Source: Moraxella osloensis
Lineage (GTDB): Bacteria; Pseudomonadota; Gammaproteobacteria; Pseudomonadales; Moraxellaceae
Reading direction: 5' to 3'
Length of the DNA: 64,000 nt
Assembly: GCF_001553955.1 (NCBI RefSeq)
Contig: NZ_CP014234.1
Span: 1,612,001 to 1,676,000 of the forward strand
The notes below the pieces were generated by a model, which ran no database searches, was not told the DNA's origin, and saw nothing but the letters and a program-made list of their open reading frames with translations. The position numbers and the translations under genes were made by a program. Positions 1 to 64,000 of the stretch are shown piece by piece (within the stretch, counting starts at the first letter, position 1; each line of letters starts with the position of its first letter).

Positions 1-34
1 AAATAATTGGTTTTTGGTGGATTTTAATCATTCA

Positions 35-70
35 ATCATTATCATTATCATTGATCATTATCATTGATTA
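35..70. repeat. TCATTA-rich short repeat tract
   Basis: Tandem, slightly irregular copies of a TCATTA/TCATTG unit lie in AT-rich DNA just outside the IS4-type element. There is no gene in the first 103 bases. The tract is probably part of the intergenic region into which the element inserted upstream of def. No function is assigned. Confidence 0.5.
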
Positions 71-112
71 TTTGCTATTGTGAAGCGATTGGTTTGCACC
101 TATATATAAGTT

Positions 113-1303
113 CTCTGCACACGACAAAAAATCAGCACCAACCAATTTTCATGGGTTTGGGGGTTAAAAAACTGACCAACTGTCGAAATACGGCTTTATC
201 ATTGTTCAACAACACCAAACGCAAGCCCTCAATCAACAAATCCAAGCCTAATGCAAATAAACTGGCCTGAGGGCGACCGTTTGACTTGGGCTTACGTTTT
301 AATGGTCTTTGCTTATCATGATGAATACCGACATGATAAGCCCAACAAAACGCTAAAGCATTGACTGCCACTAACTTACTCACCCTATCCATCTTAGTCA
401 AATGCGTCTCTTCAAGATTAAAACCACGACCTTTAAGACAAGCAAATAAACTCTCAATCTCCCAACGCTTGGCATAAATTGTCATCGCATCAAGGGTTTG
501 TAGCTGATTGGTTGCTACAATCACTAAACCATGGTCTTTATCACGTTTGGCAAATACTCGGACAGCACAGCCATCGACTATCAATATCCGTCCATGTCGA
601 TAGGTTTCTTTGTGGGAGACATGACGCAATAAGTCTTTAATCTGTACCAGTTTGCCGTGATGGTTCACAACTTTGCTGTTTTTCTTAATACGGATGGCAA
701 AGGGTATGTGATGCGCTGTTAGCCAGTTAAACCATAACTCACCAACAAATTCTCTGTCTGCCAGTATCATCTCAATATTGTCTTTACCAAACTGCTTGAT
801 AAAGCGTTCAATGAGTTCGGCTCGCTCAAGGTGGTTTGTGTTACCCCGTTTGTCTAGCATGTCCCAGTACAGTGGTATGGCAATGCCCTTATAGACCACC
901 CCTAGCATAAATATGTTGATGTTGCTTTTCCCCCATTTCCAGTTGGTGCGGTCAATGGTAAGGGTGACTTTGCTAAGTCCAAATAGCCGATATATCAATA
1001 TGGCTAATTGGTCATAGTCGATGACAGCACTGGCGATAAATCGCTGTAGCCTGCGGTAGTGACTGTCCGTCTTGCCACTATTAGGTAGGTGCCTTGCTAT
1101 TTTTTTTTAGATTACTGCTTTGGGCGGTAATCAGGGCGATTATCATGAGGCTTAAACAGGTAATTCTTGCCTTGTTCATTGTAAGATTTTGCGTTAATAT
1201 TTCACTGAGTCTGTTAAGGTTTGGCATAATGGTGGTTCGTGAGAAAAATTGTTATTATGCCATTGCTTTAACAGACTTTTTCGTTTTTTTGTCGTGTGCT
1301 GAG
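113..1303 (-). mobile_element. IS4-family insertion sequence, 1191 bp, with 9-bp target duplication
   Basis: The ends are inverted repeats of about 19 bp with one mismatch (CTCTGCACACGAC... at 113 and, reversed, CTCAGCACACGAC... ending at 1303). They are flanked by the direct repeat ATATAAGTT at 104-112 and 1304-1312. The single gene inside reads leftwards and encodes a DDE transposase. A duplication of this size fits the IS4 family. The intact repeats and duplication suggest a recent insertion, in the intergenic region upstream of def. Confidence 0.88.
132..1227 (-). pseudogene. IS4-family transposase, split in two frames at an A9 tract
   Basis: The gene starts at ATG 1227 (MPNLNRLSEILTQN...) and runs in frame to a run of nine A (transposase-strand sense) near 1100-1108, after which that frame stops at 1081. 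The remainder, with SGKTDSHYRRLQRFIASAVIDYD leading into the open frame that ends at 132, lies in the +1 frame. The C-terminal part holds the IS4 Y-(2)-R-(3)-E-(6)-K signature in YAKRWEIESLFACLKGRG, including the catalytic Glu. Removing one A would give a continuous protein of about 365 residues. It may be a disabled copy, a sequencing error in a homopolymer, or a copy expressed through transcriptional slippage. The sequence cannot decide between these. Confidence 0.8.
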
Positions 1304-1393
1304 ATATAAGTTATAGTAGCCAAACTTTAGCGTTTGCGTTACCCTATGCCAATTTTTTTAGATAATTTTTGCTTTATTAACAGTTGACCGATT

Positions 1394-1924
1394 ATGACTT
1401 TACGTACCATTTTAAATTACCCAGACCCAAGGCTTCGTACCCTTGCCAAGCCTGTCACCCACTTTGATGATGAGCTAAAAACCTTGATTGATGATATGTT
1501 TGAAACCATGTATGCCGCCAAAGGTATTGGCCTTGCGGCGACACAAGTGGATGAGCACATTCAATTGGTGGTGATGGACTTATCTGAAGATGGCAGCCAG
1601 CCTCGGGTGTTTATCAACCCTGTTATCACCCCATTAGCCGATGAGTTATATAGCTACGAAGAAGGGTGTTTGTCTGTGCCAGAATATTATGACAAAGTCG
1701 ATAGACCCAAACATGTCAGAATTGAGGCACTCGACGCGCAGGGCAACCCGTTTGTTGAAGAAGCACAAGGCCTACTTGCCGTATGTATCCAACATGAAAT
1801 TGACCACTTAAATGGTAAAGTTTTTGTGGATTATTTATCCAAGCTCAAACAAGACCGTGCGCGTGATAAAGTGCGTAAAGTTATCAAACAACGTGAAAAA
1901 GATGCTGAACATAAAAGACTGTGA
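1394..1924 (+). CDS. def: peptide deformylase
   Basis: Removes the N-formyl group from the initiator methionine of nascent cytoplasmic proteins. It is a metalloenzyme of 176 aa, within the usual 165-180 aa range. All three family motifs are present: [10 protein letters not shown] (motif 1, near residue 46), EEGCLSVP (motif 2, with the metal-binding Cys) and [12 protein letters not shown] (motif 3, HExxH with two metal ligands and the catalytic Glu). The gene often sits next to fmt, but here fmt is 44 kb away. It is read in the same direction as hisB, 22 bp downstream. The start is ATG; no strong ribosome binding site is visible. The IS4-type element lies about 90 bp upstream and could have altered its promoter region. 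Confidence 0.96.
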
Positions 1925-1946
1925 TTTTTAACTGTAAGGGAAAACC

Positions 1947-2549
1947 ATGACCACTCGCCCATCGCGTATCGCCACTGTCACACGAAATACCGCCGAAACC
2001 CAAATCACCGTGTCTATCAACCTTGACGGCACTGGTCAAGGCAGTATTGACACGGGCGTGCCATTTCTTGACCATATGCTTGACCAAATCAAACGACATG
2101 GCTTAATTGACATGGATATCACCTGTAACGGCGACACCCACATTGACGACCATCATAGCGTCGAAGATGTCGGTATCACGCTAGGTCAAGCCTTCAAACA
2201 AGCGATTGGCGATAAAAAAGGCATCGTGCGTTATGGGCATTTTTATGCGCCACTCGATGAAAGCCTTAGCCGTGCGGTAGTGGATATTTCAGGTCGTCCT
2301 GGACTGCACATGGATATCCCGTTTACCCGTGCGATGATTGGTGGGTTTGATGTGGATTTGTTCAGTGAATTTTTCTATGGCTTTGTCAATCATGCCATGA
2401 TAACTATCCATTTGGATAACTTAAAAGGCAAAAACAGCCATCACCAAATTGAAAGTATCTTTAAAGCCTTTGCTCGTGCGCTGCGCATGGCGGTGGAATA
2501 CGATGAAAGGGCGTTAGATAGATTGCCAAGCACCAAAGAAAGCCTTTGA
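1947..2549 (+). CDS. hisB: imidazoleglycerol-phosphate dehydratase
   Basis: Catalyses the sixth step of histidine biosynthesis, dehydration of imidazole glycerol phosphate to imidazole acetol phosphate. At 200 aa this is the monofunctional form, lacking the histidinol-phosphatase domain found in Escherichia coli HisB. The duplicated metal-binding motifs are visible: [13 protein letters not shown] with [11 protein letters not shown] in the first half, and [14 protein letters not shown] followed by [16 protein letters not shown] in the second. A Shine-Dalgarno sequence AAGGGA lies 7 bp before the ATG. It follows def by 22 bp and is closed by a clear terminator. The other his genes are not in this window. 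Confidence 0.96.
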
Positions 2550-2568
2550 TAGCAACCTGTAAAAATAA

Positions 2569-2598
2569 AAGCCCTGTTTGAAACAAGGGCTTTTTTTA
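2569..2598 (+). terminator. Rho-independent terminator after hisB
   Basis: A GCCCT-type stem closes on AGGGC (2571-2590) followed by a run of T. It ends the def-hisB transcript. Confidence 0.85.
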
Positions 2599-2642
2599 TG
2601 CCAGTTTTTTTGTACTAATTTTTGCGTGCTAATTTTTGCGTG

Positions 2643-3131
2643 TTAGTCTTTAAAATTATTAAATTGCAGTGGCACACCAAATTGTTTTTCTTTCAAAAAC
2701 GCCATCGCTTGCTGTAGCGTGTCTTTTTTCTTATCATTGACTCGTACTTTATCGCCTTGAATCGCTGCCGATACTTTCAAATCCGACTCTTTTAATGCCT
2801 TACTGATTTTTTTGGCAGTATCGCCATCAAGTCCATCTTTAAGATTGACCACCTTTTTCATTTGTTTGCCCGAGCCTTGATTATCCTGTGGGTCAAGCGA
2901 CTGCAAATCTACCCCACGTTTTATCATGTTTTTCTCAAGCATGGCATACACGTTTTCCATCTGCAACTCATTGTCTGCGGTGATGGTGATTTTTTTGTCT
3001 TTCTCATTGAGTTCGACTTTAATATCACTACCCTTAAAATCAAACCGGGTGGCAATCTCTTTTTCGGTATTTTGTACGGCATGTTTAACTTCAAATAACT
3101 GTAATTCTGAAACCACGTCAAATGATGGCAT
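2643..3131 (-). CDS. yajQ: YajQ-family nucleotide/cyclic-di-GMP-binding protein
   Basis: This 162-aa cytoplasmic protein matches the YajQ family along its whole length (MPSFDVVSELQLFEVKHAVQN at the N-terminus, IATRFDFKGS, and KEKQFGVPLQFNNFKD at the C-terminus). Family members fold as two ferredoxin-like domains and bind RNA or cyclic di-GMP; in Xanthomonas and Pseudomonas homologues act with a transcription factor. The role in this organism is inferred only from the family. It is transcribed convergently with hisB. A ribosome binding site AAGGAAAA precedes the ATG. Confidence 0.93.
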   Translation of the reverse strand: MPSFDVVSELQLFEVKHAVQNTEKEIATRFDFKGSDIKVELNEKDKKITITADNELQMENVYAMLEKNMIKRGVDLQSLDPQDNQGSGKQMKKVVNLKDGLDGDTAKKISKALKESDLKVSAAIQGDKVRVNDKKKDTLQQAMAFLKEKQFGVPLQFNNFKD

Positions 3132-3410
3132 GAGGTTTTCCTTATCAAATTTGTTGAATAAAATCTAAAAAATCTGCCCTATGATAACTGATTTTGTCGA
3201 TTTTTAACAATTGACTAGCTGTTTTTACCCAAGTTAATCATATAAAATAAATCATAAACTATATAATGATTTAAAATACTGATTAAAATGATTAACTTTT
3301 TAATAACGCTGATTACAGTTTTTTACCTTATTTGTTTGTATAATGAGTAAGCAAATAGGTCATTTACTAAAAAATGTAGTATAACAATTTACCATAATAA
3401 GGAGTAGGAC

Positions 3411-4157
3411 ATGGCGTTTATCGATATGACTGGCAAACAAGTGCCAAGCGTGACTTTTCATACCCAGCAGCAAGGCAAATGGGTGGATGTTACCACGGAT
3501 GAATTATTCAAAGGAAAAAAAGTCGTATTGTTCGCCTTACCAGGGGCATTTACACCAACGTGTTCATCACTGCATTTACCCCGCTACAATGAATTGGCAA
3601 CTGAATTTGCCAAACTAGGCGTTGATGACATCGTGTGTGTCTCGGTCAATGATACCTTTGTTATGAATGCTTGGGCAAAAGACCAAGACTGTAGCAATGT
3701 GACCATGATTCCAGATGGTAACGGTGAGTTTGCTGAAGCGATGGGACGCTTAATTGATGACTCAGCAATTGGGTTTGGCAAACGTTCGTGGCGTTATTCG
3801 ATGCTGGTCGATGATGGTAAAATCGTCAAAATCTTTGATGAACCCCAAGACAGCGGTAGTGATGACCCGTATGAAGTATCAGATGCTGATACCATGATTA
3901 AATACATTGACCCAAACTGGCAAGATAAACCCTCTGTCTCAATTTTTACCAAGCCTGGTTGCCCACATTGTGCCAAAGCCAAAGAAACGTTAACCCAAAA
4001 AGCCTTCCAGTTTGAAGAAATTGTACTTGGTAAAGACGCTACTATTACCTCAGTGCGAGCCATTACTGGTCGTGAAACCACCCCACAGGTGTTTATCGGT
4101 GGCAAACACATCGGTGGTAATGATGACTTACAAAAATATTTTGCTGATGCAAAATAA
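3411..4157 (+). CDS. hybrid peroxiredoxin-glutaredoxin (PGdx type)
   Basis: This 248-aa fusion has an N-terminal Prx5-type peroxiredoxin (about residues 1-160) and a C-terminal glutaredoxin (about 175-248). The peroxidatic cysteine lies in PGAFTPTCSSLHLPRYN and the glutaredoxin redox pair is in KPGCPHCAKAK. In characterised relatives from Haemophilus and Neisseria the glutaredoxin domain passes electrons from glutathione to the peroxiredoxin, making a self-contained GSH-dependent peroxide reductase. The ribosome binding site AAGGAG is 8 bp before the ATG. Upstream (3132-3410) is AT-rich with a TATAAT hexamer at 3339-3344 but no convincing -35. gshA, which supplies glutathione, is 3.5 kb downstream. 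Confidence 0.93.
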   Translation: MAFIDMTGKQVPSVTFHTQQQGKWVDVTTDELFKGKKVVLFALPGAFTPTCSSLHLPRYNELATEFAKLGVDDIVCVSVNDTFVMNAWAKDQDCSNVTMIPDGNGEFAEAMGRLIDDSAIGFGKRSWRYSMLVDDGKIVKIFDEPQDSGSDDPYEVSDADTMIKYIDPNWQDKPSVSIFTKPGCPHCAKAKETLTQKAFQFEEIVLGKDATITSVRAITGRETTPQVFIGGKHIGGNDDLQKYFADAK

Positions 4158-4170
4158 TGTTTGATTAAAT

Positions 4171-4200
4171 AAAAAAAGACAGTCTAGGCTGTCTTTTTTA
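4171..4200. terminator. Bidirectional terminator between the peroxiredoxin fusion and the ABC-F gene
   Basis: An almost perfect palindrome AAAAAGACAG...CTGTCTTTTT flanked by A and T runs serves both convergent genes. Confidence 0.85.
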
Positions 4201-4204
4201 TTGG

Positions 4205-6178
4205 CTAGTTAAAATTATTTTCGATATCTTCAAGCGCCATCATCAAATTCATCACCTGCTCTTCGACTGCTTCAATGTCACTTTTTAATGCCGTCTGCTC
4301 ATCGAGCAACGTTAACAAATCCGCTTTTCGGCTATCATCATACAGACCTGCATCACCCAGCTTTTCTTCAATCTCACCCAGCTGCGCCATGAATTTTTCT
4401 AGTTGCTTTTCCTCGTTTTCGATTTTTTTACGGATAGGCGCGGTGAGTTTACGCTGTTCAGCGGATTTTTTGCGTTGTTCTTCTTTGGATAACGCATTGG
4501 GCACGTTAGGTGTTTCACGTGAAACATCTGTTTTATAGTCCGCTAATTTTTTGTCTTCGAGCTTTTTATTATCGCTCGCTTGTTTGGCTTGCTGTTTGCG
4601 GGTCTGTGATAACCACTGACTATAATAAGCGATGTCATTGTCAAAGATGTTACATTGCCCGTCATGCACCAAATATAGCTCATCGCAAACATTGGCTATC
4701 ATTTCTCGGTCATGTGACACCAGAATGACCGCCCCTTCAAATTCTTGCAACGCCATACTCAATGCTTGCCGCATCTCCAAATCTAGGTGGTTGGTCGGCT
4801 CGTCTAATACCAAAACATTGGGACGCTGCCATACGATGAGCGCAAGGGTGAGTCTTGCCCGCTCACCGCCAGAGAATAACTTGCTTTGGGTATCAATGCG
4901 CTCACCGCGAAAGTCAAAACTCCCTAAAAACGCGCGTAAATCAGCGTCTGAGGTTTTGCCTGCGAGACGCTGCAGCATCAACATGGGGGATGCTTCGCCA
5001 TCAAGGCTATCCATTTGGTGTTGGTTAAAATACCCTAGTACCAAACTATCTGCGGCTTTACGCGTCCCAGACAAGATAGGCAACTCACCCACCAAGCCTT
5101 TAATGACCGTTGATTTGCCTGCGCCATTCATCCCTAGCAGCCCGATGCGGCTGTCAGGGGTAATTTGTAGGCGAATGTTCTCGATGAGTGCTACACCGTT
5201 GTAACCTACACTGGCATTATCTAGCACCAATAATGGCGATGTTAATTGCACAGGGGATTTGAAACGAAACTGAAACGGATTATCCGCCATGATAGGCGCT
5301 AGCTCGGTCATCCGTTCCAGCTGTTTGACACGGGCTTGCGCTTGTTTGGCTTTGGAGGCTTTGGCTTTAAAACGGCGGATAAAATCTTCAAGGTGGGCAC
5401 GGGTTTCTTGCTGTTTTTCAAACTGTTGCTGCTGCTGGGCTAAGCGTTCACTACGGGTACGCACAAAGGTGCTATAATTGCCTGTATAAAGGGTCATTTG
5501 TTGGTTTTCAATATGCAAGATATTGCTCACCACATTATCCAAAAACGCTTGGTCATGCGAAATCATGAGTAGCGTGCCGTCATAGGCTTTGAGCCATTCT
5601 TCAAGCCACAAGATGGCATCCAAATCCAAGTGATTGGTCGGTTCATCAAGGAGCAATAAATCCGCTCGGCTCATTAAGGTTTTGGCAAGGTTTAGGCGCA
5701 TACGCCAGCCGCCTGAAAAACTACTCACAGGTTGGCTTTCTTGGGCGACATTAAACCCAAGTCCTGTCATGATTTGGGAGGCTTTTGCAGGGGTACTGTA
5801 GCCATGGATATCATCAAAGCGCGTGTGCACATGGGCAAGCTCATCTTCTGACAAGCTATCCGGGTGGTTAATCTTATCTTGCAGCTCAAAGTATTCTTTG
5901 TCACCACTCAATACAAAATCTATCGCCGACTGGTCAGTGCTTTCAATCTCTTGCGCCATATGACCGATTTGCCAACTGTTGGGAACCGATAGACTGCCTG
6001 TGTCGAGCGCCAATTCACCTTCGCCTTTTTGGTTCAATAGCGTCGCAAAAAAACTGGATTTACCTGTGCCATTGTTGCCTGTTAACCCGATTTTCCAACC
6101 TGGATGGATTTGCAAATTAACATCTTTAAATAATACCCGCCCATCACGGCGAATACTGGCATCTTTTAGTTCTATCAT
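4205..6178 (-). CDS. yheS: ABC-F family ATPase, YheS type
   Basis: A cytoplasmic protein of 657 aa with two ATP-binding cassettes and no membrane domain, as in ABC-F translation factors that act at the ribosomal E site. Walker A motifs are GNNGTGKSS (near residue 35) and GMNGAGKST (near 355). Signatures are SFSGGWRMRLN and LFSGGERARL, and Walker B appears twice as LLLDEPTNHLDL/LVLDEPTNHLDL. The linker between cassettes and a C-terminal coiled-coil rich in Lys/Glu match E. coli YheS better than EttA or Uup. An upstream in-frame TTG at 6196 would add six residues; ATG 6178 matches the family. A perfect parS palindrome lies inside the coding region at 4511-4526. Confidence 0.9.
   Translation of the reverse strand: MIELKDASIRRDGRVLFKDVNLQIHPGWKIGLTGNNGTGKSSFFATLLNQKGEGELALDTGSLSVPNSWQIGHMAQEIESTDQSAIDFVLSGDKEYFELQDKINHPDSLSEDELAHVHTRFDDIHGYSTPAKASQIMTGLGFNVAQESQPVSSFSGGWRMRLNLAKTLMSRADLLLLDEPTNHLDLDAILWLEEWLKAYDGTLLMISHDQAFLDNVVSNILHIENQQMTLYTGNYSTFVRTRSERLAQQQQQFEKQQETRAHLEDFIRRFKAKASKAKQAQARVKQLERMTELAPIMADNPFQFRFKSPVQLTSPLLVLDNASVGYNGVALIENIRLQITPDSRIGLLGMNGAGKSTVIKGLVGELPILSGTRKAADSLVLGYFNQHQMDSLDGEASPMLMLQRLAGKTSDADLRAFLGSFDFRGERIDTQSKLFSGGERARLTLALIVWQRPNVLVLDEPTNHLDLEMRQALSMALQEFEGAVILVSHDREMIANVCDELYLVHDGQCNIFDNDIAYYSQWLSQTRKQQAKQASDNKKLEDKKLADYKTDVSRETPNVPNALSKEEQRKKSAEQRKLTAPIRKKIENEEKQLEKFMAQLGEIEEKLGDAGLYDDSRKADLLTLLDEQTALKSDIEAVEEQVMNLMMALEDIENNFN
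4511..4526. promoter_or_regulatory. parS site (perfect TGTTTCACGTGAAACA)
   Basis: This exact 16-bp palindrome is the ParB-binding centromere sequence conserved across most bacteria. It is embedded in the yheS-like gene and is the leftmost of the set seen in this window. Confidence 0.9.
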
Positions 6179-6286
6179 AATCGGCTCAAAACTCAAAAAA
6201 ATTGACTAAAATTAAATGGGAAAATTCTTGATAGTATAAAGCAAGCACCCCATAATAAGAAAAAAGTTTTTATAAGGAATACCCCG

Positions 6287-6643
6287 ATGAGCGATACCGT
6301 AACTGATAGTATGGTTGATGGCGTGACTTTAACCGATAATGCTGCCAAAAAAGTGCGTAACCTACGTGATTCAGAAGGCAATAACGACTTGATGCTGCGA
6401 GTATATGTGACGGGTGGTGGCTGTTCGGGTTTTTCGTATGGTTTTAATTTTGAAGAAAACTTGGGCGATGATGATGCTACCTTTAGCAACGATGACGTAG
6501 CATTGGTCGTGGATAGTTTGAGCTACCAATATCTACATGGCTCAACCATTGATTATGTGGAAGGCCTGGAAGGCTCGCGTTTTACCGTCAACAATCCAAA
6601 CGCCACCACAACTTGTGGTTGTGGTTCGTCATTTTCTATCTAG
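6287..6643 (+). CDS. erpA: iron-sulfur cluster insertion protein ErpA
   Basis: A-type Fe-S carrier that delivers clusters to apo-enzymes such as those of isoprenoid synthesis. It is 118 aa. The three conserved cysteines are in [11 protein letters not shown] and in the C-terminal [11 protein letters not shown]. The N-terminal extension and [40 protein letters not shown] match ErpA rather than IscA. A ribosome binding site AAGGAA lies before the ATG. It is divergent from the ABC-F gene with about 108 bp between them. Confidence 0.93.
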
Positions 6644-7040
6644 CTTTACTGGCTAATTTTACTGGGTTTCTTTACCTAGTTTGTTTGCATAATTAAAAGG
6701 CTTTAGTTTAAATTTTGGCTTAAATATATTTAGCAACTGTTAAGTTTAGCCTTTTAATTTTCGTTTAGCCTGTATTTGTTACCTTTGAACAAAATCATCT
6801 ACATTTTTTCAGCGTTTATCAGATTTGATTTGTGTCATTAGCCTTTATCGGTAATAATGCTTCCATCAACAGCGTGCTGACACTTAACTGTGTTATCATC
6901 AAGTATCCTAATATAGGTTGATATTAATTTATTCTTGTGAATTACTTAATGTTAAATGTTTTAATGTTAAATGTTTTAATGATTTAAGTTTGTTAGCTAA
7001 GCAATTATTAATAAGCAATCTTTATTATTAGTTTAATAAC
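6644..7040. other. AT-rich intergenic region with a long inverted repeat
   Basis: No gene is visible. A perfect 12-bp inverted repeat, AATTAAAAGGCT at 6691-6702 and AGCCTTTTAATT at 6748-6759, could fold into a stem with a 45-base loop behind erpA, perhaps a weak terminator. A direct repeat of TTAATGTTAAATGTTT occurs around 6946-6980 just before the next gene. Confidence 0.5.
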
Positions 7041-7055
7041 ACCAAGGAGGCTAAA

Positions 7056-7403
7056 TTATCTTTAGACTCACTCAATAACATCGACGGTTTCATTGCAGCT
7101 GCATTGGTTGACAGCGAATCAGGTCTAGCACTTGCTACAACGGGTAATGGTATCGACCTTGAAGTTGCAGCAGCGGGTAACACTGAAGTAGTACGTGCAA
7201 AACGTAAAACTTCTAAAGCATTAGGTCTTAACGACAAGATCGAAGACATCCTAATCACATTAAGTAAACAATATCACTTAATCCGTCCACTAGTCCGTAA
7301 CGAAAACCTATTTTTGTACCTAGTACTTGATCGCCAAAAATCAAACTTAGCCATGGCGCGTCATGAATTAAAAGGGTTTGAGACTGAATTAGATTTCTCT
7401 TAA
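7056..7403 (+). CDS. conserved small protein, roadblock/LC7-like; canonical start codon missing
   Basis: The open frame from 7032 encodes [29 protein letters not shown]...[20 protein letters not shown]...[23 protein letters not shown]. This is the pattern of a small conserved Acinetobacter/Moraxella protein that resembles roadblock/LC7 proteins (hydrophobic strand, VDSESG turn). A perfect Shine-Dalgarno AAGGAGG sits at 7044-7050, but no ATG, GTG or TTG occurs in frame at a usable distance. The codon at the expected place is TTA (7056); the first TTG is 7104 and would remove conserved residues. The listed start is therefore an inference. Function is unknown. Confidence 0.65.
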
Positions 7404-7474
7404 TGCCTTGTTGTTGATTAAAAGTTTTAGGTAAAAATTACCGCTTAATCAAATAATAGGATAGTTTTTATCAT

Positions 7475-7504
7475 ACCCACGGTATTTACTGTGGGTTTTT
7501 TACG
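7475..7504 (+). terminator. Rho-independent terminator
   Basis: ACCCAC...GTGGGT stem followed by TTTTTT, downstream of the small roadblock-like gene. Confidence 0.75.
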
Positions 7505-7611
7505 TTTGGCGATTATCGCAATTGGTAATTTCGTCATCACGATATTTTGATAGTGTTTGTATAAATTTGGTGGCATAATTTCACACAATTAACAATAATT
7601 CTAGGATAACT

Positions 7612-9177
7612 ATGACCCAAGCGCCTCAAACTTGTACTTCTTTGCAGCTACCTACTTGGCTGACCGCTGAAAACATTCATGGCATGCTACGGGGTATCGA
7701 AAAAGAAGGCTTACGTATGAGCTCTGAGGGATATATCGCCACTACCCCACACCCGGCAAAGCTTGGCTCAAAACTCACTCACCCTTTTATCACTACTGAC
7801 TACGCCGAAAGCTTGTTAGAGCTAATTACTGAGCCAAAACCCACGGTGAAAGAAGCGCTTGATATGCTGCGTGATTTGCATATTGTGGTACAAAATGCTT
7901 TGACCGATGACGAGCTGTTTTGGCCGATGTCGATGCCTTGTATGATTTCGGGCGATGAAGATATTTTGCTGGCCGACTATGGCACCTCAAACTTAGGTAG
8001 ATTAAAAACCCTATATCGTCATGGTCTAGGCATTCGCTATGGTCGCCGTATGCAGACCATTGCTGGACTGCATTATAATTTATCATTTGGTGATAATTTA
8101 TTCACCGCTTGGCAACAGCAGATAGGTGATACCCAGTCATTAACTGAATTTAAAAATGAAAAATACTTGGGTCTGATTCGTAACTTTAAGCGTCTAAGTG
8201 GTATGGTGCTGTACTTGGTGGGTGCAAGTCCTGCCGTGTGCGCGTGTTTTTTAAAGGGTCGCGAGCATCCGCTAAAGCCAATGAACGCATCAACTTACTA
8301 TTTACCCAATGCTACCTCTCTGCGTATGGGCAAACTGGGTTATCAAAATAGTGTACAAGATGATTTAGATATCTGCTACAATAGTCTCGATGAATATGTC
8401 GCAGGTTTGCGTAATGCCATCCACACGCCGCATCCTAATTTTACCGCGTTGGGACTCGATGATGACAATGGCTATCCCATTCAAATCAATGACCATATTT
8501 TGCAGATTGAAAACGAGTACTATAGCCCGATTCGACCCAAACAAATTACCCAACCTGGTGAAAGCCCCAGTGATGCGTTAGCTAAGCGCGGTATCGCTTA
8601 TGTGGAACTCCGAGCGATTGACTTAGATCCGTACAGCGAAATCGGTATCAGCTTAAATACCGCCTGTTTTATGGAAATTTTGGCATTGTACTGCCTATTG
8701 CTGGACAGTCCTGACTTATTGCCCGATGAAGATGCCCTACTTGCTCAAAACCAAGAAAAAATTGTCAATCAAGGGCGCGAGCCAAATTTAATGATTGATA
8801 CACTAGTAGGGCAAGTCGCATTTAAAGACTGGCTAGTACAGCATTTGCTCGGTATGCGTAAGCTATCAGAACTCATGGATGTCACCTATGGTAGCAATGA
8901 TTACCGCAACGCGTGGCAAGCGATGATGGCAAAAGCGCAAAATCCAGACAACACCTTATCAGCGCAAGTGCTAGCCGATACCGAACGCTTTGATAGTAGC
9001 TGGCAGTTTGGTAAGTCACTGGCGCAAATGCATGCCAATCGTTTAAGACATCAAGGATTGGTCCCTGAGCAAATGACTTACTTCGAGCAGCTTGCCAAAG
9101 ACTCTGTGCGTGAGCAAGCCGATATCGAGCAGAATGACACACAAGATTTTTATACGTATGTGGGTCAATTTCGCTAG
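7612..9177 (+). CDS. gshA: glutamate-cysteine ligase
   Basis: Catalyses the ATP-dependent joining of glutamate and cysteine, the first step of glutathione synthesis in the cytoplasm. At 521 aa it matches the proteobacterial GshA type. Recognisable family stretches are GIEKEGLR near residue 28, THPFITTDYAESLLELIT near 60, RHGLGIRYGRRMQTIAGLHYN near 135, and YVELRAIDLDPYSEIGI near 330. A ribosome binding site AGGATAA precedes the ATG. It stands alone, followed by dsbB. The product would also feed the glutaredoxin-coupled peroxiredoxin encoded upstream. Confidence 0.95.
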   Translation: MTQAPQTCTSLQLPTWLTAENIHGMLRGIEKEGLRMSSEGYIATTPHPAKLGSKLTHPFITTDYAESLLELITEPKPTVKEALDMLRDLHIVVQNALTDDELFWPMSMPCMISGDEDILLADYGTSNLGRLKTLYRHGLGIRYGRRMQTIAGLHYNLSFGDNLFTAWQQQIGDTQSLTEFKNEKYLGLIRNFKRLSGMVLYLVGASPAVCACFLKGREHPLKPMNASTYYLPNATSLRMGKLGYQNSVQDDLDICYNSLDEYVAGLRNAIHTPHPNFTALGLDDDNGYPIQINDHILQIENEYYSPIRPKQITQPGESPSDALAKRGIAYVELRAIDLDPYSEIGISLNTACFMEILALYCLLLDSPDLLPDEDALLAQNQEKIVNQGREPNLMIDTLVGQVAFKDWLVQHLLGMRKLSELMDVTYGSNDYRNAWQAMMAKAQNPDNTLSAQVLADTERFDSSWQFGKSLAQMHANRLRHQGLVPEQMTYFEQLAKDSVREQADIEQNDTQDFYTYVGQFR

Positions 9178-9297
9178 TTAGCAGGTGCTAGTTATCAGGT
9201 ATTGTTGCGCTGATTATTTTGTAGGGTTAAATTTCTAAAATTCTAAGCGCTATTGTTTGGCTTATTCTTTTTCACTAAATTGTTTGATGGTTTTTTT

Positions 9298-9822
9298 ATG
9301 CGTGATGCTTCATTGACCCACAGCTTGTTAAGTTATCGGGGACTGGCAGGACTATTGACGTTAGCCAGCATTATTGGCATGAGTTTCGCCTATTTTTATT
9401 TGCAAGGGGTGGTAAAATTAGACCCGTGTCCGCTGTGCATCTTTCAGCGAATGGGTTTGATTGTGATGGGGATTTTTGCGTTTATCGCCTTTTTGCTCAA
9501 TCCAAAACAAGCTTGGGCAAAGATTTTGTTGATGTTTGGCGCACTGCTTGGCATTTTGTGGTCAATTGCTGTGGCGATTCGCCATGTCTGGATTCAACAC
9601 CTGCCACCTGACCAAGTCCCCTCATGTGGTCCTGGATTAGACTATTGGATGGATACGTTGCCGATTGCCCAAGTGTTAAAAGAAGTATTTAAAGGTTCTG
9701 GCGAGTGCGCGGTGATTGATTGGACGTTTTTAGGCTTTAGTATTCCAGAATTATCATTGGGATTTTTTAGCATTTTATTGGTAATGATTATTTTGGCGAT
9801 ACGTCAAAGCAATGCTCGATAA
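9298..9822 (+). CDS. dsbB: disulfide bond formation protein B
   Basis: This inner-membrane quinone reductase reoxidises periplasmic DsbA. It has 174 aa and four predicted membrane helices. The first periplasmic loop carries the redox pair in DPCPLCIFQR; the second carries the cysteine pair in VPSCGPGLDY and GSGECAVIDW. An upstream TTG at 9253 would add 15 residues (MFGLFFFTKLFDGFF), but ATG 9298 fits the family length and the known short cytoplasmic N-terminus. No DsbA gene is adjacent. Confidence 0.93.
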   Translation: MRDASLTHSLLSYRGLAGLLTLASIIGMSFAYFYLQGVVKLDPCPLCIFQRMGLIVMGIFAFIAFLLNPKQAWAKILLMFGALLGILWSIAVAIRHVWIQHLPPDQVPSCGPGLDYWMDTLPIAQVLKEVFKGSGECAVIDWTFLGFSIPELSLGFFSILLVMIILAIRQSNAR

Positions 9823-9847
9823 CGCTATCGGTCGTGGTTTAAACCCA

Positions 9848-9882
9848 TAAAAAAGGCGATAATCAATCGCCTTTTTTATTAG
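9848..9882. terminator. Bidirectional terminator between dsbB and guaA
   Basis: AAAAAAGGCGAT...ATCGCCTTTTTT hairpin between the two convergent genes. Confidence 0.85.
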
Positions 9883-9896
9883 CTTTTTTAGTCGCT

Positions 9897-11480
9897 TTAT
9901 TCCCATTCAATGGTCGCTGGTGGCTTACTTGAGATATCGTAGGTCACACGTGATACTTCTTTGATTTCATTCATGATGCGATTAGACACGGTTTCAATCA
10001 AATCATACGGTAAATGGGCAAAACGTGCTGTCATAAAATCGATGGTTTCAACCGCCCGTAATGCAATCACCCACGCATAGCGGCGACCATCACCGACCAC
10101 GCCCACTGATTTTACCGGTTGAAATACCGCAAACGCTTGTGCGGTTTTCTCATACCACCCAGATTTTTCCAACTCTTGCATAAAGATGGCATCGGCTTGC
10201 CGCAAAATATCGGCATATTCTTTTTTCACTTCACCCAAGATACGCACGCCTAGCCCTGGACCTGGGAAAGGATGACGATAAATCATTTTTTCAGGTAGCC
10301 CTAATGTCACGCCGAGCTTACGCACTTCATCTTTAAACAAATCACGTAAGGGTTCAATGAGTTTGAACTGCAAATCGTCTGGCAAGCCACCGACATTGTG
10401 GTGAGATTTGATTACATGCGCTTTGCCTTGGTGACTTTTTGCCGATTCAATGACATCGGGGTAAATGGTACCTTGTGCCAAGAATTGAATGCCTTTGCCC
10501 TCACCCGACAGTTCACGTGCGGTATCCGCAAACACATCGATGAAGGTTTTGCCAATGATTTTACGTTTGGCTTCTGGATCGCTAACGCCAGCCAATGCGG
10601 TCAAAAAACGTTCTTCAGCATCCACGCGAATGACTTTAACGCCCATGTTTTCAGCAAAGATTTGCATCACTTGGTCGCCTTCATGGAGCCGTAACAAACC
10701 ATTATCAACAAACACACAGGTTAGCTGCTCGCCAATCGCTTTGTGAAGCAGTGCGGCTACCACCGAGCTATCTACGCCGCCCGAAAGCCCCAGCAACACT
10801 TGCTCATCGCCAATTTGTTGTTTTAACTGCGCGACACGCATCTCAACGATATTGTCCGGTGTCCAGGCATTGGCACAGCCACAGATTTGGTGCACAAATC
10901 GGCTAATCAATGCTTCACCTTGCAAAGTATGGGTCACTTCTGGATGAAACTGCACTCCGTAATAATGCTTGCTTTCATTTGCCATTGCAGCAATTGGACA
11001 GCTTGGGGTTATCGCAGTCACTTCAAAGCCTGCAGGTAACTCAACAACTTTGTCGCCATGACTCATCCAAACGTGTAATTTGTTGGGCTCATCTTCAATG
11101 CCTTTAAAAAAGCTATCTTGAGCGGTTTTTTCAATGGTAGCAGCGCCAAACTCTTGGTGACTACTGGCTTCGATTTTGCCACCAAACCGATCTGCCATCG
11201 CCTGCATACCATAGCAAATGCCTAGTACAGGCACATTGATATCAAATACGGCGTCATTAATTTTTGGGCTATTTTCTGCATACACGCTCTCTGGACCGCC
11301 CGATAAAATAACCCCTTTTGCACCAAAGTCGTGAATGCGCTGTGCGTCAATATCGTATGGGTACATTTCACAAAATACCCCTGCTTCACGCACGCGGCGC
11401 GCAATCAGTTGACTGTACTGTGAACCATAATCCAATACCAAGATACGGTCTTGTTTGATTGAGTTGTTGGATGTTGACAT
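9897..11480 (-). CDS. guaA: GMP synthase (glutamine-hydrolysing)
   Basis: Converts XMP to GMP using glutamine and ATP. The protein has 527 aa in three parts: an N-terminal class I glutamine amidotransferase with nucleophile in [10 protein letters not shown] (near residue 85) and partner residues in [10 protein letters not shown]; a PP-loop ATP pyrophosphatase with [12 protein letters not shown] (near 230); and the C-terminal dimerisation domain ending [10 protein letters not shown], the family-typical terminus. A ribosome binding site AGAGG precedes the ATG. guaB is not in this window. Confidence 0.97.
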
Positions 11481-11970
11481 ACGAGCCTCTTTAAATTTGG
11501 ATAAATAGCTTAATTGAACTGATGCTAACAGGTTTCAAAAATTTATGGGTATTCTACCAATTAACGGCTTTATTTGCTGATTTTTATGGAGTGGAAAATA
11601 GCTACATAACTGTTGTAAGTAAAAATTTTCCCTAAAAAATTTCTATCATAAACAGTCTTTACTTGGTTTTTTTTGTATCCCTTTCACCAATTGCTTATCT
11701 TTGTTACACAAACCTCATCTAATAAGCTTTATGTTTACCAAACTCTACGAAAAAGACTGATCATAATACTATACAGCAAATACAAAAATTTATTATTATG
11801 AAACGGTAATAACCGAAAACGGATTGATGAAAAAATTGATTTTAATTTATGCATTTTAAGTTAACGTCACGTTTAATCGTTTTTCGACAATAAAAATAAC
11901 AGCCATATTAAAATTTTTTTCTAAACACTCGTATGGCTTGGATAAAAAAACTTCAAATGAGGATACCATC
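11481..11970. other. 490-bp AT-rich intergenic region
   Basis: Divergent upstream region of guaA and of the glycine-zipper gene. There is no ORF with recognisable content and no clear RNA motif. Presumably it holds both promoters. A TTG at 11938 opens the downstream frame, but ATG 11971 with GAGGAT before it is the better start. Confidence 0.5.
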
Positions 11971-13305
11971 ATGGTAGATAATATTAATGATTCAGACTTA
12001 AACCGCGACCCTATCACTGGTGAACCAGGCTCACACCCAATCGGTACCGCAGTAGGCGGTATGGGTGGTGCTGCTGCAGGTGCAGCTATCGGCGCTATTG
12101 GTGGTCCATTGGGTATGTTAATTGGCGGCGCAATTGGTGCAATCGCTGGTGGTGCTGCAGGTCACGCCGCAGGTGAAGCGATTGACCCAACTATTGAAGA
12201 TACTTATTGGAACGATACCTATACACAAACAACCTATTATAGAGATGGTTATGATTATACCACTGACTATCAACCAGCTTATGCCGTCGGCTATGCAAAC
12301 CGCGCAAAATACCCAGCTGGCACAACGTTTGACAGTGTAGAATCGGACCTTGAACGTAGCTGGCAGGAAGTAAAAGGTAGTTCACGTCTTGCATGGCAAG
12401 ATGCCAAAGAAGCTATTCGTGATGGTTGGGATAGAACAGATGCTCGTATTTCTGGTCAAGAATATTCACCACGTCTTCGTACGGTGGATGGCTATGCAGA
12501 AGGTGAAGAAAAAGCTCATCCTGTTGCTACTGGTACAGGTGCATTAGGTGGTGCTGCAGCTGGTGCAGCCGTTGGTTCAGTAGCCGGTCCTGTTGGTACC
12601 TTAGTGGGTGGCGCTATCGGCGCAGTAGCAGGTAGTGCTGCAGGTTATGAAGTCGGTGAAGCAGTCAACCCTACCACCGCTGAAGATGCTTACGAAAAAC
12701 CTCACCCAGTTGCCAGTGGTTCTGGGGCACTAGGTGGCGCCGCAGCCGGTGCAGCCGTTGGTTCAGTAGCGGGTCCTGTCGGTACCTTAGTGGGTGGCGC
12801 GATTGGCGCTGTAGCTGGCGGGGCAGCAGGTCATGAAGTCGGTGAAGCAGTCAATCCAACTGAAGCAGGCGAACAGCGTAAAGAAGCTAACCCTGTTGCC
12901 AGTGGTACAGGTATGGCTGCCGGTGCCGCGACAGGCGCAGCGATTGGTGCGGTAGGTGGGCCAGTAGGTTCAGTGGTGGGTGGTGCAATTGGTGCTGTAG
13001 CAGGCGCAGCCACAGGTAACGCGGTAGCAAATACGCTTGAAGGTAATACAGAAGAAGATACCTACTGGCGCAATAACTACAATACCACGACTTACTATAG
13101 CCAAGGTTATGATTACGATACTGACTATCGCTCGGCGTATGATTATGGTTATCGTGCACGTCATCATTTTAATACAGCTAATGAGTTTGAAAGTGTTGAA
13201 AATGACTTACGCAATGATTGGGAACAATTCAAAGGTAATTCACGTTTGACTTGGGACCAAGCTCGCCTAGCAGCACGTGATGCATGGTATCGTATTAAGC
13301 GTTAA
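11971..13305 (+). CDS. glycine-zipper repeat protein with duplicated aromatic/helical modules
   Basis: This 444-aa protein has an unusual internal architecture. Four glycine-zipper blocks of about 50 residues (22-73, 183-234, 245-296, 307-356) contain GGAAAGAAxGxxxGPxGxxxGGAIGAxAG and would form tightly packed helical hairpins. Two copies of a second module, a Tyr-rich stretch (76-115 and 362-398) followed by ESVENDLRNDWEQFKGNSRL-type amphipathic helix (119-154 and 406-444), flank the array. There is no signal peptide. Glycine-zipper proteins often associate with membranes or form stress-induced assemblies; the function here is unknown. Blocks 2 and 3 are nearly identical in DNA, indicating recent internal duplication. 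The start is ATG 11971 with ribosome binding site GAGGAT. Confidence 0.85.
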   Translation: MVDNINDSDLNRDPITGEPGSHPIGTAVGGMGGAAAGAAIGAIGGPLGMLIGGAIGAIAGGAAGHAAGEAIDPTIEDTYWNDTYTQTTYYRDGYDYTTDYQPAYAVGYANRAKYPAGTTFDSVESDLERSWQEVKGSSRLAWQDAKEAIRDGWDRTDARISGQEYSPRLRTVDGYAEGEEKAHPVATGTGALGGAAAGAAVGSVAGPVGTLVGGAIGAVAGSAAGYEVGEAVNPTTAEDAYEKPHPVASGSGALGGAAAGAAVGSVAGPVGTLVGGAIGAVAGGAAGHEVGEAVNPTEAGEQRKEANPVASGTGMAAGAATGAAIGAVGGPVGSVVGGAIGAVAGAATGNAVANTLEGNTEEDTYWRNNYNTTTYYSQGYDYDTDYRSAYDYGYRARHHFNTANEFESVENDLRNDWEQFKGNSRLTWDQARLAARDAWYRIKR

Positions 13306-13328
13306 TCTTTCGATTAAGTTAGCTTAAA

Positions 13329-13367
13329 ATGAAAAAGACTTTCATTAATTTGAAAGTCTTTTTTATT
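13329..13367 (+). terminator. Rho-independent terminator
   Basis: AAAAAGACTTTCA...TGAAAGTCTTTTT hairpin downstream of the glycine-zipper gene. It may also serve mntP from the other side. Confidence 0.8.
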
Positions 13368-13403
13368 TGAACTGTTAAAATCAAAGCTAAAAAAGCTGGT
13401 CTA

Positions 13404-13817
13404 TTAAATTACCATTTTGATGCCAATACCGATTAATACTAGCCCACCAAAAATTTCAGCTTTACTCTCTAGCCACGTGCCTGATTGCTTGCCCATAAAT
13501 ACGCCTATAAAGCTAAAAATGCCTGTTACCACGGCAATTACTGCACAGGATACATAAGGATTGACTGGGATTAAATTTAAGGTAAATCCGGCTGCCATTG
13601 CATCAATACTGGTTGCAATCGCTAAAGTAGTCATGGTTTTATGGGTGATGACAACATTGGCATCATTGGCGATATCTAAAGCAATATTGTGCGGGGTGGA
13701 ATCTTGTGATGCAGCATCTTCATCATCGCCAGATAAGGCTTCATACAGCATTTTTCCACCAAGCCCCACCAAAATAACGCACGCTATCCAAGGCGCCCAA
13801 TTTGCGATAAATCCTAA
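13404..13817 (-). pseudogene. mntP: manganese efflux pump MntP, C-terminal part (gene interrupted)
   Basis: Encodes the last two thirds of Mnt[28 protein letters not shown], an acidic loop, the second DxMxxG motif in [20 protein letters not shown], and terminal membrane helices ending [12 protein letters not shown]. The remaining N-terminal part lies 13.8 kb away at 27659-27838. Joining across the transposon and dropping one copy of the TAA duplication restores the frame as [14 protein letters not shown]. The apparent start MNR in this fragment comes from IS DNA. The organism would be expected to lack functional MntP. Confidence 0.92.
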
Positions 13818-13886
13818 GAACCTGTTCACGATTAAAAAATATGCTAGGATAAGCTACATAATCAATTAATAACCGAATCAATCACC

Positions 13887-14195
13887 ATGAGAAAAGCCTA
13901 TCCAAGCGACATTAGCCGAAAACAATTTGAGCACATACTACCTATTTTAGAAAGTGCAAGGAAGAAGACCAAACCAAGAACGGTTGACCTTTACGACGTA
14001 TTTTGTGGGTTATTGTATGTACTAAGAACAGGTTGCCAATGGCGACAGCTGCCCCATGACTTTCCCAAATGGCGCACCGTCCACGCCTACTTTCAGAAAT
14101 GGAGCGAGCTTGATGAAGAAGGCAACAGCATTCTTCATCAAGCCTTAAAAAAAATTGGTCAAAAAAGCGCGAAAGAAGGACAAACGCAAGGGTAA
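13887..14195 (+). CDS. IS5-family transposase, first frame
   Basis: 102 aa beginning MRKAYPSDISRKQFEHILPILES, the N-terminal DUF4096-like part of IS5-type transposases (CQWRQLPHDFPKWRTVHAYFQKW). It overlaps the second frame around an A8 tract at 14147-14154, where the coding frame must change by +1 (or -2) to continue as KKARKKDKRKGK. The full transposase would be made by frameshifting or transcriptional slippage on that run. Confidence 0.88.
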   Translation: MRKAYPSDISRKQFEHILPILESARKKTKPRTVDLYDVFCGLLYVLRTGCQWRQLPHDFPKWRTVHAYFQKWSELDEEGNSILHQALKKIGQKSAKEGQTQG

Positions 14196-14682
14196 AACCA
14201 GTTTTATCATCATCGATGCTCAAAGCGTTAAGAACACAGATACCGCTAAGTACAAAGGCTATGACGCAGGAAAGAAAGTATCAGGGATTAAGCGCCATAT
14301 TGCAGTAGACAGCCAAGGCTTGCCGCATGCTATCTGTATTACCACTGCCAATATCACCGACCGTGAGGGTGCTACAACGTTACTTCGTCAACATGCTAAA
14401 CGATTAAGCCGCGTAAAAAATGTGATGGTTGATGGCGGTTATCGAGGTGAGCCATTTGCTAATAGTGTTAAATCTATTTTAGGCGAAACCGTTACCACAG
14501 AAGTTGCCAAAAGAGATGAATTGCACACGTTTAAAGTCATACCAAAGCGATGTGTTGTAGAACGTTCGTTTGCTTGGCTTGAGAAAAATAGACGCTTATG
14601 GAAAAACTGTGAGCGTCATTTAAATTCGAGCCTTCAATTTACCAATCTTGCTTTCATCGCTTTGTTATTGAAAAGATTGTGA
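14155..14682 (+). CDS. IS5-family transposase, second frame (catalytic part)
   Basis: 175 aa carrying the DDE catalytic residues: D in IIIDAQSVKNTD, D in VMVDGGYRGEPF, and E in VVERSFAWLEKNRRLWKNCE. No good ribosome binding site precedes the TTG that opens the frame, which supports production as a fusion with the first frame across the A8 tract. The encoded protein is identical to that of the right-hand copy. Confidence 0.88.
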   Translation: MVKKARKKDKRKGKTSFIIIDAQSVKNTDTAKYKGYDAGKKVSGIKRHIAVDSQGLPHAICITTANITDREGATTLLRQHAKRLSRVKNVMVDGGYRGEPFANSVKSILGETVTTEVAKRDELHTFKVIPKRCVVERSFAWLEKNRRLWKNCERHLNSSLQFTNLAFIALLLKRL

Positions 14683-14692
14683 ACAGGTTCTT

Positions 14693-14734
14693 AAAGAGAT
14701 TTGGACCGAGTGGGAGGACTATCTAAATGATTGA
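14693..14734 (+). pseudogene. qatB: qatB 3' remnant
   Basis: Directly after the left IS, an open frame encodes [13 protein letters not shown] and stops with a TGA that overlaps the qatC start (AATGATTGA). Tight overlap of this kind is what a qatB-qatC junction would look like. Only 13 codons remain; the rest of qatB and all of qatA were removed or left behind when the IS arrived. Identification rests on position and overlap, not on sequence recognition. Confidence 0.55.
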
Positions 14735-16052
14735 ACTATATTTTGAGACTGACCCCACTAAATTACCTAATATGTCAAGTAATGTATTACCAGTCCGGAT
14801 GTTTGGCAAATCTGCACTGGAAGGTATGTACAACAGTATTGGCGGAGCTGCTTTACAAGAATTCAGAAGATTACAAGAACAGCCTGACGAAACAGCTTTT
14901 GACTTAATGATGTTATCGTTAGCAGTTACTGCCGCTGATACTTTCGTTGAACGAAACACCAGAGCAGAAGATGCTTGGTGTCGTCAATTTAAGGTTCATC
15001 TACCTTTACTAGAACCAGATTTGTGGCAACAACAAAGATCATTACTTCAAGAAACTTTACATTTTCTCAGCGGTGACTTATGGGATTTTGAATTTAGTCA
15101 AAGTGATTTTCAAATACCAAGTAAGATAACGCATCGACGAGCTCGAAAAATACACATCGATAATCATGACTCGGTTTGTTTATTCTCTGGCGGTCTCGAT
15201 AGTATGATTGGAGCCATAGATTTAACACAACAAGGGAAAAAACCTGTACTAGTCAGCCATGCTTATCCAAAAGATAGGGAAAAACAGGATGATGTTTATA
15301 ACAAACTTCGCCTTACTAATGCTAAATTTCAAGTCGTCGCAAACCCAAGAAAAGTAAAAGAAATCCCAGTCGATGTACAAATGAGAACACGGAGTTTTAA
15401 CTTTATTGCATTTGGAGCATTGATTGCTACTGCGTTATCAAAAAACCACTATAATAATCAAACCGTTAACCTTTATATCCCAGAAAATGGGCTTATTTCG
15501 ATCAATCCACCATTAACAGCTCGACGAATTGGTTCATTGAGTACAAGAACGACTCATCCCTTTTTTTTAGGAAAGCTGAACGAATTGTTCATCAATATTG
15601 GTTTACCTGTTAAGCTATTGAATCCTTACCAGTTTAAAACAAAGGGTGAGATGATAGTAGACTGCCAAAATCAGGCTTTACTGAAAAAGGTTGCCGTTGA
15701 TACAGTTTCCTGTGGTAAATGGAAACGCTCAGGTATTCAATGCGGCAGATGTGTGCCATGCTTGATTAGGCGAGCTTCTTTTAATGCAGCCACTTATAAT
15801 GATAATACACCATACCAATTCCCAGTTTTAAACCATGTCATCAAAAACCCCAATAATAGAGACGATTTGATGTCTATGATTGTCGCTATTCAGAGTTTAG
15901 AAAATGCTTCGAATAAAAATATTTGGGTGGCAAGGTCGGGTTCATTACCATTTGAGAAAACTGAACGTCAGAGCATTATAGATACTGTTTTAAGGGGAAT
16001 GGGTGAAGTGAAAAATTATTTACAAACTCAAAATTTGGATGTAACTGTCTAA
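14727..16052 (+). CDS. qatC: QatC, QueC-like PP-loop protein of a Qat anti-phage system
   Basis: 441 aa. A PP-loop ATP-pyrophosphatase motif SGGLDS lies at residues 154-159. A four-cysteine zinc site, as in the 7-cyano-7-deazaguanine synthase QueC, is at C329, C339, C342 and C345. The N-terminal 140 residues are an extension absent from housekeeping QueC but typical of QatC. It is joined to a TatD-like gene by overlapping stop and start codons. In the complete four-gene Qat system (QatA ATPase, QatB, QatC, QatD) QatC is required for phage protection. Here qatA and nearly all qatB are missing, so defence activity is doubtful. Confidence 0.85.
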
Positions 16053-16795
16053 TGTACCCATTGATTGATCTGCATTGCCATTTGGATTTATATGAAAATC
16101 CGCATAAAGTCGCTTCTTTATGCGATGCTTCAAGTTATATTCTATCAGTCACGACAACACCTAAAGCATGGTTCGGTACAAAGGAACTTGCAGAAAACCA
16201 TCAAAGAATTCAAACAGCTCTTGGTTTGCATCCACAGATAGCTCACGAACGAAGTGATGAACTAGATTTATTTGACCTATTAGTGGACGACACAAAATAT
16301 ATAGGTGAAATAGGATTAGATGGCTCGCGCTCACTAAAACAATTTCAATCGATTCAACAGAAAGTTTTTGAGCATATTGTTATACAATCGAATAAGTCTA
16401 CTCCTAAAATTTTAACCATTCATAGTCTTCAGGCTGTGGATAGCGTACTTGACTGTTTAAAAAATCATTTTTCAAATGGCGTACCTGTTCTACACTGGTA
16501 CACAGGAAATGAAATTCAATTAAACAGAGCGATAGCTAATGGCTGTTGGTTTTCAGTAAATCAAAGGATGCTCTCAACCAACAAAGGAAAACAGCTCGTC
16601 AGCAGAATTCCCAAAAACTGCATTATCACTGAAACGGATGGCCCATTTGTTAAGAGTAAAAATCAGCCAATTTTGCCTGGCGAAGTTATGCCAGTAATCA
16701 ATAGTTTATCTAAGCTTTGGAATGAACCAAGAGAGCAAGTTATTGCTAGAGTTTTCGAGAATTTTAAAAACCTTATAAGGCAAGTGACTTGGTGA
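16052..16795 (+). CDS. qatD: QatD, TatD-family metal-dependent nuclease of a Qat system
   Basis: 247 aa with the TatD metal-binding pattern: HxH in [11 protein letters not shown] at residues 8 and 10, a Glu in [10 protein letters not shown], His in ILTIHSL and VLHWYTG, and Asp in IITETDGPF. The TatD family cleaves DNA; in Qat loci the QatD component accompanies the QueC-like protein. Its ATG overlaps the last base of qatC, so the two are translationally coupled. Family assignment is strong; naming it QatD depends on the neighbour. Confidence 0.85.
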
Positions 16796-16928
16796 ACAAC
16801 AATAAATCCCAAAAAATATTTTTAATTTTACCATTTATGTAGAAATACTTCAAAAATCGTTAAAAAGGGTGTCCAACTTTCGGGGTTCAGATCAAAATAA
16901 GTGGGCACTATCTCGTATTTTTTAGAAT
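16796..16928. other. IS scar between qatD and a toxin fragment
   Basis: A short gene-free stretch. The sequence GTGTCCAACTTTCGGGG near 16870 looks like the terminal repeat of an IS3-type element, with no transposase left. It marks one of the joins in the patchwork cargo. Confidence 0.35.
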
Positions 16929-17039
16929 GGTGGTAGATGGGATGGTCGGATGCTTACACTGATTGTGATGTCTTACTTCTATGCAAAAAATGAACAAGAA
17001 AATATTTTGGCAAGTGAGCTTCAAAAGCTAAAAGGATAA
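16929..17039 (+). pseudogene. RelE/ParE-type toxin, 3' fragment
   Basis: An open frame reads RWDGRMLTLIVMSYFYAKNEQENILASELQKLKG and stops three bases before the antitoxin gene. This matches the C-terminal end of the intact toxin at 23180-23500 (DGLIVCLAVYAKNEKENISAKELKSLK). There is a stop upstream in frame and no start, so the N-terminal two thirds are gone. The antitoxin gene that follows is intact. Confidence 0.75.
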
Positions 17040-17042
17040 CTG

Positions 17043-17384
17043 ATGAAAACGAATTTTCCTAAAGACTTCGATGTTGAAGCAGCGGTTCAAGCGATTATTG
17101 ATGATGAACCTGATTTGATAGCAGAGCGAGACAATTTGATTGAAGCATTAAACCAAACCAAAGCAGGTATCTTTGCACGTACGACAGAAATATCAGATAC
17201 GGCTCAAGTCCGCCATAAAGCGGGTTTGTCGCAAAGTCAATTTGCCAAAGCCTTAGGTATTTCTGTCAATACGTTAAAATCTTGGGAGCAAGGTCAGCGT
17301 AAACCGAGTGGCTCAGCGCAAGTCTTACTTAAATTATTAGGCAAAAAACCTGAGTTAATTGATGAGATTGCTCATTTTGCATAG
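17043..17384 (+). CDS. HigA/NadS-type antitoxin with HTH domain (orphan copy)
   Basis: 113 aa. The C-terminal half is a helix-turn-helix of the Xre type, RHKAGLSQSQFAKALGISVNTLKSWEQGQRKPSG, as in HigA/NadS-like antitoxins that bind their own promoter. The N-terminal half is a variable acidic region. It is almost identical at its C-terminus to the antitoxin at 23497-23829, and the similarity continues in non-coding DNA downstream. The adjacent toxin gene is truncated, so this copy is an orphan and could cross-neutralise the other toxin. Confidence 0.82.
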   Translation: MKTNFPKDFDVEAAVQAIIDDEPDLIAERDNLIEALNQTKAGIFARTTEISDTAQVRHKAGLSQSQFAKALGISVNTLKSWEQGQRKPSGSAQVLLKLLGKKPELIDEIAHFA

Positions 17385-17602
17385 TACTTGAGCCCTTCTA
17401 TTAAACACCTTTTAGTGAGTGTAATCGAAAGTTTCTTATAAGCTCTGTTTAAAGATGTGTTGAACGCTGATTTATAGATAGGTTAATTTACAAAAATAGG
17501 CATAAACTTAAGAAAATAAGAAACTCTATGAAAACATCTGTTTTCCGTAGGCTAGTTCTATTATCACGCGAATCTATAATGGTATAATACTCGACAAAAT
17601 TC

Positions 17603-17640
17603 CTTAGCGTGCAATATGACCCGAATTCTCAGATAACCCC
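17603..17640 (-). repeat. Tn3-family 38-bp terminal inverted repeat, first copy
   Basis: Read on the minus strand this is a 38-base sequence beginning GGGGTTATCTGAGAATTCGG and ending ACGCTAAG, the length and the GGGG...TAAG form of Tn3-family ends (compare Tn21). It follows the orphan antitoxin. No Tn3 transposase gene is in the window. Confidence 0.8.
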
Positions 17641-18202
17641 TGGTTAAAGTGTGGCTTGTTTTTTTACACTCTACCTTATTCGATATCAGCAAAGAATTAG
17701 GGAAATATAGTCACAGAAACATAAAAGTGATACAAGGCAGGCGAACGAAACTGTACAAATAGTACTGTGAGTGAGCCTAACGCCGTAGCACTTTCTGTCT
17801 TCGAAGACTATAGCAGTCTAGCCGCTTTCGGATAAGCCAAGGCCACGTTTGTGAGTGCATTTATATCTACCCTTTGACCCAAAATTTTGTTTCTAGACAT
17901 TAAGTTAGTTATAAATGGCAGATTAGGTATGAGACCATTATCGTTTATCCCAGTCTAGAACTTTTGAAATCTACGTCTTTTATAATACTCGTTTTTATTG
18001 TTCAAACGATGCTAACTATAACATTGCCATATATAAGCGATACAATATTTTACTTTTAATTCTTATTATGATTGATATAATCAAATTTTAGCTTAAATAT
18101 GAAAAATAAATTCTATATTTTGCTATATTTAGAAATATATTTTCTTATTATTTTTTGTTTTTGATATTTATTTTTTATTTAATTTTAAAATGGGAGTTAC
18201 AC
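17641..18202. other. Gene-free region upstream of the Balon-like gene
   Basis: 562 bp without a plausible ORF. It holds a perfect 12-bp palindrome GTCTTCGAAGAC at 17797-17808 and a GC-richer patch (17730-17880) that stands out from the surrounding AT-rich DNA. The last 150 bp are very AT-rich and probably contain the promoter of the next gene. Confidence 0.45.
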
Positions 18203-19327
18203 ATGAATAACATCAATTTAAAAGAAACTTTTAAAACATTGCGTGGGCAAACAGGTAATCCAGCGGTTAGCGTATTTATTCCGACCCACCGTACTTTCCC
18301 AGACAATGAGCAAGACGCAATTGCCCTAAAAAACCAACTTAAAATCGTCGAAGAACGTGTCACCAATGAATACGACAAGCGTGTTGCTGCAAGTGTGATG
18401 GAAAAAATCCATGCCCAAACCGATGAGCTTGACCATAACTATAACTTAGATACGCTGGCTGTGTTTGCCACGCCTGAATCTGCTCAAGTGGTGCGTTTGC
18501 CCTTTGATGCCGCTGAGCGAGTCATCATTGGTGAAAAGTTTGCGACCCGTGACCTCATGCGTAACTTATCAGAAGGGGTTGGCTATTATGTGTTGGTAGT
18601 TACGCCTGAAAAAGCCCGTCTGATTGAAGGCGTGAATAATCGTCTGGTTGAAGAAATTAAAGGCGGTAGCGAACGTCAACAAACAATGAGCGAGTTGACC
18701 TTCCCTATTAACAACTCAACGCTACCCAACAACAGTAAAGCAGACCGTACAGGCTCATCAGACGATGATATGTACTTAAAAGAGTTCTTTAACCGTGTTG
18801 ATAAAAGCTTGCAAGAGCTTTATAACAAATCACCACTACCTGTGATTTTGGTGGGTGATAGCCACAATATGGGGTTTTATGAAAAAGTGTGCGACCGCCC
18901 TGATATGATTATTGGTAAAGTCGATAATTTAACATATTTAAACGACAGCAAGCCAGAGGACATTATTGCTGGCGTTCAAGACATCGTTGAGCAAAAGCGT
19001 CAGACTCGCTATGAAACTGCCAAAGGCGACCTTGAAAAAGCTCGTAATGAAAAGATGGTGCGTACTGATTTGCAACAAATTTATCGCTCGGCGTTTGAAG
19101 GCAATGCGGTAACGCTATTGGTTCGTCAAGGTCATAGTGTGCCTGCGAAGATTGATGAGAAAGCACAGACCCTACAAGTCCAAGATGATGCTACTGCTGA
19201 GGGTGTAACCGATGATGCGGTTAGTGAAATCATTGAATTGGTTAGCCATAACGGTGGTGAGGTGGTATTTGTACCCACTGAGCAAATGGATGAAAAGGAG
19301 CCGATTGCGTTGATTACTCGTTACTAA
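18203..19327 (+). CDS. Balon-like ribosome hibernation factor (bacterial aeRF1-related protein)
   Basis: 374 aa, cytoplasmic, no signal peptide. The N-terminal part (NPAVSVFIPTHRTFPDNEQDAIALKNQLK) and the middle (LAVFATPESAQVVRLP, YYVLVVTPEKARLIEG, LPVILVGDSHNMGFYEKVC) match the bacterial family related to archaeo-eukaryotic release factor 1. In Moraxellaceae that family includes Balon, described from Psychrobacter urativorans as occupying the ribosomal A site with EF-Tu during cold shock and starvation. No GGQ or NIKS motif of true release factors is present, consistent with a hibernation rather than termination role. An upstream TTG (18155) opens the frame, but ATG 18203 with GGGAG before it is the start. 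It is followed by a membrane hydrolase and nhaA. Family assignment is from recall of the pattern, without alignment. Confidence 0.65.
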   Translation: MNNINLKETFKTLRGQTGNPAVSVFIPTHRTFPDNEQDAIALKNQLKIVEERVTNEYDKRVAASVMEKIHAQTDELDHNYNLDTLAVFATPESAQVVRLPFDAAERVIIGEKFATRDLMRNLSEGVGYYVLVVTPEKARLIEGVNNRLVEEIKGGSERQQTMSELTFPINNSTLPNNSKADRTGSSDDDMYLKEFFNRVDKSLQELYNKSPLPVILVGDSHNMGFYEKVCDRPDMIIGKVDNLTYLNDSKPEDIIAGVQDIVEQKRQTRYETAKGDLEKARNEKMVRTDLQQIYRSAFEGNAVTLLVRQGHSVPAKIDEKAQTLQVQDDATAEGVTDDAVSEIIELVSHNGGEVVFVPTEQMDEKEPIALITRY

Positions 19328-19393
19328 TTACTAAATCGTTTACAATGAAGGGTAGGACAATGGTCTTACCCCTTTTTTTATTGAGTAAAATAG

Positions 19394-21136
19394 ATGAATA
19401 ATACGCATTTGGTCGCTCAATGGCTACAGCGACAGATTAAAGATAGTTCAGCAGTTGGGTTAATGCTGGGTTTTTTTTGTCTATATGTGTCCTATGTACC
19501 AATGTTGTTGCCACGGGTCTGGTGGTTGCAGGCAATCAGTGGTGGCATTAACGCTATCGTTGGTTATGCGTTTGGAATGCTGTTGGGTCTTATAGGGTAT
19601 TGGTTACAGCGTTTATTAAAAAACTCCAATCATCAATCAGCTATCAACCACCTAAATATCTTACCAATAATGACGATGGTATTAGGATTTTTAGGCGCGA
19701 TTGGTTTTGCTTTTTATCATTACCAGATTACTGCCAAGATTGCCCAACAGGTCCAGATAACACCGCCGTCATTACTTAGTGTCAGTGGGTCAATGCTCTT
19801 AAGTCTATTGATTTGGGGGTTGGTCGTGTTTATCGCTCGCTTGATAAAGCAATTGGTGTTGATGGGGGTAGAACGTGGCTTTCCACAGTTTTCTACTACC
19901 ACAAAAATGAGTATGAAAGCAGGGGCTTTTTTACTACTGATTGTCGGATTGGTTACGTTAAGTCGAGATTATATCTGGCACAAAGTTGTCGAGAAAGTCG
20001 CCTATAGTGCCATGCAGCTTGATACCTCTGAACCCGATACCCTATCAGCCCCATTCTCACGGTATAAATCAGGGTTTGATAGTGGGCAAACGGGGCATAG
20101 TAATAAAGAAAAACCTGCCCAACAGTGGCAGGAGTTGGGGCATTTTGGACAACGCTTTGTCTCGCTTGGGGCGTCGCAGAAGGATATTAGCTTGCTGACA
20201 GGATTGCCTGCCAAAGAGCCGATTCGGGTATTCGTTGGTTTGAATCGTCAAGAACCTGATAAAGCGTTGTTAGAAAAAATGGTGCAGACCGCCCTTGATG
20301 AGATGGATAGAACGCAGGCGTTTACCCGCCGCTATATCGTGATACAAGGGGCTACAGGACGGGGCTGGATTGAAGAGTACAGCAGTCAGGCGGTTGAGTA
20401 TTTGACCCAAGGCGATGTGGCAACGGTGGCGATTCAATACTCGTATTTACCCAGTCAATTTTCGTTTTTGTTGAATGGTGAGCTTGCCACGTTTGCCAAT
20501 AGCGAGTTGATAAATGCCGTCAAACAACGTCTTGAGCAAATGCCGATTGATAAACGCCCTAAATTACTGCTTGCAGGAGAGTCGTTAGGGGCGTATGCCA
20601 GTCAATCGCTTTTTAACAATTATGATGATGTCATTAATCGTATTGATGGGGCGGTGTGGGTGGGAACGCCAAGATTTAGCCCACTATGGCAACAACTGGT
20701 GGCGAATCGGAATAAAGGTTCGACGGAAGTCTTACCCATTATTCATGGCGGACAACATGTGCGATTTATGGATAATCCTGCCTCATTAAAACAACTGACA
20801 AATGATTGGCAGTCACCACGAATTGTATTTTTGCAGTATGCGACAGACCCTATCGTGTGGTGGTCGTCCAAGATGCTATGGCAAGCACCTGACTGGATGG
20901 CAGAACCCAAGGGTCGAGGGGTTAGTCATTTACCTAGATGGTTGCCTGTGTTAAGTTTTTGGGAATTATCTCTGGATATGCCAGCGTCTAACCAAACGCC
21001 TGCAGGATTTGGTCATATTTATGAAGATGATATCGTGTATGCGTGGGCGGCGGTACTCGATAATTCACAAGTTGACCCTAAGCAAGTGGCAGAAAGAATT
21101 GAACAGCGAATAGCATTCACAAAAGAGAATAAATAG
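19394..21136 (+). CDS. membrane-anchored alpha/beta-hydrolase (Abhydrolase_9 type)
   Basis: 580 aa. The first 210 residues form about four membrane helices (VGLMLGFFCLYVSYVPMLLP, GINAIVGYAFGMLLGLIGYW, IMTMVLGFLGAIGFAFYHY, LSLLIWGLVVFIARLI) plus a fifth (AGAFLLLIVGLVTLS). The C-terminal domain contains the nucleophile elbow AGESLGAYASQ and VWVGTPRFSPLW, as in the Abhydrolase_9 family of unknown substrate. It is 66 bp after the Balon-like gene and 24 bp before nhaA, so probably co-transcribed with both. The role is unknown; a stress or membrane-lipid role would be a guess. Confidence 0.8.
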   Translation: MNNTHLVAQWLQRQIKDSSAVGLMLGFFCLYVSYVPMLLPRVWWLQAISGGINAIVGYAFGMLLGLIGYWLQRLLKNSNHQSAINHLNILPIMTMVLGFLGAIGFAFYHYQITAKIAQQVQITPPSLLSVSGSMLLSLLIWGLVVFIARLIKQLVLMGVERGFPQFSTTTKMSMKAGAFLLLIVGLVTLSRDYIWHKVVEKVAYSAMQLDTSEPDTLSAPFSRYKSGFDSGQTGHSNKEKPAQQWQELGHFGQRFVSLGASQKDISLLTGLPAKEPIRVFVGLNRQEPDKALLEKMVQTALDEMDRTQAFTRRYIVIQGATGRGWIEEYSSQAVEYLTQGDVATVAIQYSYLPSQFSFLLNGELATFANSELINAVKQRLEQMPIDKRPKLLLAGESLGAYASQSLFNNYDDVINRIDGAVWVGTPRFSPLWQQLVANRNKGSTEVLPIIHGGQHVRFMDNPASLKQLTNDWQSPRIVFLQYATDPIVWWSSKMLWQAPDWMAEPKGRGVSHLPRWLPVLSFWELSLDMPASNQTPAGFGHIYEDDIVYAWAAVLDNSQVDPKQVAERIEQRIAFTKENK

Positions 21137-21159
21137 CTATTTTTATATTAGGAGGGTCT

Positions 21160-22347
21160 ATGAGTAATTTTCAGCAAACGCTTAAGCGGTTTTTTGCGAT
21201 GGATGCAGCGGCTGGTATTGTTTTAGCCATCGCTGCACTACTGGCAATGATTGTTGCCAATTCGCCATTGCAAGAAAGCTATGAGCATTTATTGCATTTT
21301 CCGATTGCGATAAGTTTTGGTGATTTCGTGGTGAAACACCATTTGCTTCATTGGATTAATGATGGGTTAATGGCAGTGTTTTTCTTTTTAGTGGGGCTTG
21401 AGCTTAAACGTGAAATGATGGTAGGGGAATTGTCCAACCCACGCAACATCATTTTACCTGCACTCGCTGCCATGGGCGGCATGGTGTTTCCTGCCTTAAT
21501 TTATTTGATGTTTAACTACCAAAACCCTGATTTTGCTAAGGGTTGGGCGATTCCTGCGGCCACGGATATCGCCTTTGCGTTGGGGGTATTAACCTTACTG
21601 GGTAGCCGAGTGCCGCTGTCGCTTAAAGTGTTTTTAACCTCAATTGCGATTTTCGATGATATTGGGGCGATTTTAATCATTGCTTTGTTTTATTCCAGTG
21701 GGTTAAACCTAGCCGCCTTAGGGGTTGCCGCTTTAACGCTTGCAGTATTGTTTATCATGAATCGTTTTAATGTCACTCGTATTTCTGCGTATGTCATTAT
21801 TGGATTGGTGTTATGGGTGGCGATGCTTGAATCGGGTATTCATGCCACGATTGCTGGGGTATTGCTGGCGATGTTTATCCCAATGACTGATTCGGCAAAC
21901 CCTAAAATCTCACCGTTAAAAGAACTTGAGCATGATTTGCATCATACAGTGAGCTTTTTGATTTTGCCCGTATTTGCCTTTGCCAATGCAGGGATCCATT
22001 TTGGGGGAGCGGAAGGAGGCTTTATGGCGTCACTCACCCACCCTGTGTCATTGGGCATTATCATGGGATTGCTAGTCGGTAAAATGCTGGGTGTGATGTT
22101 ATTTAGTTGGCTTGGGGTTAAGCTAAAGCTCGCCAATCTGCCACAAGGCATGAACTGGGGTCAAGTAATTGGTGTCGCTGCCCTATGTGGCATTGGATTT
22201 ACCATGAGTTTATTTATCGGGAGCTTGGCGTTCGCAGGATTGGAGATTAAACCGTTTGATGAGCGATTAGGGATTGTCATGGGTTCAGTTTTAGCAGGCA
22301 TTATCGGTTATTTTTATCTGAATAAGACATTGCCAAAACAAGCCTAG
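21160..22347 (+). CDS. nhaA: Na+/H+ antiporter NhaA
   Basis: 395 aa inner-membrane antiporter exchanging internal Na+ for external H+, used for salt and alkaline pH tolerance. It shows the usual hydrophobic profile of 12 helices. The ion-binding aspartates are present: D136 in IPAATDIAFALG and D166/D167 in AIFDDIGAI, equivalent to D133, D163 and D164 of E. coli. The ribosome binding site AGGAGG is 8 bp before the ATG. It is the last intact gene of the Balon-hydrolase-nhaA group and is followed by a terminator. Confidence 0.95.
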   Translation: MSNFQQTLKRFFAMDAAAGIVLAIAALLAMIVANSPLQESYEHLLHFPIAISFGDFVVKHHLLHWINDGLMAVFFFLVGLELKREMMVGELSNPRNIILPALAAMGGMVFPALIYLMFNYQNPDFAKGWAIPAATDIAFALGVLTLLGSRVPLSLKVFLTSIAIFDDIGAILIIALFYSSGLNLAALGVAALTLAVLFIMNRFNVTRISAYVIIGLVLWVAMLESGIHATIAGVLLAMFIPMTDSANPKISPLKELEHDLHHTVSFLILPVFAFANAGIHFGGAEGGFMASLTHPVSLGIIMGLLVGKMLGVMLFSWLGVKLKLANLPQGMNWGQVIGVAALCGIGFTMSLFIGSLAFAGLEIKPFDERLGIVMGSVLAGIIGYFYLNKTLPKQA

Positions 22348-22366
22348 CCTTTAACTATCCTATACC

Positions 22367-22413
22367 TAAAATGCGTTTTTATCATTGATAGCGGTAAAAA
22401 CGCATTTTTTAAT
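22367..22413 (+). terminator. Rho-independent terminator after nhaA
   Basis: AAAATGCGTTTTT...AAAAACGCATTTTTT hairpin ending in a T run. Confidence 0.8.
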
Positions 22414-22435
22414 TGAATAGCAAAGTGAGTTTTTT

Positions 22436-22543
22436 ATGTTGATTGCGATTGTGGCATTTTTAGTGGGGCTAGCTATACTGGTGTGGAGTGCCAACGTGTT
22501 TATTGATGGGGCAACGGATTTGGCCGTCAAGTTGATGCGTTAA
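22436..22543 (+). pseudogene. 5' fragment of a calcium/sodium antiporter-like gene
   Basis: ATG 22436 opens MLIAIVAFLVGLAILVWSANVFIDGATDLA, the first helix and start of the conserved region of CaCA-family (YrbG-like) exchangers. The next bases switch at about 22521 to resolvase sequence in another frame, giving a chimeric 35-aa ORF. The rest of the gene is absent. It probably continued the nhaA group before being cut by the resolvase-bearing segment. Confidence 0.65.
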
Positions 22544-23076
22544 AAGAAATCGGCTGTGAGCGAATTTTTGAAGACAAAGCATCAGGCAGTAATTCCCAAC
22601 GTAAAGGATTGGATGATTGTCTAAACTATTTGCGAAAAGGCGATGTGCTTGTTGTTTTGGATTTGGATAGGTTAGGGCGGTTAGCCAGTGAGCTTATTAA
22701 ACTCATCGATGAACTGGCTGAAAAAGACATTGGCTTTAAAGCGATTAATTCACCGATGGATACCACAACCCCTGCAGGTCGAGCCTTTTTGCAGATTCAA
22801 GCTGCTTTTGCGGAGATGGAGCGTAATATTATCCACCAGCGGGTAAAAGAGGGGATTGCGGCTGCTAGGGCTCGGGGGCGTAAAGGCGGCAGACCTAGAA
22901 TCATGACTGCTGAGAAACTGCGATATGCCCAGCATCTGATGCAAGACCAAACCAAAAGCATTCCTGCGATTTGCAGGGAGCTTGGTGATATTCCCAGCAG
23001 TACGCTGTACCACTATGTGACGGCGAAAGGGGAGTTGAAGAAGGCAGGGGTGGATTTAATAAGCAAACTCGATTAA
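22522..23076 (+). pseudogene. Tn3-type serine resolvase, 5'-truncated
   Basis: Open frame from about 22522: GRQVDALKEIGCERIFEDKASGSN, then DVLVVLDLDRLGR, GRAFLQIQAAFAEMERN and a C-terminal DNA-binding segment rich in RGRKGGRPR. The N-terminal region YxRVSxxxQ with the catalytic serine is missing because the frame joins the antiporter fragment at about 22521. It is probably non-functional. It lies directly before a toxin-antitoxin pair and a Tn3-type end, the usual arrangement in Tn3-family elements that carry such modules. Confidence 0.82.
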
Positions 23077-23179
23077 TTTCAAAATTTTGGGAAGTTTCAA
23101 TTTTTCAGGATTCTAAAATCGATTGTTAACTAGTAGATTTAGTATTATAATGCAATGTATCATATATTAAAGGTTTACT

Positions 23180-23500
23180 ATGTATACGGTCGTCGAAACA
23201 GAAAGCTTTAAAGTTGAGATTGCTCAATTGTTAGATTTGGATGATCGATTGGCTTTTTTTACTTACCTTTCACAAAATCCATTAAAAGGTGATGTGATTC
23301 AACATGGCAAAGGATTACGCAAAATTCGTTGGGCAACCAGTGGTAAAGGTAAGTCAGGTGGGGTTCGAGTTATCTACTACAATATGCTGGATGATGGACT
23401 GATAGTTTGTCTAGCTGTGTATGCGAAAAATGAAAAAGAAAACATTTCTGCCAAAGAATTAAAATCTTTGAAAAATGAAAAGCAAGGAAACCAATCATGA
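23180..23500 (+). CDS. RelE/ParE-family toxin
   Basis: 106 aa. RIRW-type core (GLRKIRWATSGKGKSGGVRVIYYN) and LIVCLAVYAKNEKENIS match RelE/HigB-like mRNA-cleaving toxins of type II modules. Its last four bases overlap the ATG of the antitoxin gene. The toxin-first order is that of HigBA-type pairs. This is the complete version of the fragment seen at 16929-17039. Confidence 0.86.
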   Translation: MYTVVETESFKVEIAQLLDLDDRLAFFTYLSQNPLKGDVIQHGKGLRKIRWATSGKGKSGGVRVIYYNMLDDGLIVCLAVYAKNEKENISAKELKSLKNEKQGNQS

Positions 23501-23829
23501 AACGTGTCAAATTTTCTGATTTAGATATTGCCAATATTGTTGAAGCGGTGATTAAAGATGACCCTGATGCGGTTGTTATTAAAGACAGTTTAGCCAAATC
23601 ACTTTCTCAATTACGAGAAGGACGGTATGCACCCGTATCGGAAGTCAGCCAAGTTCGTCAAAAGACAGGCTTGTCGCAAAGTCAATTTGCCAAGTCATTG
23701 GGGATTTCAGTCAATACTTTAAAGTCTTGGGAGCAAGGTCAGCGTAAACCGAGCGGTTCAGCTCAAGTCTTGCTTAAGTTATTGGGCAAAAAACCTGAGT
23801 TAATTGATGAGATTGCTCATTTGGCATAG
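23497..23829 (+). CDS. HigA/NadS-type antitoxin with HTH domain
   Basis: 110 aa. N-terminal toxin-binding part (MKRVKFSDLDIANIVEAVIKDDPDAVV) and a C-terminal HTH (RQKTGLSQSQFAKSLGISVNTLKSWEQGQRKPSG). It overlaps the toxin gene by 4 bp. The HTH and the following non-coding DNA are near-copies of 17220-17500. It is likely to bind and repress its own promoter together with the toxin, as usual for this family. Confidence 0.86.
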   Translation: MKRVKFSDLDIANIVEAVIKDDPDAVVIKDSLAKSLSQLREGRYAPVSEVSQVRQKTGLSQSQFAKSLGISVNTLKSWEQGQRKPSGSAQVLLKLLGKKPELIDEIAHLA

Positions 23830-24048
23830 TACTTGAGCCATTCTAGTAACTACCCTTCTTTGAGTGTAATTGAAATTTTCTCATAGGGTCTATTTACATA
23901 TTTATTAGATACTGATTTGTAGACAGGTTAATTTACAAAAATAGAGGCGATTTGCCTCTGTTTTTTCGCCTAAATGGAAGTGTCCAAAAAACCAACGTTT
24001 TTTAGACACCTTGACCTTTATCAATTTTAAAAATACTCGACTAAATTC

Positions 24049-24086
24049 CTTAACGTACTATTTTCTCCGAATTCTGGGGTAACCCC
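24049..24086 (-). repeat. Tn3-family 38-bp terminal inverted repeat, second copy
   Basis: On the minus strand: 38 bases starting GGGGTTACCCCAGAATTCGG and ending ACGTTAAG. It has the same orientation as the copy at 17603-17640 and shares GGGGTTA, AGAATTCGG and the TAAG end. It bounds the resolvase-toxin-antitoxin remnant on the right. Confidence 0.82.
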
Positions 24087-24117
24087 ATTATAATCTCTTA
24101 TCGGTTGTCTAGCTTTA

Positions 24118-24345
24118 TTATGCCACTACATAGCCATCGTCGTCTAATACGATGTCGTCTTTGACTTTTTCCCATACGAGCTTGGGTTTTAGTTTGTCAT
24201 GACGTAGGTATCGATTGATGCGGTCATGACTAATTGATTCAGGATGATGTTCTGCGTAGTTGGTAAGGGTGTAATTGGTTTGGCTTACCAGTAAATATTG
24301 ACAGTAGTCTAATCTAAGCGGGTGATAGCTTTTTTCTTCATCTCT
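24118..24345 (-). pseudogene. transposase N-terminal remnant (IS4/IS701-like)
   Basis: Reading the minus strand, SYHPLRLDYCQYLLVSQTNYTLTNYAEHHPESISHDRINRYLRH and then KPKLVWEKVKDDIVLDDDGYVVA before a stop resembles the N-terminus of IS701/IS4-like transposases. There is no in-frame start; the nearest ATG is in a different frame across an A6 run. No catalytic domain follows. Confidence 0.5.
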
Positions 24346-24531
24346 TTATGCTACTATATTTTTATCCGCTTTCGCAAAATTTTATGCTTTTTGCGTAAGT
24401 CCTAATTATAAATGCCAAGCATAAGGTTTTGGCATTTACTCATTTAGTGATTTCAAAGTTACAGATTAACCAGTGATTTTAGCGTTACCCGTCACGTTTG
24501 AGCTGAAACCAACTTATCAATAGAGATTATC
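24346..24531. other. intergenic region before the DUF411 gene
   Basis: No coding content. It probably holds the promoter of the lipoprotein gene. No operator palindrome is recognised. Confidence 0.35.
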
Positions 24532-25128
24532 ATGTCAAATAAATATTCTATTAAATTTTCAATCCTCGTCAGCTTATCAGCGTTATCTTTGGTCGCTTGT
24601 GGCAATCAAGTCGCGAAAAATAGTCAAACAGATACCATCGCCTCAACGCCTCAAACAACTCAGCAGCGTCAGGCGATAACCACCATTCCTAACGTTCAAA
24701 CTCAAATCTCAGATACATTGAAAAACAATACGTTAACGGTACATCGCGACCCGAACTGTGGCTGTTGTCATAGTTGGATTGAGCATGCTAAATCCTACGG
24801 TGTGATGATTGTTGACAAAGTCACCAGTAATGAGGCAGTTACAGCGATCAAAGCGCAGCATCAATTACCAACGTCAATGTACTCTTGCCATACCATCATA
24901 AGCCAAGACGGTTATGTGTTTGAGGGTCATGTGCCGGTCAAGTATATGGATAAGTTCCTACAAAACCCGCCCAAAGACGCTATTGGTCTAGCCACACCGG
25001 GTATGCCAATGGGTAGTCCAGGCATGGAAATGGGTGATCAATTCAGTCCTTATACTATTATGCTGATAAAAAAAGACGGTAGTACCGCGCCTTATGCTAG
25101 TATTAAACAAGCAAACGAACAATATTGA
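24532..25128 (+). CDS. DUF411 lipoprotein, probably metal-handling
   Basis: 198 aa with a lipoprotein signal (hydrophobic stretch ending LSLVAC, Cys near residue 23) and a low-complexity Gln/Thr linker, so expected at the outer or inner membrane facing the periplasm. The DUF411 core follows: VHRDPNCGCCHSWIEHAKSYG, SMYSCHT, VFEGHVPVKYMDKFL and a Met-rich GMPMGSPGMEMG loop. Cys, His and Met clusters suggest copper or another soft metal; family members lie in metal-resistance clusters. Next to it is a cation diffusion facilitator, which supports a metal role, though the metal is not known. Confidence 0.85.
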   Translation: MSNKYSIKFSILVSLSALSLVACGNQVAKNSQTDTIASTPQTTQQRQAITTIPNVQTQISDTLKNNTLTVHRDPNCGCCHSWIEHAKSYGVMIVDKVTSNEAVTAIKAQHQLPTSMYSCHTIISQDGYVFEGHVPVKYMDKFLQNPPKDAIGLATPGMPMGSPGMEMGDQFSPYTIMLIKKDGSTAPYASIKQANEQY

Positions 25129-25280
25129 AGATATTAGCCAGTACAGCGCTAGGTAACACTGATTGGGTCACGTCCGGCTATAGGACGTGGCTCTCATATA
25201 ATATTACAGCAGATTGAGTAAGTTATTTAGTTAATCATCATAAGCAGTTACCCCACATTCTGCTAATGTGAGAAAGGCGG

Positions 25281-25626
25281 GGTGGTCGGATACTTATTTT
25301 AATCCAAATTCTATGCTGATGCCTAATTTATCAGGCCACATCAAAGAAAGCTAAATCAAAGGCTTTAAAGTGATTTTCCAGCTTTTTAGGAAAGTTACAA
25401 CTTCGCCTAAATGCTCGCCTTACTCGATGTCTGATAGTGCAATTATTACCTTCAATGCCTTTTGCAGTCTTTGTATTTATAGTTTCGCTTACCATAGCTT
25501 TTGAAACCATTTTTCTTTATATTGTCACTTAGACAGGCTGGGCATTTGATGTATAGTGTCATTTGCATTTCACTATTTATCAATTTCTCAGCCTGTTTTT
25601 TCCAGCCTAGTTTTTGAACCACCACC
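25281..25626 (-). mobile_element. IS1-family remnant with internal deletion
   Basis: Minus-strand ATG at 25568 starts MQMTLYIKCPACLSDNIKKNGFKSYGKRNYKYKDC, the zinc-finger start of InsA. Only about 70 bases after its stop, the frame RHRVRRAFRRSCNFPKKLENHFKAFDLAFFDVA gives the end of InsB. Most of the catalytic part is deleted. Both ends begin GGTGGT. The result is a MITE-like remnant of about 346 bp lying immediately upstream of the CDF transporter gene. Confidence 0.6.
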
Positions 25627-25643
25627 CGGATATAAATGTAGCT

Positions 25644-26474
25644 ATGAATAAAACAACTTTTAAAATATCAAAGATGGACTGCCCTTCGGAGGAAAACCTA
25701 ATCCGAATGAAATTAGAGGGCCACTCGAATATTGAACATCTTGAGTTCGACATTCCTAACCGTCAATTAACTGTGTTTCATCATGACAATATAGAAGGGA
25801 TAGAGACTGCTATTCATGACCTAAAATTAGGAGACATCTTACTCTCGACCGAAACCATTGACCCCTCTGATCCCAACAATAATTTTAAAGTTGATGCTGA
25901 CTCTAGTCACAAAAAAGATGCTGAGCAAAGAAAGCTACTATGGATAGTGCTGGTCATTAACTTTGCTTTCTTTATTATTGAAATGAGCACGGGACTGATT
26001 TCTCGTTCGATGGGGTTGGTCGCCGACAGCTTAGATATGTTAGCAGATAGCTTTGTGTATGGAATTAGCTTATTTGCGGTCGGTGGAACGGTCATTAAGA
26101 AAAAACGGATTGCTAGAATTGCCGGATATTTTCAAATTACGCTGGCGATTCTTGGTTTTTTAGAAGTACTAAGACGTTTCTTTGGCAATGAGCAGTTACC
26201 TGACTTTTCTACCATGATAGTCATATCGATTCTTGCGCTAATTGCAAACTCGATTTGCCTCTATTTACTACAAAAATCGAAAAGCAAAGAAGAAGCCCAT
26301 ATGCAAGCCAGTACGATTTTCACTTCAAACGATGTGATTATCAATTTAGGGGTAATTGTTGCAGGGATTTTGGTTAATTGGTTACACTCTAGTACGCCTG
26401 ATTTGATTATTGGTAGCATCGTATTTGCTTTAGTTATTCAGGGCGCCTTTAGAATATTGAAGTTGAGTAAGTAG
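25644..26474 (+). CDS. cation diffusion facilitator with N-terminal metal-binding-like domain
   Basis: 276 aa. Residues 1-75 resemble a heavy-metal-associated (ferredoxin-like) domain with MDCPSEEN in place of the usual CxxC. From about residue 95 there are six membrane helices of the CDF family, with the metal site DSLDMLADSFVYG in the second helix. It should export a divalent or soft metal ion from the cytoplasm. An upstream TTG (25614) would add ten residues; ATG 25644 is preferred. It pairs with the DUF411 lipoprotein gene 515 bp upstream. The metal is not identified. Confidence 0.82.
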   Translation: MNKTTFKISKMDCPSEENLIRMKLEGHSNIEHLEFDIPNRQLTVFHHDNIEGIETAIHDLKLGDILLSTETIDPSDPNNNFKVDADSSHKKDAEQRKLLWIVLVINFAFFIIEMSTGLISRSMGLVADSLDMLADSFVYGISLFAVGGTVIKKKRIARIAGYFQITLAILGFLEVLRRFFGNEQLPDFSTMIVISILALIANSICLYLLQKSKSKEEAHMQASTIFTSNDVIINLGVIVAGILVNWLHSSTPDLIIGSIVFALVIQGAFRILKLSK

Positions 26475-26512
26475 CCAAGCCTAATAACTGAAGCAAATAG
26501 CTCAAGTAAGTA

Positions 26513-26785
26513 GTGAACCGTCCCGGGATTGTCGGAGACCCAAAACTCTGAGACAATACCCTTATGAAAACCAAACAATACTCAACTGAAATTAAGACTC
26601 GAGCCGTCGAATTACTCATCGAATCACAAAAAGATTATCCCTCACTCTGGGCAGCCATACAAGCCATTGCTCCGAAGTTTGGCTGTACCCCTGAAACCCT
26701 TCGTTCATGGCATCAAAAGCACCTAGCAAAGCAAAATCCCATCACTGTTACCACCGAAAGCCAAGCCGCCCGCATTGCCGAGTTA
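26513..26785 (+). mobile_element. IS3-family element fragment (end plus start of orfA)
   Basis: Terminal repeat starting TGAACCGTCCCGGG at 26513, then ATG 26564 of an IS3-type OrfA (KQYSTEIKTRAVELLIESQKDYPSLWAAIQAIAPKFGCTPETLRSWHQ...AARIAELE). The frame is cut at 26785 by the right-hand IS5 copy. OrfB and the other end are absent from the window. Confidence 0.8.
26564..26785 (+). pseudogene. IS3-family OrfA, 3'-truncated
   Basis: About 74 codons of the HTH transposase subunit remain: an HTH segment PETLRSWHQKH and the beginning of the leucine-zipper-like stretch SQAARIAELE. The reading frame then runs into the IS5 element. Not functional alone. Confidence 0.78.
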
Positions 26786-26793
26786 GAACCTGT

Positions 26794-27321
26794 TCACAAT
26801 CTTTTCAATAACAAAGCGATGAAAGCAAGATTGGTAAATTGAAGGCTCGAATTTAAATGACGCTCACAGTTTTTCCATAAGCGTCTATTTTTCTCAAGCC
26901 AAGCAAACGAACGTTCTACAACACATCGCTTTGGTATGACTTTAAACGTGTGCAATTCATCTCTTTTGGCAACTTCTGTGGTAACGGTTTCGCCTAAAAT
27001 AGATTTAACACTATTAGCAAATGGCTCACCTCGATAACCGCCATCAACCATCACATTTTTTACGCGGCTTAATCGTTTAGCATGTTGACGAAGTAACGTT
27101 GTAGCACCCTCACGGTCGGTGATATTGGCAGTGGTAATACAGATAGCATGCGGCAAGCCTTGGCTGTCTACTGCAATATGGCGCTTAATCCCTGATACTT
27201 TCTTTCCTGCGTCATAGCCTTTGTACTTAGCGGTATCTGTGTTCTTAACGCTTTGAGCATCGATGATGATAAAACTGGTTTTACCCTTGCGTTTGTCCTT
27301 CTTTCGCGCTTTTTTGACCAA
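26794..27321 (-). CDS. IS5-family transposase, second frame (right copy)
   Basis: 175 aa, same protein as that of 14155-14682: DDE motif in IIIDAQS, VDGGYRG and VVERSFAWLEKNRR. Linked to the first frame through an A8 tract (T8 on the plus strand near 27322-27329). Confidence 0.88.
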   Translation of the reverse strand: MVKKARKKDKRKGKTSFIIIDAQSVKNTDTAKYKGYDAGKKVSGIKRHIAVDSQGLPHAICITTANITDREGATTLLRQHAKRLSRVKNVMVDGGYRGEPFANSVKSILGETVTTEVAKRDELHTFKVIPKRCVVERSFAWLEKNRRLWKNCERHLNSSLQFTNLAFIALLLKRL

Positions 27322-27589
27322 TTTTTTTTAAGGCTTGATGAAGAATGCTGTTGCCTTCTTCATCAAGCTCGCTCCATTTCTGAAAGTAGGCGTGGACGGT
27401 GCGCCATTTGGGAAAGTCATGGGGCAGCTGTCGCCATTGGCAACCTGTTCTTAGTACATACAATAACCCACAAAATACGTCGTAAAGGTCAACCGTTCTT
27501 GGTTTGGTCTTCTTCCTTGCACTTTCTAAAATAGGTAGTATGTGCTCAAATTGTTTTCGGCTAATGTCGCTTGGATAGGCTTTTCTCAT
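27281..27589 (-). CDS. IS5-family transposase, first frame (right copy)
   Basis: 102 aa, same protein as that of 13887-14195, beginning MRKAYPSDISRKQFEHILPI. Retention of identical sequence in both IS copies argues that the transposon is young or that the copies are homogenised. Confidence 0.88.
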   Translation of the reverse strand: MRKAYPSDISRKQFEHILPILESARKKTKPRTVDLYDVFCGLLYVLRTGCQWRQLPHDFPKWRTVHAYFQKWSELDEEGNSILHQALKKIGQKSAKEGQTQG

Positions 27590-27658
27590 GGTGATTGATT
27601 CGGTTATTAATTGATTATGTAGCTTATCCTAGCATATTTTTTAATCGTGAACAGGTTC

Positions 27659-27838
27659 TAAGATTGAACGTCCACCGAGATAACCAATCAAAGGCATCAA
27701 ACCTTGAAACACGCCAAAATATACGCCTGCCATGACCGCAATTTTGGTCGTATCTTGGCGGTGTTTGGCACCGAGTCCAATCGCTACAGCAAAGGCATCC
27801 ATCGATAAGGCTATCGCTAGCAGTAATAAGGCAATCAT
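27659..27838 (-). pseudogene. mntP: manganese efflux pump MntP, N-terminal part (gene interrupted)
   Basis: ATG 27838 opens [60 protein letters not shown]: helix 1 with the [10 protein letters not shown] metal motif and helix 2 of MntP. The frame is cut at the TAA duplication by the composite transposon and resumes at 13817. Only 95 bp separate it from gyrB, too little for a manganese riboswitch besides the terminator. Confidence 0.92.
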
Positions 27839-27869
27839 GTGATATCTCTTCTAAAAATTCAAGCTGAAA

Positions 27870-27904
27870 TAAAACCACCTTATTACAACATAAGGTGGTT
27901 TCCA
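27870..27904 (-). terminator. Rho-independent terminator after gyrB
   Basis: AAACCACCTTA...TAAGGTGGTTT hairpin between gyrB and mntP, followed by T residues on the minus strand. Confidence 0.75.
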
Positions 27905-27933
27905 TTGTATTAAAACACGACCCTAAAATTGGG

Positions 27934-30630
<2,697 letters not shown>

Positions 30631-30688
30631 TCAGTTTGAAAAAATACTTAAGCATTTAAACTTAGTTACCTAAAAATGTTATTGGTTT

Positions 30689-31861
30689 TTATCTTTCATT
30701 TTGAATAGCTTGTGTTTTAAGCGGTAATTGTCTAATACTTCCCTGTTCCACGTGAAACAGTTTTATATTATCCTGCCAAATCTTTTGAATAGTCTCGACG
30801 ATATCTTGGGTGAGACTGGTGATAAACAGCTGTGAATTCACTTGTTTTAAGCCAGTTAATAACAACATAAGCGCGTCATTGTCCAATTCCGCTGTGATAT
30901 CATCTACTAATACCAAGGGTACTTTATCGACCTGGTTGAGTAACGGCAACTGGGATAAGCGAAGCGCCATGACCAATAATTTTTTTTCACCCCGTGACAG
31001 CATATCGGTGGCAAGCAATGTCTGCTTGTGTTTATGCCCTGCTGCATCAGTATGCACTAAATCTAGCACAACATTGATATCAGCCCGATGGCATCCCATA
31101 CGCGTATAGCCAAGCTCAATGTCAGACGCCAAACGATTGGCTAAGGTAATGGCTAACCCAGCTTCAGTATCAAACCCCGGTGTATAACGCAATCGTAATT
31201 TTTCGGCATACTGGGGTAAAAACTTTTGCACTTGCGCCAAAAAATGGGGCTGCCATTGTTCAATGATGTGGGCCCTTGCTTGGTGGATTTTTTCTGCATG
31301 TTGGCTTAGCTGGTAGTCCCAAGCGGAGAGTTCTTGCTGTTGCAGGCTGGTTAATGAGACGTTGCCAACATTTTGCTTTAATAAGCTATTGCGCTGTTTT
31401 AGTAGACGCTGATAAGACAGCCAATTGGGATGAAATGATTGTTCCACGTGAAACCCTAACCAATCTAGCATTTCACGCCTTGCTTGACTACCGTCCTCTA
31501 GCTGTGCAAGGCTCACAGGCTCAAGCAATAGGGTCGGTAGCAGCTGCGCTAGTGGGCTTTGGGTGACAAGCGACTGCCCATTGAGTCGCAATTGCGTGGT
31601 AGCGTCTTGGGATTTGGCAATAGCGACCGTTTGCTCATGATTGAGCCTAGCAAAAACCGTCGTATCGCTAAAACCATGCTCAATATAATGCCTCGGTTGA
31701 TGATGGCGAAAACTTTTGCCGCGCGATAATAAATAGATGCTTTCTAACAGCGATGTTTTTCCGCTGCCATTTTGACCCAAGAACACATTACAACTGGTAG
31801 GTTGTAATTCAATCGTGTGAAGATTGCGAAAATGATGAATAGCCAATTCAATAATTTGCAT
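30689..31861 (-). CDS. recF: DNA replication and repair protein RecF
   Basis: SMC-like ATPase that loads RecA at single-strand gaps. 390 aa with Walker A in LGQNGSGKTSLLESIYLLSRGKSFR, the signature LSRGEKKLLVMALRLSQ, and Walker B in PLVLVDDITAELD. It lies between dnaN (52 bp upstream) and gyrB (262 bp downstream). Two parS-like palindromes fall inside the gene (30744-30759 and 31440-31455). Confidence 0.95.
   Translation of the reverse strand: MQIIELAIHHFRNLHTIELQPTSCNVFLGQNGSGKTSLLESIYLLSRGKSFRHHQPRHYIEHGFSDTTVFARLNHEQTVAIAKSQDATTQLRLNGQSLVTQSPLAQLLPTLLLEPVSLAQLEDGSQARREMLDWLGFHVEQSFHPNWLSYQRLLKQRNSLLKQNVGNVSLTSLQQQELSAWDYQLSQHAEKIHQARAHIIEQWQPHFLAQVQKFLPQYAEKLRLRYTPGFDTEAGLAITLANRLASDIELGYTRMGCHRADINVVLDLVHTDAAGHKHKQTLLATDMLSRGEKKLLVMALRLSQLPLLNQVDKVPLVLVDDITAELDNDALMLLLTGLKQVNSQLFITSLTQDIVETIQKIWQDNIKLFHVEQGSIRQLPLKTQAIQNER
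30744..30759. promoter_or_regulatory. parS site (TGTTCCACGTGAAACA)
   Basis: 16-bp parS of the TGTTNCACGTGAAACA consensus within recF, about 4 kb from oriC. Confidence 0.85.
31440..31455. promoter_or_regulatory. parS-like site (TGTTCCACGTGAAACC)
   Basis: 15 of 16 positions fit the TGTTNCACGTGAAACA consensus (last base C). Within recF, about 3.2 kb from oriC. Confidence 0.75.
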
Positions 31862-31913
31862 GATTTATCTAATTAACTACTCATCACTGGATTGAAAAAA
31901 ATATGCCCGCTGA

Positions 31914-33089
31914 CTAAATACGCATTGGCATAACCACAAATTCGTGTTTGCTGTCATTGACTTGTTGTACCAATACCGAAGCATTGGCTTGGCTCATATT
32001 AAAGTCAATTTCGCCTTGCAGTACATTCAGCACATCTAGCAAATAAGCCACGTTGAATGATATCTCTAATGGCTCACCTTGATACTTAACCTCAAGCTGC
32101 TCACTGGCTTCATCTTGCTCAGCGTTGCTAGCACGTACCATCAAATTGTTATCGCCTGAAAAATCAAAAATCACGCCACGCGATTTCTCGTTACTCAAAA
32201 TAGCCACGCGGCGAAGCACGTTCGCCAGCTGCTCTTGGCTGATACGGGCAATTTTGTTGGTTAATGATGGCATAACGCGGCGATAATCGGGGAACTTACC
32301 ATCAATCAAGCGGGCGGTAAAAGCCACCATGATGGCATTTTTTAGCTGACCTGTGCTATCGACTTCCCCAAAAGGGAGTAAAACTTGTAAAAATTCACGA
32401 CCGACATTGAGGGTGATTTTATTATCTTGATTCGGTAGCATGCGTTTAAGCTCTGCTAACAAACGTTGTAATTCAAGTACGGCTTTTCTTGGTAAAATTG
32501 CAGCCAGTGCCACGCTATCATCACACGCTATCACTGTACGAGCCAATGCCAAGCGATGACCATCGGTTGATACCGTCGCCAATTGACGCTCTTTGACTTC
32601 AAACAGCATACCGGTGAGATAATACCGCACGTCTTGCACGGCCATCGCAAAATGCGTTTTATCGAGCAAATCGACTAGGTCTTCACGGCCCAATTGGATA
32701 GGCGTGACTTGCTCTGGCTCACCCAATAGGGGAAAGTCTTGGGCAGGTAAAGTGCTGAGTTTAAAACGACTACTACCGCACACAATTAAACACTGATTGT
32801 CGTTACCTACACTGATAGATACGGGTAAACCGTCGGGTAATAATTTTACGATATCTTTGAATTTGTTGGCAGGAACGGTGATCTCACCTGGTTGTTTGCA
32901 CGCCGATGCTGGCAAATTGAGGGTGGCTTGTAATTCAAGCTCCAAATCTGACGCTACCATGACCAATTGAGAGTCGGTTAACGCCAATTTCATATTCCCC
33001 AGAATTACCATGTTATGGCGTTTGTCAGCGGCTTTTGAAATTAAATTAATCGCTTGTAGTAACAAATCGCGAGAGATTACTAATTGCAT
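31914..33089 (-). CDS. dnaN: DNA polymerase III beta subunit (sliding clamp)
   Basis: Ring-shaped clamp that tethers the polymerase to DNA. 391 aa, slightly longer than the 366 aa of E. coli, with the three clamp domains recognisable (MQLVISRDLLLQAINLISKAADKRHNMVILGNMKL at the start, FAMAVQDVRYYLTGMLFEV in the second domain, FVVMPMRI at the end). The ribosome binding site GAGGCGG lies before the ATG. It is 104 bp downstream of dnaA, in the same transcript. Confidence 0.97.
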   Translation of the reverse strand: MQLVISRDLLLQAINLISKAADKRHNMVILGNMKLALTDSQLVMVASDLELELQATLNLPASACKQPGEITVPANKFKDIVKLLPDGLPVSISVGNDNQCLIVCGSSRFKLSTLPAQDFPLLGEPEQVTPIQLGREDLVDLLDKTHFAMAVQDVRYYLTGMLFEVKERQLATVSTDGHRLALARTVIACDDSVALAAILPRKAVLELQRLLAELKRMLPNQDNKITLNVGREFLQVLLPFGEVDSTGQLKNAIMVAFTARLIDGKFPDYRRVMPSLTNKIARISQEQLANVLRRVAILSNEKSRGVIFDFSGDNNLMVRASNAEQDEASEQLEVKYQGEPLEISFNVAYLLDVLNVLQGEIDFNMSQANASVLVQQVNDSKHEFVVMPMRI

Positions 33090-33193
33090 GGCACCGCCTC
33101 AAATCAAAATGAATGGTTGTAACAAATGGAAAAATTAAGACTTATTATACGGGGTAATTGACTAAAAATCTTTTTAATCGAGTTAACAAAATA

Positions 33194-34534
33194 CTAAGTC
33201 TGTAACATTAATTTTAATGAGCGATAATCCTTGTCAAACATCAAATCGCTGACACAAAGTTCTTGTACTTTCTCACAGGCGTGCATGACCGTAGTATGGT
33301 CGCGACCACCAAATGACTGCCCAATTTCTGTAAAGCTGTTATTGGTTAGTTCACGAGCTAAACTCATAGCCACCTGACGCGGACGAGCGATATGACGTAA
33401 ACGCTTTTTACCCATCAGGTCTTTGACCGATATATCATAAAACTCAGCAACGACTTTACGAATATTATCCATACTGACCGCTTGTACACGAATGGCAATC
33501 AAATCTTTTAACGCCATTTGTACCAATTCTAAATGGATAGGCTGATTGAGCAGACGGGAAATGGCTAAAACTTTGTTCAGCGCACCTTCTAACTCTCGCA
33601 CATTGGCGATGATATGCTGAGCAATAAAAATAGCGCACTCTTTTGGCAAATTCACCTCTTGCGCTTTGGATTTTTTTTGCAAAATTTGAATACGGGTTTC
33701 TAGCTCTGGCGGCTCTAGCGCTACTGCTACCCCCCAAGCCAAACGTGACTTTAAACGTTCGTCAAAATCAGTCAGTGCGCTCGGGTGTTTATCAGATGCC
33801 AAAATCACTTGTTTATTTTTGCTCATAAAATCATTGAGCAATAGCAAAAACTGCTCGCTACTTTTTTGCTTGCCCGCAATCACATGAATATCATCAATAA
33901 TCAATAAATCGGCTTTTTTTATTTTATCTTTAAACTCATCGATTTTTTGTTTTCTTAATGAATTCACCAGCTGGTTAACAAATTTATCGGACGTGAAGTA
34001 ATAAAAACTTTTGCCTTGCTTTAAAATCTCGTGGGCAATTGCTTGCATCAAATGGGTTTTTCCCAAACCTGTCGCGCCATAAATAAACAGCGGATTATTT
34101 TTTGATTGACCCAAATTGTTGGCAGTCTCTCGGCAAATACTGTAAGCGATTTGATTGGATTTTGCGGTTACAAATTGGTCAAACGTAAAATGCGGATCGA
34201 TATACTGAAAGGAGCGTTGCTGCTCATTTTTTACTAGCGTCACTTTTTGCTCACCAAACTCTTGTGTACCAACAGCATCAGTGATTGCGTTACCTTTATC
34301 AATTTGAATCTGCACATGAATCGGTAGGGTTGGTTCAAGCTGGTGTAAAATCGTTTGAATTTGATTTAAATGATTTTTTTCAACATAGCTGGCGAAGTAC
34401 TGGTTAGGTACATTGACGACCATCGTGTTGTCATGCATTGAGGCGGATAATGGGCGAATCCACATGGTAAAAATATTATCAGGTACTTGATATTTTAATT
34501 CGTCAACGCACTTAAGCCATAATGCATCAGCCAT
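33194..34534 (-). CDS. dnaA: chromosomal replication initiator protein DnaA
   Basis: AAA+ initiator that opens oriC. 446 aa: N-terminal DnaB-interaction domain (WLKCVDELKYQVPDNIFTMWI), ATPase with Walker A GATGLGKTHLMQAIAHE and Walker B LLIIDDIHVIAGK, and C-terminal DNA-binding domain with the signature GGRDHTTVMHACEKV. The start codon has AGGAAA upstream. The predicted origin lies immediately upstream (34612-34816). Confidence 0.98.
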   Translation of the reverse strand: MADALWLKCVDELKYQVPDNIFTMWIRPLSASMHDNTMVVNVPNQYFASYVEKNHLNQIQTILHQLEPTLPIHVQIQIDKGNAITDAVGTQEFGEQKVTLVKNEQQRSFQYIDPHFTFDQFVTAKSNQIAYSICRETANNLGQSKNNPLFIYGATGLGKTHLMQAIAHEILKQGKSFYYFTSDKFVNQLVNSLRKQKIDEFKDKIKKADLLIIDDIHVIAGKQKSSEQFLLLLNDFMSKNKQVILASDKHPSALTDFDERLKSRLAWGVAVALEPPELETRIQILQKKSKAQEVNLPKECAIFIAQHIIANVRELEGALNKVLAISRLLNQPIHLELVQMALKDLIAIRVQAVSMDNIRKVVAEFYDISVKDLMGKKRLRHIARPRQVAMSLARELTNNSFTEIGQSFGGRDHTTVMHACEKVQELCVSDLMFDKDYRSLKLMLQT

Positions 34535-34611
34535 AACTTCACTTTCCTAATTCAAGCATCTTCAAAGTTGGTGTAATGTATCATACAACAGCGATTTTAC
34601 AAATAAATTAT

Positions 34612-34816
34612 TGTGGATAACAATGTGGATATAATTGTTGATAAGTTAAAATTGGGAGTTACCAACAAACTATCAACTATTTATATACAGGTTTATCAAC
34701 ATCATAAATAATTGTTTTTGTTTTTATTTTATTAGATATCCACTGAAATCGATGTGCTTAATAATAATAATAATACTTATTTAATATATAATAATAAAAA
34801 AAATTTTTGTGGATAA
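34612..34816. other. oriC: oriC: DnaA-box cluster between dnaA and rpmH
   Basis: TGTGGATAA at 34612-34620 and 34808-34816 (perfect TTATCCACA on the other strand), with variants TGTGGATAT 34624-34632, TGTTGATAA 34636-34644 and TTATCAACA 34693-34701. Between them, 34700-34805 is extremely AT-rich, with TAATAA repeats suited to unwinding. Position between divergent dnaA and rpmH is the common gammaproteobacterial arrangement. Confidence 0.85.
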
Positions 34817-34925
34817 CTTTTTGTCACCTTGTATTTGTCATACAAAAATGTTATTTTAGAGAAGCAAAATAATTGACTGTAGTAATAATTTTAAGAAAGA
34901 AATTAATCGGTAAGCTTAGTTATCC

Positions 34926-34954
34926 TTGACCTATTGGTTAAAATTAAGGATAAT
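34926..34954 (+). promoter_or_regulatory. promoter of rpmH
   Basis: TTGACC (34926-34931), 17-bp spacer, GATAAT (34949-34954): a good sigma-70 promoter 80 bp before the rpmH start. Confidence 0.65.
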
Positions 34955-34988
34955 ACGAGATTAACTGTTTTGAAATTTTGTATTTTAA

Positions 34989-35168
<180 letters not shown>

Positions 35169-35237
35169 TGTCTATTTTGTTAACTTGATTTAATAATCTT
35201 GATTTAATAATAATGTTGATATTAAAACAGGTTATAG

Positions 35238-35274
35238 TAAAAAGCGATATACTTCTTATATCGCTTTTTTTATT
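35238..35274 (+). terminator. hairpin terminator after rpmH
   Basis: AAAAGCGATATA...TATATCGCTTTTTTT stem. It may attenuate read-through from rpmH into rnpA. Confidence 0.75.
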
Positions 35275-35428
35275 GTTGTACTAATCGTTACGCTAGAAGT
35301 CGGTTCGTAACTATGATTAGCATACTCCCCTACTCTATTATTTCAGCCTATTTTACCCTATCTATAAAATCTTTATAGCTTTAGCTTTTATTTTAATGGT
35401 GCTTTGGTATGGATTTGGACTTATCCTC

Positions 35429-35866
35429 ATGACTGCAGACAAACCTTTTAAATTTGATAAATCACAGCGGTTGCTAACGCCCAAAGATTTTAAAGCGATG
35501 TCGGGCCGTCATACCAAAACCGGTGAAGATCAGTCACAGCATGTTGTGATGTTTAAAATTCATCAGCCTAATTTGTTGTTCTTTGTCAAATTGGTTTTAG
35601 CCGATACCCGAAAACAAGCTGCAGTAAATCGGTTGGGTCTTGCGATCACTAAAAAGAAAGTTAAACGTGCCCATGAGCGTAATCGTATTAAGCGATTAAC
35701 GCGAGAGTATTTTCGGCTGCATCAGCACCAGCTAAATGCTCAAGTTGATATTTTATTAACTATCAAGCAGTTTTCCGATGACATGCCAAATGAAGCAATT
35801 GCGCAGCAATTAGCAATGGGCTTTAATTTAATCAATGATAAGATTAGAAAGTTGAAGCGGCGTTAA
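35429..35866 (+). CDS. rnpA: ribonuclease P protein component
   Basis: Protein cofactor of RNase P, which matures tRNA 5' ends. 145 aa. The signature RNxIKRxxRE appears as RAHERNRIKRLTREYFRLHQ near residue 80, and the FxxSQRLLTPKDFKAM N-terminus is typical. An in-frame ATG at 35396 would add 11 hydrophobic residues (MVLWYGFGLIL) that do not fit the family, so ATG 35429 is chosen. The family usually has about 120 residues; the GRHTKTGEDQSQ insertion makes this slightly longer. Confidence 0.93.
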   Translation: MTADKPFKFDKSQRLLTPKDFKAMSGRHTKTGEDQSQHVVMFKIHQPNLLFFVKLVLADTRKQAAVNRLGLAITKKKVKRAHERNRIKRLTREYFRLHQHQLNAQVDILLTIKQFSDDMPNEAIAQQLAMGFNLINDKIRKLKRR

Positions 35867-35929
35867 TTTTAGCTGAAGTTCGTGATATCTTTACTCAAAT
35901 GAAGGTGATAAAAAATCTAGGTTTAATCC

Positions 35930-36229
35930 ATGGATAAATTATTAGCAAAGTTTTTGCTGTGTATGATTATATTTTATCAGCGTTTGATTAGCCCATGGTT
36001 GGCACCTCGTTGCCGGTTCTATCCAACGTGCTCTAGTTATGGTTTAGAGGCGGTAAGATTACATGGGGGGTACCGGGGTGGATTATTAACAGCCAAGCGT
36101 ATCGCGCGCTGTCATCCTTGGGGTGGGCATGGGATTGATTTTGTCCCTAAGCCATTATATCGCTACCGCTATCATTATATTGACACACGCCCGTCTTACT
36201 TTTTGGTATATGCTTATCACTATCATTAA
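35930..36229 (+). CDS. yidD: membrane protein insertion efficiency factor YidD
   Basis: 99 aa. An amphipathic N-terminal helix is followed by the conserved core [31 protein letters not shown] and [14 protein letters not shown]. YidD helps YidC and Sec insert inner-membrane proteins. It lies between rnpA and yidC as usual. The C-terminal 20 residues, rich in Tyr and His, are less conserved. Confidence 0.93.
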
Positions 36230-36410
36230 TTGATGTGGCTAAGTAAATTATAAAAACTTGTTGCGAGTCTCAAATAGCTTAATCGAGTCAACTATTTATA
36301 GAATATCTTTTTTAACTTTTTTTTAGTAGAATGTCTTCTATTTTTTAATTATTTTTCCTTTATTAGCAACTAGTGATTTCAAGTCATATCATTAGATAGG
36401 ATAGCTATAT

Positions 36411-38099
36411 ATGCAAAAAATTTTACGGACATTGATTATTATCGCAATGTTGATTACGGGTTATTTGCTGATTCTGGCATGGCGGGATGATTATACCAAT
36501 GTAAATAAACCCGTGGCGACAACCCCAACAACCACAGCCGTCAGTAGCAATGATGTGCCAGTGGCGGGGGCTTCAAGTACGCCAACGGGCGATATTCCCA
36601 CGGCAACAGCAACCACGCCAACTGCTGCTACTACCCAGCAAACGGGCGCACAGCTCATTAGCGTGATGACGGATAAATACGATATTCGTATTAATCCAGT
36701 CGGTGGCGATGTAGTATATGCGGCGCTTCGAGAGCAGACTCAAACATTAGATAGCAACCAGCCATTTGTACTTCTTCAAGAAGATAGTAATCGCGTATAT
36801 GTGGCTCAGTCAGGGTTGATTGGCGCCAATGGTATTGATAATAGCAATGGTCGTGCGACTTTTACCGCACCTAGTAACCAATTTGTCATGCAGCCCAATC
36901 AAGCCGAATTGGTCGTTCCTTTAACTTATCAAAAAGATGGTGTAACCGTCATCAAATCGTATAAGTTTACCAAAGGTCAATATCCTATCAACGTTAGCTA
37001 TAACATCACCAATAACGGCACGCAGCCTTGGCAAGGACAAAAGTATGCGCAGTTAAAACGTGATAATAGTGAAGACCCGGGTAAAGGTGACAAAGGCGCA
37101 ATTAGCCTATCGACTTACCTAGGTGGCGCATGGGGTACACCAGAGCAGCCTTACAACAAACTCAAGTTTGGTGATTTCAATGAGGGTTTAAAAGCCAGCA
37201 GTGATAAAGGCTGGATTGGCATAGTACAGCATTATTTTGTCACCGCTTGGATACCAAAGAATTACACAGCAAATTTTTATAGCCGTGAAGCTGGCAAATA
37301 TCACATCATCGGGTTTACCAGTAACCCTGTGTCAGTAGCCCCCAACAAGCAAGTAACCTTAACGTCTGTCTTGTATGCAGGTCCAAAAATTCAAAGCAAC
37401 TTAAAACCTTTGGCAGAAGGATTAGATAAAACTGTTGATTACGGTATTTTATGGCCGATTTCAAAAGTGCTATTTTGGATTTTGGATAATTTGCATAAAG
37501 TGTTGGGCAACTGGGGCTGGTCAATTATTGTACTCACTTTATTGGTTAAAATCGCGTTAATGCCAATCGCCAACAAAAGCTATCACTCGATGGCAAAAAT
37601 GCGCGCAGTGGCACCACGATTGCAAGCCTTAAAAGAAGAATATGGTGATGACCGTATGCGTATGTCACAAGAGATGATGCGCATCTACAAAGAAGAAAAA
37701 GTCAACCCAATGGCAGGTTGTTTACCGGTATTACTGCAAATGCCGATTTTCTTGGCGTTGTATTGGGTACTGGTTGAATCGGTTCAATTACGCCATGCCC
37801 CTTGGATTGGTTGGATTCGTGACTTATCATCCATGGATCCATTGTTTATCTTGCCACTGATTATGGGCGCGGCGATGTTTTTCCAGCAGATGCTAAACCC
37901 ACAGCCGCAAGATCCTATGCAAGCCCGTGTGCTGAAGTTTATGCCGATTATTTTCACCGTGTTTATGCTATTCTTCCCAGCGGGTCTAGTGCTTTATTGG
38001 ACGGTCAACAACTTGTTTAGTATGGCGCAGCAATACTTTATCAATAAAAAAGTTGAGCGTGAGCAAGCGGCAAAAGAGGCAGCACGTAACGTGGTTTAA
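36411..38099 (+). CDS. yidC: membrane protein insertase YidC
   Basis: 562 aa inner-membrane insertase. N-terminal membrane anchor (LRTLIIIAMLITGYLLILAW), a Thr/Ala/Pro-rich linker, the large periplasmic domain (residues 85-340) and the five-helix insertase core from about 355 (WGWSIIVLTLLVKIALMPIANKSYHSMAKMRAVAPRLQALKEEYGDD). The core includes the conserved Arg-bearing groove region and GCLPVLLQMPIFLALYWVL. It is followed by a terminator. Confidence 0.96.
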   Translation: MQKILRTLIIIAMLITGYLLILAWRDDYTNVNKPVATTPTTTAVSSNDVPVAGASSTPTGDIPTATATTPTAATTQQTGAQLISVMTDKYDIRINPVGGDVVYAALREQTQTLDSNQPFVLLQEDSNRVYVAQSGLIGANGIDNSNGRATFTAPSNQFVMQPNQAELVVPLTYQKDGVTVIKSYKFTKGQYPINVSYNITNNGTQPWQGQKYAQLKRDNSEDPGKGDKGAISLSTYLGGAWGTPEQPYNKLKFGDFNEGLKASSDKGWIGIVQHYFVTAWIPKNYTANFYSREAGKYHIIGFTSNPVSVAPNKQVTLTSVLYAGPKIQSNLKPLAEGLDKTVDYGILWPISKVLFWILDNLHKVLGNWGWSIIVLTLLVKIALMPIANKSYHSMAKMRAVAPRLQALKEEYGDDRMRMSQEMMRIYKEEKVNPMAGCLPVLLQMPIFLALYWVLVESVQLRHAPWIGWIRDLSSMDPLFILPLIMGAAMFFQQMLNPQPQDPMQARVLKFMPIIFTVFMLFFPAGLVLYWTVNNLFSMAQQYFINKKVEREQAAKEAARNVV

Positions 38100-38125
38100 A
38101 TCCATTAAACAATTTAATACTTTAA

Positions 38126-38160
38126 CCGCCCTTTAAACAACTGTTTAAAGGGTTTTTTAT
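38126..38160 (+). terminator. Rho-independent terminator after yidC
   Basis: CCCTTTAAACA...TGTTTAAAGGG hairpin followed by TTTTTT. Confidence 0.8.
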
Positions 38161-38256
38161 TGGCAAAAAATAATCATGTTGTAATCAGTGAGCGGATGTT
38201 AAAATATCAGTATTGAGTCCATGCTGACTACCCGAAATGTTAGATTGTAAAAAACT

Positions 38257-39648
38257 ATGTTAAATAACTCTCAGACAGCGCTTACTTCAACCATTGCCGC
38301 CATTGCAACACCAATGGGTCGTGGCGGGGTTGGTGTGATACGCCTATCAGGTCCAAACAGTTACCAAATTGCCTTGGCGTTAACCGGTCGTCAAGCTTTC
38401 AAACCGCGATTTGCCCATTTTTGCCGATTTTATGATAATGATGATACGGTGATTGATGAGGGATTGGTGTTGTATTTCCCTGCCCCCCATTCTTTTACAG
38501 GTGAAGATGTGATTGAGTTGCAAGGTCACGGTGGTATGATTTTGCAGCAGCAGCTTTTGACCCGTGTGTTTGAATTGGGTGCAAATCAAGCGGTAGCGGG
38601 CGAGTTTTCGGCGCGGGCTTTTGATAATGATAAACTTGATTTGGTACAAGCAGAAGCGATTGCTGATGCCATTGATGCCACCAGTGTGGCTGCCGCAAAA
38701 AGTGCCATGCGCTCATTGACCGGTGAGTTTTCACAAAAAATTAATGCGCTGCTTGAGCAGTTAATTCAGCTACGATTGTATGTTGAAGCCGCTATTGATT
38801 TCCCCGATGAAGAAGGGGTTGATTTTTTGGCAGATGAACATATCGCCAAGCAATTACGCCAAGTTTCTGAGCAACTAAACACTGTGTTAGCCACTGCCAA
38901 ACAAGGGCAGCTGCTGCGCGATGGTGTCTCAGTTGTGATTGCCGGGCGACCCAATGCGGGAAAATCTAGCTTGCTCAATCGCTTAGCAGGGCAAGAGCGT
39001 GCAATTGTGACCGATATTGCCGGGACAACCCGCGATATTTTGCAAGAAACCATTGTGTTAAACGGTCTAACGCTAAATTTGACCGATACCGCGGGGCTGC
39101 GTCAGACTGATGATATTGTGGAACAGGCGGGCATTGAGCGAGCACGACAAGCCATCACCCAAGCTGATTTACTGCTTATGGTGTATGATGCGCACCGTGA
39201 GCATGAGCCGTTACGATTAGCGACCGAATTATTTGGCAGTTTACCCAATGCCAATTCAATATTAATGATTGCCAATAAAATTGATTTATCCGACAATCAC
39301 CAAAATTTGCCCAAGCAATTTTCATCACAAGAGCAGATTTATCACCCCGTCTATGTGTCTTGTAAATATGGTACAGGCCTTGAGGAATTGGTCAATCAAA
39401 TCTGTGATAAAGTCGGTTTTCATCCCCCTGAAAACAGCTTGATTGCACGAACCCGCCATCTTGATGCGCTGCGCCGTACCCAAATGGCGCTGCATGAAGC
39501 CGATGAGCAACTGCATTTATTTCATGCCGGTGAATTGGTGGCGGAAAGCCTACGCCAAGCACAGCTTAGCCTCAATGAAATCACCGGTGAATTTACCGCC
39601 GATGATTTATTGGGCAAGATTTTTGGCAGTTTTTGTATTGGTAAATAA
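38257..39648 (+). CDS. mnmE: tRNA uridine-5-carboxymethylaminomethyl modification GTPase MnmE
   Basis: Works with MnmG to modify the wobble uridine of several tRNAs. 463 aa: N-terminal tetrahydrofolate-binding domain (DTIAAIATPMGRGGVGVIRLSG-like), helical domain, and an inserted G domain with G1 GRPNAGKSSLLN, G2 DIAGTTRD, G3 DTAGLRQT and G4 ANKID. The C-terminal motif FCIGK carries the catalytic cysteine. A family-typical distal neighbour of yidC. Confidence 0.96.
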   Translation: MLNNSQTALTSTIAAIATPMGRGGVGVIRLSGPNSYQIALALTGRQAFKPRFAHFCRFYDNDDTVIDEGLVLYFPAPHSFTGEDVIELQGHGGMILQQQLLTRVFELGANQAVAGEFSARAFDNDKLDLVQAEAIADAIDATSVAAAKSAMRSLTGEFSQKINALLEQLIQLRLYVEAAIDFPDEEGVDFLADEHIAKQLRQVSEQLNTVLATAKQGQLLRDGVSVVIAGRPNAGKSSLLNRLAGQERAIVTDIAGTTRDILQETIVLNGLTLNLTDTAGLRQTDDIVEQAGIERARQAITQADLLLMVYDAHREHEPLRLATELFGSLPNANSILMIANKIDLSDNHQNLPKQFSSQEQIYHPVYVSCKYGTGLEELVNQICDKVGFHPPENSLIARTRHLDALRRTQMALHEADEQLHLFHAGELVAESLRQAQLSLNEITGEFTADDLLGKIFGSFCIGK

Positions 39649-39680
39649 ATTAAAAGGTTTAAACTTAGCTAGGAAATCGC

Positions 39681-40205
39681 ATGCACTGTCCATTTTGTAA
39701 TGCTGAAGATACCAAAGTCATTGATTCAAGACTCGCGGCAGAAGGTGCGCAGGTACGCCGTCGTCGTCAGTGTACCGCGTGCCAAGAGCGATTTACCACC
39801 TTTGAAATTATCGAAGCGGTCATGCCTCGTATCATCAAATCCAATGGTCGTATCGAGCCGTATGATGGGCAAAAACTGCGTCGCTCAGTGCAGCTACCAT
39901 TACAAAAACGTCCAATATCGACTGACAACATTGAAGCCATGATTAGCCGGATTGAAAAACAGCTCAGGCAGCTCGGTGAGCGTGAGGTGCCCAGTAAAAT
40001 TTTAGGTGAAATCGTCATGAAAGAGCTGAGCCAAATTGACGATGTTGCCTACGTTCGATTTGCTAGCGTGTATCGAGATTTTCAAGATATTGAAGCGTTT
40101 AAACACATGGTGTCAAACCTCACCACGGACGCCAATAAACAAGAAATCAATCAACGTATCGAAGATTTGACTCACCCACACAAGCTCAAACATCTACAAT
40201 CCTAA
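39681..40205 (+). CDS. nrdR: transcriptional repressor NrdR
   Basis: Zinc- and ATP-binding repressor of ribonucleotide reductase genes. 174 aa. The zinc ribbon uses C3 and C6 (MHCPFC) with C31 and C34 (QCTACQ), followed by an ATP-cone domain ([34 protein letters not shown]). The ribosome binding site AGGAAA is 6 bp before the start. It is 8 bp upstream of ribD; the nrdR-rib arrangement is common in proteobacteria. Confidence 0.95.
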
Positions 40206-40213
40206 GTTTTATT

Positions 40214-41293
40214 ATGACGGCAAATTTATCATCCGCTGAGCGCTATCAGCACCAATACTACATGTCACGCGCCATTGAGCTGGCTAAAAAAGGACGTTTC
40301 ACCACCCGTCCCAATCCTAATGTCGGCTGCGTCATTGTCAAAGATAATCAAATCATCGGCGAAGGTTTTCACTATCTAGCAGGACAACCCCACGCCGAAG
40401 TGTTTGCCCTTCGACAAGCGTATGAGCATGATGCTAAGCATTTGCAAGGGGCAACAGCATATGTCACGCTTGAGCCTTGTAGCCATCATGGACGTACCCC
40501 GCCCTGTGCTGATGCGCTAATCAAAGCGGGTATCAGCCGTGTGGTGATTGCTGTTGTCGATCCTAATCCTAAAGTCGATGGGGGCGGTATTGCCAAACTG
40601 CAGCAGGCGGGTATCGAAGTCATTACTGGCATTTGTGAGCAAGCGGCTTATCAATTAAATGAAGGGTTTTTTAAAGTCATGCGTGGCGGCTTGCCTTTTG
40701 TGCGCTTAAAGATAGCGACAAGTTTGGATGGACGCACCGCGATGGCAAATGGCGAGTCAAAATGGATAACCAGCGACCAATCACGCGAGGATGTACAGCG
40801 TTTACGAGCGCAGGCAGGGGCAATTATCACGGGTAGCGAAACAATCCTGCAAGACCATCCTGCGCTAAATATCCGTAGTCAGCAATTAGGGGTAAATTTA
40901 GACGATATACCACAGCCGTTATTGATAGTGCTAGACCGTCGTCAACGCATCCAAATGACGGATGCATGGTATCAAAGTCAAATCAACAAGCGTCCCGTTT
41001 TGCTTATCCAAGATGCAGCTATGAGCTTAACTCAAATACTCACCACTTTAAAAGACAATTACCAAATTAACGATGTGCTAGTTGAAGCAGGGGCAACAGT
41101 CGCTGCTAGTTTTTTACAACAAGGTCTGGTAGATGAGTTAGTCGTGTATCAAGCGCCATGCTTTTTGGGTAACAGTGCTAAGCCCATGATTAACTTTAAT
41201 GCACAGCATATCCACCAACAAATTATCGCTACACTAGTTTCACATGAAACAATGGGCAATGATATCAAACTAACCTATCGTTTTGATAAGTAA
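40214..41293 (+). CDS. ribD: bifunctional diaminohydroxyphosphoribosylaminopyrimidine deaminase / reductase
   Basis: Second and third steps of riboflavin synthesis. 359 aa: the N-terminal deaminase has the zinc site HAEVFALRQA with PCSHHGRTPPC; the C-terminal NADPH-dependent reductase begins near residue 155 (PFVRLKIATSLDGRTAMANGESKWIT). A parS-like palindrome lies in the last 60 bp (41236-41251). It is separated from ribE by a 466-bp gap. Confidence 0.95.
   Translation: MTANLSSAERYQHQYYMSRAIELAKKGRFTTRPNPNVGCVIVKDNQIIGEGFHYLAGQPHAEVFALRQAYEHDAKHLQGATAYVTLEPCSHHGRTPPCADALIKAGISRVVIAVVDPNPKVDGGGIAKLQQAGIEVITGICEQAAYQLNEGFFKVMRGGLPFVRLKIATSLDGRTAMANGESKWITSDQSREDVQRLRAQAGAIITGSETILQDHPALNIRSQQLGVNLDDIPQPLLIVLDRRQRIQMTDAWYQSQINKRPVLLIQDAAMSLTQILTTLKDNYQINDVLVEAGATVAASFLQQGLVDELVVYQAPCFLGNSAKPMINFNAQHIHQQIIATLVSHETMGNDIKLTYRFDK
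41236..41251. promoter_or_regulatory. parS-like variant (AGTTTCACATGAAACA)
   Basis: Two mismatches to TGTTTCACGTGAAACA, including A for the central G. First of three such variants in 270 bp, here inside the ribD 3' end. Confidence 0.5.
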
Positions 41294-41428
41294 ATCCACA
41301 CAATCGGTTAGGTAAATCTTGCACAAAAAAATAGTCAAACTGTTATATTTTTTTGCTTTTTAAAACTTATCCACATTGTTAGCTAAATTTAATGAAAGCG
41401 TTAGAAGTGGATTTTCTTTGTGGATAAC

Positions 41429-41444
41429 TGTTTCACATGAAACA
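41429..41444. promoter_or_regulatory. parS-like variant (TGTTTCACATGAAACA) next to a DnaA box
   Basis: One mismatch (A for G at position 9) from the parS consensus, one base away from a perfect DnaA box at 41419-41427. Confidence 0.6.
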
Positions 41445-41487
41445 ATGATTAGAGTCAAATTTTACTGTAATGCTAGACTATAAGCGG

Positions 41488-41503
41488 TGTTTCACATGAA
41501 ACA
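41488..41503. promoter_or_regulatory. parS-like variant (TGTTTCACATGAAACA)
   Basis: Same 16-mer as at 41429-41444, 59 bp further on. Confidence 0.6.
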
Positions 41504-41759
41504 TGGCACAAAACACCTGTAGTCTATCACAATTATGATCAGTGGATAAGTAGATAAATGAGGTGATAAGTAGTCTACGATGGTAAGTTATCCACTAAAA
41601 GCTACCTCTATCATTTTAAAGTTTTGAACGCTTGACGCCCAATTAAAATTAGAATTGAGTCATGATTATAATTTAATTATTCTAAATAATATTTTATGTT
41701 TGTGATAGTTGTAAAAGTGCATTAAAATGCATTGATATCAACAATAAATAGGATAAAAA

Positions 41760-42428
41760 ATGTTCACAGGTATTATTGAAGCCACGGGAAAAATCGTTGC
41801 CATTACGCCAACACAGGGTGATATACGCTTAAAAGTTCAATCTGACTATTTGGACTTTGCTGATGTCAAATTGGGTGACTCGATTGCAAGTAACGGGATT
41901 TGTCTCACTGTTGTAGAGCAAGGTAAAGACTGGTACGCCGTTGATGTTTCACGTGAAACACTCAATAAAACAGCGATGCAACAATGGCAAGTTGGCGATG
42001 TATTAAACCTTGAAAAAGCCATGCTGCCTACTACACGATTTGGCGGCCACATTGTCACCGGTCATGTTGATACCACGGGTACAGTTAAACTGATAAAAAA
42101 TGATTCGCGCTCAATTTACATAGAGATTGAGATTCCAAGCGAGTTTACCAAATATGTCGCTACCAAGGGTTCTGTAACAGTCGATGGTATTAGCCTGACC
42201 AGTAATTTGGTGGAAGGTAATGTGATTAGTTTAAATATCATCCCGCATACGGCGCAGGTCACCAACATAAGCAGACATTGGAAAGTGGCAACAAAAGTCA
42301 ACATCGAGGTGGATGTGGTAGCCAGATATTTAGAAAAACTTCTTATGTCAACACCAGACAACATGTCAAATTCTAATCATGAAGGCATTACATTAAGCTT
42401 CCTACAACAAAATGGGTTTAGCAAATAG
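41760..42428 (+). CDS. ribE: riboflavin synthase, alpha subunit type
   Basis: Dismutation of two 6,7-dimethyl-8-ribityllumazine molecules to riboflavin. 222 aa with the two internal repeats of the family: MFTGIIEATGKI and ASNGICLTVVEQGKDWYAVDVSRETLNKT in the first, and GGHIVTGHVDTTG, VDGISLTSN and VNIEVDVVARYLEKLL in the second. A perfect parS site occurs in the coding region (41945-41960). It is followed by a terminator. Confidence 0.95.
   Translation: MFTGIIEATGKIVAITPTQGDIRLKVQSDYLDFADVKLGDSIASNGICLTVVEQGKDWYAVDVSRETLNKTAMQQWQVGDVLNLEKAMLPTTRFGGHIVTGHVDTTGTVKLIKNDSRSIYIEIEIPSEFTKYVATKGSVTVDGISLTSNLVEGNVISLNIIPHTAQVTNISRHWKVATKVNIEVDVVARYLEKLLMSTPDNMSNSNHEGITLSFLQQNGFSK
41945..41960. promoter_or_regulatory. 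parS site (perfect TGTTTCACGTGAAACA)
   Basis: Exact consensus palindrome inside ribE, where it encodes the VSRET segment. Confidence 0.9.
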
Positions 42429-42512
42429 AGCGCAACTGCTTTATAATGATGGACAAAGAACCACCAACCAATTTACTTTTAAAACTCGACCCTCATAACG
42501 TTTTACTTCAAA

Positions 42513-42546
42513 CAAAAAAAGACCAAGTTAACCTGGTCTTTTTTAT
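42513..42546. terminator. Bidirectional terminator between ribE and the hybrid kinase
   Basis: AAAAAAGACCA...TGGTCTTTTTT hairpin between convergent genes. Confidence 0.85.
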
Positions 42547-42550
42547 TGTC

Positions 42551-45373
42551 TCAGACCATGTAATGATTGATGGCTTCGATGAGTTTTTGCTTGTTGATGG
42601 GTTTGGTCAAAAAACTGTCCATGCCCGCTTCTAAACAGATATTTCTATCATCATCAGAATCATTGGCGGTTAAGGCAACAATCGGCACACTATCTTTATT
42701 GAGGCGAATAATACGCGTCGCTTCAATACCATCTAGAATTGGCATGCGACAGTCCATCAACACAAGTCCGATTTGCTGACGATTTTCACTGAGTAACTTA
42801 ACTGCTTGCTCGCCATCGGATGCTACAAGATAGCGATAACCCAAGGCTTCCAAATGCTTTTTGGCAATTTTTTGATTAACCGGGTTGTCTTCTGCTATTA
42901 ATATCAATTTTTGACCAGAGTGATGCGCATCGTTTGGGCTCTCAAGATTGGTGTGGCCCTCATCAACCACTTGAATTGGTCCATCCAATAACAGATTAGG
43001 GTTATTAACGGGGGGCGTTGCGGATGCTACGTTAACGCTAGAATTAGAGGGGCTGGGGTACTGCTGCAAAAATTGCTTAAATGCCAGTTGTACGGGCAGA
43101 TGGGTATTGGTTTTTTCTTTTTTGATTTTTAACTCATATAGATGATTCACCTCAGCAATCAACAGGCTTAAAGACGTAGGTTTTTGCAAATACCCATCAA
43201 ATTGTAATTGCAGCTCGGGTGGCAGAGTTTTAGGTGATTCAATACTTAAAATAATTTTAATCGCATCAGCATAAAAATCAATATTATCTAATAAATGGTT
43301 GTTGGCTTTGAGTGCTGCATCATCAATCACAAAGACCGGCATCAAGCCTTGCAAATCAAGGTTATTAATCGTATCGATAACGGCTTCATCCATAGCTGTA
43401 AAGATATGGTGCGATAACTCCACATAATTTAGCACTTTATTCACTCGCTCAAAGATAGAAAATGGCGAGATAATAATCAGTGTTATCCTTAAATTACCAG
43501 TTTTATATTGGTAAACAGACTGCAGACTAAACTTTGGAATCGGTAAAAATAGTTGGAATTCACTGCCTTGACCAAATTGACTTTCTAAATGAATAAACCC
43601 GCCCAATAAATGTGAAAAACTATTGGAAATAGCTAAACCAAGTCCTGTACCGCCAAACTGCCGACTAATAGAATCATTGGCTTGTTCAAAGTAGGAAAAT
43701 AACTTTCGTTGGTCTTTTTCTGTAATACCTAAACCGGTATCTTTTACTGATATTTTTAACCAATCTTCGCTGACAGTCATATTTTGGCTGGTTTTAGCCG
43801 CGATTAATGGGTGACGGCTATCGGTTTTATCAACCGTGATAGCCACGTAGCCCTCTTTGGTAAATTTTACCGCATTGGTCAATAAGTTTAAAATAATTTG
43901 GCGTAATTTACCTTCATCACAATCAATAAAACGTGGGGTAAGGGGATCTACAAAAATATACAGACTAATTTTTTGACGTCGGGCATTACCAAGCATCAGT
44001 TCAGTGGTCTGGCGCAGTAATTTCAAGAGATCAATAGACGTGACATTGGTTTGTAGCCTGCCTGCGTCTAATTTGGCCACATCAAGCATATCATTGAGCA
44101 GTTGAATCATGGTCTGGCTAGATTGCTGCAAGGTTGCGATGGTTTCTTGTTGCTCGCTATTAAACTGCGCTTTATCTTCAGCAAGTAAATCTATCATGCC
44201 AACTAAACCACTGAGTGGAGTACGCAATTCATGCCCCACTACCGCCCACATTTTATTAAAACTGGTTAATTTATCGGCAGTAAATTTATCTTCGACCCAC
44301 GCTTTTTGCAGTTTATCGTGATAATCGGTGGTATCCTCTAAGCCACAGCTATAACCTTGTAGTTGACCAAAACGGTTATAATACGGGGTAATGCGTAAAT
44401 CAAAATACAGATTTCGCTGTAGATTGGTCACGGGTAAAGTTGCATAAGTCTGAATATTCTCGAGCGAACTTAGTAGCTGCTGCGTGGTTTTATTGGCACC
44501 GGTGATAAAGTCACTAAGAATATACATCGACCCCTGTTGAAACGGGGTATTAAACACTTGCGAAAATTTATGGTTAAAGTACACAATCCGACCATTTCTG
44601 CTCATGATAAATAGCAAAATTGGTGAAGTATCAATCAAAATATTTTGTCGATAAGTTAACTGGCGAACCTTATCATAATATTGCCCCATCTTATAAGCAT
44701 ATCGGTTAAATAGCTGAGCTAAATAAAGCGTTTCAGGGTGGTTACGAAACTCATGAAGCTTGGCAGGCTGATAACCTTTACTAATTTGCAATTGCAAATT
44801 TTGGGCATAATCGAGAAATTTATACCAAACCTCGTAACTCTTTCGCAGCTGAATCATCACATATAAAAATAGGCAAAGCCCTAGTAGCAGTGGCAGCAAA
44901 TAGATAGGGTTGGCAAAATTACGCCAAAACGGGAAGTATTGTACTTTAACGTATAAGCGGTAACCCGCTGCCAGATTCTGCCAAACTTCAAAACCACGAG
45001 CATCATAAAATATTTTATTGCTTTGTTTGGCAGATAGCGTCCAATTGGGTAAGGCGTCAGAGAAATCATTATGGTTGTTTTTGACAACGGTAGTATCACC
45101 CGTTGGCTCAAAGACAATCAACTGATAATTTTTGATTGCTTCATGTTGGTCTAAATTAACCTGACGCCAATCGTGCTCACCGTGGGTAATTTTATGATTG
45201 AGTTTATCAACCAATTCAACGAGGTAGCTTTTGCCAAGCTGCTGTTGCTGCTGCAACGCATAAAGCCAAAGCAGTCCATAACCTGCCACTATTAGTATCA
45301 GCTCGATAGCCACTAAGGTTATGATGAGTCGCCGAGCTGCTGGGCGATTGTAGAGAGAAAACTGGTTTGACAC
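42551..45373 (-). CDS. hybrid sensor histidine kinase / response regulator
   Basis: 940 aa inner-membrane sensor. Two membrane helices (about 14-40 and 152-175) enclose a periplasmic sensor region. A PAS-like domain follows (about 250-360). The HisKA domain has the phospho-accepting His in VVGHELRTPLSGLVGMIDLL, and the HATPase has LRQIILNLLTNAVKFTKEGYV, VKDTGLGI and GGTGLGLAIS. A degenerate receiver-like segment (about 640-760) precedes a complete C-terminal receiver with the phospho-Asp in LVLMDCRMPILDGIEATR. There is no Hpt domain and no adjacent regulator, so it is an orphan hybrid kinase resembling BarA/GacS in layout. Start is GTG. Confidence 0.88.
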   Translation of the reverse strand: MSNQFSLYNRPAARRLIITLVAIELILIVAGYGLLWLYALQQQQQLGKSYLVELVDKLNHKITHGEHDWRQVNLDQHEAIKNYQLIVFEPTGDTTVVKNNHNDFSDALPNWTLSAKQSNKIFYDARGFEVWQNLAAGYRLYVKVQYFPFWRNFANPIYLLPLLLGLCLFLYVMIQLRKSYEVWYKFLDYAQNLQLQISKGYQPAKLHEFRNHPETLYLAQLFNRYAYKMGQYYDKVRQLTYRQNILIDTSPILLFIMSRNGRIVYFNHKFSQVFNTPFQQGSMYILSDFITGANKTTQQLLSSLENIQTYATLPVTNLQRNLYFDLRITPYYNRFGQLQGYSCGLEDTTDYHDKLQKAWVEDKFTADKLTSFNKMWAVVGHELRTPLSGLVGMIDLLAEDKAQFNSEQQETIATLQQSSQTMIQLLNDMLDVAKLDAGRLQTNVTSIDLLKLLRQTTELMLGNARRQKISLYIFVDPLTPRFIDCDEGKLRQIILNLLTNAVKFTKEGYVAITVDKTDSRHPLIAAKTSQNMTVSEDWLKISVKDTGLGITEKDQRKLFSYFEQANDSISRQFGGTGLGLAISNSFSHLLGGFIHLESQFGQGSEFQLFLPIPKFSLQSVYQYKTGNLRITLIIISPFSIFERVNKVLNYVELSHHIFTAMDEAVIDTINNLDLQGLMPVFVIDDAALKANNHLLDNIDFYADAIKIILSIESPKTLPPELQLQFDGYLQKPTSLSLLIAEVNHLYELKIKKEKTNTHLPVQLAFKQFLQQYPSPSNSSVNVASATPPVNNPNLLLDGPIQVVDEGHTNLESPNDAHHSGQKLILIAEDNPVNQKIAKKHLEALGYRYLVASDGEQAVKLLSENRQQIGLVLMDCRMPILDGIEATRIIRLNKDSVPIVALTANDSDDDRNICLEAGMDSFLTKPINKQKLIEAINHYMV

Positions 45374-45497
45374 AGCGTGATATACCCAATAAAGAAAACA
45401 GTCAATGAAGGTAAAAGAAAAAAACCCATCATCACAATGCTAGATTTAAGTATTGTGCCAATTCATATTATAATAACAGAAATTTATTGTACTTAAG

Positions 45498-46526
45498 ATG
45501 AAATTTATCATGTCTCAAACCCCGCTTAGGGTCGTATTTGCTGGTACGCCCGAATTTGCTAAAGTCGCCTTACAAGCACTAATCAGTCACCAAAAAACCC
45601 TTAATATCGACATTGTGGCGGTCTATACACAACCTGACCGCAAATCGGGTCGTGGGCAAAAAATTAGCGCATCGCCAGTCAAAGCCCTTGCCTTAGCAAA
45701 TAATATTGCGGTGGAACAACCCGAAAGTTTTAGCTTAAAATCAGCCGATGGGATTGTTTCACGTGAAACACTTAAACGCTATCGACCCGATGTTATGGTG
45801 GTAGCTGCGTACGGATTGATTTTGCCGCTTGGTGTGCTGCATACCCCAAAATTTGGCTGTATCAATATTCATGGCTCATTATTGCCACGCTGGCGCGGTG
45901 CAGCGCCCATTCAGCGTGCGATTTTGGCAGGTGACGACACCACAGGCATTACCATCATGCAAATGGCGCAGGGACTCGATACGGGCGATATGCTGTATAA
46001 AATAGAATGCCCAATCACTGACACAGATACCACCCAACTATTGCATGATAAGTTAGCCAAATTAGGCGGTGAAGCCATTGTCACGGTGTTGTCTGATTTA
46101 AAAAACTATCAACAAAACGCGCAAAAACAAGACGACGCTTTGGCTAATTATGCCGAGAAAATCACCACGGCAGAGGGTGAAATTAACTGGCAAAATGATG
46201 CTATCAGTATTCAACGCCAAATCCGTGCGTTAAATGCCTTTACCTATCTTGATGAACATAAAGACCCCAACAGCCGTATCAAAATAATAAAAGCCGCGCC
46301 CATCAAACTCGACCAACAAACCCATGAACCTGCAGGTAAAATCGTCAGTGTGGGTCGTAATGCAATTTTGGTCGCCTGTGGCAAAAACGCGAGCAACCAC
46401 CAACATCAGGGTGTACAACATCTGATTAATATCACCCAAATGCAGTGGCCAGGTGGTAAGCCGTTAACCGCTGAGCAAATTGCCAATGGAGATAAACTCA
46501 ACGATGGTGATATTTTTCACTCATAA
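45498..46526 (+). CDS. fmt: methionyl-tRNA formyltransferase
   Basis: Formylates initiator Met-tRNA using 10-formyltetrahydrofolate. 342 aa from ATG 45498; ATG 45510 (MSQTPLRVVFAGTPEFA) is equally possible. Family motifs: FAGTPEFAKVAL, the catalytic Asn-His segment INIHGSLLPRWRGAAPIQRAI, and MAQGLDTGDML with the catalytic Asp. A perfect parS site occurs inside (45755-45770). rsmB follows 15 bp later. The usual partner def is elsewhere (1394). Confidence 0.95.
   Translation: MKFIMSQTPLRVVFAGTPEFAKVALQALISHQKTLNIDIVAVYTQPDRKSGRGQKISASPVKALALANNIAVEQPESFSLKSADGIVSRETLKRYRPDVMVVAAYGLILPLGVLHTPKFGCINIHGSLLPRWRGAAPIQRAILAGDDTTGITIMQMAQGLDTGDMLYKIECPITDTDTTQLLHDKLAKLGGEAIVTVLSDLKNYQQNAQKQDDALANYAEKITTAEGEINWQNDAISIQRQIRALNAFTYLDEHKDPNSRIKIIKAAPIKLDQQTHEPAGKIVSVGRNAILVACGKNASNHQHQGVQHLINITQMQWPGGKPLTAEQIANGDKLNDGDIFHS
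45755..45770. promoter_or_regulatory. parS site (perfect TGTTTCACGTGAAACA)
   Basis: Exact consensus inside fmt; it encodes VSRET, as the site in ribE does. Confidence 0.9.
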
Positions 46527-46541
46527 CCAATTAGGCACATC

Positions 46542-47894
46542 ATGACCCAATTACATTCTCAGCTTAACACGCGCGCTAAAGTTGTCGCCACCCTTGAGCG
46601 TATCCAACAAGGTGAGTCATTATCTAGCTTGCTTGACCCACTACTCAACCAAGTGAGCGAAAAAGACAAAGGCTTTGCCCATGAATTATTGCTTGGCACA
46701 CTGCGTCAATGGTGGGCACTCGCTCGTATTGGTGAAAGCTTGATTGAGCATGAAGTTACTGACAAAGGCGTATGGGCAGCACTCAATATCGGACTGTACC
46801 AACTGCTGTATATGGACACGCCAGATTACGCGGCAATTGGTGAAACGGTCGAAGCAGTCAAACAACTGGATAAAGGTTACGGTGCTGGACTTATCAATGC
46901 CATACTGCGAAAGGTGCAAAAAAACCCTGCCAAATTTGCCAAAAAAATTGAGAAAAATCACAGTCTACCCAATTGGCTTGCCAAACAGCTCAAACAGGAT
47001 TGGGGTGAATACTATGCCGAGCTTGGACAAGCGCTTCGCCAACCTGCGCCCATATTCTTACGCGTCAATCGCAAATTTTGTAGTGTAGAGGATTATGCCG
47101 ATATATTAACCCAACAAGGCATCGGGTTTGCCCTAGTATCAATTGGCTTTGAGAAGGTGCAAACCATTCAACTCACTGACGCTATAAGAATCACCGATTT
47201 GCCTAAATTTGCCGAAGGATGGGTCAGTGTGCAAGACAGACACGCCCAGCTATCAGCACATATTTTGGCAAGCCTCGCCTTGGATAAATCTTTGACGGTA
47301 CTAGATGCTTGCACTGCACCTGGGGGTAAACTGGCGCATTTATTGGAGCTTGATGAGTCAAAAACGTTTCACGTGAAACATCAAAATATCGCCCATGTAA
47401 TCGCTTTGGACAACGATGAAAAACGTTTACAACGGGTCAGTCAAAACCTTGAGCGTTTGCAGTTAAACCAAGAAAATGTACAATTGGTATGTGATGATGC
47501 CACAACGTTTCAAGCCGATACCCAATTTGATGTGATAGTGCTTGACGCACCTTGTACCGCAACGGGGGTGATTCGCCGCCATCCTGATATCGCACTGCTA
47601 CGCACCGAACAAGATGTGGGGCAAACTGCCGCGTTACAAGCCCGTATTTTAGCCAACTGTTGGCATAATTTAGCCACTAACGGTTATCTACTCTACATCA
47701 CTTGCTCGATGTTAAAAGCAGAGAATGAAAACCAACTACAAGCGTTTTTAGCCACACACAAAGCGGCGCAAATCGTGGATTTTAGCCTTAATTTACCTAA
47801 CCAAATCAAACAGAACATCGGTTATCAATGCTTGCCGCTTCATCAAAACGATGGCGATGGCTTTTATTATGCCTTACTGCAAAAACGTGGCTAA
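46542..47894 (+). CDS. rsmB: 16S rRNA (cytosine-967-C5) methyltransferase
   Basis: 450 aa. N-terminal NusB-like RNA-binding domain (residues 1-135), then a Rossmann methyltransferase with the SAM loop VLDACTAPGGKLAHLLEL, VLDAPCTATGVIRRHPDI (motif IV Cys) and YITCSMLKAENE (motif VI catalytic Cys). Co-transcribed with fmt, the common fmt-rsmB pair. A parS-like site lies within (47365-47380). Confidence 0.94.
   Translation: MTQLHSQLNTRAKVVATLERIQQGESLSSLLDPLLNQVSEKDKGFAHELLLGTLRQWWALARIGESLIEHEVTDKGVWAALNIGLYQLLYMDTPDYAAIGETVEAVKQLDKGYGAGLINAILRKVQKNPAKFAKKIEKNHSLPNWLAKQLKQDWGEYYAELGQALRQPAPIFLRVNRKFCSVEDYADILTQQGIGFALVSIGFEKVQTIQLTDAIRITDLPKFAEGWVSVQDRHAQLSAHILASLALDKSLTVLDACTAPGGKLAHLLELDESKTFHVKHQNIAHVIALDNDEKRLQRVSQNLERLQLNQENVQLVCDDATTFQADTQFDVIVLDAPCTATGVIRRHPDIALLRTEQDVGQTAALQARILANCWHNLATNGYLLYITCSMLKAENENQLQAFLATHKAAQIVDFSLNLPNQIKQNIGYQCLPLHQNDGDGFYYALLQKRG
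47365..47380. promoter_or_regulatory. parS-like site (CGTTTCACGTGAAACA)
   Basis: 15 of 16 positions match the palindrome; inside rsmB. Confidence 0.75.
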
Positions 47895-47962
47895 AAAATT
47901 GGCATTCATCGCAATGCTAGGTTTGTGCTAAACTGCATCAAATTGATTAAATGGAAGAAAAA

Positions 47963-49378
47963 ATGAACTATATCAGCACCCGTGGCAAAACAGCCCCTAT
48001 GCAATTTAGTGATGTGTTACTGATGGGACTTGCCCCAGATGGCGGCTTAATGCTACCTGAAGAATACCCACAGATTGATGAAGCAACCCTCACCCAATGG
48101 CGCACTTTAAGCTACCCTGAGCTTGCCTTTGAAATCATGCAATTATTTGCCACCGATATCCCAAAAGACGATTTAAAAACACTGATTGATAAAACTTATA
48201 CTGTACAAGCATTTGGCAATCCTGATATTACCCCTGTTCGTACACTCAAAGATGGCATCAAAATCATCGAGTTATCAAACGGTCCCACACTGGCATTTAA
48301 AGACATCGCTATGCAGTTTTTGGGCAATGCTTTTGAATATGTGTTAAAGAAAAAAAATGAGCGTTTGACCATTATCGGTGCCACATCAGGTGATACAGGC
48401 TCAGCGGCTGAGTATGCGCTGCGCGGCAAAGACAATATCGAAGTGTTCATGATGTCACCGCATGGCAAAATGAGTGAATTCCAGCGCGCACAAATGTATA
48501 GCCTCGATGACAAAAATATCCATAACATTGCCATCAAAGGTATGTTTGATGACTGCCAAGATATCGTAAAAGCCCTGCAGCAAGATGCTGAGTTTAAAGC
48601 CAAATACAGCCTTGGGACTGTCAACTCCATTAACTGGGGTCGTATCCTCGCGCAAATCGTCTACTATTTTAAAGGTTATTTTGCCAGCACCACCGACAAC
48701 AGCCAAAAGGTGAGTTTCTGCGTCCCATCGGGTAACTTTGGTAATATCTGCGCGGGACATATTGCCCGTGAAATGGGATTACCCATCGACCGTTTAATCG
48801 TTGCCACCAACGAAAACGACGTTCTGCATGACTTTTTTACGACTGGCAAATATAGCCCCCGTACTGCCGACAAGACTTATGTGACATCAAGCCCATCGAT
48901 GGATATTTCAAAAGCGTCGAATTTTGAGCGTTTTGTGTACCTGCTCGCTGAGAAAAATGGCGAAAAAATCCATACGCTTTGGCAGGATGTCAACGCAGGC
49001 AAAGGCTTTGATATGTCGGATTTGATGGCGAACATCAATGGCAAATATGGCTTTGTATCGGGAAAATCAACACATGCCGACCGTATCGCCACGATAAAAC
49101 AAGTGTATGCCGAAGACAATCAGTTAATTGACCCGCATACCGCTGATGGGATAAAAGTGGCTCGTGAAGTACGCAAAGAAGGTGAGGTGATTGTCTGCGC
49201 TGAAACCGCCTTGCCAGCCAAATTTGCCGAGACCATCACCGAAGCTGTCGGTCAACTTGACATTCCCCGCCCCAAGCATACCGATAACATCGAAAGCTTG
49301 GCGCAGTATGTGACTGTGCTTGATAATGATGCAAATTTGGTGCGTGCGCAAATTGAACAGTTTGTGGTAGCCAAATAA
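47963..49378 (+). CDS. thrC: threonine synthase
   Basis: PLP enzyme forming threonine from O-phosphohomoserine. 471 aa of the long (proteobacterial) type, beginning MNYISTRGKTAPMQFSDVLLMGLAPDGGLMLPEEYP. The PLP lysine is in TLAFKDIAMQFLGN, and the phosphate loop GATSGDTGSAAEYAL and SGNFGNICAG are present. ATG 47951 lies upstream in frame, but its GGAAG serves as the ribosome binding site for ATG 47963. A terminator follows. Confidence 0.95.
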   Translation: MNYISTRGKTAPMQFSDVLLMGLAPDGGLMLPEEYPQIDEATLTQWRTLSYPELAFEIMQLFATDIPKDDLKTLIDKTYTVQAFGNPDITPVRTLKDGIKIIELSNGPTLAFKDIAMQFLGNAFEYVLKKKNERLTIIGATSGDTGSAAEYALRGKDNIEVFMMSPHGKMSEFQRAQMYSLDDKNIHNIAIKGMFDDCQDIVKALQQDAEFKAKYSLGTVNSINWGRILAQIVYYFKGYFASTTDNSQKVSFCVPSGNFGNICAGHIAREMGLPIDRLIVATNENDVLHDFFTTGKYSPRTADKTYVTSSPSMDISKASNFERFVYLLAEKNGEKIHTLWQDVNAGKGFDMSDLMANINGKYGFVSGKSTHADRIATIKQVYAEDNQLIDPHTADGIKVAREVRKEGEVIVCAETALPAKFAETITEAVGQLDIPRPKHTDNIESLAQYVTVLDNDANLVRAQIEQFVVAK

Positions 49379-49412
49379 TGGCTATCTAATAGATTGGCTA
49401 ATAAATTGACTC

Positions 49413-49454
49413 AAATAAAAGCCTTTTAATTTGCCAGTTAAAAGGCTTTTTTGC
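49413..49454. terminator. terminator between thrC and the enoyl-CoA hydratase gene
   Basis: AAAAGCCTTTTAA...TTAAAAGGCTTTTTT stem-loop between convergent genes. Confidence 0.8.
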
Positions 49455-49473
49455 ATTATTGTTCTTTTTTGCC

Positions 49474-50220
49474 TTACTGTTTATGGAAAAATTTGCGCAG
49501 TATCGCTTTGACTTCATTTGTCTTTAGACGGTTACTAAAGTGAATGTTTTCTTGTTGGATACGCGCTAGGATTTCTGTGGCATTACGCATCAAGTCTTTG
49601 GTTTGTCGTACCGATGGCACCGATTTTTTGGCAAGTATTTCTGCTTTTTGGCGCGCCGTGCTTAGTACCTCATCGCTACTAGCAAAAGCTTGGTTGGCTA
49701 AGCCCAATTCGACTGCCTGTTTGCCTGTGATTTTTTCACCCATCACAAACACCTCAAAGGCACGCTGATAACCAATTTTTTGCGTCAGCAAAAGGGTCGA
49801 ACCTGCTTCTGGCACCAAAGATAAATCCACAAATGGGGCTAATAATTTAGCGCTTTCTACGATATACACCAAATCACAATGAAGTAGTAGCGTCAAGCCA
49901 ATGCCAACGCCTGAGCCTGTCACCGCTGCCACGATGGGTTTGGGATAATCACCCAAAAACTGCACGAAATCTAACGCGTTAAGCTTGGCATCGTCATTTT
50001 CTGCTTTGTTTAAAAAATCGACAAGATCATTGCCTGCGGTAAAAAAATCCCCCGTTGACGTAAATAAAATCACTTGAATATTATCGTCACTTTTTGCCTG
50101 CTCCATCGCGGTTTGTACGGCTTGGTACATGGCATTGGTTAGGGCATTTTTTTTATCGGCACGATTAAATTGGATTTCTAAAACGCCATTTTGCGTGTGA
50201 AAATTGACAAGTTGTTCCAT
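49474..50220 (-). CDS. enoyl-CoA hydratase/isomerase family protein
   Basis: 248 aa crotonase-fold enzyme. The oxyanion-hole segments are FFTAGNDLVDFLN (near residue 60) and VTGSGVGIGLTLLLHCDLVY (near 105). FAPFVDLSLVPEAGSTLLLTQKIG holds the region with the acidic catalytic residue of the family. It probably acts on fatty acyl-CoA or a related thioester; the exact substrate cannot be told. No other beta-oxidation gene is adjacent. Confidence 0.85.
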   Translation of the reverse strand: MEQLVNFHTQNGVLEIQFNRADKKNALTNAMYQAVQTAMEQAKSDDNIQVILFTSTGDFFTAGNDLVDFLNKAENDDAKLNALDFVQFLGDYPKPIVAAVTGSGVGIGLTLLLHCDLVYIVESAKLLAPFVDLSLVPEAGSTLLLTQKIGYQRAFEVFVMGEKITGKQAVELGLANQAFASSDEVLSTARQKAEILAKKSVPSVRQTKDLMRNATEILARIQQENIHFSNRLKTNEVKAILRKFFHKQ

Positions 50221-50427
50221 GAAAATGTTTACCTTAGTATCTCATCAGTGTCTAGTAGGGGTTTAGCGCTAAAAACCAAGTCAACAATATAGCATCATTC
50301 TAAGCGGAGATTCTAAAATTAGTGAGACAATGACGGCAAAAAAATGAAACTGAAAAAAAATTAAGCCCAAAATACCAAGCGCTAGATGCCAAGTGTTAGA
50401 TACCGTGCGTTCAGAAAATTTTAGCCA

Positions 50428-50463
50428 ATAAAAAAGGCATTTAAATTAAATGCCTTTTTTTAA
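50428..50463 (-). terminator. Rho-independent terminator after glsB-like gene
   Basis: AAAAAAGGCATTTAA...TTAAATGCCTTTTTT hairpin. Confidence 0.75.
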
Positions 50464-50503
50464 TTGATATTTTAAATTGATTGCTTAATTAATTAATACA
50501 GCA

Positions 50504-50761
50504 TTAACCAATACGGCGTTTACCCGTGGCTAGCTCATAAATGAATAGCACAATAATGGCACCAATCACTGAAAAGATTAAACCGGTAAAACCACCACTG
50601 GCATCCACACCTAGCATACCTGCTAAGAAACCGCCCACTAATGCACCAATAATACCCAGTACAATGGTAAGAATCCAACCCATTGCGTCCGCACCTGGCT
50701 TGATAGCACGCGCGATAACACCAACGATAAGACCCATGATAATCATATAAATAAAGCTCAT
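50504..50761 (-). CDS. GlsB/YeaQ/YmgE-family stress-response membrane protein
   Basis: 85 aa with three hydrophobic Gly-rich segments (MIIMGLIVGVIARAI, GWILTIVLGIIGALVGGFLAGMLG, FTGLIFSVIGAIIVLFIYELA), the typical transglycosylase-associated/GlsB small membrane protein. The family is induced by envelope or general stress; biochemical function is unknown. It stands alone with its own ribosome binding site (AGGAG) and terminator. Confidence 0.92.
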   Translation of the reverse strand: MSFIYMIIMGLIVGVIARAIKPGADAMGWILTIVLGIIGALVGGFLAGMLGVDASGGFTGLIFSVIGAIIVLFIYELATGKRRIG

Positions 50762-51020
50762 TTTAACACTCCTAATTTTTTAACTTGTCTACTTGTTAAC
50801 TTATTTTGTTGCCTAATCGATTGGCAGGCGTTACAGGGCTAAATTGTTATATTTATGGTTTTAACTAATAACTGCCTCTCTGATGACTGTTATTTTATAC
50901 ATAAGCTATCAGAAGTTAAAATGTTGGTTTGTTAATTATGTAAGTTCTCTTTGAAGTATTAAGAGAATTTTTTATTTAATGTAATGCTATGTCAGTAGAG
51001 ACGATTAAATGTAAGTTCCG

Positions 51021-51863
51021 TTATCTGGATTCGATTTCTTGATAAAGTGCATCGTATTGCTGGGTGAGTTTATGTTTGGGGTCCAAATAAATCAGCGGCA
51101 AACTTTGATGATGAGATTGTTTCATGATAATTGAAGGGCTAAGTTTGGTGTCATACACAGGATAGCCTTCATTGACCAACGTTTGTACCACTTCTTTGGG
51201 TAAATTGGCACGTGGGTCAAACTGATTGACGATAATGCCTTCAATTAACAAGTCACTATTATGGTCCTGGCGCGTCTCTAAGATATTTTGCACCAAGGTC
51301 TGCAGCGCGCGTTTGGAGAAAATATCACAATCAAACGGAACGATGACACGATCAGCTGCGATCAATGCCGACAAAGTAAAAAAGTTAAACGCCGGTGGTG
51401 TATCAATGTACACCCGATCAAACTGCTGACTTAAAAGGTTTAAGCCGTCTTTTAACTTATAAATTTTATGTTTGCTTTCAAGGGGCTGCAAAATATCGGC
51501 AAGCATGGGACTGGCTGGAATCAGTGATAAATTATCAAATCGGGTGGTGTGAATACAGTGCTCCAACCCTTGATTACGACTACCCGTCATACCGCCAAAC
51601 GGAAATGCAAACATCATCGGCATGGGGCTGGACGTCGCTTGCAGGGTTTGCGAAAAGAAATTTTCAATATTGGGTTCTGTGATATGCGCGGGATGAATGT
51701 CTGTGGCCGCATCGCCGACGATATATTGGGTAGCGTTGCACTGTGGATCAAGGTCGATGAGTAAGGTACGCAAACCTTGATGGGCGCTCATCGCGGCAAG
51801 ATTGACAGCAATGCTGGATTTACCAACACCGCCTTTTTGATTAAAAATGACTCGGGTAAGCAT
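51021..51863 (-). CDS. ParA-family ATPase without an adjacent ParB
   Basis: 280 aa. Deviant Walker A KGGVGKSSIAVNLAAMSA at the N-terminus, Walker A' LLIDLDPQCNATQYIVGD, and Walker B-like FDRVYIDTPPAFNFFTLSA. The C-terminal part (GIIVNQFDPRANLPKEVVQTLVNEGYPVYD) is as in ParA/Soj-type partition ATPases. No parB is next to it; neighbours are a GlsB-like gene and mpl. In Moraxellaceae the chromosomal parAB operon is elsewhere, so this is a second ParA-like protein, possibly positioning another cargo. Confidence 0.85.
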   Translation of the reverse strand: MLTRVIFNQKGGVGKSSIAVNLAAMSAHQGLRTLLIDLDPQCNATQYIVGDAATDIHPAHITEPNIENFFSQTLQATSSPMPMMFAFPFGGMTGSRNQGLEHCIHTTRFDNLSLIPASPMLADILQPLESKHKIYKLKDGLNLLSQQFDRVYIDTPPAFNFFTLSALIAADRVIVPFDCDIFSKRALQTLVQNILETRQDHNSDLLIEGIIVNQFDPRANLPKEVVQTLVNEGYPVYDTKLSPSIIMKQSHHQSLPLIYLDPKHKLTQQYDALYQEIESR

Positions 51864-51947
51864 TGTGTAACCTAATATTTGTACAAGTAATCATGAGTAT
51901 GCTAAAAAATCACGATTTTTGCTAGCAAATTTACAAGGTTAAAACAG

Positions 51948-53381
51948 TTAGGCTTGCTGTAGTGCCTTTACTAGTCGACCATGAATGCCTTCAAAGCCGC
52001 CATTTGACATCACAATCACCGCATCGTCATCGCCAATGTGCGCTGCAATATGCTTAATAATCGCATCGGTTGATGTCATCACTTGTTGGTTGGCAGCATT
52101 GCCAATTGCATCGACGACAGACCAATCTAGATTGGCAGGTTGATACCAAATGACTTGGTCGGCGATACTCGCTGATGGCGCAAGCAAACCTTGGTGGGTA
52201 CCCAGTTTCATGGTATTTGAACGCGGTTCAATCACTGCCCAGATTTTACGGTTTGGGTTATCCGCAAAACGTTTTTTGGCACCGTCAAGCGTGGTTTCAA
52301 TGGCGGTTGGGTGGTGGGCAAAGTCGTCATAAACTTCTATATGCTTGCCGTTGTCATCAATTGTGCCGACCAGCTCCATACGGCGTTTGATACCAGCAAA
52401 ATTGGATAAGGCTTCACAGGCTTGTGCAACCGATACGCCAACATTGTAGGCTGCCGCAATTGCCACTAAACCATTATTGACGCTATGTAGCCCGCTCATC
52501 TGCCAATTGACTTGTTCTTTGTGACCATCAAACATGACTTCGTATTGGCTGCCATCTTGTTTCACTAGCTTGGCTTGCCAATCCGCTTGGGGATTAGTGC
52601 TAGCAATCGCTGTCCGCCAAATCGGTGTCCAGCAGCCTTTTTTAAGGGTTTCTTCCAAGCTTTCGGTATCTGCTGGCATGATGATTTTGCCATTTGACGG
52701 TATCATGCGTACCATGTGATGGAACTGGGTTTGGATGGCGGCAAGGTTAGGGAAGATATCGGCGTGGTCGTATTCAAGGTTGTTTAAAATTGCGGTGGTT
52801 GGGCGATAGTGAACAAACTTAGAGCGTTTATCAAAAAAAGCACTGTCATACTCATCCGCTTCGATGACAAAGTAACCTTCATGATCCGCAGTTTTATCAC
52901 TACCCAAATAACTACTGTGGGCAAACGCTTTTTTTAGGCGTTCATCTTGGGTATCAACAAGTGGCACGCCACCAATCAAAAAGCCGGCATCAATGCCTGC
53001 ATAGTGTAAAATCCACGCCAGCATCGTGGTAGTGGTGGTTTTGCCATGCGTGCCTGCCACGGCTAATACATGACGGTATTGCAATACCTGCTCTGCCAAA
53101 AACTGCGGACCTGAGGTATAAGCAATACGCTCATTGAGCATATATTCAACCGCTTCGATGCCGCGCTTCATGGCATTGCCGACAATCACCAAATCAGGGG
53201 CAGGTTGTAAATGACTAGCGGCATACCCTTGCATAATCTCAACACCCGCATTTTCAAGCTGGGTGGACATTGGTGGATAGACATTGGCGTCTGAGCCTGT
53301 CACGGTATGTCCAAGGTCACGCGCAAGCAGCGCCAACGAACCCATGAAGGTACCACAAATACCAAGAATATGAATGTGCAT
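51948..53381 (-). CDS. mpl: UDP-N-acetylmuramate:L-alanyl-gamma-D-glutamyl-meso-diaminopimelate ligase
   Basis: Recycles the murein tripeptide by ligating it to UDP-MurNAc. 477 aa: N-terminal UDP-binding motif HIHILGICGTFMGSLALLARDLGHTVTGSD, ATP-binding AGTHGKTTTTTMLAWIL, central EYDHADIFPNL, and DDFAHHPTAIETTL in the C-terminal domain. Longer and with a different N-terminus than MurC, matching Mpl. Confidence 0.94.
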   Translation of the reverse strand: MHIHILGICGTFMGSLALLARDLGHTVTGSDANVYPPMSTQLENAGVEIMQGYAASHLQPAPDLVIVGNAMKRGIEAVEYMLNERIAYTSGPQFLAEQVLQYRHVLAVAGTHGKTTTTTMLAWILHYAGIDAGFLIGGVPLVDTQDERLKKAFAHSSYLGSDKTADHEGYFVIEADEYDSAFFDKRSKFVHYRPTTAILNNLEYDHADIFPNLAAIQTQFHHMVRMIPSNGKIIMPADTESLEETLKKGCWTPIWRTAIASTNPQADWQAKLVKQDGSQYEVMFDGHKEQVNWQMSGLHSVNNGLVAIAAAYNVGVSVAQACEALSNFAGIKRRMELVGTIDDNGKHIEVYDDFAHHPTAIETTLDGAKKRFADNPNRKIWAVIEPRSNTMKLGTHQGLLAPSASIADQVIWYQPANLDWSVVDAIGNAANQQVMTSTDAIIKHIAAHIGDDDAVIVMSNGGFEGIHGRLVKALQQA

Positions 53382-53674
53382 AAGTTTGCCTTAGGTCAAA
53401 TACGCATTAGCGGCTAATCAAAGCCGCTAAACCTTGCTAAAAATTAACAATTTTAAAGGACAAATCACGCTTTGTCAGCTATTAAATCCAGTTGCAGGTT
53501 AACTTGCTCACCAACACCCATGTCTAGTTTTTGTCAACCCACCGTGCCAAAACCGTGCCAAAGAGGTACAGAAAAATAGTTTTACAAATTACTATGACAG
53601 TGCTAAGTTACTATAAATTCACCAAAATAGTGTTTTTGCACTATTTTTATGAAGTTAAAGAATTGAGGAGTGGT
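53382..53674. other. divergent intergenic region between mpl and gdhA
   Basis: An open frame from 53531 runs into gdhA, but its first 48 codons have no family similarity; GAGGAG before ATG 53675 marks the true start. A short minus-strand frame at about 53468-53524 is too small to call. Promoters of both genes are expected here. Confidence 0.4.
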
Positions 53675-55009
53675 ATGAAAAGTAGTGAGTTATTAAGCAT
53701 TTTAAAGCAGTGTCATAGCAATGAGCCAGAGTTTATCCAAGCGGTCGAAGAATTCTGGGAAGATATCGCAGCGGTTTATGACCAATCCACTGTTTATCAA
53801 CACCTTAATCTATTTGACCGCTTAACCAACCCTGACCGTGTTATTCAATTTCGTATCAACTGGGAAGATGACCAAGGCAATGTTCAAGTCAACCGCGGTT
53901 GGCGTGTGCAATTTAACAATGCATTATGGCCTTACAAAGGCGGTATCCGTTTTCATCCCAGTGTGAATCTTTCGGTACTAAAATTTTTAGGGTTTGAACA
54001 AATCTTTAAAAACGCATTGACCGGTCTGCCCATGGGTGGGGGTAAAGGCGGTTCAGACTTTGACCCAAAAGGTAAATCAGACGCCGAAATCCGTCGATTT
54101 TGCTATGCCTTTATGCGGGAATTAGCGCCCTATATTGGTGCAGATATAGACGTACCGGCGGGTGATATCGGTGTCGGTAGCCGCGAAATTAATTATATGT
54201 TCGCCATGTATAAGACGCTTAATCGTGAGTTTACCGGGGTATTAACCGGTAAGACGGTGGGACAAGGTGGTAGCTTGATTCGTACCGAGGCAACGGGGTT
54301 TGGTCTGGTTTATTTTTTACAAAATATGCTAGAAGCCCATCATGACGGCTTGATGGCTAAGACTGTCCTGGTCTCAGGTGCGGGCAATGTATCGCTACAT
54401 GCGGCACAAAAATGTATTGAGCTTGGCGCGCAGGTAGTGACATTATCAGACTCAAAAGGCACCTTGTATCTCAAGCATGGCTTTAGCTTAGAGCAAATTG
54501 AAGCGCTCAAAACTTATAAAGCGCAAGATAAACGTTTAAAAGACTTCGTCGGCACCAGTGATGACGCAGAATGGATCGAGGGTAGCCGCCCATGGCATAT
54601 CAAAGCCGATATTGCCCTACCTTGCGCCACCCAAAACGAAATCAATGGGCACGATGCGCAAAATCTGGTCAATCATGGCGTGAAATACGTGGCAGAAGGT
54701 GCCAACATGCCCAGTGATGCCGATGCCATCGCCATCTTCCAAAGTAATGGCGTCATCTATGCGCCGGGAAAAGCCTCGAATGCCGGTGGGGTCGCGGTAT
54801 CAGGTCTTGAGATGTCACAAAACTCGGTACGTCAATACGCAACCTTTGCGGTGCTTGATGAGCAATTAAAAACCATCATGAAAAATATCCATGACGATTG
54901 TTTTAACCATGGCAAACAAGCGGATGGGAGCATTGATTATAAAAAAGGCGCTAATCTAGCAGGTTTTAACAAGATTGCTAAAGCCATGGTGAATTACGGC
55001 ATTTTTTGA
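53675..55009 (+). CDS. gdhA: NADP-specific glutamate dehydrogenase
   Basis: Ammonia assimilation: reductive amination of 2-oxoglutarate. 444 aa, the usual length for hexameric GdhA. The catalytic/substrate region is KGGIRFHPSVNLSVLKFLGFEQIFKNALTGLPMGGGKGGSDFDPKGKS, the Rossmann loop VSGAGNVSLHAAQKC, and SNAGGVAVSGLEMSQNS near the C-terminus. The ribosome binding site GAGGAG precedes ATG 53675. The stop codon TGA at 55007-55009 coincides with the tip of the tnpB element, so the element may supply the stop. Confidence 0.95.
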   Translation: MKSSELLSILKQCHSNEPEFIQAVEEFWEDIAAVYDQSTVYQHLNLFDRLTNPDRVIQFRINWEDDQGNVQVNRGWRVQFNNALWPYKGGIRFHPSVNLSVLKFLGFEQIFKNALTGLPMGGGKGGSDFDPKGKSDAEIRRFCYAFMRELAPYIGADIDVPAGDIGVGSREINYMFAMYKTLNREFTGVLTGKTVGQGGSLIRTEATGFGLVYFLQNMLEAHHDGLMAKTVLVSGAGNVSLHAAQKCIELGAQVVTLSDSKGTLYLKHGFSLEQIEALKTYKAQDKRLKDFVGTSDDAEWIEGSRPWHIKADIALPCATQNEINGHDAQNLVNHGVKYVAEGANMPSDADAIAIFQSNGVIYAPGKASNAGGVAVSGLEMSQNSVRQYATFAVLDEQLKTIMKNIHDDCFNHGKQADGSIDYKKGANLAGFNKIAKAMVNYGIF

Positions 55010-55016
55010 CTTCCTC

Positions 55017-55036
55017 CCCTTGCTAAAGCAAGGGGA
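55017..55036 (-). ncRNA. right-end hairpin, probable 3' part of an omegaRNA
   Basis: In TnpB systems the RNA guide scaffold is the transcribed right end just downstream of tnpB, ending at the element boundary; bases beyond it form the guide. Here the hairpin sits 10 bp inside the boundary, and the guide would be the reverse strand of the last codons of gdhA. The full RNA limits cannot be fixed from sequence alone. Confidence 0.45.
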
Positions 55037-56129
55037 TTCCTGCTCCCAGACGGCCAAGCCCGACCGCAAGAATGTTCCGACTGGCATTAATATCTCTATC
55101 ATGCCATGTGCCACACATTGCACAAGTCCATTCTCTTATTCGCAAGCCTGCTCTACCTTTCGGACTATTGCGGTCAATTTGACCGCAACACGAACATCGC
55201 TGGGTCGTGTATCTCTCATTCACGATTTCAAAACGGCAACCTGCGTTCTCGCATTTGTAGGTCAGTTGTCGTTTCAGTTCAAACCAGCCTGCATCGTAAA
55301 CCGATTTGGCGAGTTTGCCTTTTTTACTGTTAAATTGGGTGGTTTTCACATCACCGACCACGATTAGGGCATTGTCTTTGACTAATTGGGTGGTGAATTT
55401 ATGGATGAGGTCTTGGCGTGTATTTTTGATTTTGGCATGGATCGCTTTGACACGTTGTTTGTTTTTAGCTCGTTGAGCAATGGCTAAATCTTTGGCATAT
55501 TTGAGCGTTTGCTTGATGGTGAGTTTGTCACCGCTTGAGGTAGTGGCACTGTCTTTAAGCCCTAAGTCAATGCCTACACTGCCTGTACCGCATTGTGTCT
55601 TGGGGTAGTCTTTGACGGTGATACAGGCATACCAACGGTTACGGCTGTCTTGGACGACCTCAAGGGTGTTAATTTGATATAGGCTAAGGTTGTAGCTGTC
55701 CCATAGGTCAATGACTAGTTTTTGTCCTTTGGCTAGGCTTAGTTGCAAGGTGGATTTTAAGCCCTTTTTGCCTGTTTGGTGCGTGGCAATATGCTTAATG
55801 GCAGATTGTTTAAAGGGTAGCCAGCCTAATGATTTACGTTTTGATGTTGGGTTGTTGGTTCGCCATGATAACTTAGCTTTTTTGAATTGTTTTCTAGCTT
55901 TGGCATGGGTTTCATTGATGGCTTGAATGGTTTGCGAGTGTAAGCCAAGTAGTTCACCGCTACCTTTGGTGTAGTCGTTTAGGTCGTAAGCACTAAAGAA
56001 CTTGCCAGTACGCTTAAGATGCTCATAGCTTAACGCATTAACGTAGTTCCATACGAAATTCACCGAACCGCTTAGGCGATTTAGTTGGTCTTTATGTTTA
56101 TCTCGTATGCGTAGCTTGAGTGTTTTCAT
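55023..56129 (-). CDS. tnpB: TnpB RNA-guided nuclease with atypical RuvC-II site
   Basis: 368 aa from ATG 56129 (MKTLKLRIRDKHKDQLNRLSG); a longer frame to 56189 adds 20 residues without family match. RuvC-I Asp is D188 in VGIDLGLKDSA. At the usual RuvC-II glutamate position the sequence is IVVGDVKTTQ, with Gly259. A conserved Glu305 in FEIVNERYTTQRCSCC may take its place, as proposed for rearranged TnpB subgroups. The zinc finger is C312/C315 with C336/C339, and the RuvC-III Asp lies in HDRDINASRN. TnpB cuts DNA next to a target motif under omegaRNA guidance. No TnpA partner is present. Confidence 0.88.
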   Translation of the reverse strand: MKTLKLRIRDKHKDQLNRLSGSVNFVWNYVNALSYEHLKRTGKFFSAYDLNDYTKGSGELLGLHSQTIQAINETHAKARKQFKKAKLSWRTNNPTSKRKSLGWLPFKQSAIKHIATHQTGKKGLKSTLQLSLAKGQKLVIDLWDSYNLSLYQINTLEVVQDSRNRWYACITVKDYPKTQCGTGSVGIDLGLKDSATTSSGDKLTIKQTLKYAKDLAIAQRAKNKQRVKAIHAKIKNTRQDLIHKFTTQLVKDNALIVVGDVKTTQFNSKKGKLAKSVYDAGWFELKRQLTYKCENAGCRFEIVNERYTTQRCSCCGQIDRNSPKGRAGLRIREWTCAMCGTWHDRDINASRNILAVGLGRLGAGIPLL

Positions 56130-56271
56130 GCAAATTATTTTAGCAAAATTTATGCAAGCGTTATAGTGTACAAGTTGCCTTATATCCACCGCCTAAAGGC
56201 GGTGGTTTTACGGCAACGGCTGATAAAAAGCTCCGTCATTGTGATGGCGTTTTTTATTGAAGCAATAGCAA

Positions 56272-57255
56272 TCAGTCAGCACAAGCCTGAAAAAATTTAA
56301 AGGTGGTGCTAGGCAGCCAATTCAAATTGAGTTTTTTGTTTTGTAATTGCACAAAGCCTACATGTCCACCATGCTGGCTATACAGTAAGCGCACACAAGG
56401 TGACACATCGGCTTGGGTGGCAAGAATGCCCAAAAATGGGTCGTCTTTGGCAGTGATAATCAGCGTGGGTTTAGTGATGTTTTTGAGTACAGGTAGGGCC
56501 GAGGCTTGAATGTAATAATTCGCCCCTGTGCCAAAACCATGGCGCGGCGCGGTATATAACTCATCAAACTCGTCAATCATCTTGATATTTTTTAATGCGT
56601 TGATTAGTGCTGGCTCATCCACCTTTTTGAAGGCTTTTTGCAATAAAGGATTGAGCAAATAAGGCGTATACACGCGTTTGGCGACAAAACGATGCATGGC
56701 TTTTGCCGAAGTCGTCAAATCGACGGGCGCAGAAATCACCACCGCTGCTTCACAGGCAGCTGCATCGCCTTGCTCGCCCAGATAACGCGCCAGCATATTG
56801 GCGCCGAGCGACACGCCACTGGCTACAATTCGGCTATAACCGTACTGAGTTTTTAGCAGGTTAAACATATGCACCGCTTCGGCAGTATCACCCGCGTTAT
56901 AGTCCAATTCTGAGGTATTATCCACCCCGCCGCAGCCGCGAAAATGGACGATAACCGCATCATACCCCAATCGGTGCGCTTGGTGGGCAAAGGCAATGGC
57001 ATAATGGCTGTCGCTACTGCCTTCAAGCCCATGAAACATCACCGCCAATGGCTTATCGAGGTTTGGCTGATTGTCGATATTGGCAAACACAAAGTCATAA
57101 GCCACTTGGGTAGTGCCGGTACGGTCAGGGTGAAGGTGTCGCTGATAGTTAGGTTTTGGCAGTTTGATAAACTTGGGTAAAATGGTTTGAACGTGGGGGT
57201 TGGCTAAAAAAAACGGGGTGCGAAATGGCGTTAGTGGTAGTTGGTGAATATTCAT
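56272..57255 (-). CDS. yheT: YheT-family alpha/beta-hydrolase
   Basis: 327 aa. Family hallmarks: NPHVQTILP near the N-terminus, VMFHGLEGSSDSHYA oxyanion region, HFRGCGG, the nucleophile elbow ASGVSLGANMLARYLGE, and the late Asp and His in TAKDDPFLG and QHGGHVGFV. The family consists of predicted hydrolases of unclear substrate; some relatives hydrolyse medium-chain esters. It stands alone between the tnpB element and yigZ. Confidence 0.9.
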   Translation of the reverse strand: MNIHQLPLTPFRTPFFLANPHVQTILPKFIKLPKPNYQRHLHPDRTGTTQVAYDFVFANIDNQPNLDKPLAVMFHGLEGSSDSHYAIAFAHQAHRLGYDAVIVHFRGCGGVDNTSELDYNAGDTAEAVHMFNLLKTQYGYSRIVASGVSLGANMLARYLGEQGDAAACEAAVVISAPVDLTTSAKAMHRFVAKRVYTPYLLNPLLQKAFKKVDEPALINALKNIKMIDEFDELYTAPRHGFGTGANYYIQASALPVLKNITKPTLIITAKDDPFLGILATQADVSPCVRLLYSQHGGHVGFVQLQNKKLNLNWLPSTTFKFFQACAD

Positions 57256-57436
57256 AATATACCTAGTGATTGTTATGATTTTTGACTATTTTACGGCTTT
57301 TTGACAGTTTTTTCATGGCGACTTGTGAGCTAAGTTTGGGGTGTTTTATAGGTTTTTTTGAGGACAATTTGTTTTTTTGAGAAAAATTTTGCTAGGCTAT
57401 CACTTTCACGCTGCTACTGTGGTTATTGGCTTTTGG

Positions 57437-58033
57437 TTATTCACTGGCTGTTACATTCCCATAAAAGCCGATTTTTTCGCTGAGTGCTTGAACCGATTTT
57501 TGTGCAAGCTCCACTGTCAAAACGACATTTTTACCATAATCAACCTGCAAAATCGTGGCATTAAAGCCGTCTAATGTATGTCTGACAAAGGACTCATTGG
57601 CAAAATCGGTTTCAATTATTATCACGCTTAACGGCACAAACGCGTGCAAATTCATGTTATCAACCACGGCTTGCGCGGTGCTACTATAGGCACGTGTCAG
57701 CCCGCCTGCACCAAGTTTGATACCGCCAAAGTAACGCACCACAATGACCACGCAGTTACCAATGCCCTTGTGTTGTAACACGTTTAAAATCGGCTTGCCT
57801 GCTGTACCACTGGGCTCACCATCATCATCAAAACCTGCCGAGGTGGTGTTGCGCGGGTCGCCAATAATATAGCCATAGCAGACATGGCGTGCATCGGGAT
57901 ACTGGCTGCGTAATTGTTCCACGTGAAACATTAAAAGCTCGCGGCTATCAATGGGATAGCCAAAGCCCAAAAATTGGCTTTTTTTAATCTCAAGTGTGGC
58001 AGTACATGGGTCGCTAAGCGTGTAATAGGTCAT
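57437..58033 (-). CDS. yigZ: YigZ/IMPACT-family protein
   Basis: 198 aa. N-terminal IMPACT domain with KKSQFLGFGYPI, ARHVCYGYIIG, DDDGEPSGTAGKPIL and VVRYFGGIKLGAGGLTRAYS, then a small C-terminal DUF1949-like domain. The molecular role is not established; the human homologue regulates translation under stress. A parS site lies within. It is divergent from rsuA with a 49-bp gap. Confidence 0.92.
   Translation of the reverse strand: MTYYTLSDPCTATLEIKKSQFLGFGYPIDSRELLMFHVEQLRSQYPDARHVCYGYIIGDPRNTTSAGFDDDGEPSGTAGKPILNVLQHKGIGNCVVIVVRYFGGIKLGAGGLTRAYSSTAQAVVDNMNLHAFVPLSVIIIETDFANESFVRHTLDGFNATILQVDYGKNVVLTVELAQKSVQALSEKIGFYGNVTASE
57915..57930. promoter_or_regulatory. parS site (TGTTCCACGTGAAACA)
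   Basis: Fits TGTTNCACGTGAAACA fully; within yigZ, 23 kb from oriC. Confidence 0.85.
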
Positions 58034-58082
58034 GGTTAATCTATGTTACAATAAACAAAACAAGCACTAGGATAACAAAAAA

Positions 58083-58787
58083 ATGCGTTTAGACAAATTT
58101 TTAAGCAAAGCCACCGAGCTATCGCGTAAAGACTGCAAAAAAATCTTGCACGCAGGCGAAGTCACTGTCAATGGCGAGGTGGTCAAAGATGCAAGCCTAC
58201 ATATCGATGAAGTGGATGACGATATCGAATGGGCGGGTGAGCCGTTATCGGTTGCGATGGGCAATCGCTACTTGCTGCTATATAAGCCAGAAGGCTTTGA
58301 GTGCACCCTAAAGCCAAAAGAGTGGCCGATTGTCACAGACTTGATTGATGTACCCCAGCTAGGTAGTTTGCGGATTGCGGGGCGACTCGATGTCGATACC
58401 ACAGGTGCGCTGCTGCTTAGCGATGATGGTGGCTTTTTGCACCGCGTCACCAGCCCCAAACATCATGTGGCAAAAGTGTATGAGTTGACGCTTGCCGAGC
58501 CAATGACTGAAGCACAACAGGCATTTGCTATCCAAGAATTGGCAAAAGGCATCATGCTTAAGGATGAGTACGATAAAACCAAACCCGCTGAGTTAAGTTT
58601 TTCTGATGCTACCCATGCCAAGCTGGTACTCACGGAAGGCAAATATCACCAAGTCAAACGCATGATGGGCTACTTTGGCAATAAAGTCATTGAATTACAC
58701 CGTGCCAGCATCGGTAACATTACCTTAGCAGGATTAGAAAAAGGCGAAAGCCGGTTTTTGACCGCTGAAGAAATTGACCAGTTTTAA
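58083..58787 (+). CDS. rsuA: 16S rRNA pseudouridine-516 synthase
   Basis: 234 aa: N-terminal S4 RNA-binding domain (MRLDKFLSKATELSRKDCKKILHAGEVTVNGEVV) and a RsuA/RluB/E/F catalytic domain with the Asp in GRLDVDTTGALLLSDDG. HQVKRMMGYFGNKVIELHRASIGN is typical of RsuA. The stop overlaps the end of the convergent DUF2939 gene by 4 bp. Confidence 0.93.
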   Translation: MRLDKFLSKATELSRKDCKKILHAGEVTVNGEVVKDASLHIDEVDDDIEWAGEPLSVAMGNRYLLLYKPEGFECTLKPKEWPIVTDLIDVPQLGSLRIAGRLDVDTTGALLLSDDGGFLHRVTSPKHHVAKVYELTLAEPMTEAQQAFAIQELAKGIMLKDEYDKTKPAELSFSDATHAKLVLTEGKYHQVKRMMGYFGNKVIELHRASIGNITLAGLEKGESRFLTAEEIDQF

Positions 58788-59443
58788 GCATTTAGCGGCA
58801 GCGTCACACCCACGATTTTCCAATAAATAAGCCCTTGGCGCTGCAAGCGGAGCATTAACGGATAGCCACGCACCTGTCCGGTGACTTCAAAACAGTTAAC
58901 ACCACAATAGTGTGTGGTCGGTTGGGTCTGCGACGTTGCTGTGGTGGCATTGGGATTGGGCGATTGCAGTTGTTGTTTAATTTTTTGATTAAGCTCAGCT
59001 GAATTGCGTGCCAAAATCAAGTCTTTGATATCAATCTTATCCATCGCTACTGCCACCAAGCCCCCCAGCAGTTTGACATTTGTTTTGAGCAGCTCGCTGG
59101 TCGCTTGTCCTGTCAGCGCATACTGTACGCCCTCTGGCGTAACGGTATTATCGACGGCTTGATTGACCATTTTGTTTACTAGGTCATCAGGATTTAATTC
59201 GATATTGAGCATCTGCAAAACAGGGGATTTTGCCACATGATTGGCTTTTTCCACCAATACAGGTCTTAGCTGCGATTTGACACTTTGCTGCAATTGCGTA
59301 AATTCAATCGCTGCACTGATGGTGTCTGCTTGTTGTGCATCATAGGCTTTTTTCAGTTGGTACACTGCCCAATAAGGGGAGGCAAATACCCATGCGACGA
59401 CAATCAGTGCGAGGATGATTAGCAAAGATAATAGTTTTTTCAT
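58784..59443 (-). CDS. DUF2939-domain protein
   Basis: 219 aa. An N-terminal hydrophobic segment (LLSLLIILALIVVAWVFASPYWAVYQLKKAYD) may be an anchor or signal, followed by AQQADTISAAIEFTQLQQSVKSQL, the pattern of DUF2939. The function of the family is unknown. The C-terminus includes NHYCGVN-like CGVNCFEVTGQVRG with two cysteines. It ends 4 bp inside the rsuA stop on the opposite strand. Confidence 0.82.
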   Translation of the reverse strand: MKKLLSLLIILALIVVAWVFASPYWAVYQLKKAYDAQQADTISAAIEFTQLQQSVKSQLRPVLVEKANHVAKSPVLQMLNIELNPDDLVNKMVNQAVDNTVTPEGVQYALTGQATSELLKTNVKLLGGLVAVAMDKIDIKDLILARNSAELNQKIKQQLQSPNPNATTATSQTQPTTHYCGVNCFEVTGQVRGYPLMLRLQRQGLIYWKIVGVTLPLNA

Positions 59444-59556
59444 AAATCACTATCAGGGTTAGAGTTTGCTAATTAGTTTAAAACAACGGGCTAGGCTATT
59501 GCGTATTTTTCTTGCAAAAAAAGCAAAATATTTTTGCGCTGATTGCCGATTATTTG

Positions 59557-59586
59557 CTTGATTATTTAACAAAAATCGCCACTATA
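59557..59586 (+). promoter_or_regulatory. possible heat-shock (sigma-32) promoter of dnaJ
   Basis: CTTGATT at 59557 and CGCCACTAT near 59577, about 15 bp apart, resemble the CTTGAAA/CCCCATNT pattern. Weak match, supported mainly by the downstream gene. Confidence 0.3.
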
Positions 59587-59696
59587 TTGCATATTTTTAA
59601 ATTTTAGTCTTTCACAGGTTTGGCAGCTGCTAAACGTTGCTACCGGTCGAACCCACTCTTCCGTACTGTCAAAACTATGCTGCCAAAGGAGTTACT

Positions 59697-60863
59697 ATGT
59701 CAAAACGCGATTTTTATGAAGTATTAGGGGTAGATAAAACCGCTAATGAACAAGAAATCAAAATAGCCTACCGCAAACTTGCGATGAAATACCATCCAGA
59801 CCGTAACCCTGATGACCCTGCCGCCGAAGAAAAATTCAAAGAAGCCTCGATGGCATACGAAGTGCTCAGTGATGACAGCAAACGTTCAGCGTATGACCGT
59901 ATGGGGCATGCCGCGTTTGAGAATGGCATGGGCGGTGGCGGCTTTGGTGGTGGAAACTTCCAAGACATTTTTGGCGATATTTTTGGCGGCATGGGCGGCG
60001 GTCGTGGTGGCAGCGCAGGCGGATTCCAAGACATTTTTGGCGACATCTTTGGGGGTCGCACAGGGGGTGGACGTAGCAGACGCGGCTCAGATTTACGCTA
60101 TATGCTCGATTTGACGCTTGAAGAAGCGGTGCAAGGGACAAAAAAAGAAATTACCTTTACCGCACCTGCCCCTTGTGAAACTTGTGATGGTAAGGGCGCC
60201 AAAGATAGCAGCGATATCGTGACCTGCGCAACTTGTGGTGGTGCGGGTGTGGTACGTATGCAGCAAGGCTTTTTTGCTGTGCAACAGACTTGCCCCAACT
60301 GTGGCGGCTCAGGTAAACAAATCAAAAATCCTTGCAATGACTGTCATGGCTCGGGTGTTAAAGAAAAATCACGCACCCTTGAAGTCACCATTCCTGCCGG
60401 TATCGACAATGGCGATCGGGTACGTTTAACGGGCGAAGGTGAAGCGATTACAGGCGGTGAAAGCGGCGACTTGTATGTTGAAATCCGTGTGGCACAGCAC
60501 CCTATTTTTACCCGTGAAGGCGCTGACTTATACATGGATGTGCCAATCAGCTTTGCAGATGCAGCCTTAGGTCGTGAGGTGGAAGTGCCAACGCTTGAAG
60601 GACGTATCAATTTACGCATTCCTGAAGGCACCCAAAGCCACAAAGTATTCCGTATCAAAGGCAAAGGCGTTACCCCCGTGCGCACGACGATGAAAGGTGA
60701 CTTGTTATGCCGTGTGGTGGTGGAGACACCGACCAACCTTAACAACGAACAAAAAGACCTACTTCGTCAGCTACAATCCTCCATGGGTGATCATCAGCAA
60801 TCACCACAGAAAAAATCTTTCTTTGATAAACTCAAAGAAGATGTCAAAGACTTGTTTGACTAA
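59697..60863 (+). CDS. dnaJ: chaperone protein DnaJ
   Basis: Co-chaperone that stimulates DnaK ATPase and delivers unfolded proteins. 388 aa: J domain with YHPDRNP (HPD near residue 33), Gly/Phe-rich linker ([20 protein letters not shown]...), four zinc motifs [24 protein letters not shown] and CNDCHGSG, and the C-terminal substrate domains. The frame extends upstream to 59637, but AAAGGAG before ATG 59697 fixes the start. dnaK is not in this window. Confidence 0.96.
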
Positions 60864-60891
60864 GTTTTATTGGTTTATAGTGTTTTATAGA

Positions 60892-60907
60892 AGTTTCACG
60901 TGAAACA
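60892..60907. promoter_or_regulatory. parS-like site (AGTTTCACGTGAAACA)
   Basis: 15 of 16 consensus positions; intergenic behind dnaJ, the rightmost of the set. Confidence 0.78.
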
Positions 60908-60908
60908 T

Positions 60909-60942
60909 CGAACCCTTGTAATGATTGCAAGGGTTTTTTTTG
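60909..60942 (+). terminator. Rho-independent terminator after dnaJ
   Basis: AACCCTTG...CAAGGGTT hairpin followed by a T run, immediately after the parS-like site. Confidence 0.82.
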
Positions 60943-61085
60943 GCACAAGCCAGTATTGAGTTACGCTAGGATTCAGCGAGACAAGCTGTTATGATTTGAA
61001 CTTAGAAATTTATGCAAGAAAATCAGGCTAGAAAATCAAATTAGAAAGTTACACTAGGTAATTGGGCTAGATAAAGGATAAGCAA

Positions 61086-61892
61086 ATGGTAAAAATTGGG
61101 GTCATAGGCGCAGGTGGGCGCATGGGACGTATGCTGATTCAAGCGGTGGCACAAAACCCACAAACTACCCTTGCAGGGGCGATAGAGCGTCAAGGCTCAA
61201 GCTTGTTGGGCGTGGATGCGGGCGAGCTAGTTAATCTCGACAAAACTAATGTCGCTTTGGTTGATGACTTGGCAGGGGTCATTCATGATATTGATGTGCT
61301 CATAGATTTTAGCTTGCCTGAGTCGACTGCCAAAAACTTACAACTTTGTGCTGACAAAGGCGTCAATATGGTCATTGGGACAACAGGCCTAAACGATGAA
61401 CAAAACGCTATCTTAAAACAGGCAAGTGAAAAAATCGCCATCGTATATGCAGGTAATTATTCAACTGGGGTGAATTTAACCCTTAAACTGCTTGAAATGG
61501 CTGCCAAAGCATTTGGTGACAGCGCCGATGTCGAAATCATCGAAGCCCACCATAAACACAAAATTGATGCGCCATCGGGCACTGCTTATATGATGGCTGA
61601 AGCAGTTGCCAAAGGACGCGGTCAAAACCTAAAAGACGTGGCAATTTATGGCCGAGAAGGTCAAACTGGGGCACGCAAAGCAGGCGAGATTGGTATCCAT
61701 GCCATTCGCGGTGGCGAGATTGTCGGCGACCATACAGTGATGTTTATCGCCGATGGCGAGATAGTTGAAATCACCCATAAAGCCCGTGAGCGCATGACCT
61801 TTGCCGCAGGGGCGGTGCGTGCTGCGGTGTGGGTCAATGAGCAGCAAACAGGACAGTTTGATATGCAAGATGTGCTTGGACTGAAAGACTAA
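61086..61892 (+). CDS. dapB: 4-hydroxy-tetrahydrodipicolinate reductase
   Basis: NAD(P)H-dependent step of lysine and diaminopimelate synthesis. 268 aa with the nucleotide-binding [16 protein letters not shown] at the N-terminus, [10 protein letters not shown], and the catalytic His/Lys segment [21 protein letters not shown]. The ribosome binding site AAGGATAA precedes the ATG. Confidence 0.96.
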
Positions 61893-61951
61893 ATTAACGC
61901 ATATGGGTTCGATGCTTACTAGATAAGGCTAATGTATTGAAGGAAACAATA

Positions 61952-62960
61952 ATGGGCGAAACAGCAAATATCACCAAATTACCCCCATTTGGTGATTTAC
62001 TAAATTCAGGGATTCAAACGCTAAAGAATCTTAGTGGGCGTAGCAGTATTAGTCAAAACTTATTTTTTCGTGAGTTTGATAAGGTTGCTCAATTAAGTGA
62101 CGATCAAAAAAGTATTAGCTACTTAAGCCAATTTGACATTCAAAATGAATATGAGGAAGGGACACCTTGTTACGAGCCACTGACTAATTTGATATTAATG
62201 TGCTTATCTGCCATGGGTGTTATCAAAGAGAACTGTTTTAGTTTGCAGCCAAATATTGGTAAAGAGTTTGCAAGCTTAATTACCTTTGATGAAAAAGTAA
62301 CCATAAAAAATCTCGTTAGGATAGATCCACTTGGCAAGATATTTTTTTGGTTAGCCAATGAAAATTTTTCACAATATCTTATGAAAGGTATCCCAAATAA
62401 TGATTATATCGCAAACTTAAAACGCTTTGATGAAAAGTCTTTTCAAGATCTTAAAAAAGTTAATCAAGTGGCATATGGCAAACGTGGTGACCCATTGATT
62501 AACTATTTTATCAATGAGACAACGCGCCGCACGTCATTATTTATGAATAACTATCAAGATGCCATGGTCAGCGATGGCAATGTAAAAGTTACCCCAGATA
62601 TGATATTGACCCAACTTGATAATTTAACACCATTACAATTTGAATGGTTTTGCGTGAAATTGGTAGAGCGTTCACTAGAGAATGAAAGTCCAGAAAGTAA
62701 CTTAAGTTCGCACCATACAGGAAAAGCCAATGACGGCGGTATTGACGGTATGATTACTCAAATATTTTCTAATGAAGAACGGCATACGTACTATATTCAA
62801 GCAAAACTTTACTCCCAAGGTAATAATATTTCAAATCGCGAATTAAGAAACTTTGTGGGCGGCTATCCACCGCAGAAAGACAGCCATCATGGTATTTTTA
62901 TTACCACAACTAGCTTTACCAAACCCGCGCTCGATTATTTTGAAAACCTTGAGTCGCATA
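61952..62960 (+). pseudogene. Mrr-like restriction endonuclease, interrupted by IS630-type element
   Basis: Start ATG 61952 (MGETANITKLPPFGDLL) with AGGAAA upstream. The N-terminal 220 residues are a helical, winged-helix-like region. The C-terminal nuclease core DGGIDGMITQI...YYIQAKLYSQGN carries the D...QxK signature of Mrr-type PD-(D/E)xK enzymes, which cut modified or foreign DNA. The frame is cut at 62960 by the insertion and continues at 63941 as LILIDQMALIELMMEHEVG to the end of the window. Removing the IS and one TA restores ESHSLILIDQ in frame. Confidence 0.85.
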
Positions 62961-63004
62961 TAGTTAAAACTGTAATATAATAAGCATTTTAAACCAATAC
63001 CACC

Positions 63005-63385
63005 ATGCCCAAAATATACAACCAAGACTTACGAGACAGAGCCGTCAACCACTGGCAAAAGACAGGCAACAAAAGCAAAACAGCTAGGTTGTTTGAAATC
63101 AACCGCAACACCCTTGATGACTGGATAAAGCTCTATCAAGAACAAGGGAATACCAAGCCAAAACCCTTTGCACCTGTTGGCGTAAAACACATTATCACTG
63201 ACCTAGTCGCCTTTGAGGACTATGTTAAATCACAAGAATTTGACACCGCAAAACAGCTTAGAGAACAATACTTAAAAGACCATCCCGATGTTGGTATTTC
63301 CTATAACGCCTTTTTACAAACCTTACGTCGAATCAAATGGAGTTTTAAAAAAAGACCCCGCTGTTTAAGCAAGCCGACCCCATAA
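63005..63385 (+). CDS. IS630-family transposase, first frame
   Basis: 126 aa: HTH DNA-binding region (MPKIYNQDLRDRAVNHWQKTGNKSKTARLFEINRNTLDDWIKLYQEQG) and a linker ending at IKWSFKKRPRCLSKPTP. The productive frame switches by -1 at the A7 tract 63347-63353. Two-frame IS630 transposases that need frameshifting are known. Confidence 0.85.
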   Translation: MPKIYNQDLRDRAVNHWQKTGNKSKTARLFEINRNTLDDWIKLYQEQGNTKPKPFAPVGVKHIITDLVAFEDYVKSQEFDTAKQLREQYLKDHPDVGISYNAFLQTLRRIKWSFKKRPRCLSKPTP

Positions 63386-63924
63386 AGCAAATTGGGTTTA
63401 CACTGATGCTAGGTTTACTGCTTTTAACCTTAAGTATCACGGCTGACAACATACTGTTTATGGATGAAACAGGATTTTATCAAAGGCAATATTACACCCG
63501 CAGTTGGTCGCCTATTGGCAAGCCTTGTTATGCCAAAATCGATGCCAATAAAGGCAAACGCTTAAACTTAATAGGGGCGATGCGATTAAATGACTTTAAA
63601 CTCATCGCACCTGTTACCTTTGAAGGTGGTTGTAAACGAGTGACGGTTGAAAATTGGCTACACACGTTGGGGCAATCTTTGCCAAAAGATGATAAGGGAA
63701 ATTATCCAAAACGTGTATTGGTGTTGGATAATGCCAGATTTCATCATGGTGGCGATTTAAAGCAAATTGCGGAACTTTATAATATTGAACTGACGTACTT
63801 ACCGCCTTATTCACCTGAACTCAATCCAATTGAGCAGTTGTGGGCAGTCATCAAGCAAAAGGTTCGTTTAACGCTAAGCAAGTTTGATACGCTTAAGGAT
63901 TGTGTTGAAAGTTGCTTGGTATAA
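63354..63924 (+). CDS. IS630-family transposase, second frame (DDE domain)
   Basis: The catalytic domain is carried in the -1 frame after the A7 tract: DNILFMDETGFYQRQYY (first Asp), RVLVLDNARFHHG (second Asp) and LPPYSPELNPIEQLWAVIK (Glu). The first start codon available in frame is TTG 63406, with no ribosome binding site, which favours expression as a fusion. Ends LKDCVESCLV. Confidence 0.85.
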
Positions 63925-63940
63925 TTCGGTTTTAACTATA

Positions 63941-64000
63941 GTTTAATCTTGATTGACCAAATGGCACTAATTGAGCTGATGATGGAGCATGAAGTGGGGT
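63941..64000 (+). pseudogene. Mrr-like restriction endonuclease, C-terminal part (gene interrupted)
   Basis: After the IS630 element, LILIDQMALIELMMEHEVG matches the conserved C-terminal end of Mrr-type enzymes (consensus LIDGxxLAxLMIEHxVGV). The frame runs off the window. Confidence 0.8.

Follow-up and report, generated by a model that had tools for sequence, protein, structure and literature searches.

A ribosome hibernation factor of the Balon type in Moraxella osloensis very probably lies in a plasmid block that an IS5-flanked composite transposon moved into the chromosomal gene mntP, and this genome would have no other recognised hibernation factor. The evidence comes from a 64,000-nucleotide stretch of DNA (the window: assembly GCF_001553955.1, contig NZ_CP014234.1, positions 1,612,001 to 1,676,000), to whose numbering all coordinates below refer.

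A full-length Balon protein

The open reading frame at 18203..19327 (+ strand; 374 aa), read as Balon-like in an earlier note made from the letters alone, is assigned by Pfam and NCBIfam profiles and by phmmer to the AOC03_06830 (Balon) family of ribosome hibernation factors. The equivalog NF052287 ("AOC03_06830 family ribosome hibernation factor"; cut-off 330 bits) scores it at 520 bits over profile positions 1-361 of 361, and PF18845 (baeRF_family3) matches at 114.8 bits (cut-off 31.5). Its best relative of solved structure is the Balon of Psychrobacter urativorans (AOC03_06830; 8rd8, 8rdv and 8rdw), with a phmmer E-value of 1.8e-121 to 8rd8 over residues 6-374. With full-length homology above a curated equivalog cut-off, the earlier reading stands, and we regard the frame, from its sequence, as a full-length Balon orthologue and a member of an already known family. 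The mycobacterial Msmeg1130/Rv2629 proteins (the MSMEG_1130 family of hibernation factors) belong to the same superfamily and have, according to the literature, the same A-site role; with that family's profile (cut-off 480) the window protein reaches only 21.5 bits, which marks a different equivalog.

Neither GGQ nor NIKS, the motifs of aeRF1, is found in the protein, as the note had also said, and both are likewise missing from P. urativorans Balon and from the plasmid and relative Balon proteins. The position of the presumed HP (decoding-centre) motif is our own placement, because the accessible text of the Balon paper does not state the exact residues. Here P. urativorans Balon reads THREHP, whereas the window copy, the plasmid copies and a chromosomal copy from the same genus (genome G002) read THRTFP; a distant relative (G056) reads THRSFP, and most relatives have HP.

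A structural comparison with Balon had been proposed as a check. The top Foldseek matches of the AlphaFold model are the Balon chains 8rdw, 8rdv and 8rd8, followed by archaeal RF1 (aRF1) and mycobacterial Msmeg1130. But the model is poor (pLDDT 53.9, pTM 0.41) because its alignment held only five usable sequences, and the matches, at a TM of about 0.4, partly reflect sequence. The fold evidence is for this reason secondary, and the assignment to Balon is carried by the sequence comparisons.

An IS5-flanked composite transposon in mntP

Two IS5-family elements of 873 bp bound the segment that holds balon. The left copy (13818..14690, + strand) has the ends GAACCTGTTCAC and GTGAACAGGTTC and a transposase in two frames; the right copy (26786..27658, - strand) is inverted and identical to it, with 0 differences over 873 bp. 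A TAA target-site duplication stands at both outer flanks, at 13815..13817 (within mntP) and at 27659..27661. The segment so bounded measures 13,841 bp and interrupts mntP on a contig of 2.43 Mb: the 3' part of the gene lies at 13404..13814 (- strand) and the 5' part at about 27662-27845. The gene name was assigned by eye, and we take mntP to encode a manganese exporter; its neighbours, also read by eye, are presumably gyrB, recF, dnaN and dnaA. Excision of the segment with one TAA restores an mntP of 196 aa. The gene is intact in two species of the same genus, G005 (99%) and G004 (98%), and both carry the empty site with a single TAA, CCTAAGATTGAACG, which is the same CCTAAGATTG site.

An IS pair bounding cargo, a target duplication and an intact empty site in relatives together identify a composite transposon. 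The inference of an IS-bounded block was thus sound, although the two elements enclose more DNA than the interval first considered. Known IS-flanked composite transposons likewise have two inverted IS copies, a 3-bp target-site duplication and plasmid-type cargo; the element described here differs in that its cargo includes a ribosome hibernation factor. Outside the element, at 11938-13305, a glycine-zipper protein is encoded by a sequence that contains repeats of about 180-186 bp.

Other cargo of the segment

To the right of the left IS lie two genes of the Qat anti-phage system, qatC (14727..16052, + strand; NF041925, 430 bits) and qatD (16052..16795, + strand; NF041926, 311 bits). The system is truncated by the left IS (14727-16795 being what is left), with qatA and nearly all of qatB gone; of qatB, the alignment to plasmid NZ_CP068111 takes in the last 44 bp. 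On that plasmid and on NZ_CP135141, a P-loop NTPase gene and a hypothetical-protein gene lie upstream of qatC. Profile matches and the plasmid alignment place an orphan MqsA/HTH-type antitoxin at 17043..17384 (+ strand). A direct repeat of 295 bp (84%), at 17205-17499 and 23650-23944, is shared by two HTH antitoxin copies.

To the right of nhaA, a fragment resembling the start of a membrane protein (22436..22525, + strand; by eye we take it to be Ca/Na-antiporter-like) is cut by the junction of a recombinase unit. The region 22436-22609 fuses this gene start to a truncated serine recombinase (22609..23076, + strand), a recombination junction common to the plasmids; the recombinase fragment belongs to a unit of recombinase, toxin and antitoxin, which on other plasmids is found flanking the block. 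A pair of RelE-like toxin and HTH antitoxin (23180..23829, + strand; from the annotation of a plasmid copy) follows, and profile matches identify a DUF411 protein (24532..25128, + strand) and a CDF cation transporter (25614..26474, + strand).

Plasmid copies and origin of the block

Five plasmids from the M. osloensis group carry the block of balon, abh9 and nhaA: NZ_CP068111, AP031474, NZ_CP024445, NZ_CP024181 and NZ_CP135141. The DNA is about 98% identical to that of the window, and the Balon proteins are 98.9-99.5% identical to the window copy. Two of the plasmids align, at about 98.4-98.6%, with all of the cargo from a point slightly ahead of qatC as far as the right IS; the three others have recombinase-toxin-antitoxin units on both sides of the block. 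These copies, together with the target duplication and the empty site, bear out the earlier suggestion that the gene travels on a mobile element.

The plasmid comparison bears on whether balon might be cargo that is inert or decaying and owes its retention solely to a position between plasmid addiction and metal-resistance genes. Its surroundings would suit such a fate, with toxin-antitoxin, recombinase and IS sequences and truncated genes (qatB, recombinase) around it. But the balon frame is intact, its pN/pS between the window and the five plasmid copies is 0.09-0.21 (on fewer than 10 synonymous changes), and the flanking sequence and terminator are kept in the plasmid copies. We consider inert cargo quite improbable. 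A contribution to the mobile element itself, through plasmid persistence or through protection of ribosomes against RelE-type toxins or phage, strikes us as highly improbable. It would fit the travel of balon between RelE/HTH toxin-antitoxin units, and beside Qat genes in some copies, and Burroughs and Aravind (PMC6514570) connect certain rescue factors related to aeRF1 with biological conflicts. Against it, most other Moraxellaceae members of the family lie in conserved chromosomal surroundings, and a search for phage carriage returned no Balon match among 50,697 phage records.

In the Balon tree, the window and plasmid proteins fall inside the Moraxella clade, apart from Psychrobacter, and group with the chromosomal Balon of G002 (support 93/90). 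Identity is 65-66% to the G002 protein and 69-74% to the chromosomal Balon proteins of M. lacunata, M. caprae and M. catarrhalis, of the same clade. Given this clustering, the plasmid gene may have been native to the genus and have reached a plasmid from a donor that is not among the genomes sampled, although the support for the grouping is not conclusive. A direct origin from Psychrobacter is not supported, since the copy clusters with G002 and the Moraxella group. We also considered Xer/pdif mobilisation; in the window segment, no 28-bp pdif-like site came closer than 4 mismatches to the search pattern.

The neighbours abh9 and nhaA

Downstream of balon lie abh9 (19394..21136, + strand; 580 aa), which encodes a membrane alpha/beta hydrolase with Abhydrolase_9_N and Abhydrolase_9 domains (PF10081, 355.9 bits; PF15420), and nhaA (21160..22347, + strand; 395 aa), which encodes a Na+/H+ antiporter (TIGR00773, 479 bits). 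The three genes are as tightly clustered as had been claimed. The nhaA gene is an extra copy, a second one (C1:2034770) being 70% identical; the source genome holds no second abh9.

The earlier note had read the trio as a "cold/salt stress unit", which it may be, with the hydrolase as a candidate new partner in hibernation. That the three form one functional unit, selected together, in which the hydrolase acts by remodelling the envelope or by signalling to Balon, and NhaA handles salt and pH, seems to us unlikely. The window and the five plasmids all keep the triplet in one order and spacing, differences between these copies are mostly silent with a low pN/pS for balon, abh9 and nhaA alike, and abh9 and nhaA lie 23 bp apart on the same strand, so that these two may be co-transcribed. 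But the six copies are near-identical and thus amount to one event. A terminator-like hairpin with a T-run (19350..19381, + strand), kept in the plasmid copies, separates balon from abh9; the scan that found it gave 8 terminator-like sites against 5.8 in shuffles, a slight excess only.

Of 349 Moraxellaceae genomes, 3 have Abh9, and only in the source genome is it beside Balon; no other Balon among the 349 adjoins an abh9 or nhaA gene, and in the closest other pair of Balon and nhaA seen, on comparing listed coordinates by eye, about 13 kb separates the two (G253). The neighbours of Abh9 on plasmids of Paracoccus and Rhodococcus include no annotated hibernation gene. An Enterobacter plasmid match (H12) was set aside, as it has 21% identity and only a short alpha/beta hydrolase, with no Abh9-family annotation in the stretch shown. 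The survey of neighbourhoods thus recovers the triplet on five plasmids, in near-identical copies only and in no other of the 349 Moraxellaceae genomes, and the proposed partnership of Abh9 in hibernation is not supported by it. The linkage is real on the element and gives no evidence of joint function; abh9 and nhaA are probably passengers.

The chromosomal locus and other hibernation factors

Among the 349 Moraxellaceae genomes, Balon is found in 105 of genus g8, 13 of g10, 15 of g15 and 1 of g2, and in 2 of the 6 genomes of the window's genus. Genus g8 is probably Psychrobacter-type, as its copies group with P. urativorans Balon, and g10, with the copies of M. lacunata and M. catarrhalis, is probably Moraxella. 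In g8 and part of g10 the gene order is EEP (PF03372), balon, prlC (PF01432, M3 peptidase). In the source genome (G000) and two sister species (G004 and G005), EEP adjoins prlC, with about 0.4 kb between the tblastn matches, and balon is absent from this locus. From its absence in these three related genomes, balon can be read as lost from the chromosome in the window's lineage; the loss and the plasmid capture could be a single relocation. Since the close relative G005 has no Balon, carriage varies among close relatives. A second, chromosomal balon in the source genome, which the earlier note had asked about, was not found; the Balon gene is single.

Chromosomal balon repeatedly adjoins or lies near a gene of the endonuclease/exonuclease/phosphatase (EEP) family (loci L022, L024, L026, L075-L077 and L081-L083). 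In M. lacunata, M. caprae, M. catarrhalis and G002, chromosomal balon is beside an EEP-family gene in some genomes, and no adjoining abh9 or nhaA and no IS-bounded segment was seen. The accessible text of the Balon paper (PMC10901736) does not name an EEP-family neighbour. As a recurrent neighbour of chromosomal balon, the EEP gene is a better candidate for study than Abh9 or NhaA.

Profile searches found PF02482 (HPF/RaiA) in 319 of the 349 Moraxellaceae genomes and in 0 of the 6 of the window's genus (Fisher p 2.5e-7 for the genus versus the rest, in a test that ignores shared ancestry). Only two g10 genomes, G028 and G254, have it. PF02482 being present in most of the family, HPF/RaiA appears to have been lost from every one of the six genomes in the window's genus (g1) and from nearly all of g10. 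PF04957 (RMF) is also absent from the six, E. coli being the only control genome that matched. With neither HPF/RaiA nor RMF in the genus, and balon missing from its chromosomal locus here, the mobile Balon is, as far as profile searches reach, the sole recognised hibernation factor predicted in the source genome; an unrecognised or very divergent factor would escape such searches.

Discussion

The family membership of the protein, the transposon anatomy, the empty site, the plasmid copies, the vacant ancestral locus and the lack of HPF and RMF matches are plain in the genomes compared, and the following course of events would account for them. Chromosomal balon was probably lost from its old place in the source genome and in the sister species G004 and G005. 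Plasmids of the M. osloensis group would have carried a relative of the Balon native to the genus, in one block with abh9 and nhaA, and an IS5-flanked composite transposon would have brought a plasmid segment into chromosomal mntP in the source strain. By analogy with Psychrobacter Balon, the protein most likely moves into the A site of ribosomes, whether vacant or translating, under stress or in stationary phase. It would sit by the decoding and peptidyl-transferase centres and keep the ribosome inert; binding is expected to be independent of mRNA, and EF-Tu(GDP) would be recruited. Both the hibernation activity of the window protein and its benefit to the host are inferred from this likeness.

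According to the accessible text of the Balon paper (PMC10901736), Balon is widespread, typically in stress-response operons and most often adjoining RaiA. Unlike P. urativorans Balon, the window copy is borne by a plasmid and transposon, has a host without HPF/RaiA and does not lie beside EEP or prlC. Lateral transfer of the baeRF clade has been inferred from phylogeny (PMC6514570, as far as accessible), and the terms "horizontal" and "transpos" are absent from the accessible text of the Balon paper. A limited search of literature on Balon, plasmid-encoded hibernation factors and Moraxella HPF returned no report of a plasmid-borne Balon. What is new, within that search, is a concrete mobile element carrying Balon, in a lineage without HPF, RMF and chromosomal Balon.

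The vehicle of transfer is now visible, with named plasmids, a composite transposon, a target duplication and an empty site. In a lineage without HPF/RaiA, RMF and chromosomal Balon, hibernation might be a plasmid- or transposon-borne trait, acquired and shed by individual strains much as resistance genes are, a view that we hold tentatively and at somewhat less than even confidence. Related strains and species that differ in Balon, on a background without HPF or RMF, offer a natural comparison of dormancy with and without the factor, and with it a way to ask whether the capacity for dormancy may be a transferable accessory trait in a bacterium of skin and laundry.
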